Positions 1-64,000 of a DNA stretch of 64,000 bases are shown here, piece by piece. The number at the start of each line of letters is the position of its first letter. Position 1 is the first letter of the stretch. A program made the position numbers and the translations under genes. This DNA is from Undibacterium hunanense (GTDB taxonomy: Bacteria; Pseudomonadota; Gammaproteobacteria; Burkholderiales; Burkholderiaceae_D), in the NCBI RefSeq assembly GCF_014284335.1, contig NZ_JACOGF010000005.1, positions 1-64,000 of the forward strand, written 5' to 3'. Under the pieces are notes generated by a model. That model had not been told where the DNA came from. It saw only the letters and a program-made list of their open reading frames with translations, and made no database searches.

Positions 1-971
1 TTAACTCTCTAAGGTCAGGAATTTTTATCATCCTCTGCACTATGCAGTAAGTCGGGAATGTTTACAACTGCTGAATAGTTACGCTTCGCCAAAGAAAGGA
101 ATCAAAGAAAGGCGACCGCAGACTCGCCCTTCGGGTGCTTACGCTACGCTTCAGCATAATTTGTGCGTCGCAAAAAATGGGAAGATCCGAAACTCGCTTC
201 GCTCAGACATCGGCTCTTCTGATTCCATTTTCTGTGAAGCACAAATTACATCGTCCCAAGCGGATTAAAGTCAAAAACAGAGTCAAAAACAACAGCAACA
301 GCAACGTCAATGCAGCCGAAACTTAAATTGTAATGAATACCGTTAATTAACCTGGGTTTTTGGGGTTGCTGTTGCTTTTGACGTTGAAGCTGTTTTTGAC
401 TTTGCTGCTGTTTTTGATCTTTGCAGTTCCGCTGTGGCGATGCCGTTTGTGCGGTACAGGAAATGGAAAAAGAAGGGCCGATGTTTGAGGTGTAGCAGGG
501 GTTTCGAGGTGTATGCACCTCGCCTGCGTAACGGCATGCGCTTGCAAACGCATGTTCCTAAAGCAAGGCCGCAGGCGAGTTTCGGACCTTCCCATTTTTT
601 GTATTGCACAAACGGGGACCCCGAAGGGGATGTTGGCAGGGTTTCGCAAAGCATGCTTTGCGCTGCCGACATCTAAGCCGCTTGCAAGCGGCGCAGTGGA
701 ATGCGACGCCGCGGGCGCATTCTTTTGCTTACTTTTCTTTGCAAGAAAAGAAAAGTGAGTAGCTGTCGGGCTACCCCCGACCAGCAATCGTAACTCAACG
801 AATATGGTGAATAAAAACGCTTTGCCAGAATATGCATTCAAAGTAAGGGCGACGCAGACTTGTCATTCCGATGCTTGCGCTATGCTCCGGCACATTTTTT
901 GTAATGTACAGAAAATGCTATGCCTCAGGCGGATTAACGTCCAAGTTAATTGCAAAGTCAAAATATCAGCA
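1..971. other. Gene-free, repeat-rich stretch
   Basis: No convincing gene is present; open frames here are short, overlap on both strands and resemble no family I know. The stretch consists of degenerate inverted and direct repeats. Short palindromes occur around 643-660 (cgcaaagcatgctttgcg), and a hairpin has arms 731-739 and 748-756. Copies of a motif like cccattttttgtattgcaca recur near 591, 893 and, inverted, near 161. It looks like the decayed remains of small non-autonomous elements. Confidence 0.6.
161..611. repeat. Inverted-repeat element remnant
   Basis: Positions 161-197 and 575-611 are inverted copies of one 37-bp sequence, matching at 32 of 37 positions by my alignment. Inside lie weaker inverted copies (about 222-247 against 448-475) and a CAA/AAC-rich arm (about 268-310) roughly complementary to 360-425. 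No transposase reading frame is enclosed. A degenerate MITE-like or REP-like composite is the likeliest explanation. Confidence 0.5.
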
Positions 972-1316
972 TTACCGCGACTTCCTCTTAAAAATACTCA
1001 CCACAATCAATACCAGCACCAGCGGTAACAAGAATGGTGAAAACACCATCAGGAACAGGCCGCCTATCAGTACGGCTATGCCTACCAGTAAAAACGATAC
1101 ACCGGCGATGACCAGGCCAACCATGATCATGGCGAAGACGACAGCGATGATGGCGACGGCGATGCCGGGCAGGGACATGCCGGTGCTGGAGAAGATGTCG
1201 AAGTCTTCCAGGTCCCAGTCCATGTTCAGGTCCATCGGCGTGTCGAGCATGTACCACACCAACAGCAAGAGTATGCAAAACAGCGTGAAGCGGGCGGAAG
1301 ACTTTTGTTCGGACAT
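972..1316 (-). CDS. Small multi-pass membrane protein, unknown
   Basis: A 114-residue protein of unrecognised family. One hydrophobic segment lies near the N-terminus (about residues 9-24). After an acidic stretch (DMNWDLED-like, about 30-42), two or three long Ile/Val/Leu-rich segments fill residues 50-108, followed by a basic KRKSR tail. The pattern indicates an inner-membrane protein with a cytoplasmic basic C-terminus. It lies 31 bp downstream of the prohibitin-like gene on the same strand, so the two may be co-transcribed and act together at the membrane. No strong ribosome binding site decides the start. Confidence 0.6.
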   Translation of the reverse strand: MSEQKSSARFTLFCILLLLVWYMLDTPMDLNMDWDLEDFDIFSSTGMSLPGIAVAIIAVVFAMIMVGLVIAGVSFLLVGIAVLIGGLFLMVFSPFLLPLVLVLIVVSIFKRKSR

Positions 1317-1347
1317 GGCTGGGCTCTGTTAACAATCAGGTGCGAAA

Positions 1348-2136
1348 TTATTTACCGATATTGAGAAAGGGGATTGCACCACCCGTTGTCGTGGGCAGGC
1401 GGCCATCCCATTTTTCTATCGCCTTGGCCTGATTCTCGGTTTCGCGCAGGCGCAATAATTCTGGTGTTACCTGCTGTCTTTGCAAGGCCAGTGCTTCGGC
1501 TTCAGCGCGGGCGCGGGATACTTTCTGTTTGGCTTCCACTTCTATCCTTTGCAGGTCGCGTTCGGCCTTCATTTTCAACTGGTCGGCGGTAGTTTTCGCT
1601 TCGATCGCTTCATTGAAGGTTTTGCTGAAGTTAAAATTCACGATGGAAAATTCATCCACGATCAGGCCATGCCTTGCCATGCGTTCTTTGAGTGCCAGCA
1701 CGATTTCATCACGTACCTGCGAGCGGCGTGAAATCAGTTCTTCAGCGGTGAACCTGGCAGTGACGGCTTTTACGGCTTCCTGTACGCTGGGGATGATGAT
1801 ACGCTCACCAGCCTCGTTACCCAGATCACGATAGACCGAGACCACAGCATCTGGCCTTACATGATAGTTGATGGCAATCTTGGTGTGTACGGTTTGCAAG
1901 TCTTTTGATGCGGCATCACCATCGCCTTCACCTTTTTGGATGGCGACCGACACCTTGTGCAGTTTTTGCGCTATCGGCCAGACAAAGTGTATGCCTTCGC
2001 TATATACCTCATCCGAGGGTTTGCCAAACGTGGTCAGCACGCCACGATGGCCAGCCGGGATGGTGGCAAAGGGATTCAAGAGAAACAGGATGACAATAAC
2101 CAGTAATGCCAGGCCAATTTTAGGAAGATTTTGCAT
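1348..2136 (-). CDS. Prohibitin-family (SPFH domain) membrane protein
   Basis: A 262-residue SPFH/prohibitin-like protein. An N-terminal transmembrane segment (about residues 6-24) is followed by the typical IPAGHRGVLTTFGK start of the SPFH domain, then a band-7 core to about residue 180 and a charged, Ala/Glu/Arg-rich coiled coil (about 185-235). Known relatives form large ring assemblies on the inner membrane and associate with proteases such as FtsH or with membrane microdomains. That role is inferred here. Length and architecture are normal for bacterial prohibitin homologues. The small membrane protein at 972-1316 follows directly. Confidence 0.85.
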   Translation of the reverse strand: MQNLPKIGLALLVIVILFLLNPFATIPAGHRGVLTTFGKPSDEVYSEGIHFVWPIAQKLHKVSVAIQKGEGDGDAASKDLQTVHTKIAINYHVRPDAVVSVYRDLGNEAGERIIIPSVQEAVKAVTARFTAEELISRRSQVRDEIVLALKERMARHGLIVDEFSIVNFNFSKTFNEAIEAKTTADQLKMKAERDLQRIEVEAKQKVSRARAEAEALALQRQQVTPELLRLRETENQAKAIEKWDGRLPTTTGGAIPFLNIGK

Positions 2137-2238
2137 GATGCGTGATTCCGGTTTCGTTAAGTGAAGACATCCGCAGTATAGGTGTACTTTGAATAACTGT
2201 TTCCGGTAATCGGAGGAAGAAACTACCGCTTCTGAAAA

Positions 2239-3276
2239 CTACAGTTTTTGAAAGTCGCGGTAAATGCCTGTCAGTGGCACATCCCCGATGTGCATGCTGG
2301 CGCGGTACATGCCTTCGGTATTGAAGGGCAGGACGATATTGCCCTGCCTGTCTATACCTATGACGCCACCACGCCCCTGCAATTGCGGCAGTTTTTCCAT
2401 CACGGTCTTGTATGCGGCCTGTTCCAGGCTCAGGCCGGTATAGTCCATCTGTGCTGCGATGTCATGCAGTGCCAGGCTGCGCATGAAGGCTTCGCCAGTG
2501 CCGGTGGCAGACAGGGCAGCAGTGCGGTTGTCTGCATAGCAGCCGGCACCCAGCATGGCCGTGTCGCCGACACGCCCTGGCAGTTTATTGGTCATGCCAC
2601 CTGTAGAGGTGGCTGCTGCCAGATTGCCATGCATGTCGAGTGCGACGGCACCAACGGTACCGAATTTTTTATCCGGATCCAGTGGTGCTGCTTCGGGTGT
2701 CATCTTGGGCGCTGTGCCTGGTGTTGTGTCTGAGGTTGTACCTGATTCAGCGGCCACTCTGTCGGCGTCGTGGTCGAGAAGCATACCGGCTTCCTGTCGT
2801 GCGCGCAGTAATTGCACATAACGCTGCTCGGTATGAAAGTAAGTGGCATCTTCTATTTGTGCACCATGCTTGCGGACGAACTGTTCAGCACCTGGTCCTA
2901 CCATCAACACGTGCGGGCTGTGCTCCATGACCATGCGCGCTGCCCGCACAGGGTTGCGCAGGTTTGTCACGCAGGCGACTGCACCGGCACGGCGATGTTG
3001 GCCGTCCATGATGGCAGCATCCATTTCTATCTGACCTGCACTGGTATATACCGAGCCTTTGCCCGCGTTGAACAGGGGGCAGTCTTCCAGCAGGCTGACT
3101 GCCACAGTAACGGCATCCAGCGCGCTGCCGCCGTCGGCCAGTATGCGTGCACCGGCAACTACGATGTCATGCAGGGCAGTCAGGTAAGTCTGTTCTTGTT
3201 CTGCCGTCAGTGAACTGCGCAAGATAGTACCGGCACCACCATGGATGGCGATGCCGGCAGATGCTTTGGTTTTCAT
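2239..3276 (-). CDS. iaaA: Isoaspartyl peptidase / L-asparaginase (Ntn hydrolase)
   Basis: A 345-residue type-2 asparaginase precursor. These enzymes cleave themselves before a conserved threonine, giving alpha and beta subunits that hydrolyse isoaspartyl dipeptides and asparagine in the cytoplasm. Visible signatures are IHGGAGT near the N-terminus, GKGSVYTSAGQIEMDAAIMDG in the alpha chain, and KKFGTVGAVALD with the presumed nucleophile Thr207. Behind that come STGGMTNKLPGRVGD and the GTGEAFMR motif. The linker before the cleavage site is Thr/Pro/Ala-rich, as usual. The RpiR regulator gene ends 15 bp upstream on the same strand, so the two probably form one transcript. Confidence 0.9.
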   Translation of the reverse strand: MKTKASAGIAIHGGAGTILRSSLTAEQEQTYLTALHDIVVAGARILADGGSALDAVTVAVSLLEDCPLFNAGKGSVYTSAGQIEMDAAIMDGQHRRAGAVACVTNLRNPVRAARMVMEHSPHVLMVGPGAEQFVRKHGAQIEDATYFHTEQRYVQLLRARQEAGMLLDHDADRVAAESGTTSDTTPGTAPKMTPEAAPLDPDKKFGTVGAVALDMHGNLAAATSTGGMTNKLPGRVGDTAMLGAGCYADNRTAALSATGTGEAFMRSLALHDIAAQMDYTGLSLEQAAYKTVMEKLPQLQGRGGVIGIDRQGNIVLPFNTEGMYRASMHIGDVPLTGIYRDFQKL

Positions 3277-3291
3277 CTTGAATACCCGCGT

Positions 3292-4239
3292 TCAGGCCGG
3301 GCGATCCATGTCGATGATCTTGCTGGCAGCAGCAGCCTGGGATTTGCGGCTGGTGGCGTTGGGTTCCTGATACAGCCATGGCAGCATGAACTTGGTCATC
3401 TCTGATGCTGCATGGACGGGCGCTTTGGCCTGATGGGCGACGGCGCTGCAAATGGCTTCAATCAGACACAGGGCAGCACCTTCGGAATTAGGCGAGAAAT
3501 TACGTCGGGTCTGCGCATACAGCGTGACATTCGCCAGCGATGCCAGGGGTGAACTAGGGGCGTCTGTCAGGGCCAGGATAGGCACACCCTTTTCACGCAA
3601 TTGCTGCAGGATGGTGACCACGTCTTCGGCATAGCGCGGGAAGGAAATGCCGATCACCAGGTCGCGCTCGGTATACTTGAATAATTGTCGCGCTACATTC
3701 GATGGCCCACCAGAACCCAGGGTGGATTGCACGGTGTTGCAGAAGGGGTCCAGGCTATGCGCCATCAAGCCGGCCAGGAAGGCGCTGGCGCCATAGCCGA
3801 CGATATAAATTCTTTCCGCATTCAGGATCTGGCGTACGGCATGGTTACACAAATCAGGCGCCAGGCCGCGGCGGGTGGCTTCCAGATTGGCCATGTCTTC
3901 ATTCAGAGAACTGGAAATGATTTCTGTGCTGGTGGCAGGGCGCTGGATTTCACTGCGCAGGTTGTCAATAGGGGCCAGCATGGCTTCGAAGCCATATACC
4001 AGTTCTGCACGAAATTGCGGATAGCCTTCAAATCCCAGCGCCCTGGCGAAACGATTCGCTGTTGCAACAGAGATACCGACTGCATTTGCCAGTTCATCGA
4101 TAGACATCGTGGCAGAGCGAAAAACATTCGACAGCACATAGTCTGCTGCTTTTCTATGTGCTTTTGACAAGCTCATATAGACCTTGCCTATGCGTGCATT
4201 AACAGTACCACCTAGTGCTTGCGTATCAGGACGATTCAT
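3292..4239 (-). CDS. MurR/RpiR-family transcriptional regulator with SIS domain
   Basis: A 315-residue regulator. An N-terminal RpiR helix-turn-helix (about residues 20-95; STMSIDELANAVGISVATANRFARALG) is followed by a SIS sugar-phosphate-binding domain (about 125-260; VGYGASAFLAGLMAHSLD and DLVIGISFPRYAEDVVTIL). Family members sense phosphosugars or related metabolites. Here the gene directly precedes the isoaspartyl peptidase, which suggests it controls that gene and itself. The true ligand cannot be read from sequence. The upstream region is AT-rich with ATCGAT-containing half sites that could be its operator. Confidence 0.85.
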   Translation of the reverse strand: MNRPDTQALGGTVNARIGKVYMSLSKAHRKAADYVLSNVFRSATMSIDELANAVGISVATANRFARALGFEGYPQFRAELVYGFEAMLAPIDNLRSEIQRPATSTEIISSSLNEDMANLEATRRGLAPDLCNHAVRQILNAERIYIVGYGASAFLAGLMAHSLDPFCNTVQSTLGSGGPSNVARQLFKYTERDLVIGISFPRYAEDVVTILQQLREKGVPILALTDAPSSPLASLANVTLYAQTRRNFSPNSEGAALCLIEAICSAVAHQAKAPVHAASEMTKFMLPWLYQEPNATSRKSQAAAASKIIDMDRPA

Positions 4240-4631
4240 ATCGACTGGCTTTTCTGGTGAAGTAGAAATGTAAATATAATTTCATCGATTTAAATTGTAA
4301 AGAAATGAATCGTGTCAAATCGATGATTGTCTCTCTCCGTACATATTTTGGATAAATCGCGCATTTAAGGAGAATTGTCAGAATAAACAAAAGACATCAA
4401 ATTTTGTTCTGAAATTAGACTTATTCGCTCAAGCTAATATGTGTACCAGAGGAAAGATTGCGATCACCAGTCAGGAGAGACCTTGGCTGGCATATGATTT
4501 ATATCAATTTCTGTGTGCTGAACGCTGTTTTTCCGGCTTTTTGGAGGAATTTGGCGAATGGATGGGCCAGTTTTGCTGGCTGGCCAGATAAACACGGATA
4601 GGTATTTATCTGGCATGGGTGCAACTGCTGA
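4240..4631. promoter_or_regulatory. Intergenic: RpiR promoter region and mnmA 3' flank
   Basis: No gene is seen. The half next to the RpiR gene (4255-4440) is strongly AT-rich and contains two inverted-looking copies around ATCGAT (atttcatcgattt near 4277 and aaatcgatgat near 4317). These are candidate autoregulatory sites. The half next to mnmA holds a 10-bp hairpin with arms 4583-4592 and 4605-4614. It lies just past the mnmA stop but lacks a clear U-tract. Confidence 0.4.
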
Positions 4632-5744
4632 TCAGCTTTCTGTGTGGGCGCGTGCAGCGACGTCGATAATACCACCACCCAGGCAGACATCACCATCGTA
4701 GAGGACGGCTGACTGTCCGGGCGTGACAGCCCATTGTGCCTGCGGGAAGGCGAGGGAAAAGCGTTGTTCGTCGCCATTGAACTCGCAGGCGACATCGGGC
4801 TGGCGATAACGTGTCTTGGCAGACAGGTCACCTGCCTGTGGTGCATGGCCTGCCACCCAGCTCACCTGTCCGGCTTCCAGCGATTCTGACAACAGCCATG
4901 GATGGTCATGCCCCTGTACCGCGTAGAGGGTGTTGGCTGTGACATCTTTTTTCGCTACATACCAGGCGTCACTGCTGCCATCGGCATTCTGATGGGATTT
5001 GATACCGCCTATGCCTATGCCTTTTCTTTGGCCCAGCGTATAGAAGCTCAGGCCCACGTGCTGGCCTATGATTTCACCTTCAGGCGTCTGGATGTCGCCC
5101 GGCTTGTAGGACAGATAACGATTCAAAAATTCACGGAAAGGACGTTCACCGATGAAACAGATGCCGGTGGAATCTTTTTTCTTTGCATTGGGCAGTTGCA
5201 ACTGTTCGGCAATCTTGCGCACTTCGGTCTTGTGGATTTCACCGAGGGGGAAGAGGGTATTTGCCAATTGCTGCTGGTTCAGCCTGTGCAGGAAATAGCT
5301 TTGGTCCTTGCTGGCATCCATTGCCTTCAATAACTGGAACTGGCCATTCATTTCGCGCACGCGCGCATAGTGACCGGTGGCGATGTAATCGGCACCCAGC
5401 TTCATCGCATGGTCAAGAAAAGCCTTGAACTTGATTTCGGCATTGCACAGTACGTCCGGATTGGGCGTGCGGCCAGCCTGGTATTCACGCAGGAACTCTG
5501 CGAAGACACGGTCCTTGTATTCGCTGGCAAAATTGACGGCTTCGATATCGACACCGACCACGTCGGCAACGCTGACTGCGTCGATCCAGTCTTCACGGGT
5601 CGAGCAGTATTCGGAATCGTCATCGTCTTCCCAGTTTTTCATGAACAGGCCGATGACTTCGTAGCCCTGTTCTTTCAGCAGCCAGGCGGATACCGAAGAA
5701 TCCACACCACCAGACATACCGATTACGACTTTTTTCTTGCTCAT
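4632..5744 (-). CDS. mnmA: tRNA-specific 2-thiouridylase
   Basis: A 370-residue enzyme that thiolates uridine-34 of Lys, Glu and Gln tRNAs, taking sulfur from the IscS/Tus relay and using ATP. The N-terminal PP-loop SGGVDSS (about residues 11-17) is clear. The catalytic cysteines are visible in [11 protein letters not shown] and [12 protein letters not shown], and the GHYAR substrate loop lies between them. The C-terminal beta-barrel ends normally, and total length is normal for the family. Its start overlaps the nudJ stop (TAATG), so it is translationally coupled to nudJ, the same neighbour pair as in Escherichia coli. Confidence 0.97.
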
Positions 5745-6232
5745 TATTGATGTTCCAAGTTTCCAAGTGCGCTTGGATGGGTAAACAACAGGGATAGCGG
5801 CGCATGCTGCCCCTGCAAATAATCATTGATGCACTGCATGACCAGAGGGCTGCGATGCCTGTCCTGTGATGCCAGCAAGTCGGCATAACTCATCCACACG
5901 GTGCGCAGGATGCCGGTATCAAGCGGCCTGTCCTGCGCTGCGCCCAGTTCCCCGCTGAAGGCAAAGCGCAGGTAAGTCACGGCTTCACCCGTTGTGGGGG
6001 AAATGAAACGTGACATATACGTACCGATCAGTCCGGTAGGTGTGAAAGCGTGCGCGGTTTCTTCCAGTGTTTCGCGGATGACAGCCTGTTCCAGCGATTC
6101 GTTGGGGTCCAGATGACCGGCAGGTTGATTGATGCGGATACCGTCAGGTGTTTCTTCTTCAATCATGAAAAACTGTTGGTCGCGTTCGATAATTGCGGCT
6201 ACAGTGACGGAGGGTTTCCAAATGGCAGACAT
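5744..6232 (-). CDS. nudJ: Nudix hydrolase NudJ
   Basis: A 162-residue Nudix hydrolase. NudJ removes phosphate from nucleoside di/triphosphates and from HMP-pyrophosphate (established for E. coli). The [12 protein letters not shown] start, [13 protein letters not shown] and the Nudix box with the RETLEETAH ending all match the NudJ subgroup. The glycine that usually ends the box is replaced, as the residues after EE are TAH. I chose the ATG at 6232, preceded by a GGGAAA ribosome site; an in-frame ATG eight codons upstream (6256) lacks one. The stop codon overlaps the mnmA start. Confidence 0.92.
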
Positions 6233-6773
6233 AGCATTTCCCGGTAAGTCCGACATTTTACTTTGCCGTCAGATTTTGTGTGGCAATCCAGCAAATTTGA
6301 GACCGAATTAGCTAATGCGTAATTTATCTATGGCCTGATTGCAGACAGCAAAATTCCTGATTTTTTAATTTGCACCAAACTGATGCGGCTTGAAGAGTTT
6401 TCTTTAAGTGACTGTTTTTAATAAAGAAATAAATAATTCCATGCTTCCTGATGCCGGGCGACATCCTGAAATTTGCGTCGTGAAAATCATAAAATAAAGA
6501 AAAACGAACGGTTGTGCTAAAAAACAATTTGCGTGTAATATCGTTGTCGAATACTAAATGTAAGATTCGGGTAAGAATTGTATAAGTTGTCATACAACTG
6601 GGTCCGACAAAATTAGTCTTGAGGCCAGAGCCTGCCCTTGGCCTCATCAGTGCAGAATCATGGGTACCGCATTATCAGTACGGAATTATCAGTACGACCA
6701 GTACGGAATGATCAGCATCTAATGATCAGCACGGAATTTATTCACCGAATTTATTCACATCAGGGAGCAATCT
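6233..6773. promoter_or_regulatory. Divergent intergenic region nudJ / pntAa
   Basis: No supported gene. The middle (about 6330-6600) is AT-rich and must contain the promoters of nudJ (minus) and the transhydrogenase operon (plus), although I cannot name convincing -35/-10 pairs. The pntAa-proximal part (6671-6761) is an imperfect tandem array, listed separately. A gggagc ribosome-site-like stretch precedes the pntAa start at 6774. Confidence 0.4.
6671..6761. repeat. Imperfect 13-15 bp tandem array in the pntAa leader
   Basis: Units such as attatcagtacgga (6671-6684), a near copy at 6685-6699, atgatcagcatcta (6708-6721), atgatcagcacgga (6722-6735) and atttattcaccga (6736-6748) follow one another with drift in the sequence. 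The array ends about 12 bp before the pntAa start codon, so it forms the mRNA leader. Confidence 0.65.
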
Positions 6774-7889
6774 ATGAAAATCGGCATTCCCGCCGAGTCA
6801 CGGCCGGGGGAGACGCGTGTTGCGGCAACCCCAGAAACCATAAAAAAATATGTCGCCGCCAAACACCAGGTCATCGTGCAGTCTGGTGCTGGCGTAGCTT
6901 CCAGCATTACCGACGAAGCCTACCAGGCGGCTGGTGCTGAAATCGGCACGGCAGCCGATGCACTTGGCGCCGAGCTGGTTTTGAAAGTGCGTGCGCCAGA
7001 TGCAGATGAACGTGCGCTGATGAAATCGGGCACAGTGCTGGTCGGTATGCTCAATCCTTTTGACGCAGACAATATTGCGGCAATGGCCACACACGGCCTG
7101 TCCGCATTTGCACTCGAGGCTGCACCGCGCATTACCCGTGCGCAGTCGCTCGACGTCTTGTCTTCGCAAGCCAATATCGCCGGTTACAAGGCTGTCATGT
7201 TGGCCGCCAATACCTATCAACGCTTCATGCCCATGCTGATGACAGCGGCTGGCACGGTCAAGGCTGCACGTGTATTGATCATGGGTGTGGGTGTGGCCGG
7301 CTTGCAAGCGATTGCCACAGCCAAGCGCCTGGGTGCAGTGATTGAAGCATCCGATGTACGTCCTCCAGTGAAAGAACAGGTTGAATCCCTGGGTGCGAAA
7401 TTTATTGATGTGCCGTATGAAACCGATGAAGAACGCGAAATCGCCAAAGGTGTGGGCGGTTATGCCCGCCCCATGCCGGCAGCATGGATGACAAGGCAGG
7501 CAGCTCTCGTGCATGAACGTGCCAAGCTGGCAGACATCATCATCACCACGGCATTGATTCCAGGTCGCAAGGCACCAATCCTGATCTCGGAAGAAACCGT
7601 CAAGGCCATGAAACCAGGCTCAGTCATCGTCGATATGGCGGTAGAGCAGGGCGGCAATTGCCCCTTGTCTGAACTTAACAAGACCGTCACCAAATATGGC
7701 GTACACATCATCGGCGAGCCTAACCTGGCGACCCTGGTGGCCGCCGATGCATCAGCCCTGTATTCCCGTAATGTGCTGGATTTTTTGAAGCTCATCATCG
7801 ACAAGGATGCTGCGCTGGCGATTAATCGTGAAGATGAAATCGTCGCCGCCACCCTGGTGTGTTCGGCTGGTGAAGTCCTGAAGAAATAA
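6774..7889 (+). CDS. pntAa: NAD(P) transhydrogenase subunit alpha part 1 (domain I)
   Basis: A 371-residue soluble NAD(H)-binding domain I of the proton-translocating transhydrogenase, which uses the proton motive force to reduce NADP+ with NADH. The N-terminal alanine-dehydrogenase-like motif (GIPAESRPGETRVAATPE) and the dinucleotide-binding loop MGVGVAGLQAIATAKRLGA (about residues 166-184) are clear, followed by ASDVRPPVKEQVESLGA. It lacks the membrane segments of E. coli PntA, which here are encoded separately at 8419-8730. So the enzyme has the three-subunit form. It is first in an operon with panD, pntAb and pntB. Confidence 0.96.
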   Translation: MKIGIPAESRPGETRVAATPETIKKYVAAKHQVIVQSGAGVASSITDEAYQAAGAEIGTAADALGAELVLKVRAPDADERALMKSGTVLVGMLNPFDADNIAAMATHGLSAFALEAAPRITRAQSLDVLSSQANIAGYKAVMLAANTYQRFMPMLMTAAGTVKAARVLIMGVGVAGLQAIATAKRLGAVIEASDVRPPVKEQVESLGAKFIDVPYETDEEREIAKGVGGYARPMPAAWMTRQAALVHERAKLADIIITTALIPGRKAPILISEETVKAMKPGSVIVDMAVEQGGNCPLSELNKTVTKYGVHIIGEPNLATLVAADASALYSRNVLDFLKLIIDKDAALAINREDEIVAATLVCSAGEVLKK

Positions 7890-7904
7890 GCAGCCGAGTA
7901 AAGT

Positions 7905-7932
7905 TTCAAGATTCAAGATTTAAGATTTAAGA
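7905..7932. repeat. 7-bp tandem repeat between pntAa and panD
   Basis: Four consecutive 7-bp units, ttcaaga twice and tttaaga twice, followed by a run of seven T. The run lies in the 73-bp gap between pntAa and panD. There is no stem before the T-run, so I do not call a terminator. Confidence 0.8.
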
Positions 7933-7962
7933 TTTTTTTAAGTATCAGAAAGTAGAAAGACC

Positions 7963-8328
7963 ATGCAAAGAAATATGCTCCGCGCCAAAATTCATCGCGC
8001 AACTGTGACCCAGTGTGACCTGCACTACGAAGGATCGTGCGGTATAGATGAAGATCTGCTCGACGCTGCCAACATCATCGAAAACGAACAGATAGAGCTG
8101 TATAACGTCAACAACGGTGAACGCTTTTCCACCTATGCCATCAAGGGCAAACGTGGTAGCGGTGAAATCTCACTGAATGGCGCTGCAGCCCGCCGCGTAC
8201 AACTGGGCGATTTGATGATTATCTGTACCTATGCGCCGATGACAGAAGAAGAAGCAAAAGCGTATAAACCGAATGTCGTTTTTGTGAATGGCAAGAATCA
8301 GATCACCAGTATTAAAGAGTATAAATAA
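7963..8328 (+). CDS. panD: Aspartate 1-decarboxylase
   Basis: A 121-residue pyruvoyl-dependent enzyme that makes beta-alanine from aspartate for pantothenate and coenzyme A. The proenzyme cleaves between Gly24 and Ser25 in YEGSCGID, where Ser25 becomes the pyruvoyl group. The [20 protein letters not shown] start and the [11 protein letters not shown] and [12 protein letters not shown] motifs are all present at normal length. Its position is unusual: it sits between pntAa and pntAb, 73 bp after the first and 90 bp before the second, in the same direction. It is therefore likely transcribed with the transhydrogenase. Confidence 0.96.
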
Positions 8329-8418
8329 CGTAGCCGGGGCAGGCAGCATGCAAAATCTTGTTTGCTCCTTGTCCACCTAGCGATTTGCATGTCTCAATCC
8401 AATTAAAGAGAGGACATC

Positions 8419-8730
8419 ATGGAAGTTAGTCATACCCTTACCAACCTCATCATATTCGTGCTGGCAATTTATGTCGGTTACCACGTGGTGTGGACAGTAA
8501 CACCGGCCCTGCACACGCCTTTGATGGCTGTGACGAATGCCATTTCTGCCATCATCATCGTTGGTGCCATGCTGGCTGCCGGCCTGACCGAAGGCGTACT
8601 GGCCCAGGTCATGGGCACGGTTGCCGTGGCACTGGCGGCAGTGAATGTATTCGGCGGTTTTCTGGTGACCCAGAGAATGCTGGAAATGTTCAAGAAAAAA
8701 GAGCCTAAAGCACCGAAGGAGGACAAATAA
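8419..8730 (+). CDS. pntAb: NAD(P) transhydrogenase subunit alpha part 2 (membrane)
   Basis: A 103-residue membrane subunit corresponding to the C-terminal membrane part of E. coli PntA. Three hydrophobic segments are visible (about residues 8-30, 37-60 and 62-85), then a lysine-rich tail (KKKEPKAPKEDK). Together with PntB it forms the proton channel. The gene overlaps pntB by one base (TAATG), which implies translational coupling. An aggac ribosome site precedes the start. Confidence 0.93.
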   Translation: MEVSHTLTNLIIFVLAIYVGYHVVWTVTPALHTPLMAVTNAISAIIIVGAMLAAGLTEGVLAQVMGTVAVALAAVNVFGGFLVTQRMLEMFKKKEPKAPKEDK

Positions 8731-10163
8731 TGAGCATGAATCTGGTAACGATGCTCTATCTGATTGCATCCGTTTGCTTTATCCAGGCCCTCAAAGGTTT
8801 GTCCCATCCATCCACGGCACGCCGTGGTAACAGCTTCGGCATGATAGGCATGGCAATCGCAGTTGCGACTACCATCGCCCTCATCGTCAAGCTGAAAAAC
8901 GAAAGCGCTGGTGCAGGTCTGGGTTACGGTCTGGTTGCCATCGGCGTCATCGTTGGTGGCGGCATAGGCGCAACGCTGGCCAAACGCGTAGAGATGACCA
9001 AGATGCCGGAACTGGTCGCAGCGATGCACTCACTGATCGGTCTGGCAGCGGTGTGTATCGCCGTAGCTGTCGTGTCTGAACCATGGGTATTCAATATCGT
9101 CGCAAGAGACCAGCCTATTCCTTTCGGTAATCGTCTGGAATTGTTTATCGGTACTTTTGTCGGTGCGATTACGTTCTCTGGTTCTGTCATCGCCTTTGGT
9201 AAATTGTCGGGCAAGTACAAGTTCCGCCTGTTTCAGGGCGCGCCGGTGAGCTTCGGTGGGCAGCATCAGTTGAACCTGGTATTGGCGATAGCCATGCTGG
9301 GTTGCGGCATTGCCTTCTGCGTCACGCAAAGCTGGACACCTTTCATCATCATGACAGCCCTGGCTTTTGTGCTGGGTGTGCTCATCATCATCCCTATCGG
9401 TGGTGCTGACATGCCGGTGGTGGTGTCGATGCTGAACAGCTATTCTGGCTGGGCGGCTGCGGGTATCGGCTTTTCGCTGAATAACTCCATGCTGATCATT
9501 GCCGGTTCGCTGGTGGGTTCGTCCGGTGCCATCCTGTCTTACATCATGTGCAAGGCGATGAACCGTTCTTTCTTCAATGTGATACTGGGTGGTTTTGGTG
9601 GCGAAGCGGCTACTGCTGCCAGCGGCGACCAGGCACAGCGTACCGTCAAATCCGGCTCTGCTGATGACGTTGCCTTTTTGTTGGGTAATGCCGAAACCGT
9701 CATCATCGTTCCTGGCTATGGCCTGGCAGTCGCACGTGCCCAGCATGCCCTGAAAGAGCTGACAGAAAAACTGACGCACAAAGGCATTACCGTCAAGTAC
9801 GCAATTCACCCTGTGGCAGGGCGTATGCCTGGTCATATGAATGTCTTGCTGGCAGAAGCTGAAGTACCTTACGACCAGGTGTTCGAGATGGAAGACATCA
9901 ACAGCGAATTTGGTCAGGCGGATGTGGTGTTGGTACTGGGTGCAAATGACGTGGTCAACCCCGCGGCAAAAGATCCTAAATCACCTATCGCCGGCATGCC
10001 TATCCTGGAAGCCTACAAAGCCAAGACCGTCATCGTCAACAAGCGCTCCATGGCTTCTGGCTATGCAGGTCTGGACAATGAATTGTTCTACATGGATAAA
10101 ACCATGATGGTGTTTGGTGACGCCAAGAAAGTCATTGAAGACATGGTGAAAGCAGTTGAATAA
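8730..10163 (+). CDS. pntB: NAD(P) transhydrogenase subunit beta
   Basis: A 477-residue subunit. The N-terminal half carries eight or nine membrane helices (about residues 1-265) and the C-terminal half is the NADP(H)-binding domain III. Signatures of domain III are GYGLAVARAQHALKEL, HPVAGRMPGHMNVLLAEAEVPYD and NDVVNPAAKDPKSPIAGMP. Length and motifs are normal for the family. It is the last gene of the operon and is followed by a strong terminator at 10239-10277. Confidence 0.96.
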   Translation: MSMNLVTMLYLIASVCFIQALKGLSHPSTARRGNSFGMIGMAIAVATTIALIVKLKNESAGAGLGYGLVAIGVIVGGGIGATLAKRVEMTKMPELVAAMHSLIGLAAVCIAVAVVSEPWVFNIVARDQPIPFGNRLELFIGTFVGAITFSGSVIAFGKLSGKYKFRLFQGAPVSFGGQHQLNLVLAIAMLGCGIAFCVTQSWTPFIIMTALAFVLGVLIIIPIGGADMPVVVSMLNSYSGWAAAGIGFSLNNSMLIIAGSLVGSSGAILSYIMCKAMNRSFFNVILGGFGGEAATAASGDQAQRTVKSGSADDVAFLLGNAETVIIVPGYGLAVARAQHALKELTEKLTHKGITVKYAIHPVAGRMPGHMNVLLAEAEVPYDQVFEMEDINSEFGQADVVLVLGANDVVNPAAKDPKSPIAGMPILEAYKAKTVIVNKRSMASGYAGLDNELFYMDKTMMVFGDAKKVIEDMVKAVE

Positions 10164-10238
10164 TCGAGCTGGCAGACTGATTGAATCGATGCGACAAAGC
10201 CCGATCTGATCTGATCTGGTTTGAAATGCAGGACTGGA

Positions 10239-10277
10239 AATGCCCAAAAGCGTTTATTCGCTTTTGGGCATTTTTTA
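10239..10277 (+). terminator. Rho-independent terminator after pntB
   Basis: The stem aatgcccaaaagcg pairs with cgcttttgggcatt around the 6-base loop tttatt and is followed by a T-run (ttttttat). It lies about 75 bp past the pntB stop. It may also work in reverse for czcA, which ends at 10297, because A residues precede the stem. Confidence 0.9.
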
Positions 10278-10296
10278 TGCACCAGGCGGTATGGGC

Positions 10297-15070
<4,774 letters not shown>

Positions 15071-15074
<4 letters not shown>

Positions 15075-16441
15075 ACAAATTCCTGGAATGAAGAGAGGGC
15101 AGTGAACAGGCTGAATTCACGATCGCCGATATAGGTTTCAATGTCAGCGGCAGCACGCTGCGCTTCAGACAGGCTGCGCAAATACTGGGCCTTGGCTTGC
15201 AGTAGTGAACGCTGGGCATCCAGCACATCCATGAAATTGAACTTGCCGTATTCAAAGCCCTTGATGGCGATATCAAAGGCATTTTGTGCACCGGGCAGCA
15301 CTTCCTTTTTCAGCAGTTCAGCCTCATCTCTGGCCAGGCTCAGGCGCTGATGTGCCTGTAGCATTTCGTTGTGCAGGCGGATTTCTGTGGCAGATAATTC
15401 ATCCCTGGCCTTGTCGCTGCGACTCAGTGCTTCTTGCAGATTGCCCTGATTGCGATCGAACAGGGCCAGCGGGATGCTGATCCCGATGATGGCCTGGTTG
15501 CGTCCGCTTTGTTGTTCACGCTTGTTTCCCAGACTTAAGCTCAGGTCCGGGATTTGCCGGCTTTTTTCCAGTTCAGACATGGCCAGGCGCTTGTCCAGTT
15601 CCAGGCGCGCGCGCTGCATGAGTGGTGAGTGCGTCAGGTGTGATGCCAGCTTTTGCATGGAAGGTAATGCTGGCAGCGTATTGAATTCACCTTCTAATTG
15701 CTGGTCGTTAGTCTGACTATTGCCCAGTGCCGCAGACAGACGCTGCCTGGATGTCAGTAATTCACTGTTTGCCTGCGCCAGTTCGACCCGTACACCCGAT
15801 TTGGCAATGTCTGCCCTGGCCGCTTCCAGTGGCGGGATCTTGCCCAGACTGACCAGCCGGCTGGCGGCATTGCTGGCGCGCTGTGCAAGTTCCAGCGAAC
15901 TGAGGGCCAGGCGCTGACGTTCCTGTGCAATCAGCACGGCATGAAACTGCGTGGTGACTGCTGCCCGTATCTCGGCTGATTTGATGGCCAGTTCATTCAA
16001 TGCAGCACTACGGTTGCGTTCGGCCACGCTGATGCGTGCGGCCCGCTTGCCACCCAGTTCCAGCGGCTGATTGATCTGCACCGTGGTGCTGCGTGTGTCT
16101 TGTCTGGCATCTTCCATCAGTACAGACAGTTCCGGATTGGGCATGACACCGGCCTGACGCAAGATGCCTTCGCTGGCCTGGATTTCACGCCTGGCGGCGG
16201 CAATCTCGGGGTTTGCTGACATGGCATAAGCCTGTGCTGACCGCAGAGTGAGGACAATCGGCGGGGCAGTGGTGGTAGTGGCAGTGACAGTAGTAGTGGC
16301 AGATAAGGCGACATTCGCCGACAAAGCCTGGCGCGTGGTAAGGACAGCTGCGTTGTTCGCATCCGCCAGATTTTGTGCCTGCACAAGTAACGGGCACAGT
16401 AAGGCAGCCGCTATAGGTAGCGGCAACAAGAATTTTTGCAT
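15071..16441 (-). CDS. czcC: Outer-membrane efflux channel, TolC/CzcC family
   Basis: A 456-residue outer-membrane factor of the same pump. A signal peptide (about residues 1-22, LLVQAQ cleavage region) is followed by a low-complexity Thr/Ala/Val stretch (about 45-65). The two repeats of the OEP fold come next, with their long coiled helices (SAQAYAMSANPEIAAARREI and later LDAQRSLLQAKAQYLRSLSEAQRAAADIE). The gene order czcI-czcC-czcB-czcA is the classical Cupriavidus-type order. A ggagaatgcc stretch supplies the ribosome site. Confidence 0.9.
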
Positions 16442-16551
16442 GGCATTCTCCTGAAAAAACGAAAAGGAAGAATCCAGCAGGTCGCTGTCAGATGTTTATA
16501 TGACGCAATGCATGAAAAACAGGAAGTGATACAGACAGATGCCTGGCCGGA

Positions 16552-16959
16552 TTAGGCGTAGGCGGGCATCCATTTGGGACGTTCAGGTTGTCCAAGGAAA
16601 GGGCTGGGGGCTTGCAGCGATGCGGCAAGCAATTGATAGCTGTCCAGCGATGGCTGGTGTAGCAGGAAACCGGACGAATGATTACCCAGAGGGCTGTGCG
16701 CACAGGATGCACAATCGGGATGAGAATCCGCTTTTTTGATTGGCGACGTATCTTTGGATTTATCTTTGGATTGATCTGCGGATTCACCAACTGATTTATT
16801 TGAATGCGCATCACCATCCGCAGCCTGATGCTGATGTGGATGGTGACCGAAGTGTTGCGCAGTCTTGTCTGTTTCATGCATGCAATAGGCACTCGCCACG
16901 GCCCAGTTCAACTGGGCTGTGAAAACGATGATGAGCATGAAGACAAACTTTTTTAACAT
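16552..16959 (-). CDS. czcI: CzcI-like periplasmic metal-binding regulator
   Basis: A 135-residue secreted protein. The signal peptide (about residues 1-23, ending AVASA) is followed by a His-rich patch (HFGHHPHQHQ), a Lys/Asp/Ser-rich linker with the repeated unit KDKSKD, and a CASCAHSPLG cysteine pair. Size, position just before czcC and composition match CzcI, a poorly understood factor that affects czc induction. The identity rests on context plus composition, not on a strong motif. It lies 110 bp upstream of czcC. Confidence 0.72.
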   Translation of the reverse strand: MLKKFVFMLIIVFTAQLNWAVASAYCMHETDKTAQHFGHHPHQHQAADGDAHSNKSVGESADQSKDKSKDTSPIKKADSHPDCASCAHSPLGNHSSGFLLHQPSLDSYQLLAASLQAPSPFLGQPERPKWMPAYA

Positions 16960-17020
16960 GGTGCAGATTATAAACTGTATTCAAAAAGAAAAAATGGATT
17001 CTATGTCGTGATTGGCTCAA

Positions 17021-17072
17021 GCGCTTAATCCACGCGCTTGGTTCACACGTTTAGGTCACGTACTTAGGTCAC
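17021..17072. repeat. 13-bp imperfect tandem array downstream of the P-type ATPase
   Basis: Four head-to-tail units of 13 bp: gcgcttaatccac, gcgcttggttcac, acgtttaggtcac and gtacttaggtcac. The array ends five bases before the ATPase stop codon region and fills most of the gap to czcI. Confidence 0.8.
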
Positions 17073-17076
17073 ATTT

Positions 17077-19410
17077 TTATTTCAAACTCTTCACCAGACG
17101 CAAGCCATTAAAAATCACCAGCAGGCTTGCCCCCATATCGGCAAACACGGCCATCCATAAGGTGGCAATGCCCATGACGGCCATAATCAGAAACACCAGC
17201 TTGATACCCAGTGCCAGCGCGATATTCTGTTTCAGGATGGCAGCGGTGCGCTGGCTCAGGCGTATGAACTGCGGTATCTTGCGCAAGTCATCATCCATCA
17301 GGGCGATATCGGCGGTTTCCAGTGCCGTGTCGGTACCGGCGGCTCCCATGGCAAAGCCTATGCTGGATTTGGCCAGCGCCGGGGCATCATTGATACCATC
17401 ACCCACCATGCCAACCGTGCCATGGTTTGCCAGTTCATCATTGATGGCGGCCAGTTTATCTTCTGGCAGCAGGTTGCCACGTGCATCATCAATGCCGACA
17501 TCTTTTGCGATGGCTTTTGCAGTCAGTTCATTGTCACCGGTCAGCATCACGGTACGAATACCCAGCGCATGCAGTTCTGCAATCGCCTGACGACTGCTCT
17601 CGCGTACGGTATCTGCCACACCGATGATGGCGAGTGGCCTTTGTTCGTCAGCAATGATCACGGCTGTCTTACCTGCGGCTTCCAGCGCATACAGCACGGC
17701 CTCGGTCGTCGGGCTGCAAATCTTCAATTCTTCTATCAGGCGATGATTGCCCAGGTAATACCATTTGCCGGCAATCTGGCCTTTGACACCACGTCCTGTC
17801 AGGGCTTCGAAGTCACTGACTTCGAATACGGCAGTACCATTGCCTGCTGTTTTCCAGTGCGAGGTCACAGCACCTGATACCGGATGATCAGAGCGGCCCG
17901 CCAGGCTGGCTGCCAGTTGCAGTACAGTGTCTTGCTCGCCAGTCAGCAATTTGATGTCGGTGACCACAGGCTTGCCCTGAGTAATGGTACCGGTTTTATC
18001 CAGCGCCAGCGACTTCAACTTGCGGCCTTCTTCCAGATAGACGCCACCCTTGATCAGGATGCCGGCCTTTGCCGCTGCTGCCAGGCCACTGACCACCGTC
18101 ACCGGGGTAGAGACAACCAGCGCACACGGGCAGGCAATCACCAGCAAGACCAGGGCCTTGTACACCCAGACCATCCACGGCAAGCCCAGCAGCAGTGGGG
18201 GAACAAGCATGACACCCAGTGCCAGCACAAACACGATGGGCGTATACACTTTGGCAAAGCTATCGACAAAGCGCTGCGTTGGCGCACGGCTGCCCTGTGC
18301 TTCTTCAACCGCATGGATGATGCGCGCCAGCGTGGAATCGGTTTGCGCTGCCGTCACACGGTATTCAAAAGAACCGGTTTCATTGATGGTGCCGGCAAAC
18401 ACCTTGTCGCCGACGATTTTGGCGACGGGTATGCTTTCACCCGTGATAGGGGCCTGGTTGACGGATGACTGGCCCTTGCTCAGTTCGCCATCCAGCGGGA
18501 TGCGCTCGCCGGGGGCTACACGGACAGTTGCGCCAATGGCGATCGATTTCGCTTCCAGCTCTTGCCAGCTACCATCTGCTTGCAAGACACTGGCCTTTTC
18601 TGGTGTCATCGCCATCAGGCCACGTATGGCATTGCGGGCGCGGTCCAGCGACATCGCTTCTATGGCTTCTGACAGGCTGAACAAGACCATGACCATCGCC
18701 GCTTCTGGCCATTGACCGATGATAATCGCGCCTGTGACGGCGATGCTCATCAGGGCATTGATGTTCAGATTGAAATTCTTCAGCGCAATCCAGCCTTTTT
18801 TATACGTGCTGGTACCACTGACAAGAATGGCGAAAACGGATAACAGAACGACTGGCGAAGCTATTTCCGTACTGCCGATGTAGGTAAACACCTCGGCCAG
18901 TATGGCCGCAATTGCACCTGCACCTAACAGCCACCATTTCCGGCTTGCATTGGCTATATTGGCTGCTGGCGCTACTGCCGCATCCTGATTGCTGCGACCG
19001 TCTTCACTTATCAGCACCGCCTGCATGCTGATGGATGTCAGGACAGCTTGAATCGGCTCCTGGCTTTCCAGCGTATGGCTGACCGTCAATTTGCGTTGCA
19101 TGAGATTGAAGTCAAGCCTGACGATGCCCGTCATGCCTGACAGCTTGTTGCGGATCAGACCCTCTTCGGTCGGGCAATCCATGTTTTCTATGGAATACAC
19201 CACGGTGGAAGCGCCTGCAGGCAGGGATACTACATCTGAAGACCCTATTGCTTTTTCTACATTGCCAGCCATTTTGACATCGCCATGATCGCAGCAGGCG
19301 TGTGCGTGCTGATGATCATGCTTGTTGCCATGCTCATGTTGGTCTGCATGAGTATGGGCATGTTCATGTGAGTGCACATGCTCGTGTTCATGTTGATGCC
19401 GGTTCGTCAT
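17077..19410 (-). CDS. cadA: Zn/Cd/Pb-exporting P-type ATPase, CadA/ZntA type
   Basis: A 777-residue P1B-type ATPase that exports divalent soft metals from the cytoplasm. The N-terminus is extremely His-rich (16 His in the first 44 residues, then CCDHGD). One heavy-metal-associated domain follows with a MDCPTEEG motif, which is typical of the Zn/Pb/Cd branch rather than the CxxC copper form. Membrane helix 6 has the CPC motif (VIACPCALVVSTP), the phosphorylation site is DKTGTIT, and GDGINDAPAL lies near the C-terminus. The start has GGAG six bases upstream. It is transcribed from the CadR-type promoter at 19438-19470, and czcI lies 118 bp downstream. Confidence 0.95.
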   Translation of the reverse strand: MTNRHQHEHEHVHSHEHAHTHADQHEHGNKHDHQHAHACCDHGDVKMAGNVEKAIGSSDVVSLPAGASTVVYSIENMDCPTEEGLIRNKLSGMTGIVRLDFNLMQRKLTVSHTLESQEPIQAVLTSISMQAVLISEDGRSNQDAAVAPAANIANASRKWWLLGAGAIAAILAEVFTYIGSTEIASPVVLLSVFAILVSGTSTYKKGWIALKNFNLNINALMSIAVTGAIIIGQWPEAAMVMVLFSLSEAIEAMSLDRARNAIRGLMAMTPEKASVLQADGSWQELEAKSIAIGATVRVAPGERIPLDGELSKGQSSVNQAPITGESIPVAKIVGDKVFAGTINETGSFEYRVTAAQTDSTLARIIHAVEEAQGSRAPTQRFVDSFAKVYTPIVFVLALGVMLVPPLLLGLPWMVWVYKALVLLVIACPCALVVSTPVTVVSGLAAAAKAGILIKGGVYLEEGRKLKSLALDKTGTITQGKPVVTDIKLLTGEQDTVLQLAASLAGRSDHPVSGAVTSHWKTAGNGTAVFEVSDFEALTGRGVKGQIAGKWYYLGNHRLIEELKICSPTTEAVLYALEAAGKTAVIIADEQRPLAIIGVADTVRESSRQAIAELHALGIRTVMLTGDNELTAKAIAKDVGIDDARGNLLPEDKLAAINDELANHGTVGMVGDGINDAPALAKSSIGFAMGAAGTDTALETADIALMDDDLRKIPQFIRLSQRTAAILKQNIALALGIKLVFLIMAVMGIATLWMAVFADMGASLLVIFNGLRLVKSLK

Positions 19411-19437
19411 GCTTGCTCCGAAAAAGGGGTATAGTTA

Positions 19438-19470
19438 GTATTAGACACCCTGTAGCAGGTATAGAGTCAA
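19438..19470 (-). promoter_or_regulatory. MerR/CadR-type promoter-operator of cadA
   Basis: Reading the minus strand, TTGACT (19465-19470) and a TAATAC/CTAATA -10 (19438-19444) are separated by an overlong 20-21 bp spacer. The spacer contains the dyad ACCTG-CTA-CAGGGT. Overlong spacers with a centred dyad are the hallmark of MerR-family activation by DNA untwisting. The adjacent divergent cadR gene supplies the likely regulator. Confidence 0.85.
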
Positions 19471-19487
19471 GCACTACCGTTCAAAAA

Positions 19488-19584
19488 GACTTACGCAAAA
19501 TCGCCCCAACTGCGTTGCAGCTCCTAGCCGTACTAAAGTACTGTCTTCGTCGCTACGCCTTGTTGGAACAATTTTGCGTAAGTC
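19488..19584. repeat. 97-bp palindromic miniature element between cadA and cadR
   Basis: Perfect 14-bp terminal inverted repeats gacttacgcaaaat (19488-19501) and attttgcgtaagtc (19571-19584) flank an interior that is itself an imperfect palindrome (centre near gtactaaagtac, 19530-19541). There is no coding capacity. It lies between the cadA operator and the cadR ribosome site. A related short palindrome occurs at 23224-23273. Confidence 0.8.
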
Positions 19585-19610
19585 CTACTTAAAATAAGTT
19601 AGGAATGCAA

Positions 19611-20057
19611 ATGGAATTGAAAATTGGCGAATTGGCAAAACGTTCCGGATGCCTGGTAGAAACCATACGCTACTATGAAAAAGAAGGTTTATTACCCCAG
19701 GCCAACCGTTCCCAGGGTAATTTCCGTCTGTATGGCGAAGTGCATGCAGAACGTCTGCAATTCATACGGCATTGCCGTTCACTGGACATGACGCTGGATG
19801 AAATACGCCAGTTACTGCAGTTCCGTGATGTACCGGAAGACAATTGCTCAGAAGTGAATGCCTTGCTGGACAAACATATAGGCCACGTCGCTCACCGCAT
19901 CAAGGAATTGAAGGGATTGGAGCTGCAATTAAAATCCTTGCGCAATCTGTGCAAGACCACGCAGGCCACAAAAGACTGCGGCATCTTGCAGAACCTGGGG
20001 ACAGCGGAAGAACATCCTGTACGTAATCTGGGTAGCCATGGCAGTGGCTGTCATTGA
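19611..20057 (+). CDS. cadR: Cd(II)/Pb(II)-responsive MerR-family regulator CadR
   Basis: A 148-residue metal sensor. The MerR winged helix (IGELAKRSGCLVETIRYYEKEGLLP, about residues 5-29) is followed by a dimerisation helix. The metal-site cysteines sit in DNCSEVNALLDKHI, LCKTTQATKDCGIL and a Cys/His tail (SHGSGCH), the CadR/PbrR pattern. I place the start at 19611 because AGGA at 19601-19604 is correctly spaced for it; the in-frame ATG at 19605 abuts the ribosome site. It is expected to activate cadA from the operator at 19438-19470. The palindromic element at 19488-19584 now lies in its own leader. Confidence 0.93.
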   Translation: MELKIGELAKRSGCLVETIRYYEKEGLLPQANRSQGNFRLYGEVHAERLQFIRHCRSLDMTLDEIRQLLQFRDVPEDNCSEVNALLDKHIGHVAHRIKELKGLELQLKSLRNLCKTTQATKDCGILQNLGTAEEHPVRNLGSHGSGCH

Positions 20058-20108
20058 TGAGGTTCATCAACAAACGGCAGATTTAACACATCATAGAAAG
20101 CGCATCGG

Positions 20109-21161
20109 ATGCACAAAGGTGTTATTTACGCATTGCTGGCAGCCATCCTGTTTGGCATCAGCACACCCTTTGCCAAAACCATGGTGGCAGATATTGCCCC
20201 TGTCATGCTGGCAGGCGTTTTGTACCTGGGGAGCGGCCTGGGCTTGTTGCTGGTCTTTCTTTTGCGTGCTGCCATGTTTCGTAACAGACAGGATAAATTC
20301 GTAGCAGTCACAAGGGTAGATCTGCCATGGCTTGCTGGTGCCATTCTTACCGGTGGTATTGCCGGACCAGTGTTACTGATGGCGGGGCTGACGCTGACAC
20401 CCGCCTCGACAACTTCCCTGTTACTGAATATGGAAGGGGTATTGACTGCATTGCTGGCCTGGTTTGTTTTCAAGGAAAATTTTGACCGGCGTATTTTTCT
20501 GGGCATGTTGCTGATCGTGGTGGCAGGTGCACTTCTGTCCTGGGAACAGGTGCCGGTACTGGGGGTGCCCTGGGGCGCACTGGCTATCATCGCAGCCTGC
20601 CTGTGCTGGGCCATAGACAATAATCTCACACGCAAGGTGGCTGCCAGTGATGCCTTGCAAATTGTCGGCATCAAGGGGCTGGTAGCCGGTAGTGTGAATC
20701 TGGGCATAGCCTTGTTATCCGGCCATCAGTTGCCCCAGGCGTACACTTTGCTGTCGGTTGGTCTGATCGGTTTCTGTGGCTATGGCCTCAGCCTGGTCAT
20801 GTTTGTACTGGCACTGCGGCATCTGGGTGCCGCACGTACCGGTGCCTATTTTTCGTCAGCGCCGTTTGTCGGCACGGTCGTGTCCTTATTGCTGTTGAGT
20901 GAACAGCCCGGCAACATGTTCTGGCTGGCGGCATTTTTGATGGTGGCCGGCATCTGGCTACACCTGACCGAAAACCATGAACATGAACACGCCCATGAAC
21001 CCCTGCTGCATGCGCATGAACATACGCATGACTCGCATCATCAGCATGAACATGACCCTGACTGGGATGGCAGCGAGCCGCATGTGCATCAACACCAGCA
21101 TCATCCGGTAAGGCATAAACATCCGCATTACCCGGATATACATCATCAGCATACGCACTGA
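20109..21161 (+). CDS. DMT (EamA) transporter with His-rich C-terminal tail
   Basis: A 350-residue ten-helix drug/metabolite transporter with two EamA repeats (about residues 5-140 and 155-285). After the last helix comes a striking cytoplasmic-type tail of about 62 residues with 24 histidines (HEHEHAHE, HAHEHTHD and HQHQHHP stretches). The usual family lacks such a tail. It lies 51 bp behind cadR on the same strand, opposite cadA, which suggests a role in metal efflux or metal sensing. The substrate is unknown, and amino acid or metabolite export cannot be excluded. Confidence 0.85.
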   Translation: MHKGVIYALLAAILFGISTPFAKTMVADIAPVMLAGVLYLGSGLGLLLVFLLRAAMFRNRQDKFVAVTRVDLPWLAGAILTGGIAGPVLLMAGLTLTPASTTSLLLNMEGVLTALLAWFVFKENFDRRIFLGMLLIVVAGALLSWEQVPVLGVPWGALAIIAACLCWAIDNNLTRKVAASDALQIVGIKGLVAGSVNLGIALLSGHQLPQAYTLLSVGLIGFCGYGLSLVMFVLALRHLGAARTGAYFSSAPFVGTVVSLLLLSEQPGNMFWLAAFLMVAGIWLHLTENHEHEHAHEPLLHAHEHTHDSHHQHEHDPDWDGSEPHVHQHQHHPVRHKHPHYPDIHHQHTH

Positions 21162-21181
21162 CGGTCGCGTGTTTTCAGGCC

Positions 21182-22093
21182 TTACATCCTGACCAGCGTA
21201 GATTTACCAAACAGGCTTTCGATCAGGTCCACAGCCAGTACGGCGGTCTGGTTGCGGATGTCCAGTGCCGGGTTCAGTTCGACCACGTCCAGCGATGCCA
21301 TCAAGCCGGTATCGGCTACCATTTCCATGCACAACTGCGCTTCGCGGTAGCTGGGGCCGCCCAGTACAGCGGTGCCGACGCCGGGGGCGATGCCGGGGTC
21401 GAGGCAGTCGAGGTCAAAGCTTACATGCAGGTGGGTATTGCTGTCCAGATTGGCCAGGGCCGAAGACATGACATTGCGCATGCCATATTCATCGATATAG
21501 CGCATATCGAATACCTGCATGCCCATTTCGTGGATGAAGCGTCGTTCACCATCGTCCACACTGCGTATGCCGATCAGGCGGATGTCGGTGGCTTGTATGG
21601 CTGGCGTATGGCCGGCATAATTGATCAACTCTTTCGGGCCATGACCCATCAGGCAGGCGACTGGCATGCCGTGGATATTGCCGGTGGGGCTGATGGTGGA
21701 CAGATTGCTGTCAGCATGGGCATCAAACCACAATACGCGCAGCTTTTTGCCCACGCGACGACAATGGGCGGCCACCGCGCTGATGGAACCTATCGCCAGA
21801 CAATGATCGCCACCCAGCATCATGGGCATGTGGCCGTCACGCAAGGCCTGGTCAACGGCGTCATACACTGCCTGGTTCCAGTCTATGGCTTCTTTCAGGT
21901 GACGCAGGCCGTTGACGGGTTGTTCCCATGGGTTGGCAGGACCATGCAGGTTGCCATGGTCGATGACTTTCAGGCCACGTGCCGTCAGGGCTTCGTTCAG
22001 GCCCGCCACACGCAATGCGTCGGGCCCCATGCCCGCGCCTCTGACGCTTGCGCCAACATCGGTTGGCGCCCCAATCAAGGAAATGGTTTTCAT
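21182..22093 (-). CDS. rocF: Arginase
   Basis: A 303-residue manganese enzyme splitting arginine to ornithine and urea. The metal-ligand motifs are all present: GGDHCLAIGS, WFDAHADSN and SFDLDCLDPGIAPGVG. The N-terminal IGAPTDVGASVRGAGMGPDALR and the SLDVVELNPALD end are typical. The gene follows ornithine cyclodeaminase by 32 bp on the same strand, so the two make a short arginine-to-proline route. Expression is likely governed by the divergent Lrp-type regulator at 23594. Confidence 0.95.
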   Translation of the reverse strand: MKTISLIGAPTDVGASVRGAGMGPDALRVAGLNEALTARGLKVIDHGNLHGPANPWEQPVNGLRHLKEAIDWNQAVYDAVDQALRDGHMPMMLGGDHCLAIGSISAVAAHCRRVGKKLRVLWFDAHADSNLSTISPTGNIHGMPVACLMGHGPKELINYAGHTPAIQATDIRLIGIRSVDDGERRFIHEMGMQVFDMRYIDEYGMRNVMSSALANLDSNTHLHVSFDLDCLDPGIAPGVGTAVLGGPSYREAQLCMEMVADTGLMASLDVVELNPALDIRNQTAVLAVDLIESLFGKSTLVRM

Positions 22094-22125
22094 TCTCTGG
22101 TTTCGTTCTTGCTATAGTGCCTGGA

Positions 22126-23199
22126 TCAGGCGTTTATCGGTACGGCATTTGCAGTTGTGCTGCGGGCCGGATTAGTCATTGTATTACCTGCCATTCCCAT
22201 GCCAAACAAATCTTTCGGGTTCATCATTTCGGGTATCAGATCGAGCACGGGTGAATTGGCATGCATCACATATTTTTCAAGATAGCGCATGGCAGAAAAA
22301 TCTTCCAGCGCAAAACCGACAGAATCAAATACCGTGACCTGTTCCGCATACGTGCGGCCAGATGCCTTGCCTGCGAGGATAGTCCACAATTCGGTTACCT
22401 GGAAATCTGCCGGCATTTGTTGCAATTCACCTTCTATCCTGGATTGCGGTTCATATTCAACCACGACATGGGCCTGATGCAAAATATCAGCGTGCAATTC
22501 GGTCTTGCCGGGGCAATCACCACCGACGCCATTGATGTGCATGCCTGGTTCTATCATGTCCGGTGTCAGTATGATGGCATTGGTTTTATCTGCCGTGACC
22601 GTGGTCACGATATCCGCACCCTTGACTGCTTCGGCAGTGGAACTGGCACGTACAACCCGCAATGCAGGATACATGCGCAAATTATGGATTAATTTGTCGG
22701 TTGCCGCAGGGTCGATGTCGTACACACGCAACTCGGTGATGCCCAGCATGGCATGAAACGCAATTGCCTGAAACTCGCTTTGCGCACCATTGCCAATCAG
22801 CGCCATGCTGCGGCTGTCTGGTCTGGCCATATAGGTAGCTGCCAGTGCCGAAGTGGCGGCGGTACGGATGGCGGTGGTCAATGTCAGTTCAGACAGCAGG
22901 TGAGGGTAGCCGGTACTGACATCGGCCAGCACGCCAAAGGCGGTGACCGTCAGCAATCCAGACTGGGTATTTTTGGGGTGGCCATTCACATATTTGAATG
23001 AATATTGTGTACCGTCGGAAATTGGCATCAATTCTATGACGCCCACGTCAGAATGATTGGCCACCCGCGCCGATTTGTCAAAAGCCTGCCAGCGTAAATA
23101 ATCTTCCTTGATCATACCGGCCAGACGTGTGATGGCGTCTTCAAGCCGGGTTTTTTTCAAATGGTTTTGCATTTCTTGCGTGCCGATGAAGGTCACCAT
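22126..23199 (-). CDS. ocd: Ornithine cyclodeaminase
   Basis: A 357-residue NAD-dependent enzyme of the ornithine cyclodeaminase/mu-crystallin family that converts ornithine directly to proline and ammonia. The nucleotide-binding segment MALIGNGAQSEFQAIAF (about residues 133-149), VYDIDPAATDKL and the substrate-site region NGVGGDCPGKTELH are visible. The long form with the SVGFALEDFSAMRYL end fits true Ocd rather than alanine dehydrogenase. It is first in the ocd-rocF operon. The leader contains a short palindrome (23224-23273). Confidence 0.93.
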   Translation of the reverse strand: MVTFIGTQEMQNHLKKTRLEDAITRLAGMIKEDYLRWQAFDKSARVANHSDVGVIELMPISDGTQYSFKYVNGHPKNTQSGLLTVTAFGVLADVSTGYPHLLSELTLTTAIRTAATSALAATYMARPDSRSMALIGNGAQSEFQAIAFHAMLGITELRVYDIDPAATDKLIHNLRMYPALRVVRASSTAEAVKGADIVTTVTADKTNAIILTPDMIEPGMHINGVGGDCPGKTELHADILHQAHVVVEYEPQSRIEGELQQMPADFQVTELWTILAGKASGRTYAEQVTVFDSVGFALEDFSAMRYLEKYVMHANSPVLDLIPEMMNPKDLFGMGMAGNTMTNPARSTTANAVPINA

Positions 23200-23223
23200 G
23201 ATGTTCTCCGTATGTTTTAAATA

Positions 23224-23273
23224 CCGGACTCAGGCAAAGCTGCCTTGCTGAGGCAATTTTTGCGTAAGTCCGG
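23224..23273. repeat. Short palindrome related to the cadR-side element
   Basis: The ends ccggact (23224-23230) and agtccgg (23267-23273) are inverted. The right half caatttttgcgtaagtcc is nearly identical to the right end of the element at 19488-19584 (one extra T). It lies 25 bp upstream of the ocd start codon and would form a hairpin in its leader. Confidence 0.6.
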
Positions 23274-23593
23274 GTGGACTGGCGGGAACACATTTGAGAG
23301 GCTATTGCGAAATCACCCTGGTTTTCCTGATGTTGCGAGACTTCCAAGTTGTTCCTTCCAGGAAGGACAAAGCTTGTTGAAATCCACCAGACCCATTTCG
23401 CATCAGGCTCTTATGCACCTGTTGTGCTATGTATTCTGTTATCCATTGTAGCCAGCGGCAGCAAGAATTAGATTGCTAAATAAGATGTAAATTTCATGTA
23501 AATAGAAATTTAATTTCATATTTAAGAAAATTATGTGTTTAAATTTCTTATATATTGAAATTGGTAAAATATACCGAAAATCGGGAGTTTAAA
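23274..23593. promoter_or_regulatory. Divergent promoter region ocd / Lrp-type regulator
   Basis: No gene is present. Positions 23484-23570 are very AT-rich, with several aaattt/gaaatt half sites in alternating orientation (tttcatgtaaat, agaaatttaatttcat, gtttaaatttc). This is the kind of curved, AT-rich operator bound by Lrp/AsnC octamers. The remainder toward ocd shows nothing I can name. Confidence 0.5.
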
Positions 23594-24049
23594 ATGGACG
23601 TATATGACCGCAGTATCCTGCGTCATCTGCAACAAGATGGTCGTATGAGTAATTTAAGCCTGGCTGAGCGCATTCATCTGTCTGCACCACAGACCTTGCG
23701 GCGTGTCAGGATGCTGGAAGAAAAAGCTGTGATACGCGCCTATGTCGCCCAGGTGGCGCCGGAAGCATTGGGCCTGGGCGTCATGGCTTTTGTGAACCTG
23801 TCACTGGACCGTGAACAGTTCCGCAATGTGCGCGAGGTAGAACGTCAGTTGAAGGCATTCCCTCAAATCATAGAATGCCACACCATTTCAGGCGACTTTG
23901 ATTACATATTGAAGGTGGTTGCCAGTGACCTGAAAAATTTGTCGCAATTCCTGACGGACACGCTGATGCAGGTGCCGGGTGTGGCATCTTTAAGGTCGAT
24001 GATTTGCATGGAAGAAATCAAGCCGGTCAGTGGTTTGCCGATAGAGTGA
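23594..24049 (+). CDS. Lrp/AsnC-family transcriptional regulator
   Basis: A 151-residue regulator: an N-terminal AsnC helix-turn-helix (DRSILRHLQQDGRMSNLSLAERIHLSAPQTLRRVRMLEE) followed by a RAM/ligand-binding domain (about residues 65-140; HTISGDFDYILKVVASDL). I start it at 23594, where a cgggag ribosome site is well placed, rather than the earlier in-frame codon at 23555. It is divergent from ocd-rocF and probably controls that operon in response to arginine, ornithine or proline. That is inference from position. Confidence 0.92.
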   Translation: MDVYDRSILRHLQQDGRMSNLSLAERIHLSAPQTLRRVRMLEEKAVIRAYVAQVAPEALGLGVMAFVNLSLDREQFRNVREVERQLKAFPQIIECHTISGDFDYILKVVASDLKNLSQFLTDTLMQVPGVASLRSMICMEEIKPVSGLPIE

Positions 24050-24073
24050 TTATCTAATATCGAGGAATCGAGT

Positions 24074-24105
24074 AAAATAAGGTGTTATTTTGTTATTTTT
24101 CTTGA
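24074..24105 (+). terminator. Weak terminator-like hairpin after the Lrp-type gene
   Basis: aaaataa (24074-24080) and ttatttt (24085-24091) form a 7-bp all-A/T stem with a 4-base loop, followed by T-rich sequence. The stem is weak, so termination would be partial at best. It marks the border to the AT-rich operon that follows. Confidence 0.35.
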
Positions 24106-24122
24106 TTTGCTAAGGGGGCTAT

Positions 24123-25379
24123 ATGCTTGAAAATTTCACGGGTTTTACTGTAGAAAACTATCGGGCTTTCGCCCGAGAGCAGAACATTGAAATACGTCCC
24201 CTTACTCTTTTCTTTGGTTGGAACAGCGGAGGTAAAAGCGCTTTAATACGTTTTTTGCCACTTCTTGTCGAGTCAATCAAAGCAAACGGGCCTCCAATCT
24301 GGTTAGCTGGCGAAGTTGGTCGTGATTCCACTTGGCCGGAATTGGTTTGTAAATCAACTCAGCGCTCGAATCTTAAATTTGGCTTGAATGGCTCGTCCAA
24401 GGATGAAGTCTTTACAATTAAATGGGACGTAAACGGAGATTTAGCAGGTAAATGGCAAGATACTCAGTCAATATCGTTCAATAGCAGACAAGTTCAATCC
24501 AACAAATCTTTTGGCATTTTATATCAAACGAATTTTGATACGCTTAGAAAGCAAAGCTCTTTTGAGTGGGAGGGATATGCTCCGTCCCCCAATTTACCTG
24601 AGATGGCAGCAGATGCGAATAAAGAAATATTATTGCTAAATCAGCACCTAAAATCTTTTCTTATGCCGCTTTTGTCAAACGTTCAATGGGTAAGCGGTGT
24701 CCGTGCACGTCCACAACGTCTGGTGACGTATGGCGGAGGAAACTCTCCGACATTAAAGCCAGATGGGAGCAACGCGGCAAATCACCTGATAGAGGCTATG
24801 CTTCATAGCACAACTGATCCAGTTCTGGAAGAAACTCGAGAATTCTTTTCTGCTCTAGGGGAACAATTAGTATTAGACAATCCAATGGACGGTGCATGGC
24901 GTGTGATGTTAAGGCCATTAGACTCTCCAGATGTCAAAGTAAACCTTTGTGATACCGGAGAAGGCTACGCACAAGTTTTACCTGTACTTGTCGCATTAGC
25001 AAGAGCGAAATTTGGCGGGCCTAACCTCCTTTGTCTGGAGCAACCAGAGTTGCACCTGCATACACGCGCACAAGCTGAATTGGCAAAAATCTTAGTTAAT
25101 ACAGTAAACTCAAGTAGTAGGCCCACAGTACTAATGGAGACGCACTCTGAGGTTTTATTGACCAGCATTCAACTCGCGATCGCCAATAAAGAAATTAGTG
25201 AAAAAATGGTACGAGTATATTGGGTCGAATCTCGCGCTGACGGCACAAGTGACGTTCTACCCGTCGACTTTGATCCCCAAGGACAACCCACGAACACAAC
25301 CTTAGTTGATGCATTCAGTGATGCCAGCGATTTAGGACGTAAACTCCTGCGTAAACAATTAGCGAGTCAGCCATCGTGA
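24123..25379 (+). CDS. AAA/ABC-like ATPase (DUF3696-type), candidate defence ATPase
   Basis: A 418-residue ATPase of the OLD/RecF-like AAA_15 group. Walker A is GWNSGGKS (residues 32-39) and the signature-like loop is DTGEGYAQVLP (about 275-285). Walker B is LLCLEQPELHLH (about 300-311), with the H-switch METHSE (about 338-343). The C-terminal part (VRVYWVESRADGTSDVLPVDFDPQG) resembles the DUF3696 tail. It has a good ribosome site (aaggggg). The stop codon overlaps the next start (GTGA), so it is coupled to the TOPRIM-like gene. Codon use is AT-rich, unlike its neighbours. It is probably the sensor or energy module of a defence system (inference from family and context). Confidence 0.85.
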   Translation: MLENFTGFTVENYRAFAREQNIEIRPLTLFFGWNSGGKSALIRFLPLLVESIKANGPPIWLAGEVGRDSTWPELVCKSTQRSNLKFGLNGSSKDEVFTIKWDVNGDLAGKWQDTQSISFNSRQVQSNKSFGILYQTNFDTLRKQSSFEWEGYAPSPNLPEMAADANKEILLLNQHLKSFLMPLLSNVQWVSGVRARPQRLVTYGGGNSPTLKPDGSNAANHLIEAMLHSTTDPVLEETREFFSALGEQLVLDNPMDGAWRVMLRPLDSPDVKVNLCDTGEGYAQVLPVLVALARAKFGGPNLLCLEQPELHLHTRAQAELAKILVNTVNSSSRPTVLMETHSEVLLTSIQLAIANKEISEKMVRVYWVESRADGTSDVLPVDFDPQGQPTNTTLVDAFSDASDLGRKLLRKQLASQPS

Positions 25380-26392
25380 AAGTGATTATTTCTGAAGAAC
25401 TTGTTGCGGCATCTATAAATCCATCACAAATATTGTTATTTCATCAGCTTATTGCTATTGCAACTCAAGGAAGCCAGCATTTTTTGTTTTTTGAAACTGA
25501 TAACGCTATAGAGCTAGCGGTACAGGGATATGCACAAAATTTGCAGCCGCTATATAAAAAATTCTTTCTTGATTCATATAGAGAGGCAGCAACTTATCCT
25601 AGTGAAAGAGCGGCAATAAAGATCGATCTAGTTGGTAGTTCGCAATGGGATATCCCAATTCCAGTCGTAACCTTGAATGATGCATTAAAAGTACTTACTG
25701 AAAAGCTTGTAATATTGCTTGAAAATGCTGAGAACGATTGGTACTTCCTATTGGGAATTATGAACTCCCGTGATCGTGCACGAATGTGCGATTACGTGGC
25801 AAAAGGGTGGGCGGAGCCCGGGCACGGTGGAGGGGATACTCTTGGAATGATTATGGATAATAGAATCCAACATCACTGGAAAGCACTCCGGACATTTGTG
25901 ATTTTTGATAGTGATCGTTTACATCCAGATGAGTTTGATGAAAATTGGACACCCGTTAGGCAAGGACAACAACCTTCCAGTTGTAATGCTTATGAGTGGG
26001 AAGTTACCGCAAAACAGTTTCTTGCAAACAGATATTGGATGCTGAGCCGTCGTTTCATAGAGTCATATATGCCTCAGAACGAACTGACATTGGCAACTGC
26101 AGCTAAACCTTGTCAAGACGCCATCGCAGCGCTATTTTCGATGAGTAATGAGCAAAGATGGCATTACAATATGAAAGCCGGATTTATCAAAGACGGTAGT
26201 CGCCACGATATCGAGCGATGTAAAAACTTATACGATAATCTCACACCTGAAAAAAAACAAATTCTTGCTAATGGCTTTGGGCGGACGTTGGCAAAGCATT
26301 ATAAAAATTCAATAACAAGCCAATTTACTTGGGACGCAGAGGCGTTAGCTGAAGCTAACAGTGTGCTCCCCAAACTTCTTAATATGCTTTAA
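25376..26392 (+). CDS. Unknown protein with TOPRIM-like motifs, candidate effector
   Basis: A 338-residue protein of no family I can name with certainty. The start codon is GTG and overlaps the ATPase stop. Three features recall TOPRIM nucleases and the DUF4435 partner of PARIS ATPases. They are Glu116 in VILLENAENDWYFLL, the acidic pair Asp178/Asp180 at the end of a beta-strand (TFVIFDSDR), and RRFIESYMP (225-233), similar to the R-x-x-I-E-x-Y motif that follows DxD in those proteins. A Gly-rich loop (GHGGGD, 149-154) lies between. If correct, it would be a metal-dependent nuclease effector triggered by the ATPase. This is a motif-level inference, and another fold is possible. Confidence 0.6.
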   Translation: MKVIISEELVAASINPSQILLFHQLIAIATQGSQHFLFFETDNAIELAVQGYAQNLQPLYKKFFLDSYREAATYPSERAAIKIDLVGSSQWDIPIPVVTLNDALKVLTEKLVILLENAENDWYFLLGIMNSRDRARMCDYVAKGWAEPGHGGGDTLGMIMDNRIQHHWKALRTFVIFDSDRLHPDEFDENWTPVRQGQQPSSCNAYEWEVTAKQFLANRYWMLSRRFIESYMPQNELTLATAAKPCQDAIAALFSMSNEQRWHYNMKAGFIKDGSRHDIERCKNLYDNLTPEKKQILANGFGRTLAKHYKNSITSQFTWDAEALAEANSVLPKLLNML

Positions 26393-26404
26393 AAGAGATT
26401 ATTT

Positions 26405-28066
26405 ATGTCAGATTCACTTACTTCACTTGCTTCCGAAAATTTAAACCCTAGCTTGCGGAGTTTGTTGGAGGACGTGCAACGAGGACACATTCGGGTTCCG
26501 AGATTTCAAAGACCTTTTGTATGGAAGGACCAGCAACGGTTGCAATTGCTAGAATCAATTCGAGACAATATGCCTATTGGTAGTTTATTGGTTTGGAGTA
26601 CAGCTCAATTTGAACTAGCGTCTTTTCCTACGATAGGCCCTCATATAATTCCTGAGCTCAACGAAACACTTACATTACGTGGTCGACAATATCTTTTAGA
26701 TGGACATCAACGAGTTTCGACGCTGCTTGGTGTCTTATTAGCACCACTATCTAGTTCGACGGTCGTTGGCGAAGAAGAGGAAGACAGTATTGACTGGGAC
26801 ATTCAATACGACCTCATGGATCAAGATTTTGTATTCGTTAATCGGCCAAAGAAAATTACGGAAAGTAGGCCACTGCTACCACTCTCTACACTATTTGATG
26901 GGCGGATGGTGAATCGCCACATGCGAGGAATGCGTGAATTAGGGAAACAGAAGAATTGGAACGAATCTGACTTTGAGATTTGGGAAGAAAGAGCTGATCA
27001 GCTATCGTATCGATTCCAACAATATAGAATTCCGATAGTTGTGATGGTCACGGATGACTTAGATTTAGCTGCGAGGACATTCCAGAGAATTAATAGTCAG
27101 GGTACTCCGATGGGAGAGGCGCATCTTGTGGCTGCTCTTACTTGGACTTCCAAGTTTGATCTTAGAGAGAGACTAGCATCGCTCCGTGAGAATTTTCCAC
27201 TGGGATGGCGTGATCTAGATGACCATATTTTTTTACAAGTTTGTAAAGGTTTGATTACCCCAGACATATCTAAAATCGACGAGACAGAATTAATTCAAAA
27301 TATAAGAGAAGATAATGATCTATTAAACAGAGCTGCAGCTGGATTAAATGCAGCGATAAATCTGTTGATTAACCGAATGGGTGTGGTTCGACAAGACTTG
27401 TTACCTTATGCACCACAATTGGTGTTCTTATCAGTTGAGTATGCGCGTCGTGGCGACGCGGCAATTCCAGAACATGCATTTGTCCATTGGTTTTGGAGAA
27501 CAGGGTGCGTTGAGGTTTTTGGCAGTGGATCATTTAGGCAAGTTAGAACTGAGCAAGAAAAGTTGCGAAACATTAGTTTTTTAAGTGAACTTGAGTATTG
27601 GGATGAAAACTTGGTTTTACGTAATCGTTTCGACTCAAGATTTGCTCGGATTCGTGTTTGGATGTTAAGAATGGCTGCGCGCAAAGATTTAGTCGATGAA
27701 AATGGTATCAGTGTTGACGGTAAGGCACTACTAGCATCATACGGAAAAGAGGCATTTACAAAATTATTTACAACTCCAGCAGGAGCTTCAACAAACCTTC
27801 GGGCTTTGCTTCAAACTCTAGGTAATCGTGTATTTATTGACGCTTCTAAATTAAAAGCAATGCGCAATTCTTTGCGAGAAAATTCAGATATTCCTCAGTC
27901 TTTTCTGGATAGCCATTTAATCACTCATAAAGCATTGTCTGCATTGCGCGCAGGAAATTTAGAAGGCTTTATTCAAGCACGAAACGTAACAATTGCTGAA
28001 TGGGATAAGGCAGATTGGAAAGACGAGAGACGAGCAATGAACCAAGCCAAAATCGATTTTAGTTAG
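26405..28066 (+). CDS. DUF262 (GmrSD N-domain-like) protein, candidate defence component
   Basis: A 553-residue DUF262 protein. The ParB-like core is clear: VPRFQRPFVWKDQQRLQLLESI (about residues 31-52), IGSLLVW (58-64), the nucleotide-binding motif LLDGHQRVSTLLG (97-109) and FQRINSQGTPMGEAHLVAAL (about 225-245). I see no HNH/DUF1524 nuclease motif, so it is not a full GmrSD restriction enzyme. DUF262 proteins bind and hydrolyse nucleotides and recur in phage-defence loci. It starts 12 bp after the TOPRIM-like gene, so the three genes form one operon. It shares their AT-rich codon use. Confidence 0.85.
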   Translation: MSDSLTSLASENLNPSLRSLLEDVQRGHIRVPRFQRPFVWKDQQRLQLLESIRDNMPIGSLLVWSTAQFELASFPTIGPHIIPELNETLTLRGRQYLLDGHQRVSTLLGVLLAPLSSSTVVGEEEEDSIDWDIQYDLMDQDFVFVNRPKKITESRPLLPLSTLFDGRMVNRHMRGMRELGKQKNWNESDFEIWEERADQLSYRFQQYRIPIVVMVTDDLDLAARTFQRINSQGTPMGEAHLVAALTWTSKFDLRERLASLRENFPLGWRDLDDHIFLQVCKGLITPDISKIDETELIQNIREDNDLLNRAAAGLNAAINLLINRMGVVRQDLLPYAPQLVFLSVEYARRGDAAIPEHAFVHWFWRTGCVEVFGSGSFRQVRTEQEKLRNISFLSELEYWDENLVLRNRFDSRFARIRVWMLRMAARKDLVDENGISVDGKALLASYGKEAFTKLFTTPAGASTNLRALLQTLGNRVFIDASKLKAMRNSLRENSDIPQSFLDSHLITHKALSALRAGNLEGFIQARNVTIAEWDKADWKDERRAMNQAKIDFS

Positions 28067-28322
28067 TGGAATCGAAGCTATCTCTTATTTGTCTTTTCTA
28101 TCCATATTTGTGGCAGATTTTCCTAAGTTAGGTCCTCAGCATGAGGTCATTTTCGGATTTTTTTCCAAAATACAGATTTAATCGACGGAGATGCCACAGA
28201 TGGATTTGCAGTTATACCATTTGAAGTAAGAATTGCCACGGTGAATTTTACCTTGGGTATGAACCATGCAATTGCTAGTTGCATGGTCCTAACCCTGGTC
28301 GCTAAAACGACAACAGTCAAGT
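28067..28322. other. AT-rich gap with a perfect 9-bp hairpin
   Basis: No credible gene. Arms 28263-28271 (accatgcaa) and 28279-28287 (ttgcatggt) pair perfectly around a 7-base loop. There is no U-tract on either strand, so it is not a standard terminator. It lies between the convergent DUF262 gene and the PHP-hydrolase gene and may mark the right border of the acquired segment. Confidence 0.5.
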
Positions 28323-29969
28323 CTAATTCACGCTCACAAAGACGGGATTGGAATAGAACCACAGGCTGGCGTAGTTGCGCTCATTGATCTGGTTATGGCG
28401 TGTTGGATTGTCCGCTGTCGTGATTTTTGCATCAGCCAAAGGTTCACCATTGTCTGTCAGGTCTGCGACGTTGATACCCAGGTTGGTGCCACGCAGACGC
28501 AGGTACTGGTTTTTCTGCACGAGCATCTGGTACTTGATGACATTGTAACCATCGGCATCTGTTTTCCAGTCGGCACTGGTGAAGCGTTTCAAGACCTTGG
28601 TGCTGGAGTTGGTCGCCACATTGTAGGCGCTGGAATCCGGTGCTGCTTTGGCGCCAACATCACCGACGATCAAATCCACATGATCCACTTTCGGTGCCTT
28701 GTTGCCGGATACGCCACTACCCACGGGAAATTCATAATTGTTCCTGACAGGGCTTTTGAAACGTATGGTGACATCAACCGTGCTGCCGTTTGCTACCTTC
28801 AGTTCTTGTCCCATGTTTTTGACATCGCTGGCATTGTTGACATTGCTGACGGTGAATTCCATGGCATTGATGAGATCACCAAAGACACTGAATGATCTTC
28901 CTGACTGCAGGCTCTTGATCAGTTCATTGACGCCAGCTTTCTTGTCGTTCATCCACACATAGTTTTTGGCGTATTCGCCTGGGAAGTAACCACTGCTATT
29001 GCCTGCGTCATCGATTTTGAAATGCGAGTCAGAATCGGCAATATTCCAGATGCGGCGACCCTCGCCCAGCAAGGCATCCCAGACCCCACCCACCTGTGCA
29101 ACGACGGCATCAACACCACCATACACACGATTTGGTTTGTTGGCATCAATGTAGCTGGAGGTATAACCGCCACGATCAGGTTCCATCTGGTTGCCGACCA
29201 TGCCTTCTATCGAGAACATGATGTTGGGTGCCATATCATTCATTGTGCGGAAATCGGCAATCGTGTATTTGCCAGGATTGCGCGAAGGATGGTTGATGGT
29301 GATAAAGCTGGTGTCGGGATAATTTTTCTTCAACCAGGACACTGCCTGCAGGGCATCTGCCGCCGTGCTGTTGAAACGTTGCGGATATTTCGCTTTCCAT
29401 TTGCTGACATCGGCAGCGTCAAACTTGCTGTCTTCCAGGGTGGTGAACAAATATTGAAATTCCTTGGCCGCTGATGCTGATGAAATCAGTTTGCCATCTG
29501 CAACATCAAAAATGCTGACACCCAAGTGATCATGCGTGGGCATATCCCATTCAAAACCGGAGAAGATGGTTTTGTCTGCATAACGACCAGACGCTTGCAA
29601 GGCCTTGATCCTGGGAATTTCATATGACTCCATGCCGTACGCAAAAGGCACGGGGTTTGCCAGCAGGGCACCGTTATTGTCGTATTTTGAAGAACGCAGG
29701 TGATTGGTGATGGCGGTCCAGTCCAGGCCATAGCTGGTAAATGCTTTGTCCAGCACCGTATCCAGTGTTTGTGTTGTCCGCGCATCGTCGGATTGTATGG
29801 TGTGCACATGCAAGTCACCGGTCGTCCATCCGCCCTGTGACGTGACTGGCAAATTCGGGTTGAGTGCTTGCGAGGCATTGTCAGAAGAACTGCCACAGCC
29901 ATGCAGCAAGAAGACGGCAGAAGGAACAGCACAGGAAATGGCAATCAAACTCAAAAAACGGGGGCGCAT
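28323..29969 (-). CDS. PHP-domain metallohydrolase lipoprotein (CehA/McbA-like)
   Basis: A 548-residue exported protein. The signal peptide ends in a lipobox (FLLHGC, Cys about residue 24), giving a lipoprotein. The mature part begins with a PHP-type metal motif GDLHVHTIQSDDA and a second motif, AITNHLR. Further His/Asp clusters (DMPTHDHLGV, TINHPSRNPGKY, ADSDSHFKID) are consistent with a metal-dependent phosphoesterase or amidohydrolase of the CehA/McbA family. The natural substrate is unknown. I start it at 29969, after AAAAAAGGA with a six-base spacer, and not at the ATG eight codons upstream. It stands alone, with AT-rich DNA on both sides. Confidence 0.78.
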   Translation of the reverse strand: MRPRFLSLIAISCAVPSAVFLLHGCGSSSDNASQALNPNLPVTSQGGWTTGDLHVHTIQSDDARTTQTLDTVLDKAFTSYGLDWTAITNHLRSSKYDNNGALLANPVPFAYGMESYEIPRIKALQASGRYADKTIFSGFEWDMPTHDHLGVSIFDVADGKLISSASAAKEFQYLFTTLEDSKFDAADVSKWKAKYPQRFNSTAADALQAVSWLKKNYPDTSFITINHPSRNPGKYTIADFRTMNDMAPNIMFSIEGMVGNQMEPDRGGYTSSYIDANKPNRVYGGVDAVVAQVGGVWDALLGEGRRIWNIADSDSHFKIDDAGNSSGYFPGEYAKNYVWMNDKKAGVNELIKSLQSGRSFSVFGDLINAMEFTVSNVNNASDVKNMGQELKVANGSTVDVTIRFKSPVRNNYEFPVGSGVSGNKAPKVDHVDLIVGDVGAKAAPDSSAYNVATNSSTKVLKRFTSADWKTDADGYNVIKYQMLVQKNQYLRLRGTNLGINVADLTDNGEPLADAKITTADNPTRHNQINERNYASLWFYSNPVFVSVN

Positions 29970-30335
29970 GGGAAATCCTTTTTTCTGATGCAATTAATTT
30001 TCATATATACGCAATATAAATATGCAATATAAATATATTTGTAGTATATGAATGCATTGTAAAGGATGACTGTGACGTCAGAATTACAATCGATTTCATC
30101 GAAGTCTGCATTCAGCAGTAAGCATCAATGAATAGGGAATGTGTGCTGAGAAACAAGCGCTGTTTGGATGCACGAAGTGCGAATGAATGCCCAATAGGGG
30201 GTGCTGATGCAGTTTTATGTCGAGCGGGGATTGTCGCGCAGGCTGGGCTTAATGTCGTCAGCGATGAAATACGAGTCGTGTCTGTCGGCTAGCGCCATCC
30301 GCCACGACTCGTCAAAGGTATTGCTAATGTATTAC
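29970..30335. other. Intergenic region with a 13-bp direct repeat and an inverted repeat
   Basis: No supported gene. Positions 30011-30036 are two perfect copies of gcaatataaatat, inside the likely promoter of the PHP hydrolase (minus). Arms 30271-30280 (acgagtcgtg) and 30303-30312 (cacgactcgt) form a 10-bp inverted repeat with a 22-base loop, 24 bp past the stop of the small gene at 30336. This could be a factor-independent 3' end structure without a strong U-tract. Confidence 0.5.
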
Positions 30336-30548
30336 TTAGTGCGCCTTGGCGAAGCGCAGGGCAAACTTCTTGAAGTGGCGGTAGCTGGCGCCCAGGTCTT
30401 GCAGTGAGTCGATGGATTCGGCAATGGATGCACCTTGTTCGCTGAAGTTGCTTCTGAATTCTTCAAATGCAGCTTCCAGCACGATAGCCAGTTGGTGATT
30501 GTACAAACGGCCATAATTCAGATGACGTCTCTTGATGCGCAATTTCAT
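30336..30548 (-). CDS. Small basic protein, unknown
   Basis: A 70-residue, soluble, mostly helical protein with a basic N-terminus (MKLRIKRRHLNYGRLYNHQ) and a basic C-terminus (HFKKFALRFAKAH). The middle is amphipathic and acidic (EAAFEEFRSNFSEQGASIAESIDSL). It has a proper ribosome site (aaagga, 6-7 bases before ATG) and ordinary codon use, so I think it is a real gene. I do not recognise the family. Its size and charge pattern would suit a phasin-like, ribosome-associated or nucleoid-associated helper, but nothing proves this. Confidence 0.65.
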   Translation of the reverse strand: MKLRIKRRHLNYGRLYNHQLAIVLEAAFEEFRSNFSEQGASIAESIDSLQDLGASYRHFKKFALRFAKAH

Positions 30549-30644
30549 GGTGTTTCCTTTCAGTTGAAGGGCGGATTATAGAGTAATCCCTGCATCTGCT
30601 TCATTTTTGTCCTTCCTGCATTGGATACGGGGGCCTGAAAACAC

Positions 30645-31838
30645 TTAGCGCCAGCCATACATCATCTGTTCAGCCAGCATTTTTTTTGCTGGCTTGATCA
30701 GATCCAGTGCACCTAATCCCATGCCCAGCAGGGTTTGGCTGAAAGCGCCGTCCGGGGCGCTGGCAAAGGCGCGGGCCATGCTGTCGGTGATGCGTATCGT
30801 CAGTTTTCTGTCGGCCTGGCGTTCCGCCAGATAGGCTTGCAAGGCAGCAGCGGGATCGGTCATGGCGGCGCTGCCGTTGGTATGCGGGGCCATTGTGCGT
30901 GCCAATACAAGGCTGTCACGCAAACCCAGGTTCAGGCCCTGGCCTGCCACCGGGTGCAGGGTCTGGGCGGCATTGCCAATGGCAACCGTGCGGGCCGTGG
31001 CCTGTGCCTGGGCATTCAGGCCCAGCGGATAGGACAGGCGTGCCGAGGTTTTGATGACATTGCCCAAACGATTGCCAAATGCTGTTTGCAGGGCTTGCCT
31101 GAATGCGGCGTCATCCAGCGCCAGCAGGTGGCTGGCCTGCTTTGGCCTGACACACCATACCAGGGCATAGCCATCTTCCTGTGGCAGCAGGGCCAGCGGG
31201 CCCTGTTCAGTAAAACGTTCAAATGCACGCCCGGCGATCTGGGCGTCGGTATTTACATGGGCGATGATGGCGGTTTGCTGGTAATCATGGTGCTGCGTTC
31301 TTTGCTGCTGGTCACCAAAGGTGCCGCCTTCGGCCTGTATCACGATGCCGGCGCTGATATGGCTGATGGCCTGCGTATCCATGCTGTCAGCCGGGCGCAG
31401 GCTCAGGCGCACATGGTCGGGCATTTCATCAATCGCGGTAATGGTGTGTGGCCGCGTGATGGTAATGCCAGATTGTGTGATTGCCTGTTGCAACGGGCGG
31501 ATGATGTCGCCATACCGTGCGACATAACCCAGTGCCGGTAAATCATAGTCGCTGGCGCGCATCAGGCTGCGGCCAAAATGACCACGGCGTGAGACATGGA
31601 TTTCGCTGATGGCGGTCGCCTTGATGGGCCAGGCTTTGGCAGATTCCAGGATTTGCCTGCTGCCATACGACACGGCGATGGAGCGTGCATCATGTTCGGC
31701 CTGTTCTGCGGTTTTGCCATCGAACAGGGCAATGCGATCTGCCTTGAAACCCTGTTGGTGTAACAGCAGGGCAAGTGCCTGGCCTACCGGGCCGGCACCG
31801 CAAATCGCGATATCCACATCATTGATGATTTGATCCAT
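30645..31838 (-). CDS. ubiH: FAD-dependent ubiquinone-biosynthesis hydroxylase (UbiH/UbiF/COQ6 family)
   Basis: A 397-residue flavoprotein monooxygenase for ring hydroxylation in ubiquinone synthesis. The N-terminal FAD-binding loop AICGAGPVGQALALLL (about residues 10-25) is clear. The second FAD motif is VAIGNAAQTLHPVAGQGLNLGLRDSLVLA (about 290-318), equivalent to the family GDAAH-P-GGQG stretch. The subgroup (UbiH, UbiI, UbiF or the broad-range UbiM) cannot be fixed by eye. It lies 14 bp behind pepP, matching the E. coli pepP-ubiH order, at the end of the amgK-murU-pepP-ubiH operon. Confidence 0.88.
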   Translation of the reverse strand: MDQIINDVDIAICGAGPVGQALALLLHQQGFKADRIALFDGKTAEQAEHDARSIAVSYGSRQILESAKAWPIKATAISEIHVSRRGHFGRSLMRASDYDLPALGYVARYGDIIRPLQQAITQSGITITRPHTITAIDEMPDHVRLSLRPADSMDTQAISHISAGIVIQAEGGTFGDQQQRTQHHDYQQTAIIAHVNTDAQIAGRAFERFTEQGPLALLPQEDGYALVWCVRPKQASHLLALDDAAFRQALQTAFGNRLGNVIKTSARLSYPLGLNAQAQATARTVAIGNAAQTLHPVAGQGLNLGLRDSLVLARTMAPHTNGSAAMTDPAAALQAYLAERQADRKLTIRITDSMARAFASAPDGAFSQTLLGMGLGALDLIKPAKKMLAEQMMYGWR

Positions 31839-31852
31839 AGGTCCTGGTATCT

Positions 31853-33223
31853 TTAATGCCTGCGCATTTCTGCTTCAATTTCTGCTACGGTCTTGGGTGT
31901 GTCACGACTCAGGTTCAGGTGGCCATCTGCTGTGATCAGAATATCGTCTTCTATGCGTATGCCGGTGTTCCAGTATTCTTGCGGTACGCCTTCGGCAGGC
32001 CGTACATAAATGCCGGGTTCTATGGTGATGACCATGCCAGCCTGCAACAGGCGGTAAGGTTTTTCATCGCCGACTTTTTCATTTTCGCGATAATTGCCGA
32101 CATCATGTACATCCAGCCCCAGCCAGTGGCCGGTACCATGCATGTAGAACTGCCGGTAAGCTGAACTGCTGATGGCGTCGTCAAGGCTGCCTGCCTTGTT
32201 CTTATCCAACAGGCCGGTATCGAGCATGCCCTGGGTCAGTACGCGCACGGCGGCATGATGCCCATCCATATAACGTGAGCCAGGTCGGGCACAATCCATG
32301 GCAGCCTGTTGCGCGGCCAGCACGATTTCATACAGGCGTTGCTGTGCGGTGCTGAACTTGCCGTTAGCCGGAAAAGTGCGGGTGATGTCAGATGCGTAGC
32401 TGTCGTATTCACAGCCAGCGTCGATCAGCACCAGGTCGCCATCCTGTATCTGCGCCTGGTTGCTCTGATAATGCAATATGCAGGCATTGCCACCGGTGGC
32501 AACGATGGAGCCATACGCCGGTGACTGCGCACCCTGACGGCGGAATTCATGCAGCAGTTCGGCTTCCAGTTCATATTCATATTTACCGGGCTGCACACTG
32601 CGCATGGCACGTGCATGGGCCATGCCGGAAATGCTGGCGGCGCGCTGCATCAACGCGATTTCAGTGGCATCCTTGAACAGGCGCATTTCATCAATCAGTT
32701 CCCGCACATCGACCGTGATGGCCGGTGCGCGGATACCGCTGCGGCTTTTGGCTCGCACGGCTTGCAGGCTTTGCTGCAACTGTTCATCGATATGCGGTTC
32801 CATGGCACTGCTGTAAAACAGCTTGGGGGCATCGGCCAGCAGCTCTGGCAGTTTTTCAGCCAGGCTTTCTATGGGATAGGCTGCATCGAAACCAAATTCT
32901 TTTTCTGCTGCCTGCGGACCATAGCGAAAACCATCCCAGATTTCACGTTCAGGATTTTTTTCACGACAAAACAAAATGGCTTGCTGCTGATCAGCAGTGG
33001 CGACGAGCACGATGATGGCTTCCGGTTCATTGAAACCGGACAGGTAATAAAAATGGCTATCGTGCCGGAAAGGAAAGCTGTTGTCGTTGTTGCGTATCAA
33101 TTCACTTGCAGTGGGGATGACGGCAACACCACCGCCTTGTGCCAGCATCTGCGCCTGTAGTTGCTGGCGACGGCTGATATAGCAGGGCAGGGCAGGTATA
33201 GTAGACAGAGTGGGCAGGTTCAT
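31853..33223 (-). CDS. pepP: Xaa-Pro aminopeptidase (aminopeptidase P)
   Basis: A 456-residue metallopeptidase removing N-terminal residues that precede proline. The N-terminal AMP_N domain (about residues 8-145; RRQQLQAQM, NSFPFRHDSHFYYLSGF) is followed by the pita-bread catalytic domain. Metal ligands are seen in DAGCEYDSYASDITRTFP, the HGTGHWLGLDVHDVG loop, EPGIYV and GIRIEDD. Length and motifs are normal. The start overlaps the murU stop by ATGA. Both co-transcription with and coupling to murU are expected. Confidence 0.95.
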   Translation of the reverse strand: MNLPTLSTIPALPCYISRRQQLQAQMLAQGGGVAVIPTASELIRNNDNSFPFRHDSHFYYLSGFNEPEAIIVLVATADQQQAILFCREKNPEREIWDGFRYGPQAAEKEFGFDAAYPIESLAEKLPELLADAPKLFYSSAMEPHIDEQLQQSLQAVRAKSRSGIRAPAITVDVRELIDEMRLFKDATEIALMQRAASISGMAHARAMRSVQPGKYEYELEAELLHEFRRQGAQSPAYGSIVATGGNACILHYQSNQAQIQDGDLVLIDAGCEYDSYASDITRTFPANGKFSTAQQRLYEIVLAAQQAAMDCARPGSRYMDGHHAAVRVLTQGMLDTGLLDKNKAGSLDDAISSSAYRQFYMHGTGHWLGLDVHDVGNYRENEKVGDEKPYRLLQAGMVITIEPGIYVRPAEGVPQEYWNTGIRIEDDILITADGHLNLSRDTPKTVAEIEAEMRRH

Positions 33224-33939
33224 GCTGATCCTTTGAAGTTCAGGGGCGCGTTCAGCGCTTCCAGTTGATCAGGGGTACCCAGATTATGCCACTCGCCGCG
33301 ATACAGTTCACCACCTATGCGGCCTGCATCAATATATTCACGCAGCAAGGGGCCCAGCTTTGCATGGTCACCGGGGCGTATGGCATGGAACATCTCAGGC
33401 CGGTACACGCCGATATTGCCAAAGGTATGCCTTGGTGAACCTTCATTGGCCAGACCCATTAACGTCAGTGCAAAGTCACCGCCAGGATGGAAGCTGGGGT
33501 TTTTGACCATATACAGCCATGCAATATCACGCTTGTCTGCCGGATGTGGATTGCCCCATGGGTCATTTTCTTCCAGGGTATTCAGACATTCAGCAAAATT
33601 GAAATGCGGGATATAGATATCGCCAGACACCACGATGAAGGGATCATCACCCAGCAAATGCAGGGCCTTGGCAATACCGCCTGCGGTTTCCAGCGGTTGC
33701 TCTTCGGCAGAGTACTGGATTTTTGCGCCAAAACGGGAACCATCACCCAGGGTATCTTCTATCATCTGACCCAGATGGGCATGATTGATGACCATTTCGG
33801 TGATACCAGCTTTCACCAGATTCAGGATATGCCAGACGATCAGTGGCCTGCCACGCACTTTCAGCAAAGGCTTGGGGCAGTTATCAGTCAAGGGGCGCAT
33901 ACGTTCGCCGCGCCCGGCGGCAAGTAACATGGCTTTCAT
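33220..33939 (-). CDS. murU: N-acetylmuramate alpha-1-phosphate uridylyltransferase
   Basis: A 239-residue nucleotidyltransferase. The N-terminal motif MLLAAGRGERMRPLTDNCPKPLL is the classic sugar-nucleotide transferase signature; VVSGDIY and a NIGVYRPEMF segment follow. MurU makes UDP-MurNAc from MurNAc-1-phosphate, bypassing de novo synthesis and giving intrinsic fosfomycin tolerance (known from Pseudomonas putida). Pairing with the kinase gene amgK, which ends 9 bp upstream, supports this specific role over general glucose-1-phosphate transferases. Confidence 0.9.
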   Translation of the reverse strand: MKAMLLAAGRGERMRPLTDNCPKPLLKVRGRPLIVWHILNLVKAGITEMVINHAHLGQMIEDTLGDGSRFGAKIQYSAEEQPLETAGGIAKALHLLGDDPFIVVSGDIYIPHFNFAECLNTLEENDPWGNPHPADKRDIAWLYMVKNPSFHPGGDFALTLMGLANEGSPRHTFGNIGVYRPEMFHAIRPGDHAKLGPLLREYIDAGRIGGELYRGEWHNLGTPDQLEALNAPLNFKGSA

Positions 33940-33948
33940 GACGCTACC

Positions 33949-35013
33949 TTAGAACGTATAGCCAACTTGTGGCGCATTGTCTTGCAGTTCGTCCAGCAGG
34001 CGCAGCAGCGGGATCAGTTCCTTGTAGCGGTGTGAAGTCTTGCGCACGTATTCCATCACAGTCGGGATATCGCCTATGTAATGATGTTTGCCATCGCGGT
34101 GTGACAGGCGGGCGAAGATACCAAGAATCTTCAGATGGCGCTGCAAACCCATCCATTCAAAATCACGGTAGAAACTGTCAATGTCCGGTGCCACTGGCAA
34201 GCCGGCACGCTTGGCTTTTTCCCAATAGCGTATGGCCCAGTCGAGTACGATTTCTTCATCCCACTGCACGTAAGCATCGCGCAACAGCGACACCAGGTCG
34301 TAAGTGATAGGGCCGTACACGGCATCCTGAAAATCGATAATGCCGGGATTGCCCTTGTCCATCCACATCAGGTTGCGTGAATGGTAATCGCGGTGCACAT
34401 ACACCTGTGGCTGTGCCATTGCGCTGGCCAGCAGGTGATCAAATACCTTGTCCAGCGTGGCATTTTGCGCATCAGTCAGGGCAACACCCAGATGCTTGCC
34501 TACATACCATTCCTTGAAAATATTCAATTCGCGCAGCAGGAAAGGGCGGTCATATTCAGGCAGCACATCGGCCTGGCTTTGTGCCTGGAACAGGATCAGG
34601 CTGTCAATCGCATCCAGATACAGCTTATGGGCATTGTCGCTGTTCAGGACCTGGCCATATGTATGCATGCCCATATCGGTGACTAGCAGGAAACCCTGTG
34701 TTATGTCGTGTGCCAGTACTTCGGGCACAGTCAGGTTGATGCTTTTCAACAGACTCGCCATCTTGATAAAGGCCGCGCTATTCTCGGTCGCGGGTGGGGC
34801 ATCAACAGCAATCAGACTGCCGCCGTCTTCGGTATCAATTCTATAATATTGGCGAAAGCTGGCATCGGCAGATGCTGCACGTATGCTGTCCAGTTTCATG
34901 GCATGTCCGTTTAAACTTGCAAGCCAGGTTTGCAGCGCCTGCTTGCGTTGTTCTTTTTCGGAGGAGATCGCTGCAGATGATGCAGAATTCGCTGGGATTG
35001 CTGATGAGGACAT
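33949..35013 (-). CDS. amgK: Anomeric MurNAc/GlcNAc kinase
   Basis: A 354-residue aminoglycoside-phosphotransferase-fold kinase. The catalytic loop is VHRDYHSRNLMW (about residues 207-218), with the metal-binding IIDFQDAVYGP just after it. AmgK phosphorylates MurNAc or GlcNAc at the anomeric carbon in cell-wall recycling and feeds MurU. The 9-bp gap to murU and divergence from lptD match the arrangement in Pseudomonas and many betaproteobacteria. The Ser/Ala-rich first 22 residues vary, and the start could lie slightly downstream. Confidence 0.9.
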   Translation of the reverse strand: MSSSAIPANSASSAAISSEKEQRKQALQTWLASLNGHAMKLDSIRAASADASFRQYYRIDTEDGGSLIAVDAPPATENSAAFIKMASLLKSINLTVPEVLAHDITQGFLLVTDMGMHTYGQVLNSDNAHKLYLDAIDSLILFQAQSQADVLPEYDRPFLLRELNIFKEWYVGKHLGVALTDAQNATLDKVFDHLLASAMAQPQVYVHRDYHSRNLMWMDKGNPGIIDFQDAVYGPITYDLVSLLRDAYVQWDEEIVLDWAIRYWEKAKRAGLPVAPDIDSFYRDFEWMGLQRHLKILGIFARLSHRDGKHHYIGDIPTVMEYVRKTSHRYKELIPLLRLLDELQDNAPQVGYTF

Positions 35014-35160
35014 GTATAAATATTAATAGAAGTTAGTTTGTCTGCATACTTCAAGTGGTTTTGCCAGCATTTCACCTATAATAGGCGACTGATTTCTGGC
35101 GGATTGTCTGTATGACATCGACCAGCATACTTGGCAAAACGCTTATTGACCACTGAATTC
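35014..35160. promoter_or_regulatory. Divergent promoter region amgK / lptD
   Basis: A good -10 element TATAAT is present at 35077-35082 on the plus strand, about 80 bp before the lptD start. No matching -35 at 17 bp is evident. An extended or activator-dependent promoter is possible. Confidence 0.4.
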
Positions 35161-37431
35161 ATGCGCAGGAAACCCGTATTATCTCATTCACCGCTGTTGT
35201 TTCCTACTATCCCGGCGATTCTGGTGTCGGTTCTTGTGCCTGCCTATTTTTCCCAGGCGATGGCACAGACCCAGACTTCAGGCATCACTGCCGAGGCTCA
35301 GGTACAAAATCAGCTGGAAGAAAAATCGCAGAAAGAGAAACTGCAGCTTGCTAAAGCAAAACAGGACGATAAAAACGCGCCTGTGACGATACGCGCAGAA
35401 GCCTTCAATGGCCGGCCGGAACGTTTTATCAAGTTTGAACGCGATGTCGAAATCATCAAAGGCGGCACCAAGCTCAATTCGGATGAGGCCATGTACAGCA
35501 ACCTCGACGATGAGGTGGATGCATCCGGCAATGTGCGCATGAATCGCTATGGCGACTGCTACAGCGGCGACAGCATGCGCCTGCAACTTGATTCAGGCGC
35601 CGGATTCGTCAGCAATCCTATCTACAGGCTCTTGCGCAATAATGCCCAGGGCCACGCCAAGCGCATTGATTTTCAGGATGAAGAACGCTCTATTATCACC
35701 AGCGGTACGTATAGTACCTGTGAAGGCCTGAACCCTGACTGGTACCTGCAATCCGATACGCTGAACTTGGATACTGGCCTTGACCGTGGTGTAGCGGGCA
35801 AATCGGTGGTGTATTTTCTTGGCATGCCTATCCTGGCGACGCCTTCGCTGACTTTCCCTTTGTCGGGAGCGCGCCATTCTGGTTTCCTGCCACCTGTCAT
35901 GGGGGCGTCATCCAAGGGCGGGCCAGAGCTGACGGTACCGTACTACTTCAATATCGCGCCCAACCGTGATTTGACGGTCTACCCCAAAATGATCGCCAGA
36001 CGCGGTCTGCAACTGGGGCTGGAGGGGCGCTATCTGGGGGAAACCTATTCTGGTGAAACCAGTGTTGAAGGTTTGCTCAATGACCGCGTGACTGGTACCA
36101 ACCGTTATGCGGTGGCGTCTGTGCATCAGCAAAAATTGCTGCCGCAGCTGGATTTTTCGTGGAATATCAATACCGCGTCAGATGACAATTATCCTACCGA
36201 TTTTTCCCGCACTATTACGAAAACTGCCCAGCGCCTGTTGTTGCGTGAAGCTAATCTGACGTATTACGGCTCATTCTGGAACCTGGCACTCAGAACCTCG
36301 AACTATCAGGTCTTGCAGGATCTGGCAGCGCCGATTGACCGGCCTTATGACCGTTTGCCACAGTTGCAACTGCATGCAGAGCAACATGACGTAGGTGGCC
36401 TGGACTGGTCCATGGATGCCATTCTGACGCGCTTCTGGCATCCGACCATGGTGCGTGGTGACCGCATGGTGATCAACCCCAGTGTGTCTTTGCCACTGGT
36501 GCAGGCGGGTGCTTTCATTATCCCGAAAATTTCTTTCCACGCCACCAATTACCATCTGGTGAATCCGGCCCCGGGGCAGGAATCTGATTTCCATCGGGCC
36601 GTACCGACTTTTTCTGTCGATAGCGGCCTGGTGTTTGAACGCAAAACCCGGATGTTTGATACCGACCTGACGCAGACGCTGGAACCGCGCCTGTTCTATG
36701 TGAACACGCCTTACCGCGACCAGTCGAACATGCCGAATTTTGACAGCGCGGTTGCCGATTTTAACTTTGCCCAGATTTTCAGTGAAAACCGCTTCACCGG
36801 CCAGGACCGGATAGGTGATTCCAACCAGATCACGGCGGCCCTGATTTCGCGTTTTATTGAAGGTAATGGAGATGAAAGTCTGAAACTGGCCATAGGCCAG
36901 CGCTTTTATTTCAATACCCAGAAAGTCACGCTGGACAATACCGTCAGCCCGAGTCGTTCCGACCTGTTGCTGGCAGCCATAGGCAAATTATCATCGACTC
37001 TGAGTGGCGAGATGGCCTTGCAACTGAGCCAGACTGACCGCCAGTCGGTGCGTTCCAACTACGGTATTCGCTGGCAGCCTTCACCTAAAAAAGTATTGAA
37101 TCTGGCTTACCGTTATCAGCGCAACACGCTGGAACAGGTGGATGTGTCGGCACAATGGCCAATGGCAGACCGCTGGTATATGGTGGGCCGCAGCAATTAT
37201 TCCATGATGGACAAACGCATGGTGGATGGTTTGCTGGGCTTTGAATACAAGGCAGACTGCTGGTCTTTGCGTTTCCTTGCGCAACGTTTTGCCACGAACA
37301 GTGTCAATAACACGTCGGGCTTCTCGATTCAGCTGGAATTGAATGGCCTCGCCCGTCTGGGCTTCGGTGGCAATCCAATTGATGCCTTGAGGAAAAATAT
37401 TTCGGGTTATCAGCCGATCAACGAACGGTAG
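35161..37431 (+). CDS. lptD: LPS-assembly outer-membrane protein LptD
   Basis: A 756-residue outer-membrane beta-barrel that, with LptE, inserts lipopolysaccharide into the outer leaflet. The signal peptide (to about the AMAQ site) is followed by a Gln/Lys/Glu-rich linker and the OstA/LptA-like beta-jellyroll (about residues 80-190). The barrel then ends in SIQLELNGLARLGFGGNPID. Cysteines in the CYSG, STCEGL and ADCWSL regions could form the inter-domain disulfides known from E. coli. I prefer the ATG at 35161; a TTG at 35131 is also in frame. It heads the conserved lptD-surA-pdxA-rsmA series. Confidence 0.93.
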   Translation: MRRKPVLSHSPLLFPTIPAILVSVLVPAYFSQAMAQTQTSGITAEAQVQNQLEEKSQKEKLQLAKAKQDDKNAPVTIRAEAFNGRPERFIKFERDVEIIKGGTKLNSDEAMYSNLDDEVDASGNVRMNRYGDCYSGDSMRLQLDSGAGFVSNPIYRLLRNNAQGHAKRIDFQDEERSIITSGTYSTCEGLNPDWYLQSDTLNLDTGLDRGVAGKSVVYFLGMPILATPSLTFPLSGARHSGFLPPVMGASSKGGPELTVPYYFNIAPNRDLTVYPKMIARRGLQLGLEGRYLGETYSGETSVEGLLNDRVTGTNRYAVASVHQQKLLPQLDFSWNINTASDDNYPTDFSRTITKTAQRLLLREANLTYYGSFWNLALRTSNYQVLQDLAAPIDRPYDRLPQLQLHAEQHDVGGLDWSMDAILTRFWHPTMVRGDRMVINPSVSLPLVQAGAFIIPKISFHATNYHLVNPAPGQESDFHRAVPTFSVDSGLVFERKTRMFDTDLTQTLEPRLFYVNTPYRDQSNMPNFDSAVADFNFAQIFSENRFTGQDRIGDSNQITAALISRFIEGNGDESLKLAIGQRFYFNTQKVTLDNTVSPSRSDLLLAAIGKLSSTLSGEMALQLSQTDRQSVRSNYGIRWQPSPKKVLNLAYRYQRNTLEQVDVSAQWPMADRWYMVGRSNYSMMDKRMVDGLLGFEYKADCWSLRFLAQRFATNSVNNTSGFSIQLELNGLARLGFGGNPIDALRKNISGYQPINER

Positions 37432-37584
37432 ATATTTTTTGCTGTAATAACAATTGTAGTAGCCGTCACCGGCGATTGAATGGCCTGCGCTGTTTATGAA
37501 ACGGGTGCTAACGTGTATATTGCAACTTTTGCCCGGTGTCGATGCTCAGACACGTGACCAGGCGTAACAGGATTTTGGATCGAT

Positions 37585-38982
37585 ATGCGACATTTATTGC
37601 AAATGAAACAATGTAAATTTCTCTCAGTATTCGCGGTTTCTGTTGGCCTGCTTGCCAGTCCGGCAGCGTGGTCACAAGTTAAAATCAATCCACTGCTCAC
37701 ACCTGCACCTGTCGTCAAGCCCAAGCCAGCGCAGACCAACGGCAAGTCGCAAGTCATCAATACCATCGTGGTGGTGGTGAATGATGAAGTGATTACCCGC
37801 CAGGAATTGAATGAACGCCTGCTGGCCGTAGAAGCCAACCTGAAAAAGCAGGGCACACCCCTGCCAGACCGCGCTGATCTGCAAAAGCAATTGCTTGAAC
37901 GCATGATTGTTAACCGCGCTCAAATGCAGCTGGCAAAAGAAAACGGCATGCGTGTTGATGATGTGATGCTGGACCGCACCATGTTGCGTCTGGCGGAACA
38001 AAACAAGATGTCCATGAACGAGTTCCGAAACCAGATCGAACGCGAAGGTACGTCTTACGCCAAGTTCCGTGAAGAAATGCGTGACGATATCCTGATGCAG
38101 CGTATCCGTGACCGCGAAGTTGACAGCAAGATCCAGGTATCTGAAACCGAGATCGACAACTACCTGGCTGCAGAAGCCAATTCCAAGGCTGGCAAGCAGG
38201 AATTGAATCTGGCGCACATCCTGGTCAGCATTCCGGAAAACGCCTCGTCTGAACAAATTGCCCAGCGTCGCAAGCGCGCTGAAGAAGTGCTGGGTAAATT
38301 GCGTGGCGGTGCAGACTTTGCCAAGCTTGCGGTGACTTATTCCGACAGTTCCGAAGCGCTTAAAGGTGGCGACATCGGCTGGCGTGAACAAGACCGTTTG
38401 CCACAATTGTTTGTTGATGCCATCAGCAAAGTCAAAGTGGGCGAAGTATCCGATATCGTGCGTAGCCCGAATGGTTTCCATATTGTCAAAGTCAATGGCA
38501 AGCGTGCCATGAATGACAGCAAGGCAGCAGCAGTTGAACAACAGACCCGTGCCCGCCATATTCTGCTGAAGGTCAGCCAGATCGTGACCGAGGCCGAGGC
38601 GCGCCAGAAACTGATGGAATTCAAAAGAAAGATAGAAGCCAAAGAGGCGACTTTTGAAGACCTGGCCAAGGCCAACTCCGTCGACGGTTCTGCCTCCAAA
38701 GGCGGCGATCTGGGCTGGATTTATCCAGGTGTCACCGTGCCTGAATTTGAACAGGTCATGGATAAGCTGTCCATCAACCAGATCAGTGACCCGGTCACGA
38801 CACAGTTTGGTGTACACATCATCCAGGTACTGGAACGGAAAACTGATGAATTGTCGAAAGACCGTCAGCGTATTGCTGCCCGTCAGGCCGTACGTGAACG
38901 CAAGGCCGATGAAGCCTTGCAGGACTGGCTGCGCGAAATCCGTGACCGTGCTTACGTGGATTATCGCCTGGAAGACAAATAA
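37585..38982 (+). CDS. surA: Periplasmic chaperone and peptidyl-prolyl isomerase SurA
   Basis: A 465-residue periplasmic chaperone that escorts outer-membrane proteins such as LptD to the Bam complex. The signal peptide (to about AAWSQ, residue 31) is followed by the SurA N-terminal chaperone domain ([22 protein letters not shown] onward). Two parvulin domains follow (about residues 208-310 and 320-420), each with the LNLAHILVS / ARHILLKV start and a GGDIGW / GGDLGW motif. A C-terminal helix ends the protein. Its stop overlaps the pdxA start (TAATG). Confidence 0.95.
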
Positions 38983-40016
38983 TGCCGCAGCCCAGTTTGC
39001 CGGTGATCGCGGTGACCGTAGGGGAACCAGCCGGCATCGGGCCTGAAATATCCATCGCCGCAGCCTGGCAGTTGCGGCATGAAGTAAGACCGGTCCTGAT
39101 AGGCGACGCTGCCTATCTGGCCATGCTGGCAGCGGATATCAATCCTGACATCAATCTCATGGGTGTGTCTTTGCAGGCACTACGCAATCAGGGTTTGCCC
39201 GCCTGTGGCACAGACCGAATGACAGTGATTGATTGCCCCCTGAATGCCCATGTGATTGCCGGCCATCTGGATGCCCGCAATGGCCGTTCTGTCTTGCAAA
39301 CCCTGGATGTGGCAATTGAAAGTGTGCAGCAGGGCTGGTGTGACGCCATCGTCACGGCCCCGCTGCAAAAAAGCACCATCAATGATGCTGGCGTTGCTTT
39401 CAGCGGGCATACCGAGTATTTCGCCGAAAAAACCAATACCAGTCGTGTCGTCATGATGCTGGCGAGTGAAGCCAATGCTCACTTGCCGCAGCCTTTACGG
39501 GTTGCCCTGGCGACCACGCATTTACCCTTGCGGCAGGTGGCAGATGCGATCCAGTTTGATGATTTGTTGCGCACGCTGGAAATTATCCATGCTGACCTGC
39601 GCGACAAGTTTGGTATCGCGGCACCCCGCATACTGGTGGCCGGGCTGAACCCGCATGCAGGTGAAAACGGTTATCTGGGCCGGGAAGAGATTGACGTCAT
39701 CACGCCCGTCATCAGACAGGCACAGCAAGCCGGTATGCAAGTCAGTGGCCCGTATCCGGCGGATACCCTGTTCCAGCAAAAATACCTGGAACAGGCCGAC
39801 TGCGTACTGGCCATGTATCACGATCAGGGTTTGCCGGTACTGAAACACGCAAGCTTTGGACTGGGGGGGAATATCACCCTGGGCTTGCCGCTGATACGTA
39901 CTTCGGTGGATCACGGTACCGCGCTTGACCTGGCAGCACAGGGTGTCGGTCATGCCGATATCGGTAGTATGATAGTCGCCATACGTGTTGCGGCCAGCAT
40001 GGCAAAAACGCATTGA
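38982..40016 (+). CDS. pdxA: 4-hydroxythreonine-4-phosphate dehydrogenase
   Basis: A 344-residue NAD-dependent enzyme of the DXP-dependent pyridoxal phosphate pathway. Family motifs are [13 protein letters not shown] at the N-terminus and a metal-binding His in [22 protein letters not shown] and [11 protein letters not shown] supply further metal and substrate residues. Length is normal. It overlaps surA by one base and lies 55 bp before rsmA. Confidence 0.96.
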
Positions 40017-40071
40017 CATTTTGTTGTGGCAACTGGCTGGAGCAAACATGTTCCAGCTTCAAAGAAATAAT

Positions 40072-40848
40072 ATGAAACATATCCCACGTAAACGTTTTGG
40101 TCAGAATTTTTTGACTGACGATCTGGTATTGAGCCAGATCATTCGCGCCATACACCCGCAGCCGGGTCAGACCATGGTCGAAATCGGCCCTGGCCTGGCG
40201 GCCATGACACGTCTGTTGCTGGCAGATCTGGATCACCTGCACGTGGTGGAGTTGGACCGTGACCTGGTGGCGCGCCTGAAAAAGAATTTTCCCGCAGAAA
40301 AACTGACGGTGCACGAGGGCGATGCCCTGGCATTTGATTTTTCTGGCATCAGTGTGCCAGCAGGACAGAAGCTGCGCGTGGTGGGCAATTTACCGTATAA
40401 CATTTCCAGCCCGCTATTGTTTCATCTGGCTGAATTTGCCCATCTGGTGGAAGACCAGCATTTCATGCTGCAAAAAGAAGTGGTGGAACGCATGGTGGCT
40501 GAGCCAGGTAGCAAGACCTATGGCCGCCTGTCTGTGATGTTGCAGGTACGCTACCACATGGAATTGATGTTTATCGTGCCGCCAGAAGCCTTTGATCCGC
40601 CGCCGCGGGTTGAATCTGCCATCGTGCGCATGATACCCAAGCCGGGTGCCTTCCCCTGCGACATCAAAAAGCTCGAAGAAGTCGTCACCAAGGCGTTTTC
40701 CCAAAGGCGTAAGGTAGTACGCAATTGCGTCGCCGGTTTGCTGACAGAAGCCGATCTGCTCGCATGTGGGGTCGATCCGCAGGGCCGTCCAGAGACCTTG
40801 TCACTGGAAGCCTATGTCGCCATGGCGAATCTGCTCAGCGCACGCTAA
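40072..40848 (+). CDS. rsmA: 16S rRNA (adenine-1518/1519-N6) dimethyltransferase
   Basis: A 258-residue KsgA-type enzyme that dimethylates two adjacent adenines near the 3' end of 16S rRNA during 30S maturation. The KRFGQNFL start, the SAM site VEIGPGLAAMTRLL, the acidic loop VVELDRDLV and the catalytic NLPYNISSPLLF are intact. The C-terminal FSQRRKVVRN domain is also complete. I start it at the ATG at 40072 (MKHIPRKRFGQ), since upstream in-frame codons run into pdxA and are not conserved in character. Confidence 0.96.
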   Translation: MKHIPRKRFGQNFLTDDLVLSQIIRAIHPQPGQTMVEIGPGLAAMTRLLLADLDHLHVVELDRDLVARLKKNFPAEKLTVHEGDALAFDFSGISVPAGQKLRVVGNLPYNISSPLLFHLAEFAHLVEDQHFMLQKEVVERMVAEPGSKTYGRLSVMLQVRYHMELMFIVPPEAFDPPPRVESAIVRMIPKPGAFPCDIKKLEEVVTKAFSQRRKVVRNCVAGLLTEADLLACGVDPQGRPETLSLEAYVAMANLLSAR

Positions 40849-40898
40849 CAACCCTGTCCGGCATGGTGTTTGTTTGCGCCATGCTCACCTGATACAGC

Positions 40899-41336
40899 TT
40901 AAAACCCCGACTGTCTCCAGCTTTTGCGGCGGTCTATCAAGTACTTCAGTGGTCGGTATGACTTCGTCAGCAGGCTGTTCATATTCTGCAACACGGTGGC
41001 GGGATTGAAAGGCTTGACGATGAAACCGCTGGCTCCGCCCTTGATGGCCTTGACCACGGTTTCCTTCTTGTTGCTGCCGGTGACCATCAATACCACGGTT
41101 TCAGGTGAGATTCTCTTGATGTGATCCAGTATATCCAGCCCGTCGATGTCGGGCATCATCACGTCCAGGCACACCACTTCGGGGATGGTTTTCCCCATCC
41201 ACTCAAGGGCGGTGACGCCATTGTTGGCTTCTCCAATGACATTGAATTGTTCGCTTTCGAGGATGTGACGCAGCATTGAACGGCTGATGTCATTGTCATC
41301 CACAATCAAGATACCGATATCCTGTTTACTCAGCAT
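40899..41336 (-). CDS. CheY-like single-domain response regulator
   Basis: A 145-residue receiver-domain protein. The acidic pair is DDND (about residues 12-15), the phospho-acceptor Asp lies in VCLDVMMPDIDG (about residue 57), and switch residues are Thr in MVTGS and Lys in IVKPFNP. A short basic tail (DRRKSWRQSGF) replaces an output domain, so it probably acts by protein contact. I start at 41336 because AAAAGGA is spaced five bases from that ATG; in-frame ATGs six bases and 36 bases upstream are worse placed. No kinase gene is adjacent. A miniature element begins 22 bp upstream. Confidence 0.88.
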   Translation of the reverse strand: MLSKQDIGILIVDDNDISRSMLRHILESEQFNVIGEANNGVTALEWMGKTIPEVVCLDVMMPDIDGLDILDHIKRISPETVVLMVTGSNKKETVVKAIKGGASGFIVKPFNPATVLQNMNSLLTKSYRPLKYLIDRRKSWRQSGF

Positions 41337-41358
41337 GATCATCCTTTTTGTCAGGCTA

Positions 41359-41574
41359 GGGCGTGTTGACATATCTTTTGGGTAAGCAAATGGGTTTGAA
41401 ACCTTGTCTGGCTAGGCGTGCGGAGCGCTGCTTGGTAATCCAAGTGAGCGACGCACAACAACGCCAGGCGAGGTTTCGGACCCATTCCCTCCGGGTTTCA
41501 CCTAGGCGGCCCCCGCGGTATGGCGGGGGCCGCCTAGGTGAAATGCTTTGCCTAAAAGATATGTCAACACGCCC
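41359..41574. mobile_element. 216-bp MITE with TA target duplication and 21-bp inner hairpin
   Basis: Terminal inverted repeats begin gggcgtgttgacatatcttt on both ends (at least 21 bp perfect). TA dinucleotides flank both ends (41357-41358 and 41575-41576), the target duplication expected of IS630/Tc1-mariner transposition. Inside, 41496-41516 and 41523-41543 form a perfect 21-bp, GC-rich stem with a 6-base loop. There is no transposase, so it must be moved in trans. It is inserted immediately upstream of the response-regulator gene. Confidence 0.88.
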
Positions 41575-41741
41575 TAATCTTGTTGATGTTCTTGCCCTAT
41601 GTTATTTTGGTCACAGAGGTGCAGCGATGTAACATAGGTTAACACAGCCTGATGTTGATTTTAACAATAATTGGCTTCGCTGCATGCATAATTGTTCTGG
41701 ACTGTGCTGGTGCTGTCACAGCACTGGCATCGTCCAGATCA

Positions 41742-41794
41742 GGCTTGATTTAAGCTTAGTTTGAGCTTAGTTTGAGCTCAGTTTGAGCTTAGTT
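41742..41794. repeat. 11-bp tandem array upstream of pgi
   Basis: Units agcttagtttg (41753-41763 and 41764-41774), agctcagtttg (41775-41785) and a partial agcttagtt (41786-41794), with a degenerate first unit at 41742-41752. It ends 30 bp before the pgi start codon, in its leader or promoter. A small perfect hairpin (gtgctg-tca-cagcac, about 41709-41723) lies just upstream. Confidence 0.85.
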
Positions 41795-41824
41795 ACGGCT
41801 CACCCTTACCAGCCCAGGAAGAAT

Positions 41825-43471
41825 ATGAATATCACCCACACGCCCGAATGGCAGGCATTGCTGGCGCATCAACAGCGACTGGAAAAAAAGCATCTGCGTG
41901 AATTGTTTGCCGCCGATGCGCACAGGTTTGGCCATTTTTCGGCTGAGCTGGATGGCTTGCTGGTGGATTATTCCAAGCAGCGTATAGACCAGCCGGCTCT
42001 CGACAGCCTGATGGCACTGGCGCGCCTGTCAAATCTGGAAAGCTGGCGCGACCGCATGTTTGCCGGTGAGAAAATCAATATCAGTGAAGACCGGGCCGTG
42101 TTGCATACCGCCTTGCGTCACACCGATTTCACTCCTTTCCCGAATGCTGAACATGATGTCATGCCGCAGGTCCGGGCTGTACGCAAGCAGATGCGTGATA
42201 TCGTCGAACGGGTGCGCAGCGGCCTGTGGCGCGGTTTTAAAGGTGACGCCATACAGAATATCGTCAACATAGGCATTGGTGGTTCAGATCTTGGACCCAA
42301 GCTGGCCACCCGTGCGCTATCGGCCATGCAGCATCCTGGACTGACTTTTTATTATGTTTCTAATCTGGACAGTGCGCATATCGCCCCCTTACTGGAAAAA
42401 CTTGATCCGCGCACGACCCTGTTCATCGTCGCCTCCAAAACCTTCACCACGCAGGAAACCAGCATCAATGCCCAGACCGCACGTACCTGGCTGATGGCGG
42501 CAGCGATGGAAGAATGGGCGGTAGCCAAACATTTCATCGCCGTCACATCCAGCCCCGACAAGGCGCATGAATTTGGCATTCCTGACAGTAATATCCTGCA
42601 AATCTGGGATTGGGTCGGGGGGCGCTATTCGCTGTGGTCTGCTGTTGGCCTGTCGGTGGCGCTGGCTATCGGCATGAGTGGTTTCGAGCGCATGCTTGCC
42701 GGTGCCGAAACCATGGACAAGCACTTCCGCCAGGCACCGCTGGAAAAAAATCTGCCTGTGCTGCTGGCCCTGATTTCGATCTGGAATACCAATTTCCTGG
42801 GGGCAGAGACGACAGCCATCCTGCCGTATAACGAATCGATTCGCCATTTGCCCGCCTTTTTACAGCAACTGGAAATGGAATCCAATGGCAAGACCGTCAG
42901 CCGTGATGGCGAAGCCCTGACCTGCCGCGCCAACCCCATCGTCTGGGGTGAGATCGGCGTCAATGGCCAGCATGCCTTCTTCCAGTTATTGCATCAGGGC
43001 GGCTGGCTGATACCATGCGATTTTGTGGTGGCTGCTTCCAGCGATTACCCCTTGCCGGGTCACCAGGCACCCTTGCTGGCAAATTGCCTGGCCCAGAGTG
43101 CAGCACTGGCATTTGGCAAGACGGAAGCGCAGGCAAAGGAAGAGCTGTCACAGGCGGGCCTCAGCGATGATCATATCGCCAAGCTCTTGCCGCACAAGGT
43201 ATTTGCTGGCAACCAGCCATCCACCACCATCCTGATGCCCAGCCTGGACCCTTTCCAGTTAGGCATGTTACTGGCTCTGTATGAACACAAGGTCTTCGTG
43301 CAGGGCGTGATCTGGGGAATCAATTCTTTTGACCAGTGGGGTGTGGAACTGGGCAAGCAACTGGCCAATAAGCTGTTGCCGGCGATTCTGGGGAATCAGG
43401 AATATGATTCCAATCTTGATACCTCCACCAGTGGTTTGATTGCTTATTTCCGCCGGCATGGACATGTGTAG
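41825..43471 (+). CDS. pgi: Glucose-6-phosphate isomerase
   Basis: A 548-residue glycolytic enzyme interconverting glucose-6-phosphate and fructose-6-phosphate. The phosphosugar-binding IGIGGSDLGPK and the SIS-type DWVGGRYSLWSAVGL are present, as are the active-site ESIRHLPAFLQQLEMESNGK stretch and NSFDQWGVELGKQLA. I start it at 41825, preceded by CAGGAAG; the in-frame codon 14 triplets upstream lies within the tandem-repeat leader. It is followed by a small membrane protein gene and a terminator. Confidence 0.96.
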   Translation: MNITHTPEWQALLAHQQRLEKKHLRELFAADAHRFGHFSAELDGLLVDYSKQRIDQPALDSLMALARLSNLESWRDRMFAGEKINISEDRAVLHTALRHTDFTPFPNAEHDVMPQVRAVRKQMRDIVERVRSGLWRGFKGDAIQNIVNIGIGGSDLGPKLATRALSAMQHPGLTFYYVSNLDSAHIAPLLEKLDPRTTLFIVASKTFTTQETSINAQTARTWLMAAAMEEWAVAKHFIAVTSSPDKAHEFGIPDSNILQIWDWVGGRYSLWSAVGLSVALAIGMSGFERMLAGAETMDKHFRQAPLEKNLPVLLALISIWNTNFLGAETTAILPYNESIRHLPAFLQQLEMESNGKTVSRDGEALTCRANPIVWGEIGVNGQHAFFQLLHQGGWLIPCDFVVAASSDYPLPGHQAPLLANCLAQSAALAFGKTEAQAKEELSQAGLSDDHIAKLLPHKVFAGNQPSTTILMPSLDPFQLGMLLALYEHKVFVQGVIWGINSFDQWGVELGKQLANKLLPAILGNQEYDSNLDTSTSGLIAYFRRHGHV

Positions 43472-43604
43472 GTGTATATTCGAGGACAGGTATGGATAGA
43501 TTGCAAGAAAAGGTTAAAACTCCTCGAAAGTCTGTTTGCAATGTTGACGCACAGCATCTCAGTTGATATAAGGAAACATCATTATTTCAATTCAGGATGT
43601 GCCT

Positions 43605-43712
43605 ATGTGGACCGGTATTTTGAGTATCGTTTCTATTGTTGTCGTTGTCACTATGGTGGGTCTGATTCGCGCGATGAACAAGGAAGCACGTCGCCCGGAT
43701 TACAAGAATTGA
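43605..43712 (+). CDS. 35-residue single-pass membrane protein, unknown
   Basis: A 36-codon frame. Residues 1-22 (MWTGILSIVSIVVVV-TMVGLI) form one strong transmembrane helix, followed by a charged tail RAMNKEARRPDYKN. An AGGA ribosome site seven bases upstream and a perfect terminator 22 bp downstream make a real gene likely. The topology would leave a short basic cytoplasmic tail by the positive-inside rule. I do not recognise the family. Small proteins of this type often adjust membrane enzymes or transporters, but no partner can be named. Confidence 0.7.
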   Translation: MWTGILSIVSIVVVVTMVGLIRAMNKEARRPDYKN

Positions 43713-43733
43713 ATTTTTGACTGGTGAAGAATT

Positions 43734-43763
43734 AAAAAAACGCAGACCACGGTCTGCGTTTTT
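43734..43763. terminator. Bidirectional rho-independent terminator
   Basis: cgcagacc (43741-43748) pairs with ggtctgcg (43751-43758), with A-run and T-run of at least five bases on the two sides. It can end transcription from the pgi side and from gloA, whose stop lies 41 bp away on the other strand. Confidence 0.9.
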
Positions 43764-43803
43764 CATTGGTGGAGTTCACCACTGGTATCACGGCATCAAT
43801 GTA

Positions 43804-44223
43804 TTACCAGTTGCCTGTATTCGGCATTGATGCCCATGGTTCAGCCGGGGCCAGTGCTTCACCGGCCTGTAACAGTTCTATCGAGATATTGTCCGGTGAA
43901 CGGACAAAGGCCATGTGACCATCGCGTGGTGGACGGTTGATCACAACGCCATGGTCCATCAGGCGCTGGCAAGCCTGGTAGATGTCATCCACATGGTAAG
44001 CCAGGTGGCCGAAGTTGCGGCCGCCGGTGTATTCTTCCGGATCCCAGTTATAGGTCAGTTCCACCTGGGCGTCATGGTCGCCTGGCGCTGCCAGGTACAC
44101 AAGGGTAAAACGGCCTTTCGGATATTCTTTTTGATGCACCAGTTCCAGTCCCAGTGCATCGCGGTAAAACCGCATGGAGGCGTCGAGGTCGGTAACACGG
44201 ACCATGGTGTGCAGGTATTTCAT
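43804..44223 (-). CDS. gloA: Lactoylglutathione lyase (glyoxalase I)
   Basis: A 139-residue metalloenzyme that converts the methylglyoxal-glutathione hemithioacetal to S-lactoylglutathione. Metal ligands are recognisable as His5 (LHTMVRV), Glu in VELTYNWD, His in GHLAYHV and Glu in SIELLQ. The RFYRDALGL and NRPPRDG segments are typical of the nickel-type bacterial enzyme. Length is normal. It lies alone between the pgi terminator and the GspE-like gene. Confidence 0.96.
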
Positions 44224-44327
44224 GTGTGCTTTCTGAAAATAAGGATGGCTGTGAGGCTGTCACCGCAGCTGCTTCGTGAGCTATGACTGCGGTCTCAGAT
44301 TCAAAATTGTAGCGTATTCTCAAGAAA

Positions 44328-46703
44328 CTATTTGATGCACACTATCCTGACCTGCTTCATGTCGGTCAGCCCGGACAAGACTTTTTCTATGCCATCCATT
44401 TTCAGGGTCAGCATGCCATCTGCCAGTGCCGCTGTCAGCAATTCTGAAACCCGGGCATGATCCTGTATCAGCTTTTTGACGATGTCATTTGCCACCATTA
44501 ATTCATGCAGACCCAGTCGGCCTTTATAGCCATTGGAGCAATGCTCGCAACCGACTGCCTTGTACAGCGTGAACTTGCCTTGTTTGTCGCCATACAGTGA
44601 CTGCCAGGTAGTGAATACTTTTTTCTTGGCTTCCAGCGCATTTTTGGTAAAGGCTTCGGTATTGAGCAGTTCCACGCAGTATTCGTCGAGCAGGTCTTTC
44701 ATTTCTTCCTTGCCCGGGTGGTAAGCCACTTTGCATTTGCCGCACAGACGCTTGGTCAACCTTTGCGCCAGGATACCCAGCAGGGCATCGGCAAAGTTGA
44801 ACGGGTCCATGCCCATGTCCAGCAGGCGCACGATGGATTCCGGTGCACTGTTGGTATGCAGGGTTGCCAGCACCATATGGCCTGTCAGCGAGGCTTCCAG
44901 ACCGATGGCGACGGTTTCCTTGTCGCGCATTTCACCCACCATGATGATGTCAGGATCAGCCCGCAGGAAGGCCCGCATGACAGTGGCGAAATCCATGCCG
45001 GCCTTGCGGTTGACCTGCACCTGGCGCAAGCCTTTCTGGGTAATTTCTACCGGGTCTTCTGCCGTCCAGATTTTGGTTTCTGGCGTATTCAGGTGGCTTA
45101 ATACCGAATGCAGGGTGGTTGTCTTGCCCGAGCCTGTTGGGCCGCAGACAAAGAACAGGCCATAGGGTTTGCTGACCACCTGTTTCAGACGTTCAAGGTT
45201 GTACGGCAGGATACCCAGTTTATCCAGCGGAATAGGTTCGCCAGCGGCCAGGATACGCATGACCACGTCTTCCATGCCACCAGACGAGGGTATGGTCGCC
45301 ACCCGCAATTCGATATCGTAGGGGCCATACTTCTTGAACTTGATCTTACCATCCTGTGGCTTGCGGCGTTCAGAGATATCCAGATCACACATGATCTTGA
45401 TGCGTGCCAGCAGCGAATTGCGATAGCTGGCAGGTATTTCAATATACGGCGACAGTGAACCATCCTTGCGGAAGCGGATCAGGGTTTTTTCTTTGCCCGG
45501 ACGAGGTTCGATATGGATGTCGGATGCACCTTGCTGATAAGCATCGATGATGATCTTGTTGATCAGTTTGACCAGTTCATTCTCGACTGCAGCCGAAATT
45601 TCCACAGCGGATTGACCACCACCGTGTTCTTCGTCTTCATCTTCCATGCCCGACAGCAGGTCATCGACCGAGCCGGTATCGGCCACGCCACCAAAGAACT
45701 GGTCTATGGTCTGGCGAAATTCTTTTTTGGTCGTGACCTTGTAATTGATCTTCGAGGTGGCAAACACATGATTCACCACGTGGGTGGTGTTGATATGCTC
45801 GGGATCAATTGCCAGCACGGTCAGGCCATTCTGGTCTTCCATGACGGGCAACCAGGAATTCTGTTCCACATACTGGCGCTTGAGCCGCTTGACCAGGTCG
45901 ACCGGTACCAGGCGTTCGGGTTTGAAAGGTTCATACGGCACATTGAAATATTTTGCCAGCGCCTGGCCCAGACTGGAAACGGGGATATCAAACTCGTCGG
46001 TCAGCACATCTTCCAGATCCTGCAGGTTCCTGCGGGCTGAGCTGACTGCCAGCTCCAGCTCTTGCGCCGAAATAATCGCCTCGGATACCAGGAAATCAAA
46101 TTTGGTGCGTGGTGTGTTGGTCGGCAAAGCCTTGCTTTTTTGCGAAAACGCAACAGCCAGAGTTTCGCACAGGGCCTGCACGCCTTCTGCCGCAATATCG
46201 GTAAAGGCATTGCCAAAGCGATGGTTGATGAACTGCACTACGCCCAGCAATTCATTGCTTTGCGCATCAACTATCGGTGCCACCAGCATTTGCTTGGTGC
46301 GGTAGCCAGTGCGCTGGTCAACTGCACGCTGGAACTTCAGCGTCGGCGAATGCGAGCGCAATTCGTTTTCATCATACACATCACGCAGGCTGATCATGGT
46401 GCGGGTGAGGGCAACATGGCCGGCAATACTTTGTTCAGAAATCGACAGGCGCAGGTCCTTGAAGGAATTCAGGCCGGTCTTGATTTTGGAAATCAGCGTG
46501 GTTTTGTCTTGTGCCACCACATAAATGGTCAGGCGGTCACAGTCAAAGAGGTCGCAGATATCCTGGGACACATCCAGCATGATCTGGTCAAGCGCATCTG
46601 CACCGTGAATTTTATTGGTTAGTGTCTGTAATTTTTTAAAGAACAGCAGGCGATGATCCACGCCTTCTTTGGATGCATGTGCGATGTTGCCGGTAACCGC
46701 CAT
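44328..46703 (-). CDS. GAF-domain-containing GspE/PilB-type secretion ATPase
   Basis: A 791-residue protein. An N-terminal GAF domain (about residues 30-195; VDQRTGYRTKQMLVAPIVDAQSNELLGVVQFINH) is followed by a GspE/MshEN N-domain (about 215-340) and the hexameric ATPase. Walker A is GPTGSGKTTTLHS (about 520-532). Asp/His boxes lie in TAEDPVEITQKGLRQVQVN, and Walker B is PDIIMVGEMRD. A CxxC...CxxC zinc subdomain (LCGKCK and CEHCSNGYKG) completes it. Such ATPases drive type II secretion or type IV pilus extension. Here no pilin or secretion genes are adjacent, and the GAF fusion suggests control by a small ligand. MshEN domains can bind c-di-GMP (family knowledge). Confidence 0.88.
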   Translation of the reverse strand: MAVTGNIAHASKEGVDHRLLFFKKLQTLTNKIHGADALDQIMLDVSQDICDLFDCDRLTIYVVAQDKTTLISKIKTGLNSFKDLRLSISEQSIAGHVALTRTMISLRDVYDENELRSHSPTLKFQRAVDQRTGYRTKQMLVAPIVDAQSNELLGVVQFINHRFGNAFTDIAAEGVQALCETLAVAFSQKSKALPTNTPRTKFDFLVSEAIISAQELELAVSSARRNLQDLEDVLTDEFDIPVSSLGQALAKYFNVPYEPFKPERLVPVDLVKRLKRQYVEQNSWLPVMEDQNGLTVLAIDPEHINTTHVVNHVFATSKINYKVTTKKEFRQTIDQFFGGVADTGSVDDLLSGMEDEDEEHGGGQSAVEISAAVENELVKLINKIIIDAYQQGASDIHIEPRPGKEKTLIRFRKDGSLSPYIEIPASYRNSLLARIKIMCDLDISERRKPQDGKIKFKKYGPYDIELRVATIPSSGGMEDVVMRILAAGEPIPLDKLGILPYNLERLKQVVSKPYGLFFVCGPTGSGKTTTLHSVLSHLNTPETKIWTAEDPVEITQKGLRQVQVNRKAGMDFATVMRAFLRADPDIIMVGEMRDKETVAIGLEASLTGHMVLATLHTNSAPESIVRLLDMGMDPFNFADALLGILAQRLTKRLCGKCKVAYHPGKEEMKDLLDEYCVELLNTEAFTKNALEAKKKVFTTWQSLYGDKQGKFTLYKAVGCEHCSNGYKGRLGLHELMVANDIVKKLIQDHARVSELLTAALADGMLTLKMDGIEKVLSGLTDMKQVRIVCIK

Positions 46704-47181
46704 TCTTTTTCCTTGATTAGTCTAATTGCTCAGCTAAATTATGAGGCAGGCAGGGCTTGTCTGATCAATAATTGCACCACTGATCCGCTGCTGTTGTTTG
46801 TTGCTGTGCTGCCCGATTGCCAGTTTGTACAAAAATGTATCATGGAAGTGCATGTATGACCAGAATGCAAGAGATTTCCTCCAGCGCTGGCGACATAAAT
46901 TAACTGTTATTGGTTCTTGCTGGCGCTTATTTGCAATTTACAGGGCAGCTTTTTCTGGAATTTCCTCGAATTTTCTCAAATATAGACCTATTCCCTGTTT
47001 CTTGTTGTTATAGCATGACGAAAAAGGCGGCAAGTCCGTGGTTTGACTGCCACTAAATTTCGTTGCCCTCAAAGAAAGTGTTAAGCTAGGCTGTCGTGGC
47101 TTGCCTGAACTGGAATGATTTTTCTCTTGAGGCTGTCCGCTGTAAATAGGGTAGTTTTAATTCACTGCCAAAACAATATTT
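46704..47181. other. Gene-free intergenic region
   Basis: A divergent gap between the GspE-like gene and the MBL-fold gene. I find no credible gene, RNA or strong hairpin. It should contain the promoters of both genes, but no convincing -35/-10 pair can be named. Confidence 0.4.
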
Positions 47182-47946
47182 ATGAAATTAAAAATTCTTG
47201 GCTGCGCGGGCGGTATCGGCGGAAAAGAGCCAAATACAACCAGTATGCTGGTCGATGACGACGTGCTGGTCGACGCCGGCACCGGTCTGGCCAGTCTGAG
47301 CGTAGAGCAACTGGTTGCCATTGACCATGTGTTTATCAGCCACTGCCATCTCGATCACGTAGCTGGTCTGGCCTTGTTGATGGATGCCGTGTTTGGTAAA
47401 AGAAGCGCACCAGTTACCGTACATGCTACGCCAGAGGTCGTGCAGGCATTGAAAACCCACATCTTCAACTGGGTGATCTGGCCTGATTTTGCCAGTTTGC
47501 CCAATGCAGAACAGCCATCCATGCGATTTGAAGAAATGCCGGCTGGCAGCACGCTGACCCTGGGTGACAGAAGCATCCGTTCACATCCGGTCAACCATAC
47601 ACCGGGTTCGGTAGGGTATTGGATCAAAAACCGTGACGCCGGCTTTCTGTTCACTGGCGACATGGCGACCACCCCGGATTTATGGGCCGCCATGAAAAAT
47701 GAAACAGGCTTGCGCAAGGTGATCGTGGATTGTTCCTTCCCGGATGCCGAAGCCGAACTGGCGCACATATCCCGGCATTTTTGTCCGGGTGCATTATTGC
47801 AGGATATTCAGGACATGCCGGAGGAAGTGGATTTTTTGATCTACCACCTCAAGCCCGCGCAGGAAACACAGATCATGTCCGAACTGGAAGCGACACGCCC
47901 AGGCAAATTTACCGCATTGCGAGCAGGCGACAGTTTTCAATTTTGA
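47182..47946 (+). CDS. Metallo-beta-lactamase-fold 3',5'-cyclic-nucleotide phosphodiesterase-like protein
   Basis: A 254-residue MBL-fold hydrolase. The dimetal motif SHCHLDHVAGLALLMD (about residues 53-68), HPVNHTPGSVGY, FTGDM and a late IYHLKP are in the order expected. The sequence resembles MBL-fold (class II/ribonuclease Z-like) cyclic-nucleotide phosphodiesterases. Its neighbours, a GAF/HD-GYP protein and an adenylate cyclase, favour a cAMP or cyclic-nucleotide role. Substrate identity is inference. The HD-GYP start codon is about 100 bp downstream. Confidence 0.75.
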   Translation: MKLKILGCAGGIGGKEPNTTSMLVDDDVLVDAGTGLASLSVEQLVAIDHVFISHCHLDHVAGLALLMDAVFGKRSAPVTVHATPEVVQALKTHIFNWVIWPDFASLPNAEQPSMRFEEMPAGSTLTLGDRSIRSHPVNHTPGSVGYWIKNRDAGFLFTGDMATTPDLWAAMKNETGLRKVIVDCSFPDAEAELAHISRHFCPGALLQDIQDMPEEVDFLIYHLKPAQETQIMSELEATRPGKFTALRAGDSFQF

Positions 47947-47973
47947 CGCTACTGGTCAGTCGGTAGCCGTTGG

Positions 47974-48021
47974 CAGTTTTTGAAACAGTTTTTGAAACAA
48001 TTTTTAAAACAGTTTTTGTAG
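47974..48021. repeat. 12-bp tandem array in the HD-GYP leader
   Basis: Four units: cagtttttgaaa twice, caatttttaaaa and cagtttttgtag, directly before the ribosome site of the GAF/HD-GYP gene. They lie within the spacer after the phosphodiesterase stop. Confidence 0.85.
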
Positions 48022-48048
48022 CAGTTCCTTGATTTGGAGAAAGTGATT

Positions 48049-49689
48049 ATGACTGCATTAAGCAGTGACGAGATTGCAAAGCGCCTGGAAAAACTCACAG
48101 AGTTAAGTCTGGAGCTGAGCAATAATCACGACATACCATTATTGCTTGAAAACATATTGCGGTCGGCGAAAAGTATGACCTATGCCGACGGTGGTACCCT
48201 GTATCGCACCAGCAAGGACAAGAAAAGCCTGTGCTTCAATATCTCGTTGAATGACAAACTCAACATGTATCAGGGTGGTGTCAAAGGGCAGGCGGTGGAT
48301 ATCCCGAATATTCCCCTGATCGATGACAACGGCATCAAAAACCTGAATGCCGTGGCAGCCTATGCAGCCAACTACAAACTGTCGGTGAATATCCAGGACG
48401 TGTACACCGTTGGCGTGTTCAATTTTTCGGGTACCCGCAATTTTGACCAGCAATTCAATTACCACACTAAATCCCTGCTGACCGTGCCCATGCACGATCA
48501 CGAGGGCGAACTGATCGGTGTACTGCAACTGATCAATGCGACTGATCCTGAGACCGGTGAACCATGTACCTTCACTGAAACCGATCAGCGCTTTATAGAA
48601 GCCCTGGCATCCCAGGCAGCGATTGCCCTGACCACCCAGCAACTTATTTCGCAACTGGAAAACCTGTTCGTATCGCTGGTGCACCTGATCAATATCGGCA
48701 TTGATGAAAAGTCGCCACACACTGGCAGGCATTGCCAGCATGTGCCCGAACTGACCATGATGCTGGCCAGTGCCGTGCATGAAACCAGGGCTGGTCCGCT
48801 GGCGCACTTTGTCATGACAGACAAGGACCGCAAGGAATTATGGATGGCTGGCATTCTGCATGATTGCGGCAAGATTTCCACCCCGGTTCATGTGGTTGAA
48901 AAATCGACCAAGCTGGAAACCATTTTTGACCGCATACACCTGCTTGATACCCGTTTTGAAGTCTTGAAGCGCGACGCCGAAATCCGGGTCTTGAAAAGCA
49001 AATGCTCGCTCTACCAGGCGGATGTCAAAAATGAAGTTTTGGCGGCGGAACTGGACCATGATTTGCAGACAGAACTGACCAGGATAGAAGATGCACGCCA
49101 GTTCCTGAAGAAACTGAACATGGGATCAGAAAGAACCAGTCAGGAAGACCTGGACAGAATCGCTGAAATTGCCAACTGGCCATGGACCGCCCCTGATGGC
49201 ACCAGCAGCACCTTTCTGAGTACGGATGAAATGGAAAACCTGTCTGTGCGCGCCGGTACCCTGAATGCGGCAGAACGGGCCATCATCAATAACCACATCA
49301 TCACCACCATCAAGATGCTGGAAGCCCTGCCCTGGCCCAAACATTTGCAGAACGTGCCTGAATACGCAGGCGGGCATCATGAACGCATGGACGGCAAAGG
49401 TTACCCGCGTGGCCTGCGTGGCGAGCAGATGTCAGTACAGGCCAAGATCATGGCGATTGCCGACATCTTTGAAGCACTGACCGCCAAGGACAGACCCTAC
49501 AAAGACGGCAAGACCCTGACCGAATCCCTGCGCATACTAGGCAGCTTCGCGCTGAACGGCCATATTGATCCCGATCTGTTTGACATCTTCGTTCGCAAGA
49601 AAGTCTATCTGACCTATGCCGAAAAATTTATGGATAAGGCGCAGATAGATAACGTGGATGAGAGCGGGATACCAGGTTATAAACCCTGA
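48049..49689 (+). CDS. GAF and HD-GYP domain protein, putative c-di-GMP phosphodiesterase
   Basis: A 546-residue signalling protein. The GAF domain (about residues 20-190; KSLLTVPMHDHEGELIGVLQLINA) is followed by an HD-GYP domain. HTGRHCQHV, the metal motif LHDCGKISTPVHVVEKS (about 280-296), HHERMDGKGYPRGLRG (about 444-459) and IMAIADIFEALTAKDRPYK are present. HD-GYP enzymes linearise c-di-GMP to GMP. An insert of roughly 100 residues, charged and helical (from TIFDRIHLLDTRFE to about the LSVRAGTL segment), separates the two halves of the active site. The ATG at 48049 has GGAG nine bases upstream; a TTG at 48034 overlaps that site. Confidence 0.88.
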   Translation: MTALSSDEIAKRLEKLTELSLELSNNHDIPLLLENILRSAKSMTYADGGTLYRTSKDKKSLCFNISLNDKLNMYQGGVKGQAVDIPNIPLIDDNGIKNLNAVAAYAANYKLSVNIQDVYTVGVFNFSGTRNFDQQFNYHTKSLLTVPMHDHEGELIGVLQLINATDPETGEPCTFTETDQRFIEALASQAAIALTTQQLISQLENLFVSLVHLINIGIDEKSPHTGRHCQHVPELTMMLASAVHETRAGPLAHFVMTDKDRKELWMAGILHDCGKISTPVHVVEKSTKLETIFDRIHLLDTRFEVLKRDAEIRVLKSKCSLYQADVKNEVLAAELDHDLQTELTRIEDARQFLKKLNMGSERTSQEDLDRIAEIANWPWTAPDGTSSTFLSTDEMENLSVRAGTLNAAERAIINNHIITTIKMLEALPWPKHLQNVPEYAGGHHERMDGKGYPRGLRGEQMSVQAKIMAIADIFEALTAKDRPYKDGKTLTESLRILGSFALNGHIDPDLFDIFVRKKVYLTYAEKFMDKAQIDNVDESGIPGYKP

Positions 49690-49727
49690 GGGTTGATGAC
49701 GTAGATGGTTTTTGATGGGGAGGCGGC

Positions 49728-51992
49728 TTGCTAAAAAATATCAGAAAACAGGTGCCCTGGATAATCGGTCTGGTTGTGACCGTGTTGGTTGCCTTGCAGG
49801 CCAATGCTATTTTCCCGGTAAGACTGGTCAACCTGATCGATTTTTTTGCTTATGACGTCAGGATGCGCCTGGAAGTCCCGCAGCTCAATAAAGATATCAT
49901 CATCGTCAACATCGACGAAAAAAGCCTGACAGAGGTAGGCCAATGGCCTTGGAAGCGTTCGGTTGTGGCGGATCTGATCAAAAGATTGACGGATGATTAC
50001 CATGTGCGCGCCGTGGGCGTCGACGTTGTTTTTCCTGAGCCAGATGGCAGCTCTGGTTTCCAGATACTGGAGGGATTGGCGAAGAAAGAGTTAAAAGACG
50101 ATAAGGGCTTTGCCGAACAGGTGGCAAATCTGAAACATCAACTCGATTTTGATGACCGCCTGACTAAAGCATTTGAAAGTCGCCCCGTCGTGCTTGGCTA
50201 TTTTTTTTCAGATGATAAAAAAGCTGTTAGCAAGGGGGCTTTGCCCAAACCTGCCTTGTTGCAAGCAGAGTTGGGTGGCCGTGATGTTGAATCGGCAGAA
50301 TATTTCAGTTTTATCGCCAATATGCAGCAGCTTCAGGATGCTGCCATAGCGGGTGGTTTCTTGACCCCAACACCAGATTCTGATGGAGTCATACGCAGCA
50401 TACCTCTGCTGGCAAAATATAAATCAAATTATTATGAAGCCTTATCGCTGGCCACTGCCAGGGTGGCGCTGAATGCGACCAGACTGAAACCAAAATTTTC
50501 CAAAGATGCCGAGAGCTTGCAGGCAGATGCCAGCAAGGATGATGAAATTGAAGCTATCGTACTGAATTCATCACCACGCAAGACGATTCCTCTGGAACCC
50601 TTGTTGAGAAGTCTGATTCAATACAAAGGCAAGGGCGGCCCGGATGGCGGGCGATTCACCTACATATCGGCAACTGACGTTTTAAAAAAACAGCTACCTG
50701 AAGCTGTTCTCGCAGATAAAATTATACTGATTGGTACTACGGCAGTAGGGCTCAAGGATTTGCGCACGGCCCCAGTTGGTATTGATTACCCAGGTGTTGA
50801 AATGCATGCCAATGTGATTGCTTCGATACTGGATAATGATTTCAAGGTCAGACCCAGTGATAGTCGCAGCATAGAATTGATACAGGTCATTTTGCTGGGC
50901 ATTGTCCTGACGTTTGCACTCATACGCCTTAAGCCAGTATCGGCAATTTTGTTCACGCTGTCATGTCTGCTGGCAGCCATCGGTTTTAATTATTGGATGT
51001 ATCAAAGTTTTGATAAGGTGCTGCCGCTGGCAACGCCGTTACTGTTGATATTTTTACTTTTCCTCTTTGTGTTTGGCTGGAATTATGTGGTTGAATCACG
51101 CCGCTTGCGTGGTGTGGTCAGGCGTTTTGGTGAATATGTGGCACCTGAACTGGTAGCCGTGATGGCTGATGAACCTGACAGCTATACCATGGAAGGCGAA
51201 AGTCGTGAGCTGACTGTCATGTTTTCAGACGTGAGGGGGTTCACTTCTATCTCTGAAACCCTGAGTGCAGTTGACCTGCGTGAATACATCAACATTTATC
51301 TGACTGCGATGTCTGAAGAAATTCGGGGTAACCGGGGTACGCTTGACAAATATATAGGTGATGCCGTGATGGCCTTCTGGGGTGCGCCGGTAAGACTTAC
51401 CGATCATGCCAGACGATCGGTAGAAAGCGCGTTGAAAATGCAGGTGACAGCACGACGCCTGAGTGAGGAATTTGTCCAGCGTGGCTGGCCAGCCCTGAAA
51501 ATAGGTATAGGCCTGAACACTGGTGAAGTGCGCGTGGGCGACATGGGTTCCAAAATTCGTCTGGCTTATACCGTGATGGGGGATGCCGTCAATTTGTCGT
51601 CCAGACTGGAAGGCGTGACCAAGCTATACGGCGTGGGTATTATCGTCGGTGAGGCGACAAAAAATGCTGCGCCGGAATTTGCGTATAGAGAACTTGACCG
51701 AGTCAGGGTTAAGGGCAAGACACAGCCCATTTCCATTTTTGAACCCGTCGTGGAATTGGTCAATCTGGATGCAGGTATGGCGGCAATACTTGACCTGTGG
51801 CATCGCGCCCTGAACAGTTTTCGTACCCAGCAATGGCATGAGGCAGAGGTGCTGTTCAAAGACTATCTGCAAACCCATGCAGCCGATGTCGCAGCCCAGG
51901 TTTTCCTGGAACGTATTGCGTATTATCGTGACAATCCGCCACCTGCCGACTGGGATGGCGTTGCCACCTTTGCCAGCAAGTTCAGCGAATAA
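49728..51992 (+). CDS. CHASE2-domain adenylate/guanylate cyclase
   Basis: A 754-residue membrane class III cyclase. A first membrane helix (about residues 7-25) is followed by an extracytoplasmic CHASE2 sensor (about 35-370; NIDEKSLTEVGQWPWKRSVVADLI). Three transmembrane helices (about 382-455) lead to the catalytic domain (about 485-680). Metal aspartates lie in VMFSDVRGFTSISE and DKYIGDAVMAFWG, and NTGEVRVGDMGS follows. The lysine in LDKYIGD is the type expected for ATP specificity. The start is a TTG with a strong GGGGAGG site. It follows the HD-GYP gene by 38 bp, so the PDE-HD-GYP-cyclase genes may be one transcript. Confidence 0.9.
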   Translation: MLKNIRKQVPWIIGLVVTVLVALQANAIFPVRLVNLIDFFAYDVRMRLEVPQLNKDIIIVNIDEKSLTEVGQWPWKRSVVADLIKRLTDDYHVRAVGVDVVFPEPDGSSGFQILEGLAKKELKDDKGFAEQVANLKHQLDFDDRLTKAFESRPVVLGYFFSDDKKAVSKGALPKPALLQAELGGRDVESAEYFSFIANMQQLQDAAIAGGFLTPTPDSDGVIRSIPLLAKYKSNYYEALSLATARVALNATRLKPKFSKDAESLQADASKDDEIEAIVLNSSPRKTIPLEPLLRSLIQYKGKGGPDGGRFTYISATDVLKKQLPEAVLADKIILIGTTAVGLKDLRTAPVGIDYPGVEMHANVIASILDNDFKVRPSDSRSIELIQVILLGIVLTFALIRLKPVSAILFTLSCLLAAIGFNYWMYQSFDKVLPLATPLLLIFLLFLFVFGWNYVVESRRLRGVVRRFGEYVAPELVAVMADEPDSYTMEGESRELTVMFSDVRGFTSISETLSAVDLREYINIYLTAMSEEIRGNRGTLDKYIGDAVMAFWGAPVRLTDHARRSVESALKMQVTARRLSEEFVQRGWPALKIGIGLNTGEVRVGDMGSKIRLAYTVMGDAVNLSSRLEGVTKLYGVGIIVGEATKNAAPEFAYRELDRVRVKGKTQPISIFEPVVELVNLDAGMAAILDLWHRALNSFRTQQWHEAEVLFKDYLQTHAADVAAQVFLERIAYYRDNPPPADWDGVATFASKFSE

Positions 51993-52004
51993 TTGCATGC
52001 ACTT

Positions 52005-53300
52005 TTATTGAGTGGCATGTGATGCTGTCTTTACCCGCAGCAGGTAATAACTGAGTACGCCCAGCGCAATGCCCCAGCAGGCTGATCCCAGACCCAGCAG
52101 GCTGATATTCGAGGCAGTGACGATAAAGGTGATCAGTGCAGCCTCACGTTCCGAGTTTTCCTGCATGGCATTTACCAGACCATTCTGTATCGCGCCCAGT
52201 AAAGCCAGGCCGGCCACCGTGGTCACCAATGCATGCGGCAGATGCAGGAACAGCGTGGTCAGCGAACCGGCAAAGCTGCCTATCAACAAATAGAACACCC
52301 CGCAGGCAAGGCCGGCTACCCAGCGTTTTTCTGGTTGATGATGCGCCTCTGGCCCCGTGCAGATAGCCGCAGTAATCGCCGCCAGGTTAACCCCATGTGC
52401 GCCGAATGGTGCCAGCAACAGACTGGCCAGACCAGTGCCGCTGACCAGTTTACTACTGGGTGCGCGTTCATAACCCGCAGCACGCAGGACCGCAACGCCG
52501 GGTACCTGCTGGCCGGTCAAGCACAGCAGTGCCAGCGGCAGGCCCAGGCTGAGCAGGGCACTGACAGAAAATTCCGGTGTAGTCCAGACTGGCAAGGTCA
52601 GACCGGCCTGCCAGGTGATGGCTGCTGAATTGGCGGCTGTATTGGCTGCATCACCCCAGCCCAGCACGCTCCATAGCAGTACCCCGGTCAGCAGGGTCAG
52701 TACGATGGCATAGCGGGCAGAACGTTTTTTGTAAAACAGATAGGCAATGAACATCAGGCCCACCAGATACGGCGCACCATGGGCTTCACTGCGGGCGCTG
52801 GCAAACACATCGACACCAAAGCGCATCAGTATGCCGGCCAGCATGGCGGCACACAGGCTTTTCGGGATGTGCGCCATCAGCTTTTCAAAAATCCCGGTGG
52901 CACCGATGAGGAAGATAATGGCCGCTGCAAACAGATACGCAGCAATCGCCTGATTGTAGGGCAGTGTCGCCAGCGCTGTCACCAGCAGGGCAGCACCAGG
53001 TGTATTCCAGGCACAGATGACCGGGATTTTATAGCGCCAGCTCATCCATGCACCAGACAGGCCAGAACCGATAGAGACTGCCCAGAGCCATGAACTGGTT
53101 TGGGCAGAAGTCAAATGGGCAGCCTGTGCTGCCTGTAACATCAACAGCATGGGACCCGCGTAAGAGATCAATACGGCAATCAGGCCAGCCAGCACGGCGG
53201 GGAACAGATCAACCGCCCTATGAGCAATACCCGGCTTGACATTGCTGGCAGTAGAGAGAAGGGAGCTGGTGGCAGGGGATGATGTGTGGGATGTAGTCAT
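52005..53300 (-). CDS. benE: BenE-family benzoate/proton symporter
   Basis: A 431-residue inner-membrane carrier with about 12 hydrophobic segments. The family features are AGLIAVLISYAGPMLLMLQAAQAA near the N-terminus, SWLWAVSIGSGLSGAWMSWRYKIPVICAWNTPGAALL, and the late FGAHGVNLAAITAAICTGPEAHHQPEKRW loop. BenE proteins import benzoate or other aromatic acids with protons. No benzoate catabolic genes are nearby, so the true substrate is open. It is transcribed divergently from the MocR-type regulator 55 bp away. Confidence 0.88.
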   Translation of the reverse strand: MTTSHTSSPATSSLLSTASNVKPGIAHRAVDLFPAVLAGLIAVLISYAGPMLLMLQAAQAAHLTSAQTSSWLWAVSIGSGLSGAWMSWRYKIPVICAWNTPGAALLVTALATLPYNQAIAAYLFAAAIIFLIGATGIFEKLMAHIPKSLCAAMLAGILMRFGVDVFASARSEAHGAPYLVGLMFIAYLFYKKRSARYAIVLTLLTGVLLWSVLGWGDAANTAANSAAITWQAGLTLPVWTTPEFSVSALLSLGLPLALLCLTGQQVPGVAVLRAAGYERAPSSKLVSGTGLASLLLAPFGAHGVNLAAITAAICTGPEAHHQPEKRWVAGLACGVFYLLIGSFAGSLTTLFLHLPHALVTTVAGLALLGAIQNGLVNAMQENSEREAALITFIVTASNISLLGLGSACWGIALGVLSYYLLRVKTASHATQ

Positions 53301-53355
53301 GTGCTTAGTCTAGTGCAGCAGCGACTGTTATTTGCTTACAGTGCCAGACTGATTT

Positions 53356-54831
53356 ATGCTGTACAGATTGAATATGAGGGCATCTGTTATGCAGCACAGT
53401 TACAGACAACTGGCACAGGCATTGGACAGCGATATCCGGGCTGGCCGCTATCAGGTGGGTGAACGCCTGCCTTCGGTGCGTGAATTTGCCAGCCTGAAGC
53501 AGCTTAGTGTATCCACCGTCATACGTTGTTATCGGTATCTTGAAACCGAGGGGCTGGTAGAAGCGCGCAGCAAGTCTGGCATGTATGTGGCGGACTGGAA
53601 GGTTCGTGCTGCGGATCAGGCCAGAACCCTCGCATCGAAAACAAAGCTGACACCGCCAGCGGTTGAATATGACAAACTGGTGTCGCTGCAACACCGCATG
53701 ACAGAACTGTATTCGCTGACAGCGCAACCCCTGCAACTGGGCCTGCATCTGGCCAGTGCCGCACCCGAATGGTACCCCTGCGACGCCTTGGCAAAAATTG
53801 CCCAACGCCAGCTCAGGCAGGATCCCATGCTCATCGGCGTGTACCCGGGTGGCACGGGATTACCTGCATTGAAGACCGCATTGATTCAATGGCTGAAAAC
53901 CTCTGGTGTCGACCTTGAGGCGTCAGACCTGTTGATCACTAATGGCAGTACCGAAGCCCTGAGCGTAGCCCTGCGCGCGGTAGCGCAGGCAGGCGATGCC
54001 GTCATTGTTGAATCGCCCGTCTACTTTGGCTTGCTGCAAATGCTGGAAAACCTGGGCATCAAAGCGATAGAAGTGCCCTGTGTGCCAGGCCAGGGCATCA
54101 GCCTGGAAGCACTGGAATATGCACTCGAACATCAGACGGGCGTGCGGGCCGTGGTCGCCATGCCCAACTTTCAGAATCCGCTAGGTTGCAGTATGTCTGA
54201 AAAAAACAAGAAACGTCTGCTGCGCTTGATAGAACAACATGACCTGGCATTGATAGAAGATGATGTATTCGGCGACCTTTCGCATTTGCAGCATAGACCG
54301 CAAGCCATCAAGGCCTGGGACAGACAGGGCAGGGTCATCTATTGTGGTTCATGCAGCAAGAGCCTGGCACCGGCTTTCCGCGTAGGCTGGATTGCTGGCG
54401 GGCGTTACCAGGCCAGGATCAATTCGCTGAAACTCAGTACGTCCCTGATCACGCCCTTGTTTGAACAGGCGGTGCTGGCAGAATTCATGCAATCGGGTAC
54501 CCTGCCTTCGCATTTGCGCAAATTGCGTGAACGACTGGCTGCGACCATACCGCTGGCGACAGCGGCGATACACCGCTATTTTCCAGCCGGGACACAAGTC
54601 ATCAGCCCCGCTGGCGGCTGGTGGTTGTGGCTGGAATTGCCGGAACATATCGATACCCTGGCACTGCTGCGCCAGGCAGTCAGCGTCGGCATTGCGTTTA
54701 CGCCGGGTAGCCTGTTCTCTGGCTCTGGCAAATATGCGAATTATCTGCGCCTGAATATAGGACGCCCCTGGGGACGTGAGATGGAACAGGGGATGAAGCT
54801 GCTGGGCAGACTGGCGCAGGATGTCGCCTGA
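53356..54831 (+). CDS. MocR-type GntR regulator with aminotransferase domain
   Basis: A 491-residue PLP-binding regulator. The N-terminal GntR winged helix (about residues 13-80; LAQALDSDIRAGRYQVGERLPSVREFASLKQLSVSTV) joins a fold-type I aminotransferase domain. This carries the PLP lysine in CGSCSKSLAPAFRVGWIAGG (about 330-349) and NFQNPLGCSM for substrate and cofactor contact. Members include PdxR and GabR, which regulate neighbouring genes rather than transaminate. Divergence from benE over 55 bp suggests it controls benE. ATGs at 53374 and 53389 are alternative starts. Confidence 0.9.
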   Translation: MLYRLNMRASVMQHSYRQLAQALDSDIRAGRYQVGERLPSVREFASLKQLSVSTVIRCYRYLETEGLVEARSKSGMYVADWKVRAADQARTLASKTKLTPPAVEYDKLVSLQHRMTELYSLTAQPLQLGLHLASAAPEWYPCDALAKIAQRQLRQDPMLIGVYPGGTGLPALKTALIQWLKTSGVDLEASDLLITNGSTEALSVALRAVAQAGDAVIVESPVYFGLLQMLENLGIKAIEVPCVPGQGISLEALEYALEHQTGVRAVVAMPNFQNPLGCSMSEKNKKRLLRLIEQHDLALIEDDVFGDLSHLQHRPQAIKAWDRQGRVIYCGSCSKSLAPAFRVGWIAGGRYQARINSLKLSTSLITPLFEQAVLAEFMQSGTLPSHLRKLRERLAATIPLATAAIHRYFPAGTQVISPAGGWWLWLELPEHIDTLALLRQAVSVGIAFTPGSLFSGSGKYANYLRLNIGRPWGREMEQGMKLLGRLAQDVA

Positions 54832-54832
54832 T

Positions 54833-55762
54833 TCAGATCAGCCTGGCCGCTAACAGGGCCTTATCCCATTCCGGCACCGGCTGGTATTCTTCCACCAGAA
54901 AATCAATCAGAGCCCTGACTTTCGGTGCTACTTTGTGGGTAGCCGGGTACAGGGCCGTAAAGTCGTTCAGTGGCAATGCCCAGTCTGTCAGTACGGGGAT
55001 CAGACGGCCTTCCAGCAGATCACGCCATGCGAGAAAGCTCGTGTCATACACAATGCCCAGACCCCGCAGTGCTGCCTGGTGCAAAACCTTGCCATTATTG
55101 GATGAAAACCCCGGTGTGATGTCGATGGCAAGATGCTCGCCTGCGCGTTCGAAATGCCAGGTATTGCCTTGCGTCAGGTGGCTGAAATGCAGACAGCGGT
55201 GTTGCAGCAATTGTTCCGGGTGTACCGGCATGCCATGTTGCGCCAGATACACCGGGCTGGCGCACAATATGCCGCGACAGGGTGCCAGGCGGCGCATATG
55301 CAGGCCACGGCTGTCCGGTATGCCGCCAACCCGGATGCTGAGGTCAAAACCATGCTTGAACGGGTCCAGCAAATTGTCGTCTACATGCAGGGTGGGTTGC
55401 AGCTTGGGATGCAGCAGTGCAAAGCGGGCCAGGGCATCGGCCAGCCATTCACTGCCAAAGCTGCTGGGTGCCTGTATGCGTATGCCACCCGCCAGTTCAT
55501 GACCGGCCTGGCTGATCACCAGACGTGCCTGGCGAGCCTGTTCGACGCTGGCGCTGCATGGTTCCAGATAAGCCTGACCCAGTTCAGTCAGGCTGACTTC
55601 ACGGGTGGAACGGTGCAGCAGGCGTGCCCCCAGCTCTGCTTCCAGCTGCATGATGTGCTTGCTGACCATGGCGCGACTGATACCCAGATGGCGTCCGGCC
55701 GCACTGAAGCTGCGCTGGCGCGCCACCTCGACAAAGATTTCCATTGCTTTTAACTGGTCCAT
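54833..55762 (-). CDS. LysR-family transcriptional regulator
   Basis: A 309-residue LysR regulator with the N-terminal winged helix-turn-helix (MDQLKAMEIFVEVARQRSFSAAGRHLGISRAMVSKHIMQLE, about residues 1-41) and a substrate-binding-like effector domain (about 90-295) of the CrgA/DmlR subgroup. It is convergent with the MocR gene, with one base between the two stops. It is divergent from the phytanoyl-dioxygenase operon across 173 bp, which is the likely target. The effector is unknown. Confidence 0.92.
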   Translation of the reverse strand: MDQLKAMEIFVEVARQRSFSAAGRHLGISRAMVSKHIMQLEAELGARLLHRSTREVSLTELGQAYLEPCSASVEQARQARLVISQAGHELAGGIRIQAPSSFGSEWLADALARFALLHPKLQPTLHVDDNLLDPFKHGFDLSIRVGGIPDSRGLHMRRLAPCRGILCASPVYLAQHGMPVHPEQLLQHRCLHFSHLTQGNTWHFERAGEHLAIDITPGFSSNNGKVLHQAALRGLGIVYDTSFLAWRDLLEGRLIPVLTDWALPLNDFTALYPATHKVAPKVRALIDFLVEEYQPVPEWDKALLAARLI

Positions 55763-55882
55763 CTAGTGATTGTCTATATATTGGAGACAATCTGTCAACC
55801 ATTGTTGGTGTTGTAAGAGACAAGCTGTATTCGTTACACTTGATGTAAGTCAAGGTGCAGCGTCAATATTGATCAGTCTGTG

Positions 55883-55918
55883 CCAGTCAGTCCAGCTAGT
55901 CCAACCAATCCAGCCATA
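55883..55918. repeat. 9-bp imperfect tandem array upstream of the phytanoyl dioxygenase gene
   Basis: Four 9-bp units: ccagtcagt, ccagctagt, ccaaccaat and ccagccata, ending 17 bp before the start codon in the leader. A caggag ribosome site follows. Confidence 0.75.
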
Positions 55919-55935
55919 CGCCAACAGGAGTCGCC

Positions 55936-56775
55936 ATGCTGAATGCCGAACAGATCAAGCAGTTTCATCAGGACGGCTATATCGTCGTGCCGGATTTTAA
56001 AAACCAGGCCGACATTGCTGCCCTGCGTGAACGCGCTGCCAAAATTGTCGATGAATTTGATCCTGCATCATCCAGGTCTATCTTTACGACCAAAGAACAG
56101 GAAAAGAAGGTCGATCATTATTTCCTCAATTCGGCCAACAATATCAGTTGTTTTTTTGAAGAAGAAGCCTTTGATGAGCAGGGTAATCTGCGTCAGGCCA
56201 AAGCCCTGTCCATCAACAAGATAGGGCATGCCATACATGATCTTGATCCGGTATTCAGCGCATTTTCTCGCGGCCCTGCTCTGGCACAAGTGGCTGAGCA
56301 ACTGGGCCTGCAGCAGCCACAGATCTGGCAATCCATGTACATCTTCAAGCAACCCGGCATAGGTGGTGAAGTGCGCTGGCATCAGGATGCCACTTACTTT
56401 GAAACCGATCCTGTCAGTGTTACTACATTCTGGTTTGCCCTCGAAGATGCGACACTGGAAAACGGCTGCATGTGGGCCGAACCGGGCGGGCATCGCACTC
56501 CCATGCGTGAACGCTTTGTGCGTGAAGGTGATCAGGTACGTGTAGAAAAACTTGATGCCATGCCCTGGCCCGACGACAGTACAGCCATACCGCTGGAAGT
56601 GAAAGCAGGCAGCCTGGTCTGCTTCCATGGTTTGTTGCCGCATTACAGCGCACCCAATCGCTCGGCCTTTTCGCGCCATGCGTATACCCTGCATGTCACC
56701 GATGGCAGCACCCATTACTCACCACACAACTGGATACAGCGCGATGACAGTTTCCCGGTGCGTGGTTTTGTCTGA
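55936..56775 (+). CDS. Phytanoyl-CoA dioxygenase-family protein
   Basis: A 279-residue Fe(II)/2-oxoglutarate-dependent oxygenase of the PhyH superfamily. The double-stranded beta-helix metal triad is visible as His and Asp in RWHQDATYF (about residues 148-156) and a distal His in GLLPHYSAPNRS, followed by the 2-oxoglutarate Arg region (FSRHAY). The substrate cannot be read; related enzymes hydroxylate CoA esters, quaternary amines or natural-product intermediates. It is the first gene of a pair with a TIM-barrel protein. A caggag ribosome site supports the start. Confidence 0.88.
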   Translation: MLNAEQIKQFHQDGYIVVPDFKNQADIAALRERAAKIVDEFDPASSRSIFTTKEQEKKVDHYFLNSANNISCFFEEEAFDEQGNLRQAKALSINKIGHAIHDLDPVFSAFSRGPALAQVAEQLGLQQPQIWQSMYIFKQPGIGGEVRWHQDATYFETDPVSVTTFWFALEDATLENGCMWAEPGGHRTPMRERFVREGDQVRVEKLDAMPWPDDSTAIPLEVKAGSLVCFHGLLPHYSAPNRSAFSRHAYTLHVTDGSTHYSPHNWIQRDDSFPVRGFV

Positions 56776-56785
56776 AGGGCCGGGT

Positions 56786-56827
56786 ATGAGTGTATTGATA
56801 TGAATGTAATGATATGAGTGTATTGAT
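56786..56827 (+). repeat. 14-bp triplicate with overlapping ATGA minicistrons
   Basis: Units 56786-56799 and 56814-56827 are identical (atgagtgtattgat) and 56800-56813 differs at two bases. The first two ATGs each open a five-codon frame ending in TGA that overlaps the next ATG (ATGA at 56800 and 56814). The third ATG is the TIM-barrel start codon. A gaagggccggg stretch before 56786 could load ribosomes. Confidence 0.8.
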
Positions 56828-57632
56828 TTTTGCCCCGCACTGGGGCAGCGCCCACCTGAGTCGTGAGGCTTTCATCGCCCGCGTGCTGGAAGCCGGTTTT
56901 GACGGCGTGGAAATGTCTCTGCCCATGGATGCCAGTGAACGCGATGCCTGGACCCGCGCCATCGCCGATGCCGGCCTGCACCTGATCGCCCAGCAGTGGG
57001 AAACCGTATTCCACAGCGACTTTGCGCAACACAAACAGGCGCTGGCAGACTTGCTGCGCAATGCCTGTGCCGCCAGACCCCTGTTTGTGAATACGCATAC
57101 CGGCAAAGATTTTTACAGCTATGCGCAAAATGCAGAATTGCTGGATCTGGCTGATGAGATCGCCGCCCGAACCGGCGTCCCCATCGTGCATGAAATCCAC
57201 CGTAGCCGTTTCAGCGGCCATCCCATGCTCTTGCTGCCCTACCTGGCGCAACGACCGCAACTGGCCCTGAATGCCGATCTGTCGCACTGGTGCTGCGCCT
57301 GTGAATCGCTGCTCGAAGATCAGGCCCATGTACTGGAACAGGTCTACCCGCATGTACGCCATATCCATGCCCGTGTTGGTCATAGCCAGGGTCCGCAGGT
57401 GAATGATTTCCGTGCACCAGAACATGCGGCTGCATTGCAACAGCATCTGTCGTGGTGGGATGCCATCATCCACCAGCAGCGCGCATCCGGCAAACAACAG
57501 ATCACGCTGACGCCAGAATTTGGGCCATCCCCCTACACGCAGACCCTGCCGTATACGAACCAGGTGGTTTCCGATGCGTGGGAGCAGAATGTGGCAATGA
57601 TGCAGTTATTGCGTGCACGCTATCAGGGCTGA
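56814..57632 (+). CDS. TIM-barrel protein, sugar phosphate isomerase/epimerase family
   Basis: A 272-residue AP-endonuclease-2/xylose-isomerase-like TIM barrel. The four putative metal ligands fall in VPIVHEIHRSRF (Glu, about residue 126), ALNADLSHWC (Asp/His), HIHARVGHSQGPQV (His, about 184) and LTPEFGPSPY (Glu, about 231). Such enzymes epimerise or isomerise sugars and inositols, or act on hydroxypyruvate. It forms an operon with the dioxygenase 38 bp upstream, so the pair may degrade one unusual sugar or polyol-like compound. Both of its ends lie in tandem repeats: the start in a triplicated 14-mer, the stop in an eightfold 12-mer. Confidence 0.85.
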   Translation: MSVLIFAPHWGSAHLSREAFIARVLEAGFDGVEMSLPMDASERDAWTRAIADAGLHLIAQQWETVFHSDFAQHKQALADLLRNACAARPLFVNTHTGKDFYSYAQNAELLDLADEIAARTGVPIVHEIHRSRFSGHPMLLLPYLAQRPQLALNADLSHWCCACESLLEDQAHVLEQVYPHVRHIHARVGHSQGPQVNDFRAPEHAAALQQHLSWWDAIIHQQRASGKQQITLTPEFGPSPYTQTLPYTNQVVSDAWEQNVAMMQLLRARYQG

Positions 57633-57719
57633 AATCGGGGCTGAAATCGGGGCTGAAATCGGGACTGAAATCGGGGCTGAAATCAGGGCTGAAATCAGGG
57701 CTGAAATCAGGGCTGAATC
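57624..57719. repeat. Eight-copy 12-bp tandem array over the stop codon
   Basis: Units of cagggctgaaat / cggggctgaaat run head to tail from 57624 to 57719, with the last unit slightly altered. The first unit contains the TIM-barrel stop (ggc tga). Because 12 is a multiple of three, seven more TGA codons follow in the same frame. The array is nearly uniform, which implies recent expansion. Confidence 0.92.
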
Positions 57720-57805
57720 TTGTAGCGAAAGTTTTTTCATGACATCATGCGCATTGATTGCCATATAGACTACTTAGACTACTGCCACGCAGTTGGAAAG
57801 GCCTT

Positions 57806-58921
57806 ATGCAGGATGTGCGTACAAGCTATGTATTTACCCGGATAAAACGCGAGCTATTCTTGATAGAAAAGCTGGCGTATGTTGCGCTGGCTGCCAGCGT
57901 GGTGGGCACCTTTTTCTGGTTCATGCATCTGAATATGCTGAGCCTGCTGACTCTGGAAAAGATGTGGGGCATGTTTTCGCTCCGGCATCCTGAGCGGTGG
58001 AGTGGGCTGGTCTTTGGCCTGGCGCTCGTGCTGGTGCAATCCATCATGCAATGGTCTTACCGCTCTGCCAGACTCGTTGTTAATGCTGAAGGGCTGCGTC
58101 TGGAACAGACTTCAACCTCACTGCTGGCCAATCTGACATTCTTTGGAAGAGAAATGCGCTGGAATGATCTGAAGAGCGTATCTTTCATTCCACGGTTTGG
58201 TGTCTTGCAATTGCGCTCGCATGCGCACAAGCTGCCATGGGCCATCCGCAGTAAAGATTGGCAGTTGCAAAATGCCGGCGCCACGCCGGTGGCAGATAAA
58301 AATGCAGAACCTGCACTGGTACGCTTATTCCGCGAACATGGCGTGTTCGACAGCTTTGCTGCCGATAGCAATCTGGATGCGGCAATGTTTGATCTGACGA
58401 AGCATCCTGCGACAAAAAAAGTCCTGACAGGCATGGCTGTGCTGGTGGTCTACGGTTTCGTAGACCGTTTCTTGCAAAGCGAAGCATGGGCCTTCTTCAA
58501 TGCCAGTTATGGCATGCCGCATGTGCTGGCAGGGGTGCTGGCCAGCCTGGTACTGGGGCTTTTCTTGTTTATGGCGAGTCGCGAACGCATTGTACCCGTA
58601 CGTATCATTTTGGGTCTGGCGGTATTGAGCGGGGCAATGTTTGCTGGCGCCAGCTATGTGGGCGGCATACGCATTAACCAGTTGCTGGGCGGCCCCTTAC
58701 TGGAAGCGCATTATCACAGAAACATACCATGCAACGCATTGGTGCCCGAAGACAAAAACTTGCCCATTATTGAATATACCAATCTCGCCAGAGCCTACTG
58801 GTGCAGCAAGACTGTGGATGAAGTGGTGATCGTGAAAGTACGTAAAGGCCTGTTTGGCCTATATCAGGTTGATCTCAGCGAGCACCGCAGCGCTATTCGT
58901 GAATACCGGCAAAATCATTAA
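57806..58921 (+). CDS. Multi-pass membrane protein, unknown
   Basis: A 371-residue protein of no family I recognise. Two hydrophobic segments lie near the N-terminus (about residues 20-45 and 65-90). A soluble domain follows (about 95-205), reminiscent of a PH-like/YcxB-type module (RLVVNAEGLRLEQ, EMRWNDLKSVSFIP). Three more membrane segments occupy about 210-300. The end is extracytoplasmic or cytoplasmic with several cysteines (NIPCNALVPE, AYWCSKTV). I start it at the ATG at 57806, which has GGAAAGG upstream, rather than the TTG at 57758. It stands alone. Confidence 0.75.
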   Translation: MQDVRTSYVFTRIKRELFLIEKLAYVALAASVVGTFFWFMHLNMLSLLTLEKMWGMFSLRHPERWSGLVFGLALVLVQSIMQWSYRSARLVVNAEGLRLEQTSTSLLANLTFFGREMRWNDLKSVSFIPRFGVLQLRSHAHKLPWAIRSKDWQLQNAGATPVADKNAEPALVRLFREHGVFDSFAADSNLDAAMFDLTKHPATKKVLTGMAVLVVYGFVDRFLQSEAWAFFNASYGMPHVLAGVLASLVLGLFLFMASRERIVPVRIILGLAVLSGAMFAGASYVGGIRINQLLGGPLLEAHYHRNIPCNALVPEDKNLPIIEYTNLARAYWCSKTVDEVVIVKVRKGLFGLYQVDLSEHRSAIREYRQNH

Positions 58922-59128
58922 AACCATTAATGGCTTGATGTATTCCCGTTCATGAAACCTTGCCCTCCAATGCTCAATTACTGCGTTCTTGCTGCCATCA
59001 AGTAAGAACGCAGCATTCATCGCCAGACTGGAAAATGATATCGTCTGCGCGAATATTCATTGGCAAAACCATGCTTACGAACAGCGATCAGTTAGAATCT
59101 CTGCTACTTCATTCATAAAATTTCCCTC
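58922..59128. other. Short gap, nothing identified
   Basis: An intergenic stretch of about 200 bp. A short inverted pair (ctgcgttctt near 58981 and aagaacgcag near 59005) may serve as the transcript end of the membrane-protein gene. No gene is seen. Confidence 0.4.
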
Positions 59129-60079
59129 GTGCAATTTCGCGTGTCCCTGATCAAATTCCTGGGTTCTGTGCTGTTCCTGCTTGTGCTGGCGGCATGTGGA
59201 CGGACGGAGTCTGTACAGACGCTGGAACGGCGGGACTTGATGCGCTTGGTGTTCAAGGGCTGGGATGGTGAGCAAAATGCTGTCGTCAAGCCGCCACTGT
59301 TGAAGGCTGAATTTCCTGTGTCTGTTTCCGCCTCCTTGCAGGCGGGCCTGCGTATGGATGCCTTGCAGGTACAGCGATTGAATGAAGACAGTGCCGTCTT
59401 GCTGGTCAAGGGCGATACCCTCGATGCAGGCAAGCCGACTTTGCTGGCTGCTTACTGGTTTCATCGGCGTGGTGAAGCCTGGTCACTGGTCAGCAGACAG
59501 GATGTGATTGAATGGCTGGACAACAATGGCCGCAATTCGGCGATCGGTAACACCAGCATCATTGAATTGTTCCCCGGTCAGTTTGCACTGGCGCTGGAAC
59601 ACAGCCAACTGAAACAGGGTGTAGCAAGTACCCGTTTATTATTATTTCGTATTGACGCCAATAATCTGGTGCCAATGCTGGATAAAACGAATGGACTGGA
59701 CCTGGCCGTGCATGAAGAAAGTGGGCCAGAATGCGTGAATATCATCCGCAATGCCAATACAGCCAGCAGCGCTCATGCCAGAGGCAGACACGTGCGCCTG
59801 CGTGTGCATGAAAACGAAGCAGAACCACCGAATTGTCATGACTACCTCGCCAAATGGGACATTGCCATGGGTAGCACTGCGCCGGGTGACATCACACTTA
59901 ATTTTGCGGACAAGCATTACCGTTATCAGGAGCTTGCCCACACCATGGATAACGAGGGCGAACGCACGTCAACCTATGAACTGCAGGTCAGTGCGCAAAA
60001 GGGGAAGAAGCTGTTTCACTTCGATGCTGATCAGCAAAAATATGTAGTCGTTCCTGACAAGGCCAGGCAGAAAAAATAA
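59129..60079 (+). CDS. Putative lipoprotein, unknown
   Basis: A 316-residue secreted protein. A basic start, a hydrophobic core and the lipobox LAACG (Cys about residue 23) indicate a lipoprotein. The rest shows no motif I know; it alternates short beta-like stretches (PVSVSASLQAGLRMDALQVQRL, ANNLVPMLDKTNGLDL) and contains two later cysteines (PECVNII, PPNCHDY) that may pair. The start codon appears to be GTG. It is convergent with dacB, and the gap is filled by an 11-bp periodic array. Confidence 0.75.
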   Translation: MQFRVSLIKFLGSVLFLLVLAACGRTESVQTLERRDLMRLVFKGWDGEQNAVVKPPLLKAEFPVSVSASLQAGLRMDALQVQRLNEDSAVLLVKGDTLDAGKPTLLAAYWFHRRGEAWSLVSRQDVIEWLDNNGRNSAIGNTSIIELFPGQFALALEHSQLKQGVASTRLLLFRIDANNLVPMLDKTNGLDLAVHEESGPECVNIIRNANTASSAHARGRHVRLRVHENEAEPPNCHDYLAKWDIAMGSTAPGDITLNFADKHYRYQELAHTMDNEGERTSTYELQVSAQKGKKLFHFDADQQKYVVVPDKARQKK

Positions 60080-60124
60080 GTGTGGACGTGCGCAGTTATT
60101 TTTACAGACTGCAGGTGCAATATA

Positions 60125-60234
60125 AACGTTTTTTCAACGCTTTTTCAACAACTCTTGAACGCTTTTTCTACGTTTCTTCTACATTTCTGCAACACCTGCT
60201 CAACGACTCGTCAACACAGTTTCAACGTCTGCCG
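60125..60234. repeat. 11-bp periodic degenerate array between convergent genes
   Basis: Ten consecutive 11-mers of form aacNNNNNttc (aacgttttttc, aacgctttttc, aacaactcttg, aacgctttttc, tacgtttcttc and so on) keep exact 11-bp spacing while the sequence drifts. The last unit overlaps the dacB stop codon at 60222-60224. Confidence 0.8.
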
Positions 60235-61706
60235 GCAGCAACCCAGCTAATCAATTCGTCCAGTGCTGATTTGGCCTTGATACTGTCTTCATGATTAATG
60301 GTGGCCACCACTATCCATTGCTGATCATTGATATCCCTGACATAACCGGCGATGGCCACCACATCTTTGAGCGTACCGGTCTTGATGCGGGCACGTAATT
60401 CTGCTGGGCTGCCTTTCAGACGACGGCGCATGGTGCCATCAAGCGAAGCGACCGGCATGCTGCTGGAAAATTCTGCATTCCAGTTGCTGCGTGCGCCCAC
60501 CTGCAAAATGCCCGCCATTTGCTGTGGGCTGATGCGTTCTATGCGTGACAGGCCGGAACCGTTTTCCAGCACCAGGCCAGCATCATTGATATTCTGTTTC
60601 CCCAGCCATTGCCTGATACGGGTATTGGCGGCTTCAAGACTGTTGCTGACGGGCTTGTTGGCCGATTCTGTGCCCAGCGTCATGAACAACATGCGCGCCA
60701 TGGTATTGTCAGACTGCTTGTTGATGATGCGGATAATATCTGCCAGCGTTTCCGATGTGCGCTCTACCACTACAACTGCATTGGCCGGTACTTTGCCATC
60801 ATGGACTTCACCTTGCCAACTGCCCCCCATTTCTTGCCACAGTGCCCGTATTGCATAGGCGATGTAATGATTACGGTCAAGGATATTGATGCTGTTATTG
60901 ATCTTGCAGCGACGCGGGAAACCACCGTTCAGCGTTACTTCCGTCATGCCAGCCGGTGTGGTCGCATAGTCGATCGCTGGCGGCAGCCATTCTTTTTCCC
61001 ACGCGGAGCAGGGCAGATCATTGAAATGCAGGTGGCTCGTGACTTTCAGTTTATCCAGTGGTGTACCCAGACGTACGTTGATTTTGTCGGTACCGGCATC
61101 AATGCCAAGATTCATCAGGTTATTGTTGACCAGCAGGGCATCCGGTATCACGTTGTAATAGGCGTCCGGATATTCATCAAAGTTTGGGGCGCCGACATCC
61201 GGGCGCTCTGGTTGCAGATAGCTGCGGTCCAAAATGATATCGCCACGGATTTTACGAAAACCCTGCTGGCGCAAGGCACGCAGCATGCTGCCCAGCTTTT
61301 CCAGCGTCAGGTTGGGGTCGCCGCCACCGCGCAGGTAAAGGTTGCCGGTATAGCTATCTTTCTTTACCGGCTTATCGGTCAAGATCTGGGTTTTCCAGCG
61401 AAAGGTCGGCCCCAGTTCTTCCAGCGCGATCAGTGTGGTCAGCAACTTCATGGTCGATGCAGGGTTCATCGGCCTTTCCGACAGATGTGCCAGCACCGGC
61501 TGACCGCCACTGGCAGGTATCACTATCGCACTCATGGCCTGTTGCGGCACCCCGGTCTGGCTGAATACTGCTTCCACTGAAGGTGGCAGATTGCTCTGGG
61601 CATTTGCCAGTGCTGGCAATAAAGAACCCATTGAGGCAAGTAAGCTCAGCAAACTCAGCAAGATCGAGGGTTTTGGTAACAGCGGGCGGGTGTAAGATAG
61701 GCGCAT
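60222..61706 (-). CDS. dacB: D-alanyl-D-alanine carboxypeptidase/endopeptidase (PBP4)
   Basis: A 494-residue class-C penicillin-binding protein that trims peptidoglycan stem peptides and cross-links in the periplasm. The signal peptide (Leu/Ser-rich, to about ANAQS) precedes the catalytic triad motifs: SxxK as STMK (in NPASTMKLLTT), SxN as SDN (KQSDNTMARML) and KTG as KTGTLKD. The large inserted domain between SxxK and SxN, typical of PBP4, includes LYLRGGGDPNLT. I favour the ATG at 61706; in-frame ATGs at 61745 and 61793 would add a non-signal-like N-terminus. Confidence 0.93.
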   Translation of the reverse strand: MRLSYTRPLLPKPSILLSLLSLLASMGSLLPALANAQSNLPPSVEAVFSQTGVPQQAMSAIVIPASGGQPVLAHLSERPMNPASTMKLLTTLIALEELGPTFRWKTQILTDKPVKKDSYTGNLYLRGGGDPNLTLEKLGSMLRALRQQGFRKIRGDIILDRSYLQPERPDVGAPNFDEYPDAYYNVIPDALLVNNNLMNLGIDAGTDKINVRLGTPLDKLKVTSHLHFNDLPCSAWEKEWLPPAIDYATTPAGMTEVTLNGGFPRRCKINNSINILDRNHYIAYAIRALWQEMGGSWQGEVHDGKVPANAVVVVERTSETLADIIRIINKQSDNTMARMLFMTLGTESANKPVSNSLEAANTRIRQWLGKQNINDAGLVLENGSGLSRIERISPQQMAGILQVGARSNWNAEFSSSMPVASLDGTMRRRLKGSPAELRARIKTGTLKDVVAIAGYVRDINDQQWIVVATINHEDSIKAKSALDELISWVAAGRR

Positions 61707-62015
61707 GGTTGCGTTTGGATAGCTCAAGTCGGTATAGCTAGGCATTGTAGAGCAGGCAAGACCCTTGCAACGCCTGTGTGTTTGTTTTATCAATGAAATT
61801 TTGTCAGGGAAGCATATCTTCTGGTTATCTGCGCAGACCTGACTACACTGTCATGTGTGGTCACGGTAAATGTTGCCTGAAACTTACTATCCGTAAATGA
61901 ATGTGCCAGACTTTCATCAAATGGCACGGTTTTATGCCCTGATAGTGAATACAAATAAGACATAAGCCCTTGATTTCGTTATAATTTCGGCCTTTCCACG
62001 TCACCGGTGTACACC
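61707..62015. promoter_or_regulatory. Divergent promoter region dacB / rlhA
   Basis: On the plus strand, AAGACA (61957-61962), a 17-bp spacer and a perfect TATAAT (61980-61985) make a plausible sigma-70 promoter about 30 bp before the rlhA start. This implies a very short leader. No gene is present. The dacB promoter on the minus strand is not obvious. Confidence 0.5.
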
Positions 62016-63989
62016 ATGACCCTGTTTGCCAACCAGACTGAACTTTTATCGCCCGCCAAAACTGTAGAAATTGGCCGCGAGGCGATACTGCACGGTGCAG
62101 ATGCCGTGTATATCGGTGGTCCTTCGTTTGGCGCACGTCACAATGCCAGCAATGAAGTCAGCGAAATCGCGGCCCTGGTCGAATTTGCCCACCGCTACCA
62201 TGCACGCATCTTCGTGACCATGAACACCATTCTGCATGATTCAGAACTGGAACCGGCACGCAAGCAGATACGTCAACTGTATGACGCCGGTGTCGATGCC
62301 CTGATCGTGCAAGACATGGGCATTCTGGAACTCGACATCCCACCTATCCAGCTGCATGCCAGTACCCAGTGTGATATCCGTGGTGTGGAAAAAGCCAGGT
62401 TTCTTGGCGATGTCGGTTTTTCGCAATTGGTGCTGGCGCGTGAACTGACGATCAAACAGATACAGGCCATCAAGGCGCAAGTCGCCACGCCGCTCGAATA
62501 TTTCGTGCATGGCGCATTGTGCGTGGCCTTCTCTGGCCAATGCTATATCTCGCATGCCGACAATGGCCGCAGTGCCAACCGTGGCGATTGCTCGCAAGCC
62601 TGCCGCTTGCCTTATACATTGAGCGATGGTGAGGGCCGGGTAGTCGCTTATGAAAAACACCTGCTGTCAATGAAAGACAATGACCAGAGCCGCAATCTGG
62701 AAGCCTTGCTTGATGCAGGCGTACAGTCATTGAAGATAGAAGGCCGCTACAAGGACATGGGCTATGTCAAGAACATTACTGCCCATTACCGTTTGCTGCT
62801 GGATGAAATCCTGGAACGCAGGCCAGAATTCACCCGTGCTTCCAGCGGCCATAGCCAGGTGGCATTCACACCCAATGTGGACAAGAATTTCCATCGCGGC
62901 CACACCGATTATTTTGCCAATGGCCGCCTTGAAGACATAGGCGCATTCGATTCACCCAAATATGTCGGCCTGCATCTTGGTTATGTGACCCGCCTTGCAG
63001 CCAACTTCTTTGAGATCGAAGCCAATGAACCCATGTCGAATGGTGATGGCCTCAACTACATGGTCAAACGCGATGTCGCTGGCATACAGGCCAACACCGT
63101 AGAGCGGGTAGGCGCATCAGACAACGGCGAAATCTGGCGCGTTTTCCCGAATGAAAAAATGGCAGAACTGACTGGCATCAAAGTCGGCACCCTGATCAAT
63201 CGCAACCGTGACCATCGCTGGGAACACGCACTCACCAAAAAATCCGCCGAGCGCCGTATTCCGGTCTGGCTGACACTGGCAGAGCAGGCAAATGGCCTGC
63301 GTCTGAAGATCACCGATGAAGACGGCGTGACATCTGAAGTCAGCACCCAACTGGCGCTGGAGCCAGCACAAAACCGCGACAAGGCCGAAGCAGGCCTGCG
63401 TGACAATCTCGCCAAACTCGGTAATACCATGTTTGAAGCGGAGCAGGTCAATCTGGATTTGCAGCAGCCATGGTTCGTGCCATCTTCTGTCATCAACGCC
63501 CTGCGCCGCGACGCCGTTGCCGCGCACGAAGCTGCACGCCTGGCCGCATGGCAGCGACCTGAGCGCACACCGGCCGTCGAGCCACCAGTCGCCTATCCGG
63601 AAACCACCCTCAGCTACCTCGCCAATGTGTACAACCACAAGGCCCGTAGCTTCTATGAAAAACACGCCGTACAACTGATCGCTGCTGCCTACGAATCCCA
63701 TGAAGAAGCAGGCGAAGTATCGCTGATGATCACCAAGCACTGCCTGCGCTTTTCGTTCAACCTCTGCCCCAAACAGGCCAAGGGCGTGCAAGGCGTACAA
63801 GGCCAGGTCAAGGCCGAACCCATGACCCTGGTCACAGGCGAAGAAAAATACACGCTGAAATTCGACTGCAAGCCCTGCGAAATGCACATCATAGGCGCAA
63901 TGAAAAAACACATTTTGCAGGCACCACCGCCGTCATCTGTACCGTATAGCCCAGTGATTTTTCATAAGACCAGGCCGCAGACGGTGTGA
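62016..63989 (+). CDS. rlhA: U32-family protein, 23S rRNA C2501 hydroxylase RlhA
   Basis: A 657-residue U32 peptidase-family protein. RlhA (formerly YdcP) hydroxylates cytidine 2501 of 23S rRNA using prephenate-linked chemistry in E. coli. The N-terminal U32 domain shows ELLSPAKTVEIGREAILHGADAVYIGG, VTMNTI and the cysteine motif YISHADNGRSANRGDCSQACRLPY. The extra C-terminal collagenase-like domain (about residues 380-640) ends with a Cys pair (LNLCPKQ and CKPCEMH). The length matches RlhA rather than the shorter TrhP (about 450 residues). The start is the ATG at 62016; a GTG at 62007 is possible. Confidence 0.9.
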   Translation: MTLFANQTELLSPAKTVEIGREAILHGADAVYIGGPSFGARHNASNEVSEIAALVEFAHRYHARIFVTMNTILHDSELEPARKQIRQLYDAGVDALIVQDMGILELDIPPIQLHASTQCDIRGVEKARFLGDVGFSQLVLARELTIKQIQAIKAQVATPLEYFVHGALCVAFSGQCYISHADNGRSANRGDCSQACRLPYTLSDGEGRVVAYEKHLLSMKDNDQSRNLEALLDAGVQSLKIEGRYKDMGYVKNITAHYRLLLDEILERRPEFTRASSGHSQVAFTPNVDKNFHRGHTDYFANGRLEDIGAFDSPKYVGLHLGYVTRLAANFFEIEANEPMSNGDGLNYMVKRDVAGIQANTVERVGASDNGEIWRVFPNEKMAELTGIKVGTLINRNRDHRWEHALTKKSAERRIPVWLTLAEQANGLRLKITDEDGVTSEVSTQLALEPAQNRDKAEAGLRDNLAKLGNTMFEAEQVNLDLQQPWFVPSSVINALRRDAVAAHEAARLAAWQRPERTPAVEPPVAYPETTLSYLANVYNHKARSFYEKHAVQLIAAAYESHEEAGEVSLMITKHCLRFSFNLCPKQAKGVQGVQGQVKAEPMTLVTGEEKYTLKFDCKPCEMHIIGAMKKHILQAPPPSSVPYSPVIFHKTRPQTV

Positions 63990-64000
63990 TGGTGTTGTCG

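Follow-up and report, generated by a model that had tools for sequence, protein, structure and literature searches.

Introduction

Gabija (GajA/GajB) and the class 1 OLD proteins combine an OLD-type ATPase with an OLD-type TOPRIM domain, and PARIS employs AriA and AriB. Another set of systems uses the DUF262 domain, which has a ParB/Srx-type fold. GmrSD, BrxU and SspE carry DUF262 together with DUF1524 and act on or recognise modified DNA, and Menshen, Dazbog and PD-T4-2 are presented with a DUF262 that lacks DUF1524 (as described in PMC10952713). PDC-M55, a candidate of PADLOC-DB 2.0.0, carries no description in its PADLOC entry; the related preprint is that of Payne et al. (2024), as cited in PMC12988326, and the name 'PDC-M55' was not found in the literature searched.

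Here we analysed three consecutive genes, A, B and C (Table 1), in a 64,000-nucleotide stretch of the Undibacterium hunanense genome, hereafter the window. The original prediction, a defence-type operon following the logic of PARIS, OLD and Gabija, fits an OLD/AriA-like ATPase, a TOPRIM-like B and a DUF262 protein. The operon shares the OLD-type ATPase and the OLD-type TOPRIM with Gabija and class 1 OLD, but splits them over two genes, and has DUF262 in place of the UvrD-like helicase of Gabija, no helicase being found among A, B and C. It differs from PARIS by its third gene, DUF262, and by an extra N-terminal domain on B, whose fold is closer to that of OLD.

Table 1. Features of the operon and its surroundings (positions in the window)
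Feature	Position	Strand	Remarks
Segment, probably acquired	24050..28323		low G+C and synteny break; between Lrp and CehA/McbA-like genes
Gene A, OLD/AriA/NsnB-type ABC ATPase (PDC-M55A)	24123..25379	+	418 aa, ATG start
Gene B, putative TOPRIM nuclease with extra N-terminal domain (PDC-M55B)	25376..26392	+	338 aa, GTG start
GTGA, B start over A stop	25376..25379	+	translational coupling; from ORF coordinates
N-terminal domain of B	25376..25699	+	residues 1-108; fold weakly PIN-like or kinase-like
TOPRIM domain of B	25691..26389	+	residues about 106-338; invariant E116, D121, D178, D180, R226, E229, K267
Gene C, DUF262/GmrSD_N protein (PDC-M55C)	26405..28066	+	553 aa, ATG start; DGHQR; C-terminal half without assigned fold

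Three linked genes in a low G+C segment

The tight packing and linkage that had been predicted for the three genes, a GTGA overlap followed by a 12-base spacing between B and C, were borne out by the ORF coordinates. Of the 18 operons listed, 14 show a four-base NTGA overlap with the starts as set in this analysis (13/17 without L084, a repeat of the Azospirillum operon in L005). The 1-kb windows starting at 23500-27500 have a G+C content of 0.403-0.435, as compared with 0.484-0.579 further out, with transition windows of 0.458 and 0.464. Synteny with two other genomes (G018 and G026) breaks off at 24049-24050, where the Lrp gene ends (24049), and picks up again at 28324; the segment stands in place of three genes. 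The CehA/McbA-like gene on the far side (28323-29993, minus strand) scores 63.4 bits in NCBIfam, under its cut-off of 80. The nearest neighbours of the operon in the window contain no defence genes by Pfam and NCBIfam. No RNA family reached its gathering score within 23400-28500; promoter-like sites were fewer than in shuffled sequence (5, against a mean of 10.1), and terminator-like sites about equal (4, against 3.4).

Assignment to PDC-M55

The PDC-M55A, PDC-M55B and PDC-M55C models match A, B and C in order and orientation, with E-values of 1.2e-49, 2.6e-28 and 2.1e-71, as compared with 1.1e-181, 1.6e-119 and 5.5e-254 for the Nonomuraea trio. By these model matches, we assign the operon to PDC-M55 as a divergent member. 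It had been left undecided whether this was a divergent known type or a new arrangement, and the former describes it.

The resemblance to Menshen (NsnABC), which had also been raised, lies in the NsnB-like ATPase and the DUF262 protein. The NsnB model indeed matches A at 6.9e-35, and the NsnA model matches C weakly (4.7e-9, residues 11-61 only), which would suit a genuine Menshen whose genes are permuted. However, the PDC-M55 models outscore the Nsn models for all three proteins, and B matches no NsnC model in PADLOC at E<=1 and gives an unconvincing BLAST E-value of 0.13 to the NsnC of the same genome. That genome already has a separate, typical Menshen system (L052, 5713-9110) in the order DUF262-ATPase-NsnC, as opposed to the ATPase-TOPRIM-DUF262 order of the window. 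Since the third component, NsnC, is missing, we reject the Menshen identity, and a permuted Menshen is very improbable.

Gene A encodes an OLD-type ATPase

The PDC-M55A match covers residues 8-389 of A, and the AriA model also matches (2.6e-18), as do AAA_15 (2.3e-17) and AAA_21 (3.6e-10) among the Pfam families at E<=1. The OLD-like ATPase foreseen in the original prediction is confirmed. Among the motifs GWNSGGKS, LLCLEQPELHL and METHSE, we take the first to be Walker A, whose lysine is K38, and the second to be Walker B; both are present in all 12 A proteins compared. The DUF3696-like tail did not hold in the form proposed. DUF3696 is not among the Pfam matches of A at E<=1, whereas the true NsnB elsewhere in the genome matches it at 6.4e-12. 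The remoter A relatives of L060, L068 and L069 end in a WPEGVF-like stretch that aligns with the tail of A, and the term is therefore fair by alignment only.

Gene B encodes a putative TOPRIM nuclease

B has no Pfam match at E<=1, its sequence alone finds no PDB chain at E<=10, and its profile finds four unrelated PDB matches and no TOPRIM chain. In the fold comparison, however, the best 17 matches are all OLD, PARIS or Gabija proteins, and the predicted TOPRIM character of the middle protein therefore holds by fold and not by sequence. The seven residues given in Table 1 are invariant in 52/52 B sequences, which comprise P. yeei and the 51 rows of alignment A1 (made without 4 length outliers of the 55 B relatives and without P0001, the duplicate of the window). 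The same residues are invariant in all 18 operons aligned, the B of L071 lying outside the alignment. The fold, together with the invariant E116, D178 and D180, which are putative metal-binding residues, marks B as an OLD-type TOPRIM protein. This assignment of PDC-M55B was made in the present analysis, and we claim no priority over the preprint.

Alternatively, the system may work in the manner of PARIS: A would sense a phage protein, B would be a tRNase released as a dimer, and C would be a mere accessory or guard. We consider this scheme possible but less likely.

Gene C encodes a DUF262 protein

The DUF262 assignment of the third protein was correct, as C matches GmrSD_N/DUF262 (PF03235) at 1.9e-24 (87.3 bits, cut-off 33.2). 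Its profile matches the DUF262 protein of PDB entry 7p9k, which we take to be BrxU, at 1.6e-9 over residues 16-107 only. For alignment A2, the sequence of the window was combined with 33 C relatives taken from the 120 listed. DGHQR or DGQQR is present in C of 17 of the 18 operons, namely all those whose C is uncut.

This conserved motif and the likeness to GmrSD, BrxU and SspE, which share PF03235, suggest that C could itself be the effector or the main recogniser, acting on modified DNA, with A and B as regulators. But C differs from those proteins in having no DUF1524 at Pfam E<=1, nothing in the PDB matches its C-terminal half at an E-value below 0.057, and the invariant acidic residues sit in B; we regard this scheme as improbable. 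C may have a nucleotide-sensing role, as had been suggested.

Fourteen remoter C loci were opened via C (5 of 42 records, all 3 foreign matches and 6 regions); 4 have A and B adjacent and 10 do not, and C thus has a life outside the trio. In a Magnetococcales genome the C-terminus of DUF262 is fused to a TIR-NB-ARC-WD40 (Apaf-1-like) chain, and in Pandoraea to a carboxypeptidase-regulatory-like stretch.

Distribution and genomic neighbourhood

All 11 loci reached via B in named genomes have A, B and C in the same order (in L003 the contig stops within C), and this identity of order places the three-gene layout far beyond chance. The trio spans Pseudomonadota and Actinomycetota, including Nonomuraea, and second copies (L068, L069 and L071) occur in three of the trio-bearing genomes. 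It is also found on the P. yeei plasmid pYEE5, on Leclercia pYUSHP29-2, adjoining a recombinase gene, and in a P2-like provirus (L085) between gpA (phrog_91) and portal (phrog_68), where the PDC-M55B match begins only at residue 91. The place between gpA and portal corresponds to the cos-proximal old/tin hotspot, as described in PMC9122126. The trio is nevertheless rare: in a class sample of 369 genomes, with at most five candidates scored per genome, only the genome of the window has it, and within the genus 1 of 35 other members does. The provirus trio has no relatives in E. coli genomes, its B has none in phage records, and the B of the window has none on plasmids at E<=1e-5.

Known defence systems (CBASS, ietAS, AbiE and PifA/PD-T4-3) flank 4 of the 11 loci. 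The scan covered the 115 flanking ORFs that encode 150 aa or more (E<=1e-15; 25 of 65 families listed), with an additional scan of 10 hand-picked ORFs from 4/11 loci. Ten control regions of 15 kb, drawn from six of these contigs (93 ORFs, E<=1e-15), were positive as well, with RT, Ppl, HEC-01A, GajA and mad3 among the 25 of 58 families listed. Defence-island enrichment is therefore suggestive at most, as the comparison is of families rather than members, with 25 listed on each side, and we do not claim it.

The rarity of the trio and its carriage by plasmids and a provirus would also suit a role other than defence, as an addiction module of a plasmid or phage or as a complex for DNA repair. 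However, the provirus trio sits at the old/tin hotspot, relatives adjoin CBASS, ietAS and AbiE, no small antitoxin-like partner was noticed by eye, and L011 has a TIR-NB-ARC-WD40 fusion, all of which make a non-defence function improbable.

A proposed split OLD-like nuclease

We propose, with a probability of roughly 0.6, that the operon encodes a mobile three-subunit anti-phage system of the PDC-M55 type, working as a split OLD-like nuclease. In this system, the ABC-type ATPase A would be the scaffold and switch, with which B, a two-metal TOPRIM nuclease effector, would be held inactive. C would bind nucleotide and/or invading nucleic acid through DUF262 and provide recognition. Upon infection, the A-C module would shift its state and license or release B, which would cut nucleic acid, either tRNA like AriB or DNA like OLD, and the phage cycle would be stopped. 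Complex formation, the identity of the sensing subunit, the substrate, the abortive outcome and defence itself are what we infer here. More tentatively, the DUF262 protein may be an obligate NTP-binding third partner of ParB fold that gates the TOPRIM effector throughout PDC-M55, with recognition that could be rewired by modules fused to its C-terminus. If so, DUF262 would be a general plug-in sensor linking OLD nucleases to NLR-type immunity.

Our analysis gives the bare PDC-M55 entry a candidate effector of TOPRIM fold, in which the conserved residues are specified, draws its boundary against Menshen, and extends its range over two phyla, plasmids and a provirus hotspot. It also raises the question of what DUF262 does with no DUF1524 nuclease attached, the answer to which would bear on Menshen, Dazbog and PD-T4-2.

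Covariation of the three genes

The distances of A, B and C are correlated over 12 operons (Mantel r 0.87-0.91, or 0.62-0.77 once P. yeei is dropped; 0/2000 permutations); L003 was left out for its cut C, and the C sequences of L011 and L012 were shortened. Swapping of the middle gene was considered because C has 351 relatives and B has 55, the window's own included; no trio without a B homologue came to light, but most trios were found via B, and some swapping may occur. In 10 of the 11 operons compared with the window, conservation is lowest for B; in P. yeei it is lowest for A.

Assignment of the operon

The three open reading frames for an OLD/AriA/NsnB-type ABC ATPase (A), a putative TOPRIM nuclease (B) and a DUF262 protein (C) form a genuine operon, and their coordinates, with the overlap and the gap, agree exactly with the original prediction. 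All three match, in the same order, the models of PDC-M55, a candidate type of PADLOC-DB 2.0.0, and on these matches the operon is best described as a divergent member of that already listed type. The proposal of a defence operon of either a known type or a new arrangement therefore stands in its first form and falls in its second, and an anti-phage role is most likely, as a candidate function.

Coordinates of the operon and of the features compared with it
Feature	Sequence	Position	Strand	Remark
A	window	24123-25379	+	PDC-M55A, 1.2e-49
B	window	25376-26392	+	PDC-M55B, 2.6e-28; GTGA overlap with A
C	window	26405-28066	+	PDC-M55C, 2.1e-71; 12-base gap after B
Amino-acid catabolism cluster	window	21182-24049		arginase-like gene (by eye), ornithine cyclodeaminase, Lrp
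Menshen (G000:C25)	L052	5713-9110		NsnA 1.6e-142, NsnB 5e-107, NsnC 2.7e-57
Shortened second A-B-C set	L068	852-2794		Magnetococcales
B gene with apparent IS1	NZ_MH909329.1	101537-103252		Leclercia plasmid
C fusion	L011	11021-16267		Magnetococcales MAG; 1748 aa
Extended C	L012	11006-13171		Pandoraea
DUF262 + HipA-family	L062	3983-6852		HipA annotated
DUF262 + HipA-family	L073	4031-6931		by eye

At E<=1, Pfam finds AAA_15/AAA_21 in A, with AAA_23 under its cut-off, and GmrSD_N (DUF262) in C, where DUF1524 is absent; B has no Pfam family at this threshold, and its TOPRIM reading comes from fold comparison. The DUF3696 tail proposed for A found no Pfam match at E<=1, whereas the Menshen NsnB of the same genome does match DUF3696.

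A possible resemblance to Menshen (NsnABC) had also been raised. The same genome encodes a separate, typical Menshen in the order NsnA-NsnB-NsnC, which served as an internal comparison; TonB-receptor, FecR-like and sigma-factor-like genes (by eye) lie upstream of it. At E<=1, none of the NsnC models picks up B, and the best BLAST E value of B against the resident NsnC is 0.13. A and the resident NsnB are alike only in local stretches, one of 90 residues (34%, E 4e-12) and a weaker N-terminal one. We thus rejected a Menshen identity for the trio. Nor is it PARIS as known, which consists of AriA and AriB (PMC12409363); Gabija is described as an ATPase fused to TOPRIM, plus a UvrD-like protein (PMC10952713).

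The name PDC-M55 was not mentioned in the literature searched. PDC systems are regarded as guilt-by-embedding candidates that lack validation (PMC12988326, PMC10855318), and PMC12409345 reports no evidence of defence for PDC-M63AB and PDC-S04 in a native host, which calls for caution in reading PDC-M55 as defence. The present work adds the TOPRIM assignment of B, which we do not claim as the first in print, a relative in the P2 hotspot and the separation from Menshen.

Conservation of the trio

The three genes occur together elsewhere: A, B and C lie in the same order on one strand in 11/11 loci from one scan of genome contigs with a B alignment, C of L003 being cut by the contig end. The hosts are an Oxalobacteraceae member, Janthinobacterium, two Magnetococcales, Azospirillum, a Chromatiaceae member, two Pseudomonas, a Burkholderiales MAG, Undibacterium and Pandoraea. 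A further trio was found in Nonomuraea, and three genomes already in the set hold second copies (L068, L069, L071). The shortened set in L068 lies upstream of a full one and is perhaps decaying. A and B share an NTGA overlap in 14 of 18 operons; L084 duplicates the Azospirillum operon of L005, and leaving it out gives 13 of 17. Across operons, the three genes have correlated pairwise distances (r 0.87-0.91; 12 operons, L003 left out), with r 0.62-0.77 once P. yeei is dropped. The gene least identical to that of the window is B in 10 of 11 operons and A in P. yeei.

Loci in which C stands without A and B count against a fixed unit. Fourteen remoter loci (L060-L073) were opened because of C (5 of 42 records, 3 of 3 foreign matches and 6 regions of another search); ten have no A and B within the stretches fetched, and four (L060, L068, L069, L071) do. 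Two other C matches of the search with 42 records (Leclercia, Nonomuraea) turned out to belong to trios once their loci were opened through B or A.

Probable insertion site

B is rare among the genomes searched. B was found in 1/35 other genus members, in 0/24 other members of the order searched and, in a class sample with at most five candidates scored per genome, in 1/369, the window's own genome. In 1-kb windows, operon G+C is 0.403-0.435 vs 0.484-0.579 further out; the windows at the transition have 0.458 and 0.464.

Two sister species (G018, G026) are colinear with both flanks; their alignments end at 24049-24050 and restart at 28324, and between these points they carry different DNA, 3088 bases in G018 and 3056 in G026. 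This block encodes a double-receiver regulator, an HDOD/HD-GYP-like protein and a LysE-type exporter (named by eye), and the same three genes follow Lrp in two more sister species (G031, G034). A DNA search for them in the window's genome gave one 234-base match of 67% and nothing more. Judging by the colinear flanks and this near-absence, the operon apparently took the place of a resident three-gene block (24050-28323, compared with L035, L036, L037 and L038). Pfam and NCBIfam place no defence or integrase gene among the flanking ornithine cyclodeaminase, Lrp and CehA/McbA-like genes. An amino-acid catabolism cluster adjoins the insert.

Defence neighbours and mobile elements

Homologues lie near defence genes in single examples, with no enrichment claimed. 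Known systems flank 4/11 loci, namely CBASS (L007), ietAS with PDC-S01 (L006), AbiE (L009) and PifA-like with PD-T4-3-like genes (L002); ten control regions also matched defence models, and we therefore claim association by example.

Several relatives lie on mobile elements. The P. yeei trio lies on plasmid pYEE5, and that of Leclercia on the conjugative plasmid pYUSHP29-2, adjoining a tyrosine recombinase gene; in the match listing, an IS1 element apparently lies within a Leclercia plasmid B gene. Integrase genes or fragments are present in L005, L008, L010 and L012. A provirus trio (L085) has the P2-type replication gene A on one side (phrog_91, E 9.4e-280) and the portal gene on the other (phrog_68, E 8.4e-164), surrounded by integrase, terminase, scaffold and capsid genes; the PDC-M55B match of its B covers residues 91-313, with the N-terminal part outside. 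This gpA-gpQ interval is described as the P2 hotspot; besides old and tin it holds further systems, of which several proved active when tested (PMC9122126).

Proposed mechanism and fusions of C

OLD, Gabija and PARIS each pair an ABC ATPase with a TOPRIM nuclease whose target is DNA or tRNA (PMC10568477, PMC12409363). The DUF262 of GmrSD, BrxU and SspE is linked to binding or hydrolysis of NTP; in SspE, recognising modified DNA sets off this activity and switches on the attached nuclease (PMC10952713). From these roles we propose that A would act as the switch, B as the effector and C as a nucleotide- or nucleic-acid-dependent recogniser.

In a Magnetococcales MAG, C runs on in one frame into TIR (E 2.7e-4), Apaf-1-like NB-ARC (7.5e-14) and WD40 repeats, a fusion that may be an assembly effect. 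The Pandoraea C carries an extra C-terminal stretch, carboxypeptidase-regulatory-like (PF13620, 21.6 bits, below the cut-off of 32.3). Together, these extensions suggest that the C-terminal end of C acquires sensor or effector modules. The Pandoraea locus also holds a Zot-family gene, and at two remote loci a DUF262 gene forms a two-gene unit with a HipA-family gene.
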